Positions 1 to 27,120 of a stretch of 27,120 nt of DNA are shown piece by piece. Below the pieces are notes generated by a model. That model worked only from the letters and a program-made list of their open reading frames with translations, searched no databases and was not told the DNA's origin. The stretch spans positions 1-27,120 of IMG/VR virus record IMGVR_UViG_3300042691_026894. One strand, written 5' to 3'. The DNA comes from a virus. The position numbers were made by a program, and so were the translations under genes. Each line of letters begins with the position of its first letter. Position 1 is the stretch's first letter.

Positions 1-660
1 CCATCAGGTGATGTCATTACCCTGTTGCCGGTTCCTGAATACGCTACCGCGCAAAATAACCCCAACTCAGGAGACCAACACACACTTCCCCAATTATTAT
101 CAGCCGCACTTGTTCGAGCAGTCCACGTAAAACCATCAGGTGATGTCATTACCCTGTTGCCGGTTCCTGAATACGCTACCGCGCAAAATAACCCCAACTC
201 AGTAGACCAACACACACCTATCCAACTATTATCAGCCGCACTTGTTCGCGTAGTCCACGTGATACCATCAGGTGATGTCATCACCCTGTTACCGGTTCCT
301 GATTGCGCTACCGCGCAAAACAACCCCAATTCAGGAGACCAACATATATTCATCCAGTTATTATCAGCCGCACTTGTTCGCGTAGTCCACGTAATACCAT
401 CAGGTGATGTCATTACCCTGTTGCCGGTTCCTGTAAGTGCTACCGCGCAAAACAACCCCAATTCAGGAGACCAACACACCGAACGCCAATCATTGTCAGC
501 CGCACTTGTTCGCGAAGTCCACGTAATTCCATCAGGTGATGTCATTACCCTTTTGCCAGAATCTGTCATAGCTACCGCGCAAAACAATCCCAACTCAGGA
601 GACCAACATACACCAAACCAACCAAGATCCATTGCGCTTGTTTGCGTTCGCCAGGAACTA
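1..660 (-). repeat. 132-bp tandem repeat array inside the fibre gene, five units visible
   Basis: The motif ccatcaggtgatgtcat starts at 1, 133, 265 and 397, with a near copy at 529. The period is exactly 132 bp, or 44 codons. Units are close to identical at the DNA level except in two short variable patches. These encode the residues just before the CWSPELG core and just after CAVA. The most divergent copy is the first encoded one (529-660). The array runs off the left edge, so the total copy number is unknown. Confidence 0.93.
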
Positions 661-3032
661 ACGCTTGCCACAGCCTGCGACCGCGACCACGTCCCGGCCC
701 TGCCAGGGGTCAGAAACGAAGCACGTTTGCCGTAAACATTTTTGCGAACCACTCCCCCGTACAAAACGTGAGGAGTGTACCGCCCGGCATCTGCCCCCGC
801 TACCATGCTGTCAAGAATAGTGGTCGTAATTCCAGTGTGACCTATGATTACTGCTGTAGCATTAACCGAGGCAATTGATAGAGAAACCGCTGTGCTGGGA
901 TCCAAATTGTCAATCACATCCATCGCCGCTTGTACGGTCGATTCAGCTGCTGATAGCAGGTTCCCAAAACTGGTAGTAGTCAGCGCCACAAGGTCCGCTG
1001 TGGTAGCCGCAGTCCCACCAACAAAAGCGGCCCCAAACGCCTGCTTGGCAGGTGTGACCTTGGTGATATACCCGCCGCTTGCATTCATCAAAATTACGGC
1101 ATATCCCAGCTGTGCTAGCTCACACTCTGCCAGCGTGGTATCCGCCGCCCGTACCGTTCCCGTTGCAATAGCGTTATCAGCCTGCGTCGCGTTGGAATAC
1201 TTAACAGCATCAATCACGCCGATATATTTTGGCGTAGACGAGTTCAAATCGTCTTTGCTAGCGTACAACCTAATAACGCTATATTCTCCGTTTGCCATCG
1301 CCGTTGGCGTCGTGCCGTACACCATTGGGACCTGACTCTGGTTGGCGTGACGCTTCCATTGTCCTGAGCCGTTTTTGTACCAAAATTGGATAGTAATTGA
1401 CGTGCCGGCATTGATATCCGTCGTCAACCCGTGATCTTCAACTTTTGCCCCGCCGCTGATATTTATCTCTCTGTCAGCTGCCAGCGCTCCGGTTCCCGAA
1501 CCAGTGCGCGATATCAACCCGCCAGATCCGCTTATTAGAATTGAGAAAACTCGGTGCCAGACAACAGAGATACTTGACTCGAAATCATTTGGATGGTCCT
1601 CGCGAACGATAAGATGATTGGTCGAATCGTAAAGCACCTCAAACAGAGGAATGTTGTCTGTCCATGTCGTCTCTACCGGTGACGTGGTCTTTTGAAGCGT
1701 ACCATTTATGTCTATGTATACATAGTTTGTAGCGTTTGCTGTGAGAGTAACGCTCTGCCCTCCAGCCCACTTGCAAGGAGTTGATCGGATATATCCGATA
1801 CCCGGCCTATCAACCGTAAACGTTGCGCCTGATACTGTGTAATAGGTGCCGCTTCCACCCCAAACTTTTCTACCTGTCTGATAAAAATCGTATGGTGAAA
1901 TTAGCGCGTAACCTGTCCCAGAACTACCCGCCGCCCGGTTTGCCGCCATGCCTCGAATATACTGAAAATCCCCAGCAACTGTCGACTCAATTGATTCTGA
2001 GCTAAATCCATTGAAATATACGGTGCAACTATTGTAGTTAATCTCAGCACCAACACCGCCTGCATTCAAATAAAATGCAATTGTTGCGCCAGTAATCCCA
2101 ATAAGGCGAAAATTACACCCGTTAAATTCACGAATAGCGCCTGCTGTCCCTGCCGATGTGCAACATGCGCCCATCGCCGTACCGCCAAACGCTGCGTTGG
2201 TTTCTTGCATTCTAAATACGCTGCTTTCAACGATTATCTCGGCACCGCCGGTAATCTTAATACAGCAATGGCCTCCGCTAATGGCATTAGCATACCCGAC
2301 TACTGCCGCGCCAAATAGCGCAACTTGTCCAGTTCCTGAAACCAATATGCCCTGAATATCTTTCGTATTATTGACCGATGCTCCGGATATCGTTACTTGA
2401 CTCTCGTTGAAAACAGCAAGCGTTGTACTGTTTATCTGCACCCCTGAAAAAGCATAGTCTGCCGCATAATTTACGTTAACCGCTGTGCGGAAAAACTGAC
2501 AGTTTCCAGTCTTTAGGCCCACAAATCCATCTGCGTTTGGCGTGACGTTTACCGTGCAACTTTTCAGCCCACCGGCCACACCCGTGCCGTCAACAGTCCC
2601 ATTTATGATACAAGCACCATAATCAGATCCGGTAATCCATACATAATCTTTGAGCGTAATATTCTCAGTAAACACCCCATATGCTTCGACAGTATAAGGT
2701 GCCCCTGCCGTTGCCAGCGCCGCCGCCGCATTGATTGCAGCTTGAAGAGTGGTGTACTGACACCCCACGGCACCCGCTGTCAGCAGGTTGCTAGGATACG
2801 GTTTTGGCTTCCAAGTTGTTGTGGCACTGTCGTACTCTAATCTGTCGAAATTTGCCACGCCCGCAGTGTTCACGTCGAGCAGGGAATTGAGTACTCCCGG
2901 GGAGTTTTCCCACTTGCCAGACGAACTATTGAATTGTAGTAGATCTCCATTTGCTACCGATGCAATTGCAACGTCAGCTAACCCTGTGAGTGTGGAAGGC
3001 CCCGCCGATGGTGGCCAATATGCCGTTGTCAT
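1..3032 (-). CDS. Tail fibre/spike protein, beta-helix plus 44-residue repeats (C-terminus cut by window edge)
   Basis: At least 1010 codons are open from an ATG at 3032 to the left edge. The start has an SD (AGGGGG, about 6 nt upstream) and lies 3 nt after the preceding stop. I translated it directly and saw no in-frame stop. Residues about 15-60 carry the fibre-type motif GLADVAIASVANGDLLQFNSSSGKW in degenerate form (LADV, NGDLL, SGKW). From about residue 92 (YTTLQAAINAAA) to about 300, short Gly/Asn/Val-rich strands suggest a right-handed beta-helix of the pectin-lyase type. A beta-rich middle follows. From about residue 795, 44-residue repeats begin with WSPELGLFCAVA and RVMTSPDG cores, as in BNR/propeller-like repeats. 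Expected role: receptor binding at the virion tip. Fold assignments are inference; the specific receptor cannot be read. Confidence 0.82.
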   Translation of the reverse strand, partial: MTTAYWPPSAGPSTLTGLADVAIASVANGDLLQFNSSSGKWENSPGVLNSLLDVNTAGVANFDRLEYDSATTTWKPKPYPSNLLTAGAVGCQYTTLQAAINAAAALATAGAPYTVEAYGVFTENITLKDYVWITGSDYGACIINGTVDGTGVAGGLKSCTVNVTPNADGFVGLKTGNCQFFRTAVNVNYAADYAFSGVQINSTTLAVFNESQVTISGASVNNTKDIQGILVSGTGQVALFGAAVVGYANAISGGHCCIKITGGAEIIVESSVFRMQETNAAFGGTAMGACCTSAGTAGAIREFNGCNFRLIGITGATIAFYLNAGGVGAEINYNSCTVYFNGFSSESIESTVAGDFQYIRGMAANRAAGSSGTGYALISPYDFYQTGRKVWGGSGTYYTVSGATFTVDRPGIGYIRSTPCKWAGGQSVTLTANATNYVYIDINGTLQKTTSPVETTWTDNIPLFEVLYDSTNHLIVREDHPNDFESSISVVWHRVFSILISGSGGLISRTGSGTGALAADREINISGGAKVEDHGLTTDINAGTSITIQFWYKNGSGQWKRHANQSQVPMVYGTTPTAMANGEYSVIRLYASKDDLNSSTPKYIGVIDAVKYSNATQADNAIATGTVRAADTTLAECELAQLGYAVILMNASGGYITKVTPAKQAFGAAFVGGTAATTADLVALTTTSFGNLLSAAESTVQAAMDVIDNLDPSTAVSLSIASVNATAVIIGHTGITTTILDSMVAGADAGRYTPHVLYGGVVRKNVYGKRASFLTPGRAGTWSRSQAVASVSSWRTQTSAMDLGWFGVCWSPELGLFCAVAMTDSGKRVMTSPDGITWTSRTSAADNDWRSVCWSPELGLFCAVALTGTGNRVMTSPDGITWTTRTSAADNNWMNICWSPELGLFCAVAQSGTGNRVMTSPDGITWTTRTSAADNSWIGVCWSTELGLFCAVAYSGTGNRVMTSPDGFTWTARTSAADNNWGSVCWSPELGLFCAVAYSGTGNRVMTSPD

Positions 3033-3035
3033 GTC

Positions 3036-3389
3036 TTACCCCCTGCTTTTGCCTTCCCAGGTCGCGTTAAGTGTTGCATCTCCGCTTGTGCGTGAATACT
3101 TCAAATACCACTGCCCTAACACGCCTTGCACCACTATATTTGAACTACCACTAGCACCTGTTACGGGTATCGTAGTAGACAAAGTCAATTGCTTGTATAC
3201 TGCTGTCGCTTCGTTGTGTGGATTAACACGCACCCATAGTTCAACTTCTCCTACCGGAGTACTGCCAGAATCCCACCAAATATGAATAGTCAAATCCAGA
3301 ATCTGCAAACATTCCTGCACGTCGCTAGTGCGATCCGCGCTTGCCGCAACATCCTTAAAAATCCAAGTTGGTCTTTTATACTGAATCAT
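3036..3389 (-). CDS. Small beta-sandwich virion protein, probable tail/fibre-associated
   Basis: 117 residues. The ATG at 3389 overlaps the stop of the upstream gene by 4 nt (ATGA), and the stop is 3 nt before the fibre ATG, so it is translationally coupled on both sides. The sequence has no membrane segment. It alternates strands with motifs STPVGEVELWV in the middle and GQWYLKYSRTSGDATLNA near the end. This resembles small beta-sandwich proteins often found beside podovirus tail genes, which share a 'G.PVG.L.L..S.D' strand and an 'RYVRL.Y...SG.GTL' strand. The position next to the fibre suggests an adaptor, knob or decoration of the tail. The family resemblance is from memory of the pattern and is not tested. 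Confidence 0.75.
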   Translation of the reverse strand: MIQYKRPTWIFKDVAASADRTSDVQECLQILDLTIHIWWDSGSTPVGEVELWVRVNPHNEATAVYKQLTLSTTIPVTGASGSSNIVVQGVLGQWYLKYSRTSGDATLNATWEGKSRG

Positions 3390-6109
3390 CCGCGAATCTC
3401 CCTAGCTTCTACTGTTTGCGCATTCGTTAATTCACCTGCAATGCTCTTCGTCCTGCTACTGCTTTGCGAGCGCTGTTTTTGGTTATCCCCACCCGCAAAA
3501 GACTGCTGAAGCGCCGTGACATTCTGCATTCCTTTAGTCGCCTTGATATCAAAAAGAATGCCTAACTGTTGCTTGCGGTAGTAGTCCAATCGCTGCGGTT
3601 TAGATGCCATGTACTCGGTTATCGACGCTCTCACTTGGTCGTAGAAAGCCGGATAAACAGCCCGCACGGCCTCCACAGTTTCAGGGGTAATAGTTGCAGA
3701 TTCCAGTTCTTCTAGCAGTATTGTCGGCTCCATTACTGCCTGTACATATGCCTCGAACTTTGCTTGCTGGCTTGCGCTTAGCCGCACATCCTCTAGCTGC
3801 AAAACATCGAACTCCGGAGCCGGTACTTTTGAAGCAAGAAAGTCAATCCCACGTTGAGCAGTGTTCACAAATGACGAGTACAACGGCCCAAAATTGGCGT
3901 CATTCATCCCGACAAGCGAGCGTTTTACTTGCCTCTCAACAAGAAACGGGTCGTTTGCCATCTGCCCCAAGTTGCGGCTCACCCGGTTCATCTTGGCCTC
4001 GCGTTTGTTCTCTTCTGGTACCGCAATAGCACGCGCTAGCTTTGCCATTGCAATGTTGCGAGCATGTATGGCCGGCGCTCTTACCTGAGATAGCCGACGT
4101 GTCACAGGAGACAAAAACGATGCTATAGAACGTCGAAGCGAGCCGGTTGTTGTTTCCTGTGCCGTTTTGACGCGGGACATGACCTTAAGAAGCATTGCAG
4201 GGTTGGAGTAAATCATACCCAGGCCAGCGCCTACCGCTGCGCCCACAGGCCCGCCAACCATGCCGCCGCCTAATCCTGATACAATAGAAGCTTGTACCAC
4301 CCGACCGGTTTTTGGCTCCATCTTATTTAGTAGTATCGCTGTTTCTCGCGCTACCCTAAATTTGCGTAGCTGTATGCGTAACCCTTGAGCCGCTGCGCCT
4401 GCACGCTGCAAACGTTGCGCTGTGGCAGCCGCCGCACTTGGTCCCCCATACTTCAAATTCTGGTTTATTGTGTTCGATATTCTTGCACTAGCGTCATATA
4501 GTTCAGTTAATGCCGTCCATGTTTGCCGGCTTTTTGGGGATGCTATCGGACTCCGTAGCATTGACGCTACCGCATCCTCATTCACTATTCTAATTACATT
4601 ACCACTAGCATTTACTGCGTCTTTTGCAAGCAAGCCTTGATTCTTTCCGCTGCCAAAAACTCGATTGTACTTACGGTAGAAATTAGCATATGCGTCTTGT
4701 ATATTAGAATAGTCATCTCCCAAACTTCCGTAAAGCTTTGGGTTACGCAAATGGCTCCGAAGATTGCTAGCTAATGCCTGCAATTCTCCCTTGTCTGGCG
4801 ATGTAGGCATATTAAACTTGTTTTTGTTTTTCATATACGAATTGAGATAATCAAGCCCTTCGCTAGCAGCCTTGTGTATGTCAGCAACACTAGTAGCCTT
4901 CTCAGCAACGTCATTTATTACCGACAACGCCTCTTCAACTACTGTTCGTGTAGCTGTTGAGTATTTTGCTGATTGCTTTTCGTATATTGGAAATCTAGCC
5001 TCTGCTCTTTTTTGAATCGAAATCAAATCATCTAGCTCTGGCGTGCCAATTGCCTGTGTTGCCTCAGGACCTTTAGTTACCCTAGCTTCGCGAACGTCAC
5101 CCATTATAGCCTTTAGATTATCAGCTTCATTCTGAAAATTCTCTAAGCTTTTTGTCGCTCTCTGTACCAGTTTTTCAGGTTCCGTTAGCGCCTGCACTGT
5201 CTGATCACGCAACGCTGGATTGGCAAAATTACGCTGCAAAATTCGTTCTTCTTGCTTGGTCATACCGCGACCAAACGAAAGCGCACCTGTTAGCTGTGTT
5301 GCGGCTTCCTCTGACAAGCCCTTATCGCGGATCTTTTGCCCTGCGTCCTTGATGCTGTCGACAATCTGCCCGGCACCATGGCCGAGGTACCCGAGCCCGA
5401 AACCGAGCCCCCCGCCAAGGATTGCACCCAGGCCGATGTTAGCAACGGCTTGCTCAGCAGAAAGGTCGGGATCGCGAAACGCCAAATCTCGCGAAACGCG
5501 GCCCGCCTCGAACAGAGCCGCGTCGGTAGCGGCAATACCGCCCGTCTCCACGCCTGCGACGATTCTAGCAGCGTTTTTGCTCATTGCAGCCGTACCAGCC
5601 GCAACGCCTGCCAACCGCCGCCCCGCGATCATAGCCGGTGCTCGAACTAGGTTGGCGACCTTGCCCACGCCTGTTGCCGCTCCAATAAGCTCACCGACGC
5701 CCGTAGCAAACGGAGAAGCCTCTTGCATTTGCCGCAAATTCTCAACGTCCTGCTCACTAGCTAGCGTTCTGATTGCCCAATCTGAACCCGAGCCTGTAAA
5801 TCCTGAGGCAAGCCCTGTTGCGAACGCCCCTGCCGTGCCGATAGGCCCCGAAAGGAATTCTTGGCGTTGCCGCTCTTGTTCAGCTTTAACTATCTGTTGG
5901 GTAATTGCAGGACTACGGTAGGTGTATCCACGCTTAAATGCCGCTGTTGCCTCGCGTGCAGGTATTTCCGCTGGCTCACCCATAGAGTTAATAACAGGCA
6001 CATACTCATCTTCGCCAAACTGGTAATCACCACGCGCGACTAGTTCTTGCGCTTGCGCATCGTCGATCCATTCCCATTTCTTTGTGCCATAGTTGTATAA
6101 GTTTGGCAT
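3386..6109 (-). CDS. Large internal virion / DNA ejection protein (putative)
   Basis: 907 residues. The ATG at 6109 overlaps the upstream stop by one base (TAATG) behind SD AGGCGG. The N-terminus has the motif VPVINSMGEPAEIP then ATAAFKRGYTYR (residues about 37-65), a short lead-in module seen in several phage virion proteins. Residues about 88-106, 137-150 and 222-246 and about 612-635 are Gly/Ala-rich stretches (for example LGAILGGGLGFGLGYLG) that could insert in a membrane. The central part (about 250-480) is helical and charged. This layout, a long alpha-helical protein with glycine-zipper segments beside other large proline/alanine-rich virion genes, fits ejectosome proteins that leave the head with the DNA. 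There is no recognisable lysozyme or transglycosylase motif. The function is inferred from layout and position. Confidence 0.7.
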   Translation of the reverse strand: MPNLYNYGTKKWEWIDDAQAQELVARGDYQFGEDEYVPVINSMGEPAEIPAREATAAFKRGYTYRSPAITQQIVKAEQERQRQEFLSGPIGTAGAFATGLASGFTGSGSDWAIRTLASEQDVENLRQMQEASPFATGVGELIGAATGVGKVANLVRAPAMIAGRRLAGVAAGTAAMSKNAARIVAGVETGGIAATDAALFEAGRVSRDLAFRDPDLSAEQAVANIGLGAILGGGLGFGLGYLGHGAGQIVDSIKDAGQKIRDKGLSEEAATQLTGALSFGRGMTKQEERILQRNFANPALRDQTVQALTEPEKLVQRATKSLENFQNEADNLKAIMGDVREARVTKGPEATQAIGTPELDDLISIQKRAEARFPIYEKQSAKYSTATRTVVEEALSVINDVAEKATSVADIHKAASEGLDYLNSYMKNKNKFNMPTSPDKGELQALASNLRSHLRNPKLYGSLGDDYSNIQDAYANFYRKYNRVFGSGKNQGLLAKDAVNASGNVIRIVNEDAVASMLRSPIASPKSRQTWTALTELYDASARISNTINQNLKYGGPSAAAATAQRLQRAGAAAQGLRIQLRKFRVARETAILLNKMEPKTGRVVQASIVSGLGGGMVGGPVGAAVGAGLGMIYSNPAMLLKVMSRVKTAQETTTGSLRRSIASFLSPVTRRLSQVRAPAIHARNIAMAKLARAIAVPEENKREAKMNRVSRNLGQMANDPFLVERQVKRSLVGMNDANFGPLYSSFVNTAQRGIDFLASKVPAPEFDVLQLEDVRLSASQQAKFEAYVQAVMEPTILLEELESATITPETVEAVRAVYPAFYDQVRASITEYMASKPQRLDYYRKQQLGILFDIKATKGMQNVTALQQSFAGGDNQKQRSQSSSRTKSIAGELTNAQTVEAREIRG

Positions 6110-7575
6110 TATTTACCGCCTAGGTTGACCGGTCTCTCACCCTGAACAGTTGCATCCATCATTTGATACCCTGGTATTCTTCCGTACTTGTACTTTTCCC
6201 AACCGAGTTTGAGACCTTTCCTCATCTGGTTAAACCAAGCATCAGGACTCTGACGCGGGTTTATGTTTGACAATAGATTAGGAATCTCATTTTTGTATGC
6301 TTCGTACTCCCCCGGATTAAGAACACCTGAATTGGACAAATTCATCATCAAATTCAAATTCTGCCTAAAAAGCGCTTCATATCTCGAATTAGCCGCCGGA
6401 TCAATCACACCAAATTTACCAGCATTGCGTATGAATTCCTGCATTTCATTCAGCCGTTGCTCCGCTGTCATCACATCAGTGCCCTGCTTTTTTACATCCT
6501 CTGCACTAGCCCGCGTGGTAGTAAATCCCCAAGGCGTCCAGTTTTCGGGGTTAGCCATGGCCGAAGTTTTTTCGAGTATGCTTTTCTTCTCGCGTCTTGC
6601 TATCTGGTCACCTGTTATCTTCAAAACGTTTAGCTGAGCTTCTGCTGATTTTTGCTTGAATTCCGCAATCAATTGCTCTTTAGCAACCTGATTATACTCT
6701 GTAGTTTTTGCCAGCTTTATGCGTTTCACAGTCTCAGCCATGAAGGAATAATACTGAGCCAACATTTCATTACGATGCTTCAATATCTGTTCACGCACTG
6801 CGAGGTCAGTATTGAACGTGTCGCCTATCGCTCTGGCATCCGTGATAGCCTGCTCACGCTCGTATTTTTGCAGGTTAATATCTTCGGAAATCGCTCTGTC
6901 AATGCCTTCCGCTACGATATTCCGCCCACCGGTTTGCTGCCTTCCTAGCCCGCTAAAAGCAACGCCAATAAAGGACATCACTTTCTGAAGGTTGGTCCTA
7001 CTGTTCCACCAACGATCCGGGTTAATCGGCTTTTGCGCTGCAAGAAGTTTTTCACGCAATTTTGTATTAGTGTTATAAACTTCCTCAAGCATTTTCTCGC
7101 GATCTGCACCCGCATCGATAACGCTCTTCATCGTTGGCTGTAAAGCTTCCAACGCTTGCTTAAACATCGGGTTAGCTTCGGCTTCTTGTATTACGCGGGA
7201 GTCTAAATCTAGGCTTTTTGCTTGCGCTTGCGCTTGGCCCTGTATTGCGCCCGCTGTCTCGGCTAGCAGCCTTTTTCCCTCTTTTTTTGGGATTGGAGAC
7301 TGCTGAACCTCAACAATGGACTCTGTTGGTACCATTTCCGGCACCGCAGGGGGAGGAGGCACGCCACCAATAGTAGCACCCGCTGGCATTGGCGCTGGTA
7401 TCCGATTAGGAGGCGGCGAATATGCCGGCAAGTTTGCCATCGGAGAATATGGCACTACTTGTGGTTGTGCGGGGGTCATTTGCGGAGCTTCTGGCAACGT
7501 TCCCTGTGGTGTTGCTCCGATACCTCGATAAGCCATACCCGGGGGCAATTGATTGTTATAATTTACTTTAGCCAT
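6109..7575 (-). CDS. Internal virion protein, Pro-rich head with coiled-coil body (putative ejection protein)
   Basis: 488 residues. The ATG at 7575 follows GGAG by 8 nt and lies 4 nt after the preceding stop. Residues 1-90 are rich in Pro, Ala and Gln (for example AYSPPPNRIPAPMPAG) and look disordered. Residues about 100-170 and 215-330 are long charged helices (REQILKHRNEML, KEQLIAEFKQKSAEAQ) that suggest coiled coil. A short segment VMSFIGVAFSGLGRQQ near residue 192 is the only strongly apolar part. The C-terminal third has an aromatic-rich end (AWFNQMRKGLKLGWEKYK). It is the middle member of three large adjacent proteins of similar style and is assigned with them to the ejection set. No enzymatic motif is seen. 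Confidence 0.62.
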   Translation of the reverse strand: MAKVNYNNQLPPGMAYRGIGATPQGTLPEAPQMTPAQPQVVPYSPMANLPAYSPPPNRIPAPMPAGATIGGVPPPPAVPEMVPTESIVEVQQSPIPKKEGKRLLAETAGAIQGQAQAQAKSLDLDSRVIQEAEANPMFKQALEALQPTMKSVIDAGADREKMLEEVYNTNTKLREKLLAAQKPINPDRWWNSRTNLQKVMSFIGVAFSGLGRQQTGGRNIVAEGIDRAISEDINLQKYEREQAITDARAIGDTFNTDLAVREQILKHRNEMLAQYYSFMAETVKRIKLAKTTEYNQVAKEQLIAEFKQKSAEAQLNVLKITGDQIARREKKSILEKTSAMANPENWTPWGFTTTRASAEDVKKQGTDVMTAEQRLNEMQEFIRNAGKFGVIDPAANSRYEALFRQNLNLMMNLSNSGVLNPGEYEAYKNEIPNLLSNINPRQSPDAWFNQMRKGLKLGWEKYKYGRIPGYQMMDATVQGERPVNLGGK

Positions 7576-7579
7576 GTCA

Positions 7580-9238
7580 TCAACTCCATGTCAATTTACG
7601 CATCGCTGGCGAAAATAGATTACCTCTGGCAGTTGCACCCGGATACGTCCCCGCAGGCTCCGCTTGCCGAAACCCTTTCAACGAAAGCCCGTCGACCGCT
7701 GATCGAGGTACCCAATTCCCAGGAGAAACTTCGATCATATCGCTCGGTGGTTGTGCCGTAGGTGCCGGTGTGGTAGCTGTGGTTGGTGCCGCGCCCGCCC
7801 CTGGCCCTGTTGCTGTGGTAGCTGTAGTCGCAGGTATTGGCGCTCTAATAATTGAGCCGCTCGGAGTTCCGCCGGCCATTTTGGTGTAATCGGAATAGCC
7901 AGCTCCGACATCAGTTGTTGCGCCTTTCATGCCTCCCAACCCAACTAAATCTCCAATTGTTCCCAAAATCGTACCAGTCCACTGGCTCCGCATTTGAGCG
8001 CTAGCTGTTTGCCTATCCGCCTCAATCTTCATCCTTGCCAATTCAGCCGCCATAATCGAGGTATCAATTCCAACTATGTTTTCCATATACGCCAAAACCA
8101 TAGCGTCATTCATGCCTGTCTGTTTTAGCTTAGCCTCAAGGTTGGCTAATGCGTATTGATCGCCACGCTGTGCGTTGAATTTTAGGATATCAAGATCAAT
8201 ATTCTGATTAGCTAATCGAGCTTTTAACACCATATCAGCGTTTGCTAGTGCCCTATTTCCTTCGGTAGTTGTTTTGTACATCTCAGCGTTTTGCTTCAAT
8301 TGTGCAGCCTGCAAATTCGTTTCCTGCTCAATCCTCTGCTGTTCAATAGCCGATGCCCTCAACCCCTGCGTACTAGTTGCGTAGGCGTCCCGAGCCGCCG
8401 CCATCTCTTGCGCTCGAAGCGCTGCCAGAGAACCCGCGGACTCTTGCCCCGCTTGCGCCGCTTGGTATTGTGCGCCGCGAATTGCGCTAGGCGAGAAACC
8501 CCTGGCTTGCGCTAGGCCCATTGCCTGCCGAGCGTTTTGCGCCATCGCGTTGCTCAATAGATTCTCTGCTTGAGACGGAGCAAGCCCAGCCGCCGCCTGC
8601 GCCTGTAGATCGATTGCGGCTTGTTGCTGTGCCATTGCTTGATTGGCACTAGCTAAATTTGCCCGCGCCACGTCGTAGCTTGGCATCGCTACTTGCTCCT
8701 TAACCTGTTGAGCATTGACGTTTTGCACCGCTCTTCGTGACACATTTTCCATCGGACCCATGCCGGGAGCAACGCGCCCACCCGCTGCCATTTGCTGCTG
8801 TTCCAACAGTTTTTGACGCTTACGCATCACATCTTCTGTTGTGTACAATCGGGCATAGTCTGCCGGAATATCGGTAGGATCTAGATCGGGAGTACCTAGC
8901 CGCGCCGCCGCGCCAAAAAATCCCCCCGGTGCATTAAGCACTACCGGTGCACCCGGAACAGTTGCGCCCGTGGTTTTGTAAATCCCCCCGGGGGTGTCGG
9001 GAACCCCACCGGGTTGATTGTATGTTGCTTGGCCCGGATTATTCCATGGATTAGGAGAAACCACCGGCCCAGAATTATCAATTGGTCTATTGTTGTATGG
9101 CTCAGGAGGCCCGACCATTCCCCCGTTGTTATACGATGGATTGATAGGCCCTACCCCTCCATTGTCAATATCGTCGGCGAAACTCATCGATCGAACAGGA
9201 CTCTTAAAAAGCTTTGGTTGCCTATACAATTTTCCCAT
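7580..9238 (-). CDS. Internal virion protein, low-complexity ends with long Ala/Gln helix (putative ejection protein)
   Basis: 552 residues. The ATG at 9238 follows AGGGG with 7-nt spacing and is 2 nt past the nozzle stop. Residues 1-110 are Asn/Pro/Gly-rich (PYNNRPIDN, NPWNNPGQ). Residues about 120-400 form an Ala/Gln-rich helix (ANQAMAQQQAAIDLQAQAAAG, ARGFSPSAIRGAQYQ) with few aromatics. Residues about 405-430 (GTILGTIGDLVGLGGM) are a short apolar segment. Residues about 460-500 are a Thr/Ala/Pro linker. The Ala/Gln helix with an SPSAIRGAQ-type motif is common in podovirus internal or ejection proteins. It is the first of three such genes after the nozzle. The exact role is inferred from position and composition. 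Confidence 0.62.
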   Translation of the reverse strand: MGKLYRQPKLFKSPVRSMSFADDIDNGGVGPINPSYNNGGMVGPPEPYNNRPIDNSGPVVSPNPWNNPGQATYNQPGGVPDTPGGIYKTTGATVPGAPVVLNAPGGFFGAAARLGTPDLDPTDIPADYARLYTTEDVMRKRQKLLEQQQMAAGGRVAPGMGPMENVSRRAVQNVNAQQVKEQVAMPSYDVARANLASANQAMAQQQAAIDLQAQAAAGLAPSQAENLLSNAMAQNARQAMGLAQARGFSPSAIRGAQYQAAQAGQESAGSLAALRAQEMAAARDAYATSTQGLRASAIEQQRIEQETNLQAAQLKQNAEMYKTTTEGNRALANADMVLKARLANQNIDLDILKFNAQRGDQYALANLEAKLKQTGMNDAMVLAYMENIVGIDTSIMAAELARMKIEADRQTASAQMRSQWTGTILGTIGDLVGLGGMKGATTDVGAGYSDYTKMAGGTPSGSIIRAPIPATTATTATGPGAGAAPTTATTPAPTAQPPSDMIEVSPGNWVPRSAVDGLSLKGFRQAEPAGTYPGATARGNLFSPAMRKLTWS

Positions 9239-9240
9239 AT

Positions 9241-12135
9241 TTATACCCCTGTAACCCGCGTAACCGCTGGCCGTTTGAAGCTTCCTGGCAGCGCTCCAAC
9301 GTCAAACGCCATTCCTGAAAGTATCTCTCCACCGAATGACATCTCTACTTTTATTGCTTCGCATCTCTGTATTTTTGGCTTCACATTCCATTGGTAGTTG
9401 TAGCTTCCTGCTGCTGTAACTGTCGCCGCTGATACCGTAAATGTCTCCGCTGCTGTATCAACAAAATCGTAGTACAGTTTTAGCGTGAGCGTTCCGGTAG
9501 TGGCCACTCCGCTACAAATCAGCCCGCGAATTCTCTTGAAACCTTGCAACTGATTCAACGATATCCATCCGGTAATTAGCTTGGAAACTATCGCCGTTCC
9601 ATCGTCTGTTAGCGTCCCATAATTTTCCTTATATACTGAGCCAAGACTTGACATCCATACTGGCAAACCACCAACTAAAGATGCGTGTTTAGCACTTATG
9701 CGATGATATCCCCATCTATTATGGAATTCATCGAAATCTAATACAAAACCGTTGGAGGTAAAGAACCACGTATGCTCTCTATCTGATAGGCCGATCGTTG
9801 CTACAACAGCATAGTTTTTTGCGTCCTCAATTGGTGCGCCAATAAATTGCATCGATAAATCACGACCGATCCTATAGATACCTCTAGCACTCATGAACAT
9901 AATACCGCCGGGACCAAACGTAACCGAGTTTGGCTGTACAGTACCGGTTTCGTTGTCGAGTTCCATCACCTCAAAACTACCAGCGCCAGTTTCATCTGGA
10001 CCAACGCCATATACCGAGAAAATATTGCTAGAACCAAAAAGAATAGTCTTGTCATCTAGTGGACTAACCGCTTGCAGCCCATCGACTCCAACGTAGTCCA
10101 AAACGAAAGCATCAGAGAAATTAGGTGCCTCATTTTTCACGCGAGGCTTGCTATACCATGGCCTTCCATCTTCAGCGGAAATCATCCAAATTCTGTCGCG
10201 GCATAAAGCAAATGACTTGACTGCCGGGGGTCCAATGTGCTCAATTATTCCGCCTTCTGTGTACAAAATTGCTTTGCCAACTAGGTCAGCTTCTGAAGTC
10301 TGAACTGTATACGTCATCATTCCGTACGTTGACGAAAACGTAAGGTCCGACAGCGATCGTCGTCCGTCTAAATAATACAACGCGCCATTTGCAACTGTGC
10401 GATAAATTTCGATCCAACAATCCGACGTGTCATATACCGGGTCAAAAAACGGATATGCAAAAATGTCGATTGTCAGAGTAGTATACGACAAAGATGTCGT
10501 TCCCGAATATGCATTGCTGGGAGCCGACCTTGACACGTTTCCATAGCGGTCATATCGCACAAAAACAGCTCTGAAACCGTATGTGGATGCAGGATATGCA
10601 CCTGGGTTAGCTGCCCCTTGTAGTGTCTGTGGTGCCTCTGGATAGAGTGGCCAACCCACCGGCAAATTGCGCACCCCATCAAACATGCGCAAATTAGGCG
10701 TAACATTGTTTAGCAAATCTTGATTCCAGTAGGCAAATTGAGGCACTACAGTATCAGATCTTACTAATAATTTACTCTCGTTATTGGATGATCCATAGGC
10801 ACGTACTGGAAGGACATATAACGCTGATGATTGCACTGTAACGTGTGGAACAATAGCATATCCTCCTAATGGTCGAGAAGCAGAAGGAAGCACAGTCTCG
10901 AACCCACGGACGCACGACGTTGTCGTTGCCCTGCAAAGACCTAATCCATTGTTAATCACGTCATTTGTCAACTCAGGTCGAGCCGCATAGAACCAAACTT
11001 GTGCGTTGCGGATGAATGCTCCAGATGCCAAATTCAACCGCGCAAGAGTGTACTTAATTGACCAACCACCTGAGTCGTTGTGCAAAAATATGGCTGGCCC
11101 CCCGGGAGTCGTACCCCTCGACACCCAGGAAGCCAGAAACCAAAGGTTAGTCCCGTCATCAACTACAGAAATGGCGTGAATAATCCCACCAAAAGCGTGT
11201 GCATCTATTAAAGCCTCAGATGCTACCCACGTCGAAGGAAGGTCTAATGCACGATAATAAGCACCATAGGTTCGATTGTCATTGTAGCATACGATGCCGA
11301 CTCGGTTAGTCGTCCGTGTAGTGCAAATTGCTACTAAATCAGGTTTACCAGATCCGGTAGATAGCGCCGATCCAACTGTACCAGCTAAAAGGTTTACTAC
11401 GTATGCGCGCGTTTCTCCCAATACTGCTGAAGATTTATAGCCAAAAACACCTACACAATAACTACCTTTAATACAGGCATCTAAATGGGAAATTTGTAAC
11501 CCTGCTGTACCTGTTTCCGCTGTCACCGCCGTATACATTGGATCGCCGTTTGCATCAATTCCTGAGTAAATTCTTGCTACAAGTGAATTGGAAACATTGT
11601 TGTGTATCCACAAACACACATAACCAGCGTTATCACCACATAGCTTAGCTCTACTGCCCACAATTGTCTCGCGATAAAACACTCTCCGCGTATCAGTACG
11701 ATAGAACGTTAGCTCTATATTGGGAACGTTTGGAGAAACAGAACGATCATATATCATGCGTAACGCAACACCGTAGGTTCCGTTTTGCGCATAGTCAAAA
11801 TCGTTGTTGTATTCCAATTCTCCTGTCAAAGGATAAGCCTGCATACTGCCAGCAATCCAATTGTCGGTGCGTTTTGTCGGATTATTCACGCCATCGCAAT
11901 GATAAAAACCATCGGAAGCGAAACGCAAAACATCACCATGCCAATCGGTAACAGCCACATCAGTAATCGATCCAGTAGCAATCTTGTCGTAACCGTATCT
12001 CCTTTTGAGCCGACCGGTTTTGTCCATCCACAAATTTTCCAGCGTCAACATCTCGCCAGCGTTCAATTGGTGTGGGTCTTTCTTCTGGTTTATCCCACCG
12101 AACCTGATTGGAAAGTGACGATATTCAATACCCAT
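9241..12135 (-). CDS. Tail nozzle/hub protein, beta-propeller type (P22 gp10 / T7 gp12-like role)
   Basis: 964 residues. The ATG at 12135 follows GAGGG with short spacing. The N-terminus, FGGINQKKDPHQLNAGEMLTLENLWMDKTGRLKRRYGY, is diagnostic in style: a 'GG.n...dp..l..ge...l.N......G.l..R.Gy' opening is shared by podovirus nozzle and stabilisation proteins. Most of the rest is beta strands with repeated SDG/GIYRIG/FGSSNIFSVYG turns, as expected for a beta-propeller. A fibronectin-like segment (FRAVFVRYDRYGNVSRSAPSN) lies near residue 530. The C-terminal 100 residues form another beta domain. Location between adaptor genes and ejection genes supports a role in closing the head and forming the tail channel. 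The role is well supported; the exact fold is inferred. Confidence 0.8.
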   Translation of the reverse strand: MGIEYRHFPIRFGGINQKKDPHQLNAGEMLTLENLWMDKTGRLKRRYGYDKIATGSITDVAVTDWHGDVLRFASDGFYHCDGVNNPTKRTDNWIAGSMQAYPLTGELEYNNDFDYAQNGTYGVALRMIYDRSVSPNVPNIELTFYRTDTRRVFYRETIVGSRAKLCGDNAGYVCLWIHNNVSNSLVARIYSGIDANGDPMYTAVTAETGTAGLQISHLDACIKGSYCVGVFGYKSSAVLGETRAYVVNLLAGTVGSALSTGSGKPDLVAICTTRTTNRVGIVCYNDNRTYGAYYRALDLPSTWVASEALIDAHAFGGIIHAISVVDDGTNLWFLASWVSRGTTPGGPAIFLHNDSGGWSIKYTLARLNLASGAFIRNAQVWFYAARPELTNDVINNGLGLCRATTTSCVRGFETVLPSASRPLGGYAIVPHVTVQSSALYVLPVRAYGSSNNESKLLVRSDTVVPQFAYWNQDLLNNVTPNLRMFDGVRNLPVGWPLYPEAPQTLQGAANPGAYPASTYGFRAVFVRYDRYGNVSRSAPSNAYSGTTSLSYTTLTIDIFAYPFFDPVYDTSDCWIEIYRTVANGALYYLDGRRSLSDLTFSSTYGMMTYTVQTSEADLVGKAILYTEGGIIEHIGPPAVKSFALCRDRIWMISAEDGRPWYSKPRVKNEAPNFSDAFVLDYVGVDGLQAVSPLDDKTILFGSSNIFSVYGVGPDETGAGSFEVMELDNETGTVQPNSVTFGPGGIMFMSARGIYRIGRDLSMQFIGAPIEDAKNYAVVATIGLSDREHTWFFTSNGFVLDFDEFHNRWGYHRISAKHASLVGGLPVWMSSLGSVYKENYGTLTDDGTAIVSKLITGWISLNQLQGFKRIRGLICSGVATTGTLTLKLYYDFVDTAAETFTVSAATVTAAGSYNYQWNVKPKIQRCEAIKVEMSFGGEILSGMAFDVGALPGSFKRPAVTRVTGV

Positions 12136-12142
12136 TACGCCC

Positions 12143-12463
12143 TCAAAAAAGCATTATTTTAACAGTTACTGTTGCGCTAGATATCAAACTAATGTACTGA
12201 GCATTAGGCCCATCGTCTGCGCCTCGAATCTGATACACCACAGCATTAGCGTCTCTGTCGAGTACGAGAAATCCCTTCGGCGTTCTCTTCAACGAGTGAG
12301 GAATCTTAATCTTGGTAGTTGTCAGCGTCATATCAAGAATCTGGTAGGTAGAAAATGGCAGTTTTTGCAGCCATTCCACCACGCGCTTAATCGAGTTAGA
12401 TAGCATCGCCACCGACTCGATTTTGCTCGATTCCCCGCTAAATGATGGTGTTCTCAGTCCCAT
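12143..12463 (-). CDS. Small tail-completion protein (hypothetical, between adaptor and nozzle)
   Basis: 106 residues. The start at 12463 overlaps the end of the adaptor gene by 10 nt, and the stop lies 7 nt before the nozzle ATG. A helical N-terminus (SVAMLSNSIKRVVEWLQKLP) is followed by beta strands with TPKGFLVLDRDANAVVYQI. A 'tP.GFlvld.da.a.Vy' pattern is frequent in small proteins encoded between head-tail adaptor and nozzle in podoviruses, where they are structural or assembly factors. No enzymatic residues are visible. It is coupled to both neighbours, so it should be made in stoichiometric proportion with them. Confidence 0.7.
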   Translation of the reverse strand: MGLRTPSFSGESSKIESVAMLSNSIKRVVEWLQKLPFSTYQILDMTLTTTKIKIPHSLKRTPKGFLVLDRDANAVVYQIRGADDGPNAQYISLISSATVTVKIMLF

Positions 12464-13122
12464 AGTACCTCCTGCTCATAGGAGCGTGAGTACACCACGT
12501 CAGAAATTACCTGAGCCTCGGATGCATCGCGCGGGTTAGCCATGCGAATGCAATCTAGCTCTAGTTTCTCTCTGTCGTTGATCAACTCGTTGCACGGGGT
12601 CTTTTCCTTGATGAGGCATTTGACTGCCGCCCATATCACGCAATACTCATCCATGTGTTGCGCAAAATCTACGTTGGTTGTGGCACTGGTAAACACCGTT
12701 GCCGCAGGAACGTAGTAGTAGCGTATCGTTACTCCAGCCGCCGAAACCGGCCACAGGTAAAGCTTGTCGCCCAACAGGCAATACACCCTAGGTCGATTGT
12801 CGACTCGTGAGTACCGGCCCATTTCCTGCATTGGAATGCGAATCAACGGCACCTCTCTGCCGTCGCTGGCAACAAAAAATACCTTCAGAAGCTTCAAAAA
12901 ATCAGTCTCAAGTGTGTACTGAGTTTGGTTAGCTACTGTAGTCAAATCTTTTGGAGATACCTTGTAATTCTCATACGCTTCAATGAGGAGATTATACATG
13001 CGCCGGTAGGCATTATTTAGCCATTTGACTATTTCCGTATCGGTAACAAACTGCGTGTTTTCCATATCCGCAGTCTGCCGAACCTCGGTAATCAAATCGG
13101 AAATGTTCCGCAGGAAGCCCAT
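12454..13122 (-). CDS. Head-tail adaptor protein
   Basis: 222 residues. The ATG at 13122 directly abuts the upstream TAA, and a near-ideal GGGAGG SD lies 5 nt upstream. The N-terminal helices (ISDLITEVRQTADMENTQF, then VTDTEIVKWLNNAYRRMYNLL, residues about 7-46) match the classic podovirus/siphovirus adaptor opening, in which 'fvtd.ei...iN.A...ly' helices pack on the portal. The middle is beta-rich (RPRVYCLLGDKLYLWP, VTIRYYYVP) and the C-terminus is helical. Position downstream of coat and upstream of nozzle fits the ring that bolts onto the portal. The role is a confident inference from motif plus order. Confidence 0.8.
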   Translation of the reverse strand: MGFLRNISDLITEVRQTADMENTQFVTDTEIVKWLNNAYRRMYNLLIEAYENYKVSPKDLTTVANQTQYTLETDFLKLLKVFFVASDGREVPLIRIPMQEMGRYSRVDNRPRVYCLLGDKLYLWPVSAAGVTIRYYYVPAATVFTSATTNVDFAQHMDEYCVIWAAVKCLIKEKTPCNELINDREKLELDCIRMANPRDASEAQVISDVVYSRSYEQEVLWD

Positions 13123-13392
13123 TTAATCCTCCCATTTTTCCGACATCTCCGACTCTTCGTCACGCAACGACATGAATTCATCAAGCGCTGCCGCCAATCT
13201 TCGCGGGTCTTTCGAGTTGAATGCTGCTATCATGTTTTCGCAACAACGCTGCCTCCCATCGGAAACCATGCGCTGACCTTCACCTTCACTGATAGACCGT
13301 TGCTCAGTTGCACCGTTCATCAGATGAATAGAAAGCATGAGCTCGCCATCTGCTGAACCTTTTTTGCCGTTTTTGTTCATCATCATTAGCAT
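13123..13392 (-). CDS. Hypothetical small acidic protein in head module
   Basis: 89 residues from the ATG at 13392. I prefer this start because AAGGGG sits 7 nt upstream, and the stop of the preceding gene is 11 nt away. A longer reading from 13428 would overlap that gene and has no better SD. The sequence starts MLMMMNKNGKKG. It then has a polar beta part, a helical segment MIAAFNSKDPRRLAAALDEFMSL and an acidic tail. A 'mi.A...gD...la.Al..f..l' helix pair recurs in small proteins between coat and adaptor genes of many tailed phages. Function is unknown. Its stop abuts the adaptor start, so it is coupled to that gene. Confidence 0.72.
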   Translation of the reverse strand: MLMMMNKNGKKGSADGELMLSIHLMNGATEQRSISEGEGQRMVSDGRQRCCENMIAAFNSKDPRRLAAALDEFMSLRDEESEMSEKWED

Positions 13393-13403
13393 GGAAAAGC
13401 CCC

Positions 13404-13781
13404 TTACTGTGCGCTGTTCCTGAGCCAAATTTGAACGTGAAGAACATCACCCGATGTTGGGTCAGCTGCTGAGCCACCGTGAGCGATAAACACAAGCCCA
13501 ACGGTTTTGGTCGTTGCGACGGTATCAGCGGTTACCTGCGGTATCAGGCCCTCACCCGTAGCGCCCACCACAGTCACGTTAGCACCCAATAGCGCTTGAT
13601 ACTTGTCGTTGAGCGTTAGCGTATAAGCGCCGGCGCCGGTCCGCGAAATAGAAGCAACTCCGAACGAATCCTGCACGGACAATGTCGGTGCACCGGTTCC
13701 GCCAATCGCCACCTTGGCGTGGATCATCACCACGCCTTTGTCAAAACTGCCCATAAAAGGCTTGAAATATCTATTAGCCAT
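13404..13781 (-). CDS. Capsid decoration-like protein, copy B
   Basis: 125 residues. The ATG at 13781 has GGGAG 8 nt upstream. The protein is all beta in appearance. It has a signature run GVVMIHAKVAIGGTGAPTL, then SISRTGAGAYTLTLNDKYQALLGA, and closes with TSGDVLHVQIWLRN. Phage proteins with this 'G.yt.tL.D.Y..ll' pattern lie just after the coat gene and are commonly head decoration or head-fibre proteins. It is a diverged tandem paralogue of the neighbour at 13807-14181. No enzyme motifs are present. Decoration is inferred from location and composition. Confidence 0.7.
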   Translation of the reverse strand: MANRYFKPFMGSFDKGVVMIHAKVAIGGTGAPTLSVQDSFGVASISRTGAGAYTLTLNDKYQALLGANVTVVGATGEGLIPQVTADTVATTKTVGLVFIAHGGSAADPTSGDVLHVQIWLRNSAQ

Positions 13782-13806
13782 GTTGATATCTCCCTAGTGC
13801 TCAAAC

Positions 13807-14181
13807 TTAAATCTTCGAGCACTCAACTTCAAAAGTTAGATGCAATGTGTTGCCTGACGTCACGTTAGTGACCGCTGCCGATGTGTTCAACATTTGCACA
13901 ATTAGTTTGCGATCGGAAGCAAGAGTATCGCTTTGAATATGTGCAAAAAGAACTTCAAGAGTTGAACCACCGAGCGATGCATGAACGTTAAGCAATCGCA
14001 CGTAGCTAAAATCACCCAAACTGTTCAAAAGAAATTCGTACTCTCCATTATCAGTTTTCTTCGTTACTGAAGTTATTTCATCACCAATATAGGAAGTAAC
14101 CGCACCTGTAGCACCAACAGTAATAATACAGTTAAACGTTAGATGCGCTAAAACGACGTTACGCGAAATCTTGTTATACAT
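13807..14181 (-). CDS. Capsid decoration-like protein, copy A (paralogue of the next gene)
   Basis: 124 residues. The ATG at 14181 has GGAG 7 nt upstream. It shares layout with the adjacent 125-residue protein: an opening strand (VVLAHLTFNCIITVGATGAV), a 'DNGEYEFLLNSLGDFSYVRLL' strand pair, and a closing strand TSGNTLHLTFEVE matching TSGDVLHVQI in the neighbour. Identity is low, so the duplication is old or one copy has evolved fast. It is the first gene after the coat gene and is separated from it by a hairpin. A second decoration or head-fibre subunit is the likeliest role; this is inference. Confidence 0.68.
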   Translation of the reverse strand: MYNKISRNVVLAHLTFNCIITVGATGAVTSYIGDEITSVTKKTDNGEYEFLLNSLGDFSYVRLLNVHASLGGSTLEVLFAHIQSDTLASDRKLIVQMLNTSAAVTNVTSGNTLHLTFEVECSKI

Positions 14182-14202
14182 GGTTTTTCTCCATATTTAA
14201 TA

Positions 14203-14221
14203 GGCGGGTTAATTACCCGCC
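14203..14221 (-). terminator. Hairpin after the coat gene (partial terminator or processing site)
   Basis: A perfect 7-bp inverted repeat (GGCGGGT / ACCCGCC) with a 5-nt loop (TAATT) lies in the 49-bp gap between coat stop and next start, the only sizeable gap in the late block. On the minus strand it is followed by an A/T-rich stretch (TATTAAATAT) but not a clean U-run. It may reduce read-through or protect the 3' end of coat mRNA. Confidence 0.5.
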
Positions 14222-14230
14222 CAATCACAG

Positions 14231-15430
14231 TTAGGAAATCTTTGCAATCATGTTCATGCCGGGCATTGAACACTCAAGCTGAGCGTAAGAGCAAAGCTGA
14301 ATGTCGACACCGTCGATAGTTTGCGAGCGAAGAACTCGCAGACCGTCGGCATCAAAGATGCGAATTGCTGGCCCAAGGGAAGCGAGTTCCCAGGTATCCA
14401 TCTGGAATATGAATGCATAGTCATATGGAATCCATCGATCAGAATACACCTTGCAAATGCCATTTTGGCCAGTAATTTGCAGGCCCTGGAATCCGACGTT
14501 TCCAATTCGCTCGTTTATGATAACGACTTTCGATCCGAGCGAGTTCGCCAGATCATTGAACTTCAAAGGGTTCAGAAAAATATGGCTCGGCATCCCGCCT
14601 TCACGGCCAAGAATCGCCATACCTGCGGTCAATCCCTCTTCGATCGGGAGCGCCGAATAGTCCTTGAACCACCCACCAAGGCGAGTCTCGTCGACGTTAC
14701 GGGTAACGCCAAAAAACGATGCGCCAAGCGCTGTTACGCGAGCACTTGTACCAATAGGAATCCAAGCCTGTGCACCCTTCAACCCGGCACCTTTGTCGCC
14801 GCGTGGGAACAGGTAATCGTTGTCTACGAAACCAGTAATCGAGCCGCTGAAAGTGAATGTTCCAGCTTCGCGATCTACTGCTGTAACAGTGATATATCCC
14901 GTTCTGACAGTTGTGCCGCTTGTGTCGTTGTAGCCTTCGAGTTCCTGCCCTACCTCAAAATTTACGATGTCGTTTGGTTCTGTGAGAGTAACATCGGAAC
15001 CAGAAACCGATGCACGTCGACCGATCGCATAGGAGCCATCCGAACAAACGGCAAACCCAAGAGAGTTTGCTAGGCTGTCAAAAGCGCCCTGCATTTCGTC
15101 TTTTAGCGCGTCTGCAAATGCTCCGTCATTGTCTTTTGTAGCAAGGATAGTCTCGTTTGTAACAGATGCAAACGAGTAGTTAGAAGAACGAGTGGTCAAA
15201 AATGCCACTCGGCGACCGTAGCTAGAACCACCCTTAGCAACGCTAAAGTTGGTACTTCGGTTCTGTGGGTTGGTGTGTTTTACGCTTCTTTTGCGTACTT
15301 CACCAACAAAATTCTCGTCTTTCTTTAGCATGGCAAAGAAAGGTCGATTCTGATAGGTCAAATCATAGATAACGTCCTGTGGGTACATTTCCTTGAGCAT
15401 TGCACTTGCGCGGGTAATATCTAGCGTCAT
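14231..15430 (-). CDS. Major capsid (coat) protein
   Basis: 399 residues. ATG at 15430 with AAGGA/GAGAGA upstream, 4 nt after the scaffold stop. It is placed directly after portal and scaffold. The sequence opens MTLDITRASAMLKEMYPQD. A helix KDNDGAFADALKDEMQGAFDSLANSLG (about 98-125) looks like the HK97 spine helix. Residues about 130-210 form a beta-rich insertion (SGSDVTLTEPND, GTFTFSGSITGF). The end has the A-domain style run SHIFLNPLKFNDLANSLGSKVV and a closing GVDIQLCSYAQLECSMPGMN. The HK97 fold is expected for any tailed-phage coat. Identification rests on gene order plus this layout, and I consider it secure. Confidence 0.87.
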   Translation of the reverse strand: MTLDITRASAMLKEMYPQDVIYDLTYQNRPFFAMLKKDENFVGEVRKRSVKHTNPQNRSTNFSVAKGGSSYGRRVAFLTTRSSNYSFASVTNETILATKDNDGAFADALKDEMQGAFDSLANSLGFAVCSDGSYAIGRRASVSGSDVTLTEPNDIVNFEVGQELEGYNDTSGTTVRTGYITVTAVDREAGTFTFSGSITGFVDNDYLFPRGDKGAGLKGAQAWIPIGTSARVTALGASFFGVTRNVDETRLGGWFKDYSALPIEEGLTAGMAILGREGGMPSHIFLNPLKFNDLANSLGSKVVIINERIGNVGFQGLQITGQNGICKVYSDRWIPYDYAFIFQMDTWELASLGPAIRIFDADGLRVLRSQTIDGVDIQLCSYAQLECSMPGMNMIAKIS

Positions 15431-15434
15431 TCTC

Positions 15435-16328
15435 TCAATTCCTTAAGCGTCTGGCCGCTTCTATTGCCCTCCTTCTCCTGTCTTCCCAAGACATGCCGGT
15501 ATCGGGAGTGGCGCTAGAATTGGCCGAATTTGTGATAGTCGGCCTCTGTTGCTGCTGCTGCGTCTGTTGTTGCCTATCACCTTGCACATTAGCCGGTGGT
15601 TTGTTACTGGCACCAGCCTGAAAGAATAATTCCGGGTCTAACGCATCACCCGGAATCTCCCATGATCGAACATCTTTGGCTTGGTTTCTCAGGCTATTTT
15701 CGATCGATATAGCCATGCTCAAAACTTCTTTTTCGGATGGCCCTCGTTTGTTATCCTTTACAAACTGACTACAGGCATCCCAAAGTGTTTCCTGCATTCC
15801 AAGCTTATTCATCAGCATAAATTCGGGTCTATTCACCATCTCCGCTAACTTGCTTTTGCCCTCGGATATTTTTTGCTGTCGCGCCGTTTCTTCCGAACGT
15901 TCTTCTTGCGACTTTATCCACTCGGCATTGGATTGAAGTTTTGTCTTCAATTCCTTTAGCTCATTTTGGAGCGAAGCCACATGATCGTCAGCCGCTAATG
16001 ATGGCAAATTTGCCATAGCTTCAGAGGCTGGAATACCTAGCAACTGTAGCGCACCTCGAAAGTCTTTTGACTCTTTCATGCGCCTAAATGCAGCATAATC
16101 CGGATCAACTTCCGTGTTAGCCCTGTTACTATTCTGCATGTTTTGCTGTGTATTCTGTGGCTGTGCCGACTGGTTACCCTGAGAGCGCCACCAATCGTTA
16201 GCGTTGCTATAGCCGTTATTAGGCGCGTTACTTTGCCTATTCTGTTGACCTAGCCCAAACTCGGCCGGGTCTAACTGACGACTAAAATCACTGTTTGATG
16301 GATCTACCGTACCATTTTCCAAAACCAT
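15435..16328 (-). CDS. Putative scaffolding protein
   Basis: 297 residues from the ATG at 16328, chosen because GAGGT lies 7 nt upstream; a TTG two codons earlier is less favoured. The N-terminus (about 1-80) is Gln/Asn-rich and probably disordered. Residues about 105-150 (DDHVASLQNELKELKTKL to ERSEETARQQK) look coiled-coil. A helical region with MVNRPEFMLMNKLGMQETLW follows. The last residues are strongly basic (MSWEDRRRRAIEAARRLRN). A disordered and coiled-coil body with a basic C-terminal helix, encoded between portal and coat, is the usual form of P22-type scaffolds, whose basic tail binds coat. A capsid protease is not evident. The role is inferred from order and composition. Confidence 0.72.
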   Translation of the reverse strand: MVLENGTVDPSNSDFSRQLDPAEFGLGQQNRQSNAPNNGYSNANDWWRSQGNQSAQPQNTQQNMQNSNRANTEVDPDYAAFRRMKESKDFRGALQLLGIPASEAMANLPSLAADDHVASLQNELKELKTKLQSNAEWIKSQEERSEETARQQKISEGKSKLAEMVNRPEFMLMNKLGMQETLWDACSQFVKDNKRGPSEKEVLSMAISIENSLRNQAKDVRSWEIPGDALDPELFFQAGASNKPPANVQGDRQQQTQQQQQRPTITNSANSSATPDTGMSWEDRRRRAIEAARRLRN

Positions 16329-16353
16329 TTGCAATACCTCATCATAAAGTTTT

Positions 16354-18282
16354 TTACGCTGGTTGCTCCATTGCAGCCATATCTATACCTTGTCCAACAT
16401 CTGCCTCCATCGGCATACCGTCACCCATACCCTCGCCCTGTGGCAACATTTCAGCGCCGATTGGCATAGCCGCTTCGGGGGTCATTTCAGCCGGTGGCGG
16501 TTGTTGAAGTTTGACGCAATCGTCAACCCAGCGACGCACGAGGTCGAGCCGCACCGACTTATCTTGCCTTTGTGCGTTAGTTTCCTCTGGTAATTCTGCT
16601 AGAAGCGCCACATAATAGTCTTGCCCAATCCTTTGCGCCAAGGCCAAATCCATGTACGGCTCAGGAGCGATATAAAGCACGTCTTGCTTTTCCTTAAGCT
16701 TCTGCGTGCAAACCTTTTCAAGAATTTTGCGAATATTGTGCCTCTGGCTAAGCATATTTGACTTTTTGAGGTCGGGAAAGTTTAGCAGCTCCTTGCCCTC
16801 TTCAACGGTCATGTAGCCTTTTTGTACCATCTCGTCCACATAGGCTAGCCTCGCGCCGGGAGTTTTCGGAAAAGCGCTGCGAGGAAAACATTGAATCAAA
16901 AAGTCATCGGTCGGTAGTTTTACGTCGGAATATTTGACCGGAAATAGGCCCCGATCCATTGAATCAGATGACACTACGATGTCGTGCCCTTGCGCTAGCA
17001 GATCTTCCGCTTCGTCAATAAAAACCTGCCCGGCATCACAATGCCACTGTTCCCAGGCCGCCTGCGTATCTGCCAGTCTCTCGCTCTCAATTGCGGTTAC
17101 CTCGCGAAGCGCCGCGCCGCTTGCCGTCGATGCCAGAGGATTGGTACCTCCCGCTGCTTGCTGGCTAAGCCCGATCTTCTCGAAACCACGAGCCCACAGA
17201 CGATCTAACTGTGCGAACACGTCACCGTTCACGGCTATCCCTGGCTCGATTCTTGGGGGAGTGGGTCCTGAGTACGGCACAATTCCACCAATAGCATTGG
17301 TCAAATGATTAACGTCAACCCTTGACATGGTATTAAGAAATATCCTGGGATTGGAGACTCTTATCATGCAATCCTTGATGAAATTGACAAGACGATTGAT
17401 CTCAATCTGGTCACCGGCCAAATCTTCGGCTACGCCAATTCCCCAAAAACCAAGCAAATTCTCTTGATATCGCCAGGCCACATAAGGAAACCGCTCGCGT
17501 TTCCACTCCTCTTCAAAAATCATTTTCCCGTTGGATTGGATAACGTGCCTGCCGTCGTCGACAACTGTCGGCAAATGGATGCCCTCCACAACCTCCACAA
17601 CCTGCGTTTTGCACCCGGAAACGTACCCTTGGCGAGTCTCCAGACCGGCAATAATGCTCTGCGGTATCCCTTTCCCTGCTAGGTAATCCTTCGATACGTT
17701 TTTGACTCGGTACATCGTTCGCGGCATACCGTAATAGCTGTCGTAAGGGTCAAGCATGATCTCATCCGGCAGCACTCGCTCAAAACACATTTTGTAGCTG
17801 CCGTCCTTTTTTTGCTCGCTCCAAACGTGCCCGATTCCTGTACCAAAAACAGCTCCATCTTTGAATATCTTGCGCTTCTCCTTGTACAGTCCCGAGCTTT
17901 TGAAAGCGCCGTAAAGCCAATCTGACATCAAGTCAGCGCGGGTTTCTTGATCTACCCAAGCCCCGTTAGTCAAAAACGACGGCCTAATGTTGTCTTTGCC
18001 TATCTTGCTTGTAAGAGTATCCACAGCAGCCTTGACGATATTCCAGCTAATCCGTCCGTTTTTTCCCGCCGAAAAACCAGCGCTGGCAAGCGAGCGAAGG
18101 TAGAAAGACTGGATGCTAATATCGGTCGTAGATGTGTTCACATACATGCGCATAAACAACGCATTGTCTCGGTTAATTGGAGCCGTTGCCATCTTCAAAG
18201 CGCTAGCCATTCCCTGCATTGCTTTTGCCGATGCATCACCTTGCAGCTTCCACCAATTAGTGCCTTCATATTGCAAAGTCAT
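16354..18282 (-). CDS. Portal protein
   Basis: 642 residues. The ATG at 18282 overlaps the upstream stop by 4 nt. Portal hallmarks in order: an N-terminal helical part with KAAVDTLTSKIGKDNIRPSF (about 83-102); KDGAVFGTGIGHVW (about 140-154); RVLPDEIMLDPYDSYYG (about 168-184); the wing/stem region RFPYVAWRYQENLLGFWGIGVAEDLAGDQIEINRLVNFI; and SGAALREVTAIESERLADTQ before the crown. The C-terminus is Pro/Met/Glu-rich and likely flexible. The dodecameric portal forms the DNA entry channel and docks the terminase and later the adaptor. The length is typical. The assignment is secure from motif plus position after TerL. Confidence 0.88.
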   Translation of the reverse strand: MTLQYEGTNWWKLQGDASAKAMQGMASALKMATAPINRDNALFMRMYVNTSTTDISIQSFYLRSLASAGFSAGKNGRISWNIVKAAVDTLTSKIGKDNIRPSFLTNGAWVDQETRADLMSDWLYGAFKSSGLYKEKRKIFKDGAVFGTGIGHVWSEQKKDGSYKMCFERVLPDEIMLDPYDSYYGMPRTMYRVKNVSKDYLAGKGIPQSIIAGLETRQGYVSGCKTQVVEVVEGIHLPTVVDDGRHVIQSNGKMIFEEEWKRERFPYVAWRYQENLLGFWGIGVAEDLAGDQIEINRLVNFIKDCMIRVSNPRIFLNTMSRVDVNHLTNAIGGIVPYSGPTPPRIEPGIAVNGDVFAQLDRLWARGFEKIGLSQQAAGGTNPLASTASGAALREVTAIESERLADTQAAWEQWHCDAGQVFIDEAEDLLAQGHDIVVSSDSMDRGLFPVKYSDVKLPTDDFLIQCFPRSAFPKTPGARLAYVDEMVQKGYMTVEEGKELLNFPDLKKSNMLSQRHNIRKILEKVCTQKLKEKQDVLYIAPEPYMDLALAQRIGQDYYVALLAELPEETNAQRQDKSVRLDLVRRWVDDCVKLQQPPPAEMTPEAAMPIGAEMLPQGEGMGDGMPMEADVGQGIDMAAMEQPA

Positions 18283-18533
18283 GGCGTTTCTCCCAGTAAA
18301 TCAGCTTCGTATTTTTGACGCTCTTTTTCGTACAATTCTTGCTCTGATATAGACATCGGCCCCTTATTTCCATCACTAGAAAAAGGTGATCCATCCATAG
18401 GATTATAGATAACATCCCTATCCATTACCAACTCGACTTCAATATCGGCTGTCTTATATTTCAGGCTACTGACATTGTGCTTTTTAGCCAATACCATCAA
18501 ACTCTCTGCCACATTATCCAAAACATGAATCAT
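18279..18533 (-). CDS. Small hypothetical protein between TerL and portal
   Basis: 84 residues from the ATG at 18533, which overlaps the TerL stop by 4 nt (ATGA) and has AAAGGG 8 nt upstream. A longer reading from 18554 would push further into TerL and has no comparable SD. The N-terminus MIHVLDNVAESLMVLAKKHN is an amphipathic helix. The C-terminus is charged and helical (EQELYEKERQKYEADLLGE). Short coupled genes at this place in other phages are often of unknown role. It shares a 4-nt overlap with portal too, so it is locked into the packaging operon. I do not recognise the family. Confidence 0.7.
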   Translation of the reverse strand: MIHVLDNVAESLMVLAKKHNVSSLKYKTADIEVELVMDRDVIYNPMDGSPFSSDGNKGPMSISEQELYEKERQKYEADLLGETP

Positions 18534-19987
18534 GCTAACGCCCTTTCTAGCCAATTAGAATTATCTTGCCTCATGCTACGCTCGATTTTTTCTATCATTT
18601 CCCTCTCTGTTTTCTTCCAATATTCTGCGCTTCCGTACATTGGCTCTATATCCTTCTCGCGATAAAAGTAGTGCCGTGCCTTACGGTACGCATACAATGC
18701 CGAGTCACATAGGTCATTCGGCATGTCTGGATGTTCCTTGTTGCCAGACTTGTCTTTGCACAACGCCCTATATTGCGCACCCAACGGCTCACATTGCCGC
18801 AAAAGCTTGAAGCGTTCCTCTCTAAAGTCTCCATTAACCAGCTCTATAAAGGCCATCTTTTCGCTCTTTTCGGCGGCCTCACAGGGAATACCCCACCGTT
18901 GCCTAAACTCTTCCACGATTGCCTTGCCGAGCCCCCCGCAATCGATCACAGTGTCGTCTGTTTTCCAGCGCGATTGTAAAGCGAGAGTCAAACCCGCCCA
19001 CTGGGAGGGAATCCAACCAGCGTGCTTTTCCGTGTGCACTGCGTATCCCGACGGGCAATCCTCGGACCACGCGACTACAGTCCATGCAGCGCTGTCGCTG
19101 TAACCCAGGTCGACACCCAACACGTGGTGCCACTCACAGGCCCCTGGCAGTTCGTCAGTGTAGTCTCGGCCCGGCACGAACTTGTAAATCAACGCATCGG
19201 GATCTTCTGTCCACACATTGCAGTACTCTCGGAGATAGGTTGGGTTGTCGTCCGTCCACCGCCGCCGGTTTTTGAGCTCAATTATCCATTCCCGCGCGTG
19301 AGGGAGGTACGTGTTGTCGAGAACGCTCCATTTGTGCAGTTCCCAATGCTCACCCGGATCGATACAGGCCCGATAAAACGGCCCTGTAAGGGTCGGCCCC
19401 GGGGAGCCGACCATGATCAAGGCACCGTTGTAATCAAGCAACGCCGGCTCAATTACATCCTCAATTACGTAGTCTAGGTGTTCGCCAAACGATGCCGCTT
19501 CGTCGACAACGCAAATACAATAGGCATCGCCGCGCAAACGCTCAACCACGTTCTCCTGATCGGCACCGTACAACATAATCTTTGCGCCGTTGGGAAGCAT
19601 TGCCGTAAGGTCGGACTCGTTAAATTCTAGCGGAATATTGTACTGTGCTTTGAGTTTCTTGAGCTTAGGCCAAAGCAAATTCTTGGCGCTCTTGCGCGTC
19701 AAGGCGAGGTATAGAGCCGTTGAATTGGGGTTAAGCGCCGCTGCGAGAAGCAGGCAAACACATGCGGCCTCTGTTTTTCCGGCTCGACGTGTGCATTGGG
19801 CAATTTTTGCTTTAGACGGAGAAAGAACGAAAGCTTTTTGCTGCGCGAATAGCGAATGAATTACCGCGCTTTTCCAGTCCTGCCTGGTTGGGGAGACTAA
19901 TTGCAGTTTACTCTTCTGCCGCCTCATCAACTCCTGTTGAATTAGCAGCTGCGAGTAAAGCATCTCCTCTTTCGTCAACGATCTCAA
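18530..19987 (-). CDS. terL: Terminase large subunit (ATPase/nuclease)
   Basis: 485 residues if translation starts at the TTG at 19987 (CGGAG 6 nt upstream). Alternatives are ATG at 19963 or ATG at 19927 (CAGGAG 4 nt upstream, smaller overlap with terS). I keep the long form because the LTKEEMLYSQLLIQQELMRRQ helix resembles N-termini of related terminases. The ATPase domain has Walker A CTRRAGKTE (about 65-73) and Walker B CICVVDEA (about 157-164) with catalytic Glu 163. The RNase H-like nuclease domain has GVDLGYSDS (Asp 293), TVIDCGG (Asp 349) and NDLCDSALYA (Asp 425/428). It cuts concatemers and drives DNA into the portal. All key residues are present. Confidence 0.93.
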   Translation of the reverse strand: MRSLTKEEMLYSQLLIQQELMRRQKSKLQLVSPTRQDWKSAVIHSLFAQQKAFVLSPSKAKIAQCTRRAGKTEAACVCLLLAAALNPNSTALYLALTRKSAKNLLWPKLKKLKAQYNIPLEFNESDLTAMLPNGAKIMLYGADQENVVERLRGDAYCICVVDEAASFGEHLDYVIEDVIEPALLDYNGALIMVGSPGPTLTGPFYRACIDPGEHWELHKWSVLDNTYLPHAREWIIELKNRRRWTDDNPTYLREYCNVWTEDPDALIYKFVPGRDYTDELPGACEWHHVLGVDLGYSDSAAWTVVAWSEDCPSGYAVHTEKHAGWIPSQWAGLTLALQSRWKTDDTVIDCGGLGKAIVEEFRQRWGIPCEAAEKSEKMAFIELVNGDFREERFKLLRQCEPLGAQYRALCKDKSGNKEHPDMPNDLCDSALYAYRKARHYFYREKDIEPMYGSAEYWKKTEREMIEKIERSMRQDNSNWLERALA

Positions 19988-20408
19988 TATCTACTCCGTC
20001 CTCAATTGCCATCAGCCGCAAAACTAAATCTTCCTCGCTCATCTGTGTAACACTATGCCGCAGGTCCGCCTGAACCTCAACTTTGCGCCCAAACACGCTA
20101 CTGTGGCGACGTTCTAGCATCCACGCGGCCGCTCTCCAATCCTTTCTACTTGATGCCATTATTCTGGAAACTAACTCTATCTGTTGCATGTGTTTGGCGT
20201 TGGCTATTATCTCCCAAAACCCTTCCATGCCAGCCTCGCCATCTTCTTCCATTTTCTTCCACTTGTAGACGGTATATGGTGCCGTTGCTGCGCACCTACA
20301 GGCATCGTTAAACGTGAGCCCCGCTGCAATCCCTTCAGCTATTTTATGAGCGGCAACAAAACGCTCCTCTAGGCTTTTAACCCTACCGCTTGTCTTTCGG
20401 TAATTCAC
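19908..20408 (-). CDS. terS: Terminase small subunit
   Basis: About 166 residues. I favour the GTG at 20408, with GGGGA about 8 nt upstream; a TTG two codons earlier is the alternative. An N-terminal helix-turn-helix is seen at AHKIAEGIAAGLTFNDACRCAATAPYTVYKWKKM (residues about 22-56), with 'Y..yKW' as the recognition helix end. A central helical region follows (AKHMQQIELVSRIMASSRKDWRAAAWMLERRHSSVFG), and the RRHS..FGRK.EV motif is typical of TerS. The tail is acidic. It recognises the packaging site and regulates TerL. The start overlaps the previous gene by about 26 nt, and its end overlaps the long form of TerL by 80 nt. Confidence 0.85.
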   Translation of the reverse strand: MNYRKTSGRVKSLEERFVAAHKIAEGIAAGLTFNDACRCAATAPYTVYKWKKMEEDGEAGMEGFWEIIANAKHMQQIELVSRIMASSRKDWRAAAWMLERRHSSVFGRKVEVQADLRHSVTQMSEEDLVLRLMAIEDGVDIEIVDERGDALLAAANSTGVDEAAEE

Positions 20409-20628
20409 GCACAAAGTCCCCGCTTACTTCGTCAATTGTTATGTTAATTGAAGACAAGAAATCTCTAGCACAATCCTCGCATAGGTAAATCTGGTATACA
20501 GTATAGCGCCTAGTGTTTGGTGTTCTCAGGTTGAAATGCATCTTCCCTGTAGCACCAATTCGGCTTTGTTCATGCTTTATCTCTTTAGTTCCGCATCTCC
20601 AACATCTCAATTTGTCTTGTTTTGACAT
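20383..20628 (-). CDS. Small zinc-ribbon protein leading the late block
   Basis: 81 residues. The ATG at 20628 has GGGGA with 7-nt spacing. Two cysteine pairs, CWRCG (residues 9-13) and CEDCA (about 50-54), are separated by a beta-type segment (TGKMHFNLRTPNTRRYTVYQIYLCEDC). This is the usual spacing of a treble-clef or zinc-ribbon fold, so it probably binds one zinc ion. It overlaps terS and is the first clear gene downstream of the proposed late promoter. Its role could be nucleic-acid binding or regulation, but there is nothing in the sequence to decide. Confidence 0.72.
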   Translation of the reverse strand: MSKQDKLRCWRCGTKEIKHEQSRIGATGKMHFNLRTPNTRRYTVYQIYLCEDCARDFLSSINITIDEVSGDFVRELPKDKR

Positions 20629-20630
20629 GG

Positions 20631-20858
20631 TTAATTCCCCAAAGTAGTTTGACGCTTTAGCTTCATATCAGCTATAATAGCATCTAAATGGTCAAAACAA
20701 AAAATTCCAATGTCAGGATCATGCCTCTCGTTTTCCCCGGCCGTTCTGTATACTCGCGAGCATTCCCAAAAAACGCTAATGGAATTTACCAGATAGCCGT
20801 AAGTGATCACTATTTGCGTCAGTTGGAGGCTCCAGCTTGACACTCCAACTGAGCGCAT
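20631..20858 (-). CDS. Possible small Cys-containing protein (alternative to the plus-strand 50-residue reading)
   Basis: The frame ends with TAA only 2 nt before the next minus-strand ATG, a spacing typical of operon partners. It encodes a plausible tail with WECSRVYRTAGENERHDPDIG followed by IFCFDHLDAIIADMK, resembling a small zinc-binding protein. Against it: no start codon has a clear SD. ATG 20858 is used here; GTG 20843 and GTG 20810 are also possible. The region is also covered by promoters and a plus-strand reading in the same codon register. It is mutually exclusive, as a main product, with the plus-strand ORF at 20688. Confidence 0.3.
   Translation of the reverse strand: MRSVGVSSWSLQLTQIVITYGYLVNSISVFWECSRVYRTAGENERHDPDIGIFCFDHLDAIIADMKLKRQTTLGN
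20649..20678 (+). promoter_or_regulatory. Candidate sigma70 promoter, rightward, TTGACG-18-TATAAT
   Basis: The -35 box TTGACG (20649-20654) matches 5 of 6 consensus bases. The -10 TATAAT (20673-20678) matches 6 of 6. The spacer is 18 bp. The predicted start is near 20685, only about 3 nt before the ATG of the 50-residue plus-strand ORF, so that transcript would be nearly leaderless. Confidence 0.55.
20674..20702 (-). promoter_or_regulatory. Candidate extended -10 promoter, leftward, for the late block
   Basis: On the minus strand, TGC TATTAT forms an extended -10 (-10 at 20674-20679, TG motif at 20681-20682), with a weak TTTTGT 17 bp upstream (20697-20702). It shares its A/T core with the rightward TATAAT. 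The predicted start is near 20667, giving a 40-nt leader to the zinc-ribbon gene at 20628 and then terS. Confidence 0.35.
20688..20840 (+). CDS. Possible 50-residue protein, first gene of the plus-strand island
   Basis: ATG at 20688 to TGA at 20840. The translation starts MVKTKNSNVRIMPLVFPGR and ends HYLRQLEAPA. It is basic at the N-terminus, with mixed hydrophobic and polar residues and no low complexity, so it reads as a plausible protein. There is no SD, but an almost consensus promoter puts the transcript start about 3 nt upstream, which would suit leaderless translation. The stop codon overlaps the -35 of the next promoter. The opposite strand is open in the same codon register, so one of the two may be a shadow. 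No family is recognised. Confidence 0.4.
   Translation: MVKTKNSNVRIMPLVFPGRSVYSRAFPKNANGIYQIAVSDHYLRQLEAPA
20802..20811. promoter_or_regulatory. 10-bp palindrome, operator-like
   Basis: AGTGATCACT is a perfect palindrome located between the two rightward promoters. Short palindromes of this size can be half of a repressor or activator site. No second copy was noticed nearby. The function is inferred only from its place. Confidence 0.3.
20820..20851. promoter_or_regulatory. Perfect 9-bp inverted repeat overlapping a -35 box (candidate operator)
   Basis: CAGTTGGAG (20820-20828) and CTCCAACTG (20843-20851) are exact inverted copies separated by 14 bp. The intervening stretch contains the whole -35 TTGACA (20837-20842). 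A dimeric repressor bound here would block that promoter. Confidence 0.5.
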
Positions 20859-20865
20859 GTATTGT
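20837..20865 (+). promoter_or_regulatory. Candidate sigma70 promoter of the plus-strand island, TTGACA-17-TATTGT
   Basis: A perfect -35 TTGACA (20837-20842), a 17-bp spacer and a -10 TATTGT (20860-20865, 4 of 6). The predicted transcription start is near 20872, giving a leader of about 42 nt before the 20914 start codon. The -35 lies within the inverted repeat at 20820-20851. Confidence 0.6.
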
Positions 20866-20872
20866 AACCACA

Positions 20873-20895
20873 TGGCCGAGCAAGGTGCTCTGCCA
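20873..20895 (+). ncRNA. 5'-terminal mRNA hairpin of the plus-strand island
   Basis: TGGC-c-GAGCA / TGCTC-t-GCCA form a 9-pair stem with one C/T mismatch and a 3-nt loop (AGG), beginning at about the predicted transcript start. A second, mutually exclusive 5-bp stem (GTGCT 20885-20889 with AGCAC 20896-20900) ends just before the SD. It could protect the mRNA 5' end or switch access to the SD. It is not a known riboswitch class. Confidence 0.4.
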
Positions 20896-20913
20896 AGCAC
20901 TGGGAGATGAGAC

Positions 20914-21171
20914 ATGGATTTAACCGCAACTGTATTAGGAACGGATGTTATGAGTACCACACAGAACACTATCACGTTGCACCGCAGTCCCGATAGCAAG
21001 TGTTGGTTCGCAGTTTTCAGCGGGCCGCATGCCGCTGAAATAATTGATTTGTTCGACACCGCGGCAATGCCTCTTCCATGGTTCCACACTGCCAGAGCTG
21101 AAGATGTCCTGCGCTCGCAGGTCAAAGCGAATCCTGACTGCAAAGTCTTACTATCCGATGTGGAGGTGTAA
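20914..21171 (+). CDS. Conserved-style small phage protein, island gene 1
   Basis: 85 residues. The ATG at 20914 has GGGAG 7 nt upstream. It is mixed alpha/beta: a strand (TITLHRSPDSKCWFAVFSGP), then HAAEIIDLFDTAAMPLPWF, and a C-terminal helix-strand with ANPDCKVLLSDVEV. The pattern 'TLhrs.d..W.A.FsGPHA.EI..LFgT..LP..f' recurs, in my recollection, among short proteins of tailed phages without known function. There is no catalytic signature. Its stop is 1 nt from the next ATG, and it is the first securely coding gene of the rightward transcript. Confidence 0.72.
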   Translation: MDLTATVLGTDVMSTTQNTITLHRSPDSKCWFAVFSGPHAAEIIDLFDTAAMPLPWFHTARAEDVLRSQVKANPDCKVLLSDVEV

Positions 21172-21172
21172 A

Positions 21173-21562
21173 ATGGATACGACTTTCAATTGCGCGCCGT
21201 TATACCATTGTTACCCACGACAAATTGGCCCACAAGATGCATATTTAGAAATAGATAAAAATGGAGAAATAAGCGTCTATTGGAATCCTGAAATTGGCAA
21301 TGCTATACCTGCAAGAGTTTACAGCGGAGAGTCATTGCGTTATCTCGTTAGTTGCTATCTACGTCAATCAGATATAGATGATCTAATTGCCGACGTCGCG
21401 GAACTAGTACCTAGCCTGCTAGGCGAGAAAGACGACGACAACTGTCTTAGCGACGATGGTTATAAAATATCGCACGAAATCGAGTTGCTATGCTCTAACA
21501 GGGAGCCCTCCCCGCCGTGCTATGAACCTGATTGCGTTTACTGTTCAAGTTTCGAAGACTAA
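21173..21562 (+). CDS. Conserved-style phage hypothetical protein with Cys-rich tail, island gene 2
   Basis: 129 residues. The ATG at 21173 sits behind a near-perfect GGAGGTG SD, one base after the previous stop. The first half (AYLEIDKNGEISVYWNPEIGNAIPARVYSGESLRYLV) is beta-rich. A 'leld..g.v...wn.eigNavP..v..g..lry' pattern occurs in unannotated phage and plasmid proteins. The second half is helical and acidic (DDLIADVAELVPSLLGEKDDD). The last 20 residues hold several cysteines (CYEPDCVYCSSFED) that could bind metal. It is coupled to its neighbour. Function is unknown. Confidence 0.75.
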   Translation: MDTTFNCAPLYHCYPRQIGPQDAYLEIDKNGEISVYWNPEIGNAIPARVYSGESLRYLVSCYLRQSDIDDLIADVAELVPSLLGEKDDDNCLSDDGYKISHEIELLCSNREPSPPCYEPDCVYCSSFED

Positions 21563-21574
21563 AAGGATACTGCC

Positions 21575-21799
21575 GTGGAATGTAAAATGTTTGAATGCTT
21601 TTGGTGTAAGAAGCCGCTTCGAGAAGATGAATTGGTTGGTGAATTATTCCGCGAGGCATTGCCAATTTGCGCTGAATGCGACAATGATGTTACTGAGCAC
21701 ATTATAAAAACTGGCAACGAATTGGCTTTTCATGCCGCCTTAAAAAAGGAAATAGATTCAATGATAGATAGCACAATGGAAATGCAATCTGTTTTATGA
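21575..21799 (+). CDS. Small zinc-finger-like protein, island gene 3
   Basis: 74 residues from the GTG at 21575 with AAAAGGA about 7 nt upstream. An internal ATG four codons in lacks its own SD. Cysteine pairs CFWCKKP (residues about 8-14) and CAEC (about 33-36) frame a short linker (REDELVGELFREALPI), consistent with a LIM/treble-clef-like zinc site. A C-terminal helix follows (ALKKEIDSMIDSTMEMQ). It lies 12 nt after the previous stop. Probably a metal-stabilised binding protein; no target is visible. Confidence 0.72.
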   Translation: MECKMFECFWCKKPLREDELVGELFREALPICAECDNDVTEHIIKTGNELAFHAALKKEIDSMIDSTMEMQSVL

Positions 21800-21809
21800 G
21801 AGGAAAGGG

Positions 21810-22001
21810 ATGAATGCGGTACTATTTACGCGATACTTATGTGTGGAATGCAAGCGATTTGTCGATAAGGATTGGGTACAAAAAGAGATGAGAGCAGGGA
21901 AGGAGATAGACGAACTATGCTGCTACCACTGCAAAAACTGCGGGATAATTGAAACTGAAACACCGAAGCGAAGGAGCGGAACGATATGCGCCCTGAAATG
22001 A
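21810..22001 (+). CDS. Small zinc-ribbon protein, island gene 4
   Basis: 63 residues. ATG at 21810 with AGGAAAGGG immediately upstream. CVEC (residues about 11-14) and CCYHCKNCG (about 37-45) give five or more candidate zinc ligands. The spacer helix is FVDKDWVQKEMRAGKEID. The end is basic (TPKRRSGT). The 3' end overlaps the next start by 16 nt. A nucleic-acid- or protein-binding ribbon is plausible. I do not recognise a family. Confidence 0.7.
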   Translation: MNAVLFTRYLCVECKRFVDKDWVQKEMRAGKEIDELCCYHCKNCGIIETETPKRRSGTICALK

Positions 22002-22273
22002 CAGAAAAGGAAATTTGCGACTTACTTGACAAAGACTGCCAGCCACAGGCCCCCGCAACTGCGCCGCTTGTTTTGCGCTGCTACGCTAGGCAAGCATATG
22101 GCCAGCTGCGGATCTATTGCGAGGAGAGCGCTTGGATACGCGACCTGCTAGGCCAGACGACGATCCTACCGCGCCAGATCCAGGCATTGCAGGCCATAGG
22201 CATAAAATTTTCGCTGGAACGAAATAGAGACGTTCCCAAAGAACTTGCGCAACTTTTTGACGAACAACATTGA
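21986..22273 (+). CDS. Hypothetical protein, island gene 5
   Basis: 95 residues. The ATG at 21986 has AAGGAG with 9-nt spacing inside the end of gene 4. The protein opens with a helix (MTEKEICDLLDKDC), followed by strand-helix elements (RCYARQAYGQLRIYCEESAWIRDLLGQT) and a helical end (RQIQALQAIGIKF then PKELAQLFDEQH). There is no transmembrane segment and no pairwise cysteine motif. Base use is G/C-richer than its neighbours in 22020-22190, which may hint at separate origin. Function is unknown. It is the last secure gene on the plus strand before convergent minus genes. Confidence 0.7.
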   Translation: MRPEMTEKEICDLLDKDCQPQAPATAPLVLRCYARQAYGQLRIYCEESAWIRDLLGQTTILPRQIQALQAIGIKFSLERNRDVPKELAQLFDEQH

Positions 22274-22334
22274 GGTATAACGAATGGAAATGGTTTACAA
22301 AATACACGAAGTGTTTCTATCTCCGGTTGCCATA

Positions 22335-22673
22335 TCACACCCACACTTCAACAATCGCCCGATCGTCGCCCGGATCTGCTATTATCCGAAACATCTGATC
22401 AATCCCAGGTACCATTCTTCGGCACCTGTTTAGCGACTTAGCAACTGCAAGTACCTCGGCAGCCCTAGGATCGCACCCCGGCTTGATTTCCCAAGCCCTA
22501 GCAACGTATTTGCCTGGGTGATCCTTCGGATCGCGATAAATCACAATTTGCCGCATCATGCGTTCCACCGGCTCGCCAAACCTAATCTCGTTTTCTGGCA
22601 TGTTTGGGTCGAGCACGATCCGGAATTTACCACTGTTCCCGCTCAACACAAACATATCTCTCATCTTAGCCAT
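22335..22673 (-). CDS. Hypothetical early protein
   Basis: 112 residues from the ATG at 22673 (a GAG lies upstream). The ATG at 22664 is an alternative and overlaps the upstream stop by exactly 4 nt. A longer reading to 22754 would overlap the neighbour by 94 nt and is not favoured. The sequence holds beta segments (GKFRIVLDPNMPENEIRFGEP), then RQIVIYRDPKDHPGKYVARAWEIKPG and a helix RAAEVLAVAKSLNRC, ending in a strand DDRAIVEVWV. A 'D..d.PgkyVaR.w.i..g' core suggests a small alpha/beta fold. I do not recognise the family. It is the last gene of the leftward early run and converges on the plus-strand island. Confidence 0.65.
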   Translation of the reverse strand: MAKMRDMFVLSGNSGKFRIVLDPNMPENEIRFGEPVERMMRQIVIYRDPKDHPGKYVARAWEIKPGCDPRAAEVLAVAKSLNRCRRMVPGIDQMFRIIADPGDDRAIVEVWV

Positions 22674-22924
22674 TTTGGTATCTCGATTTTTTGAGTAGTG
22701 CGTTCTTGGATATATTCCCAAGCAATCCCGTTTTGTATAGTAAACAAACTGCATATATGATCTACTAACTCGTAGTCATCTTCCTTCTCATAAAAATCAT
22801 CATAGTCCATCACTGTATATATGAATACTGTTCGACTAATTGTATTGAATCCTATGCTCCAATTTTCCCCCATCTTTGCCTTTATCTGTTTTTCTATCTC
22901 ATTAATTCTTTCACTATTTAGCAT
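22661..22924 (-). CDS. Hypothetical early protein
   Basis: 87 residues. The ATG at 22924 overlaps the preceding stop by about 10 nt; the SD is weak. A helical N-terminus (LNSERINEIEKQIKAKMGENWS), beta strands (GFNTISRTVFIYTVMDYDDFY), an acidic patch and another helix (YELVDHICSLFTIQ) suggest a small soluble protein. There are no conserved catalytic residues and no cysteine pairs. It is embedded in a chain of overlapping early genes, so it is likely co-expressed. The function cannot be given. Confidence 0.6.
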   Translation of the reverse strand: MLNSERINEIEKQIKAKMGENWSIGFNTISRTVFIYTVMDYDDFYEKEDDYELVDHICSLFTIQNGIAWEYIQERTTQKIEIPKWLR

Positions 22925-23159
22925 TCAAAATGCTCAACAGCTTATCTATTTTTGTTTCAATGTCGTTGACTATCTCTTCCACAACCAATATTCTACTCAA
23001 TGGATCTTTGTTATATGATCTTTCGTATCCCCATTCTCTTTCGCTAAATTTTTTGCTTGCATTCTCGCATTGTCCATTCCAGCAACGAATAGATCCGTCA
23101 TCGTTATTAGTTGGAGCGGCTCCGCATAAAGGGCAATTCCTCAGTAAGTATCGACTCAT
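22914..23159 (-). CDS. Small zinc-ribbon protein, Lar-like (possible restriction alleviation)
   Basis: 81 residues. The ATG at 23159 overlaps the preceding stop by 4 nt, next to GAAGG. The N-terminal half is a four-cysteine ribbon: LLRNCPLCGAAPTNN (Cys 9 and 12) and RCWNGQC (about 25-31), followed by REWGYERSYNK. This layout, 'L.pCP.CG......v.C..C.......W....N', matches proteins grouped with Lar, some of which protect phage DNA from type I restriction. The C-terminal half is a helix (VVEEIVNDIETKIDKLLSIL). Many members have no demonstrated function, so the name is a resemblance only. Confidence 0.62.
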   Translation of the reverse strand: MSRYLLRNCPLCGAAPTNNDDGSIRCWNGQCENASKKFSEREWGYERSYNKDPLSRILVVEEIVNDIETKIDKLLSILNAK

Positions 23160-23458
23160 CCTTCTTTCTCTTTTTCTCTATATTTTTTGCTATATCCTCT
23201 GTTCCGAATCCGCTTCAGGTTTGCCTCAGCAAAGATCAGCCCAAAATTACTGCCAGCCTGCACTTTCTCGTGTACAATCCCGTTCGCATCAAGAAACTTG
23301 TGAACCTTTTCGGCAATTTGCGGCCCGTACCACACCTCAATTCCTCGATCGCTTTCAATTGGCTCTAACTCAAACTTGTTGAAGAATAACGCAAGTTTCC
23401 TACTTTGCGCGATCCTTCGTGTTTTCTTCTCTGATTCTGTCAAAATCTCGTTTTGCAT
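23156..23458 (-). CDS. Hypothetical early protein, basic ends
   Basis: 100 residues. The ATG at 23458 has GGGGA 6 nt upstream although it starts 59 nt inside the end of the preceding membrane-protein gene, so the two overlap in different frames. A helical N-terminus (ILTESEKKTRRIAQSRKLALFF) is followed by strands (IEVWYGPQIAEKVHKFLDANG), then a basic end (RIRNRGYSKKYREKEKEG). It looks like a small nucleic-acid-binding or assembly protein but has no diagnostic motif. Its stop overlaps the next gene by 4 nt. Confidence 0.65.
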   Translation of the reverse strand: MQNEILTESEKKTRRIAQSRKLALFFNKFELEPIESDRGIEVWYGPQIAEKVHKFLDANGIVHEKVQAGSNFGLIFAEANLKRIRNRGYSKKYREKEKEG

Positions 23459-23591
23459 CGGTAATCCCCAAAATTACTAGTGCGCAAACTAGTTGAGCAT
23501 ATGAAATAATCACATCAAAAACTGCCAATGTAATAGACAACAAAAAACACTTGACAATAGCTATTACAAGCACCAAAACAAACTTAATCAT
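23400..23591 (-). CDS. Small membrane protein with two helices
   Basis: 63 residues from the ATG at 23591, overlapping the preceding stop by 8 nt (GAG 4 nt upstream). Starts further upstream (23651, with AAGGAG; 23693) would run in another frame through the preceding gene. Two apolar segments, FVLVLVIAIVKCFLLSITLA and FDVIISYAQLVCALVILGI, are followed by a charged tail (DAKRDFDRIREENTKDRAK). Size, two helices and a charged C-terminus resemble class II holins, but also superinfection-exclusion and other early membrane proteins. No endolysin gene lies nearby, so lysis is not favoured. Confidence 0.55.
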   Translation of the reverse strand: MIKFVLVLVIAIVKCFLLSITLAVFDVIISYAQLVCALVILGITDAKRDFDRIREENTKDRAK

Positions 23592-23751
23592 CACACTCAA
23601 GCAACGCCACACGTCGGAAAAAAATCCTAATAATCCCTTCGTCACATACATCTCGGTTAAACTCCTTAGCGCCGAACGCCTCAGCTTTTTCAATTACATC
23701 CGCGACTTCTTCGGGTTTACATTCAATTTTGTATATGGTGGGTAGCTCCAT
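23584..23751 (-). CDS. Short hypothetical early protein, 55 residues
   Basis: ATG at 23751 with AAGGG 6 nt upstream, 3 nt after the preceding stop, to TAA at 23584. The translation begins MELPTIYKIECKPEEVADVI and ends RRVALLECDD. It has a beta-helix-beta pattern (YKIEC, EEVADVIEKAEAFG, IIRIFFRRVALLE) typical of tiny ferredoxin-like folds. Good SD, tight junctions on both sides and no repeats make it a likely real gene that is easy to miss because of its length. The function is unknown. Confidence 0.65.
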   Translation of the reverse strand: MELPTIYKIECKPEEVADVIEKAEAFGAKEFNRDVCDEGIIRIFFRRVALLECDD

Positions 23752-23754
23752 CCG

Positions 23755-24006
23755 CTACCCTTTTTTTGACAGCTGTGCTCGTGCGTATTCAAGAAATTTA
23801 GCTACTATCTTCCGCCGCTGGTCACGAGTAGCAGCGCTGTAGCCTTCATCCTCAAACCAAGCATCGACGTTTTCTTGGCTCATTTTGTAGCCGCTTTCCT
23901 TTGCCCACTTGCGAAACTTGTTGATACAAATCGTGTAGATTGTGGCGGTAGACTCTTTAACTCCCATCTCACGGCACCAACGGACAATCAAATCATCAAA
24001 ACTCAT
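23755..24006 (-). CDS. Stand-alone integrase core-binding (SAM-like) domain protein
   Basis: 83 residues. The ATG at 24006 has a near-ideal GGAGGTGA SD. The same frame is open upstream to 24225, overlapping recT, but no upstream start matches this SD. Helices SFDDLIVRWCREMG, TATIYTICINKFRKWAKESGYK, SQENVDAWFEDEG and SAATRDQRRKIVAKFLEYARAQL match the four-helix N-terminal DNA-binding domain of tyrosine recombinases: 'S..T...Y...l..F..W......', then 't....r...l..fl.y'. The catalytic R-H-R-Y domain is absent; the protein ends after this domain. It may bind DNA as an accessory or regulator. It follows recT after a 112-bp gap. Confidence 0.6.
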   Translation of the reverse strand: MSFDDLIVRWCREMGVKESTATIYTICINKFRKWAKESGYKMSQENVDAWFEDEGYSAATRDQRRKIVAKFLEYARAQLSKKG

Positions 24007-24118
24007 GTCATCACCTCCAAAGTTTTTCTTGTTTCTCAACGTTTCCCACAAGCCCTTGCTGTGCACGAACCAATACCCACCGTCGAAAGGCACCCAAACA
24101 GCACCTTTCGCAGCTAAA

Positions 24119-24943
24119 TTATCCTTGAAATCTATCGACACTATCCAACGCTTCGGCCTCAATTTGCAACCTCTCCGCACTGGTCGCAGCCCGCAGCGAA
24201 GCGTCGACCAGCGAACTCGTGTCATCTGCTCTTTCGTCTATCTCAATTGCTTTAGCAAATTCGTGCGACTTCGGCAAGCGTTTGCATAGCAGTTTGACCA
24301 CAGTTTTGATAGCCATCTGTTCAAAATCAGTGTCCCATGGAGTAGTCGCTCCCTCTCTACGTTTGCCCCGCGCCCGCTCCATAATTTTGTCCACTCGCCA
24401 GCGAGGCATCACTTCTGCCTCAACGCCTCCCCCAACCAAATTTGCGACTGCATAGGCTGCTATAACTGGCTGCTCTCCCTCACTCAACGACGGACGATGC
24501 TTGATTGTGATCTTCTCCCCCTTTTCCCACTCGAAAAAATCACCTTGACGAACGACATCAGCGTTAATCGAAACCACTGCCCCGCTCCGCCTCGCGAGTT
24601 CCACGAAACCACGATACCCTATCTGCAATTGAGCCTCTGTGCAGTTTAGTGCCCTGTTCCAGTACGGGATTAGATAGGCATATTGCATCGGCCCCACCGG
24701 CGAAAGACCGATAGAACACGACTCCATAACGCTTTGCAGTATGCTAATTTTCGAGCATTTTTGAAGCTCTGGTCTTTTTCGCATCTCTAAAATTACCGCG
24801 ACAGACAGCCGGTTTGCCGCGTCTGTTGCGCTTTTCGCGTTGCCCATCGCCGTCACAATTCTTTCGTGGTTTTTTTCGAGTAGTTGTTTTGTTTCTGCGA
24901 CGATATCCATTGATCCACCGGTCCTCGTTTCCAATTCGCTCAT
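24119..24943 (-). CDS. recT: RecT-family single-strand annealing protein
   Basis: 274 residues. The ATG at 24943 has GGAGGGG upstream. Conserved RecT core: SVMESCSIGLSPVGPMQYAYLIPYWNR (residues about 71-97), CTEAQLQIGYRGFVELARRSG (about 101-121), then DVVRQGDFFEWEKG and a basic helix ERARGKRREGATTPW followed by FEQMAIKTVVKLLCKRLPKS. All main RecT blocks are present at normal spacing and length. It anneals complementary single strands made by the exonuclease, promoting recombination and concatemer formation. It lies 29 bp after the exonuclease gene, as in recE-recT operons. The tail (after about 240) is variable, as usual. Confidence 0.92.
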   Translation of the reverse strand: MSELETRTGGSMDIVAETKQLLEKNHERIVTAMGNAKSATDAANRLSVAVILEMRKRPELQKCSKISILQSVMESCSIGLSPVGPMQYAYLIPYWNRALNCTEAQLQIGYRGFVELARRSGAVVSINADVVRQGDFFEWEKGEKITIKHRPSLSEGEQPVIAAYAVANLVGGGVEAEVMPRWRVDKIMERARGKRREGATTPWDTDFEQMAIKTVVKLLCKRLPKSHEFAKAIEIDERADDTSSLVDASLRAATSAERLQIEAEALDSVDRFQG

Positions 24944-24972
24944 AATCCCCTCCAGACGATATGTATCCCATT

Positions 24973-25806
24973 TTAGTCAATCGCTTTACGTTTTTTGTAC
25001 CTCGGTGGAGGTACAGATATCACGTCAAATTCCCGATGCCAACCTTGCCTAATTCCTCTCAAATAATCCTCAACACCTAGCTCCATCCTTCTGAATGCAT
25101 CAACTAATCCCTCCATCTCGTAAGTATAGACTTGGACAGTATACGGCCATTTTGACTCAATTGCAACTAGTGCATAGCCAACTATTCCACAATCGTTTGC
25201 CGGAAAATGCTGAAGATATGCGCGAATGTACCACGCTGCCTTAAGGTCGTACCAGTAATCGCCGCAGTCTTGCGCGAATTTATCTGGCCGCGCATCCGAA
25301 CAAGTTTTTAGATCAACGATCCAGCCGGGCAAAAGTCTGTCGAGACGTGCCTTGCATTGAATAGTGTCGTTGTCGTGTTGTTCGCTCCAAAGTAGAGTAA
25401 CTTCGCTTTTCCCTTTGTCTCCGAACAACAAACCACGCGCTATATTATGCTCGTTTATTCGCTGTATACACGTTTGCACGGCGTGATAATCACTAGCCCT
25501 GACGCCGATCTTGCCGTTGCACTCTTTGGCCCAAGCTTTTGTACGTGCTCTCACCCCCGGTGAGACCACATGATACTCTCTAGCGAATCTCTCAGGTTCC
25601 AAAACAGCGCAATGCAAAAGCGTTCCGAAAGCCAAGCTGTCGCTTGTAGTAAATTCGCGCTCAGGATTGAGATAGCACTGATAATAGTGCCATAATCCAT
25701 GATCGCATATTGCAGTCAGCCCGGAAGCGTTTAACGCTGATATCCTTCTATACTCGGTATCCGGCATATCGTAATAGACACCATGCAGCCCCTCATGAAG
25801 CATCAT
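24973..25806 (-). CDS. RecE-like PD-(D/E)XK 5'-3' exonuclease
   Basis: 277 residues. ATG ATG at 25806 with AGAGGTG 4 nt upstream. The N-terminus GVYYDMPDTEYRRISALNASGL is a usual opening of phage PDDEXK exonucleases ('g.y.dmp...Y......S.S.l'). Catalytic layout: SLAFGTLLHCAVLEP with His 65 (about 57-71), Glu 135 (KSEVTLLW), CKARLDRL with Asp 156, and IVDLKT with Asp 165 and Lys 167. The last motif is 'YDLKAAWY' (about 186-193), where a Gln is common but Leu-Lys is present. It resects double-stranded ends to feed RecT, which is the next gene. No helicase domain is present, so this is the compact nuclease form. Confidence 0.88.
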   Translation of the reverse strand: MMLHEGLHGVYYDMPDTEYRRISALNASGLTAICDHGLWHYYQCYLNPEREFTTSDSLAFGTLLHCAVLEPERFAREYHVVSPGVRARTKAWAKECNGKIGVRASDYHAVQTCIQRINEHNIARGLLFGDKGKSEVTLLWSEQHDNDTIQCKARLDRLLPGWIVDLKTCSDARPDKFAQDCGDYWYDLKAAWYIRAYLQHFPANDCGIVGYALVAIESKWPYTVQVYTYEMEGLVDAFRRMELGVEDYLRGIRQGWHREFDVISVPPPRYKKRKAID

Positions 25807-25827
25807 AACTCACCTCTTTTGTTAGCA

Positions 25828-25862
25828 ATTGCAACATAACATAGCACTAATTACGTTGCAAT
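25828..25862. promoter_or_regulatory. Perfect 8-bp inverted repeat bracketing the exonuclease promoter
   Basis: ATTGCAAC (25828-25835) and GTTGCAAT (25855-25862) are exact inverted copies 19 bp apart. One arm covers the predicted -35 and the other touches the predicted -10 on the minus strand. A palindrome GCAATTGC (25825-25832) overlaps the first arm. This is a plausible operator for an early regulator. Confidence 0.45.
25833..25861 (-). promoter_or_regulatory. Candidate promoter of the exonuclease-recT operon
   Basis: On the minus strand, TTGCAA (25856-25861) is followed by 17 bp and TATGTT (25833-25838), each 4 of 6 to consensus. An A/T-rich stretch (about 25868-25885) upstream could act as an UP element. 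The start would be near 25826, giving a 20-nt leader to the exonuclease ATG. Confidence 0.4.
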
Positions 25863-25884
25863 GCCTGTTTATTTATAATTTATA

Positions 25885-26655
25885 TCACTTGCGTTCCATG
25901 CACTGTATAAGTATTTTCATGGCTTCAATTCGCTCAGTTTTGTTCGCAGCGCGAAACGTCCCGATCTTTGCGAGTTCAGCCGCTCGGTCTCTGGCTGCGT
26001 CGGTAACGCTGACCCCCGCAGCGACGCCCTCCACTGCCACGAATCGCCCAAAGAGCTTGCGCAAACTCTCAAGACTTTTGTCTGACTGGCCAATCGAGTC
26101 TACGATCTCGCGAAAAATCGGTTCCGACGCTGCAAGCGGTTCCGGCTCGGTTTCAGGGGGTACGGGGAGTTTTGGTACCTCTGCCCCCGCCAGCGCCTTT
26201 TGCCCCCCGTATTGGGCGATTATCAAGCGCTCTGAGCGGCACGCGACGACTGCTCGTATCTCAGTCGCCAGCCGGTCTCGACACCGAGACTGAGAAGCGT
26301 CGAACCACTCCAGCCCCCGCAGGCCCCCGAGAGCCGAGAGCACCTCGCTCGCTTCGAGACTGAGAGCCCGCCCGCGAATGACATATGAGATAATTTGTTG
26401 CGTTAGTATCTCAACTACGGTAGCCTGTTCTCCTATCCCTCCGTCCATTAAATCCCGGAACTCTGACAATGCCGGCCAAGAGGTACATTCCCTCTTAAAT
26501 TTGCCGAAGATATTGGTTATCTGTTGCACCGTGATACCGCGTAATGCCTCAGTCCACGTTGCGAGTTTTTCTCTATCGTCAAAATTAGGTGCGAATTTTA
26601 GCAAAGCGGAGAGTTTTAACAACGCTCCCTGTATCTGTTTGTCTGTTGCCATCAT
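25885..26655 (-). CDS. Replication protein, helicase-loader/G39P-like
   Basis: 256 residues. ATG ATG at 26655 has GAGGT about 9 nt upstream, 11 nt after the preceding stop. The N-terminal 70 residues (LLKLSALLKFAPNFDDREKLATWTEALRGIT, then FGKFKRECTSWPALSEFRDLMDG) resemble loaders of replicative helicase such as G39P: 'W...L...t...i...l..f....WPplsefr'. A linker and a mostly helical second half follow (VEILTQQIISYVIRGRAL to GLEWFDASQSRCRDRLATEIRAVV). It is preceded by a DNA-replication protein and followed by recombination genes, so a loading role in phage replication is likely. No P-loop is seen, hence it is not a DnaC-type ATPase. Resemblance is moderate. Confidence 0.6.
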   Translation of the reverse strand: MMATDKQIQGALLKLSALLKFAPNFDDREKLATWTEALRGITVQQITNIFGKFKRECTSWPALSEFRDLMDGGIGEQATVVEILTQQIISYVIRGRALSLEASEVLSALGGLRGLEWFDASQSRCRDRLATEIRAVVACRSERLIIAQYGGQKALAGAEVPKLPVPPETEPEPLAASEPIFREIVDSIGQSDKSLESLRKLFGRFVAVEGVAAGVSVTDAARDRAAELAKIGTFRAANKTERIEAMKILIQCMERK

Positions 26656-26666
26656 GAAATTCTACC

Positions 26667-27120
26667 TCAAAATTGGATTGAGAAATCACAGTCGGCAAGC
26701 AACGCCTCTCGCTGAACTTCTTTCGAGTTTCTCATGCTTGACAATATGTTGTCGATTTTAGGCAATCCATTGCTCTTTGATTTTTTCATGAGACCGATCG
26801 GACTAATAGCGTTGCCAGACCAAAAACTATCCTGCTTAATAAACCAGAAAACGCCCTTCAGTTGCTCTGCTGTAAGATTCTTCTTTGCCCGTACCTCTGC
26901 CAAAGACATTACCCAAGCATTGATATCGATAGACAGTCCTCGCACCCTCTCCCTTGCCCAATCAGACCACTCGCGTGCTAGCTCTGCTATGTCAGTTGCG
27001 TGTTGTTGCGGTTGCGCTTTGCCCTTAACAGACCGTCCCGATTTTTTAGAGGGGGGGGGGTTCCCTGATCCTTTTCCTTTCTTTGGATCTTTTTCTGTCT
27101 TTGGATCTAATTCATCTAAT
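26667..27120 (-). CDS. Replication-initiation-type protein, C-terminal part (cut by window edge)
   Basis: The frame is open from the right edge to the stop at 26667 (about 150 codons), so the real start lies outside the window; the GTG at 26945 is internal. The visible N-terminal side is a Lys/Pro/Ser-rich linker (DPKTEKDPKKGKGSGN, then PPPSKKSGRSVKG) containing a 10-base G/C tract. The C-terminal domain is helical and ends FWFIKQDSFWSGNAISPIGLMKKSKSNGLPKIDNIL. This 'fW......ISP..L......l..IL..M' ending is common to phage replication/DnaD-like proteins. It probably recruits the helicase loaded by the next gene. The identity of the N-terminal domain is unknown. Confidence 0.65.
   Translation of the reverse strand, partial: LDELDPKTEKDPKKGKGSGNPPPSKKSGRSVKGKAQPQQHATDIAELAREWSDWARERVRGLSIDINAWVMSLAEVRAKKNLTAEQLKGVFWFIKQDSFWSGNAISPIGLMKKSKSNGLPKIDNILSSMRNSKEVQREALLADCDFSIQF

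Follow-up and report, generated by a model that had tools for sequence, protein, structure and literature searches.

The 285-bp gap at positions 20629-20913, the sole intergenic gap longer than 78 bp in the stretch analysed, is well supported as the compact control region of a rightward transcription unit, and judging from its sequence it is probably the tandem-promoter and leader region of a five-gene rightward operon (R1-R5, 20914-22273) set between leftward gene blocks. The stretch, called the window below, is the whole of an IMG/VR virus entry of 27,120 bases, which may itself be incomplete (a fragment). Gene orientation, the pair of promoter matches, the dyad and the match to a terminator come directly from computation; what is said below on transcription is predicted. 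The region is ordinary though well defined, and it gives a precise map of one predicted transcription unit, with two starts, one candidate operator and one terminator, in a phage lineage for which no close relative in culture was found among the collections searched. The first-pass annotation had described a compact control region with back-to-back promoters and the architecture of a genetic switch; the control region stands for the rightward unit, but the back-to-back promoters and the switch do not. The switch reading is hereby corrected, and no lysogeny decision is to be sought here.

The leftward packaging and structural block begins at the left edge of the gap with a zinc-ribbon-like protein (znf81), followed by the small and large terminase subunits, portal and capsid. 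At the right end of the window another leftward block carries an exonuclease VIII-like gene (24973-25806) and a RecT gene (24119-24943). Between these leftward blocks stands the rightward island of five small genes, the only rightward block in the window, over which GC skew is positive; this turn to positive values is expected for a change of coding strand. The gap had been placed at an early/late boundary, a loose description in that the block to the right of the island, with RecT and the exonuclease, runs leftward too. The packaging-side genes next to the gap are as follows.

20383-20628, minus strand: zinc-ribbon-like protein of 81 aa (znf81), first gene of the packaging block, with CxxC pairs
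19908-20414, minus strand: terminase small subunit (phrog_4102, E 4.6e-16)
18530-19987, minus strand: terminase large subunit, TerL (phrog_2, E 5.3e-35)

All zinc matches of znf81 are sub-threshold, the best in Pfam being a zinc ribbon (E 0.004). In the late control of P2-type phages, a small zinc protein (Ogr) acts at the terminase/portal promoters. The window resembles that system in that a small protein with Cys pairs and a dyad both occur close to where the terminase block begins, but znf81 is without an Ogr-family match in Pfam, and a pair of dyad-controlled late promoters was not found here. Elsewhere in the window, a 132-bp repeat runs for 4.7 copies over positions 1-621, at the cut end of the record and within a large leftward tail-like gene, and a leftward gene at 23755-24225 has its only match in the SAM-like domain at the N terminus of phage integrases; an integrase catalytic domain was not seen in the window.

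Two sigma-70-type promoter matches, both directed at the rightward island, lie within the gap.

20649-20678, plus strand: P1, TTGACG-18-TATAAT (TTGACG at 20649-20654, TATAAT at 20673-20678), 11/12 matches
20837-20865, plus strand: P2, TTGACA-17-TATTGT, 10/12 matches

The predicted transcription starts are at about 20685-20687 for P1 and about 20872 for P2, and the distance between the two promoters is about 187 bp. Every position on both strands was scored with a sigma-70 weight matrix, whose E. coli-type frequencies were taken from general knowledge and may not be those of the host. On this E. coli-type scale the highest score anywhere in the window, on either strand, is that of P1 (14.2 bits), followed by that of P2 (12.45 bits). 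Among 200 shuffled windows, sites scoring at least as high as P1 occur at a mean of 0.14 per window and sites scoring at least as high as P2 at a mean of 1.5, while two such sites in one gap were met in 0 of 5000 shuffled gaps. Both sites combine −35 and −10 hexamers at a spacing of 16-18 bp with a score above chance, and the two rightward promoter sites proposed in the first-pass annotation, including the consensus TATAAT with TTGACG 18 bp upstream, are confirmed as present. Tandem sigma-70 early promoters occur in lytic phages. The arrangement is alike here in that two consensus promoters follow one another in an intergenic gap before a block of small genes; it differs in that leftward blocks flank this block on both sides and an inverted repeat surrounds the second promoter. 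P1 and P2, being of the host housekeeping sigma type, would be used by the RNA polymerase of the host, probably at an early stage of infection.

Downstream of the promoters the rightward island reads:

20914-21171, plus strand: R1, 85 aa, first gene of the rightward block (open reading frame and codon score; no homologs found)
21173-21562, plus strand: R2, 129 aa, function not assigned (weak match to phrog_25332, E 1.5e-4)
21575-21799, plus strand: R3, 74 aa, small CxxC...CxxC protein (no families at the cut-off)
21810-22001, plus strand: R4, 63 aa, small Cys-rich protein (no families at the cut-off)
21986-22273, plus strand: R5, 95 aa, function not assigned (open reading frame and codon score)
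23740-23760, plus strand: intrinsic terminator, GGGTAGC-loop-GCTACCC followed by TTTTTTT (7-bp GC-rich stem, seven T)

The codon scores of R1, R2, R3 and R5 exceed those of 96-99% of off-frame controls, and the scores of the R genes are low relative to the structural genes. R1 has an alternative start, the ATG at 20950, with AGGA upstream. The hairpin at 23740-23760 is the best plus-strand terminator in the window, and a hairpin with a T-tract this good is found in 3% of shuffled windows. No rightward genes were called between 22273 and this terminator, and the window holds no other rightward unit for it to serve. Rightward transcription would cross R1-R5 and may go on, antisense to small leftward genes, as far as 23740-23760. 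The hairpin also spans the stop and the start of two leftward genes and may serve those adjoining genes instead; because the same bases do both, 23760 is offered here as a possible end of the rightward unit and the assignment stays inferential.

Beside P2 the gap carries two further elements.

20802-20811, no strand: palindrome AGTGATCACT
20819-20852, no strand: inverted repeat TCAGTTGGAG-N14-CTCCAACTGA (arms 20819-20828 and 20843-20852), enclosing the P2 −35

The palindrome is where the first-pass annotation had put it, and the inverted repeat is present near P2 as well, with arms of 10 bp and not the 9 bp given there. With loops of up to 20 considered, this is the longest perfect inverted repeat in the window, whereas inverted repeats with arms of at least 9 bp number 1.8 per shuffled window. 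Short palindromes are slightly above chance in the gap (4 vs a shuffle mean of 1.4, P 0.048), three of the four CTCCARCT octamers of the window fall inside 20821-20850, and a hairpin at 20819-20852 appears in the folds of both strands. No repeated dyad or operator array was found in the gap, where one inverted repeat and three CTCCARCT half-boxes were seen. The repeat around the P2 −35 probably tunes P2, and may do so as an operator for a dimeric protein or as an RNA hairpin in the leader of the P1 transcript. A rightward frame of 50 aa at 20688-20840 begins with an ATG at the predicted P1 start, which would make it leaderless if real, and ends with its stop in the loop of the 20819-20852 hairpin; it counts as no more than a curiosity, with a codon score not distinguishable from off-frame controls, and no homologs were found for it.

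On the opposite strand, the core of P1 was proposed to act as an extended −10 toward the terminase block.

20674-20682, minus strand: TGCTATTAT, candidate extended −10, not above chance

The sequence is indeed present, read from 20682 to 20674, but as a promoter it is at chance level. Its best −35, TTGTTT, has a spacing of 15 bp, its rank is 47, and its score is matched by 28.5% and 33.8% of shuffled gaps in two tests; TGnTATAAT, with one mismatch allowed, occurs 24 times in the window against 23.2 expected. The −10-like reading to the left arises largely because the core GCTATAATAGC is a near-palindrome, so that a −10 on one strand almost forces one on the other. The leftward promoter therefore looks like chance, and the most likely source of transcripts for the packaging block is leftward transcription coming from upstream, or a promoter not of this consensus, rather than TGCTATTAT.

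A divergent switch, in which P1 and the overlapping leftward extended −10 compete for one core under a regulator that is one of the small uncharacterised proteins, could draw on this shared near-palindromic core, on the nearby dyads and on the relatives, which commonly have a divergent gap here and in two cases (L009 and L106) a good promoter toward the late block. We nevertheless consider it unlikely, as the leftward site is at chance level and the gap is without an operator array. HTH and repressor families were not found in the small flanking proteins on either side, which agrees with the earlier remark that no repressor gene of a known family adjoins the region. Relatives by TerL are nearly absent from bacterial genomes (3 MAG contigs in a pattern-based scan of 84,980 species genomes). 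A lysogeny switch is thus unsupported, because a repressor and a full integrase, of which there is only an N-terminal fragment, are absent and TerL has hardly any relatives in bacterial genomes; given a pattern-based scan and a record that is possibly incomplete, a temperate life style is rated as unlikely. Lysogeny switches described in the literature possess a repressor gene, divergent transcription and several operators. In the phi13 switch, a cI gene and a predicted mor gene are divergently transcribed, with three operator sites (PMC8516035). The window shares with the phi13 CI/mor region an intergenic region at the point of divergence, with promoter and dyad elements; unlike phi13, it yielded no repressor, and its leftward promoter does not exceed chance.

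Comparison with relatives bears on the operon reading from another side. No close relative covering the gap was found in the collections searched. A portal search gave two near-identical contigs, both beginning inside the portal gene, and the nearest relative in the TerL profile (L088, 59%) lies on a contig that ends inside terS. The 33-base exact pattern of P1 had no match in the collections searched, single-protein scans with znf81, R2 and RecT gave no relative covering the gap, and DNA comparison against phages and plasmids gave no match. The closest named phages by TerL are the HTVC010P-type podoviruses Skadi and HTVC010P (27-31% over half the protein). Skadi-7 resembles the window in having a block of small genes divergent from terminase, but these podoviruses show no similarity to the gap or the R genes of the window. 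Relatives with TerL about 40% identical are numerous. On the basis of crude gene calls, a divergent gap of about 40-1090 bp, beyond which other genes run in the opposite direction, precedes the packaging genes in many of those whose upstream sequence is long enough; in others the genes share one orientation and the non-coding gaps are long. That the packaging block of relatives is often headed by a divergent gap was counted for the operon reading; the R genes and the zinc protein were not found in the relatives at about 40% TerL identity. The gaps of 20 relatives hold a few good promoters, some of them one-sided, in no common arrangement.

In several of these gaps palindromic boxes form arrays that lie entirely, or for the most part, within the gap, with ten boxes each in L121 and L129, seven in L142, and four each in L108 and L092; a box array like these was not found in the window. 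In L121 (7424-7619) and L129 (7448-7643), the ten boxes are 13-bp palindromes such as TCGCAATTTGAGA at equal spacing in the gap that precedes the packaging genes, and L123 (2528-2590) has four 13-bp palindromic boxes of the TCGCAATTTGAGA type in the corresponding gap. The box stretch of these three loci folds with z down to −8, and their first packaging-side gene encodes a small protein that is HTH-like by eye. The seven boxes of L142 (4789-5079) and the four of L108 (2026-2130) are of the form TGAA-N6-TTCA, all copies of each locus lying inside the gap. In L095 (73-350) and its relatives L090, L092-L094, L096 and L097, tandem 10- and 20-bp repeats (ATACGTTGCC in L095) lie in the non-coding stretch before the packaging genes, and related loci have repeated pieces in common.

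The arrays suggest that in this clade the position serves for control or recognition; what the gap of the window does is not shown by them. Should they be operators, regulator specificity in virulent phages would change quickly at the head of the packaging block. A bolder proposal would make the gap of this mostly uncultivated TerL clade a fast-changing control site with lineage-specific operator-like boxes, of which the P2 dyad would be a minimal form, and would have the rightward unit also exert an antisense effect on the leftward early genes up to the terminator at 23760; we regard this as a rather slim prospect.

Counted against the operon reading, besides the E. coli-type matrix, the low codon scores of the R genes and the second possible use of the terminator hairpin, is a leftward frame of 170 aa that stays open through the gap and is coding-like in its last part. 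The gap might then be partly coding: a leftward gene, with its end at 20631, would be translated immediately before the zinc protein, and P1 would fall within a gene. The frame (20631-21143, 75-170 aa) has its stop 2 nt ahead of the ATG of the zinc protein; its codon score reaches 0.13 near 20644-20740. Yet over its whole length it scores below nearly all phage genes, its starts have poor ribosome sites, and no homologs or families were found (the 75-aa frame was searched). Antisense open frames of such length are common in the window, and the two best promoters would be a coincidence if the gap were coding. Such a gene is distinctly unlikely.

We consider it quite improbable that the gap encodes an RNA of about 200-300 nt with a structure of its own, whether free-standing or as the leader of the leftward packaging mRNA. 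The leftward strand from 20925 to 20625 does fold with z −4.6, 0 of 100 shuffles being as good, and 20701-20900 on that strand is fifth of 501 in a 200-nt folding scan. However, several coding stretches fold equally well or better, and the plus strand also folds (z −3.0), the behaviour that any dyad in DNA would give to either strand. Furthermore, a leftward promoter to make the RNA is absent, no relatives for covariation were found, and Rfam gave no match up to E 5 in 20300-21300; an Rfam search of the window together with ten relatives was likewise without a match. The lowest folding z in the window, −5.9, is at 14201-14500 on the plus strand, in the 3′ portion of the capsid gene.

That the dyad region serves packaging (as a pac site) or replication, as a recognition site beside the terminase genes and not for transcription control, is very doubtful. 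In favour are its position directly upstream of terS-terL, the location of the P22 pac site within the small terminase gene (PMC9611059) and the repeat arrays that relatives carry in the same gap; against it, the window has a single inverted repeat without an array, and the repeats of the relatives are unrelated in sequence. Among the TerL relatives, the TerL frame of L010 (1638-3797) seems to hold an intein-like insertion (CFVAGTKI...EYFAGGVTSRNC).
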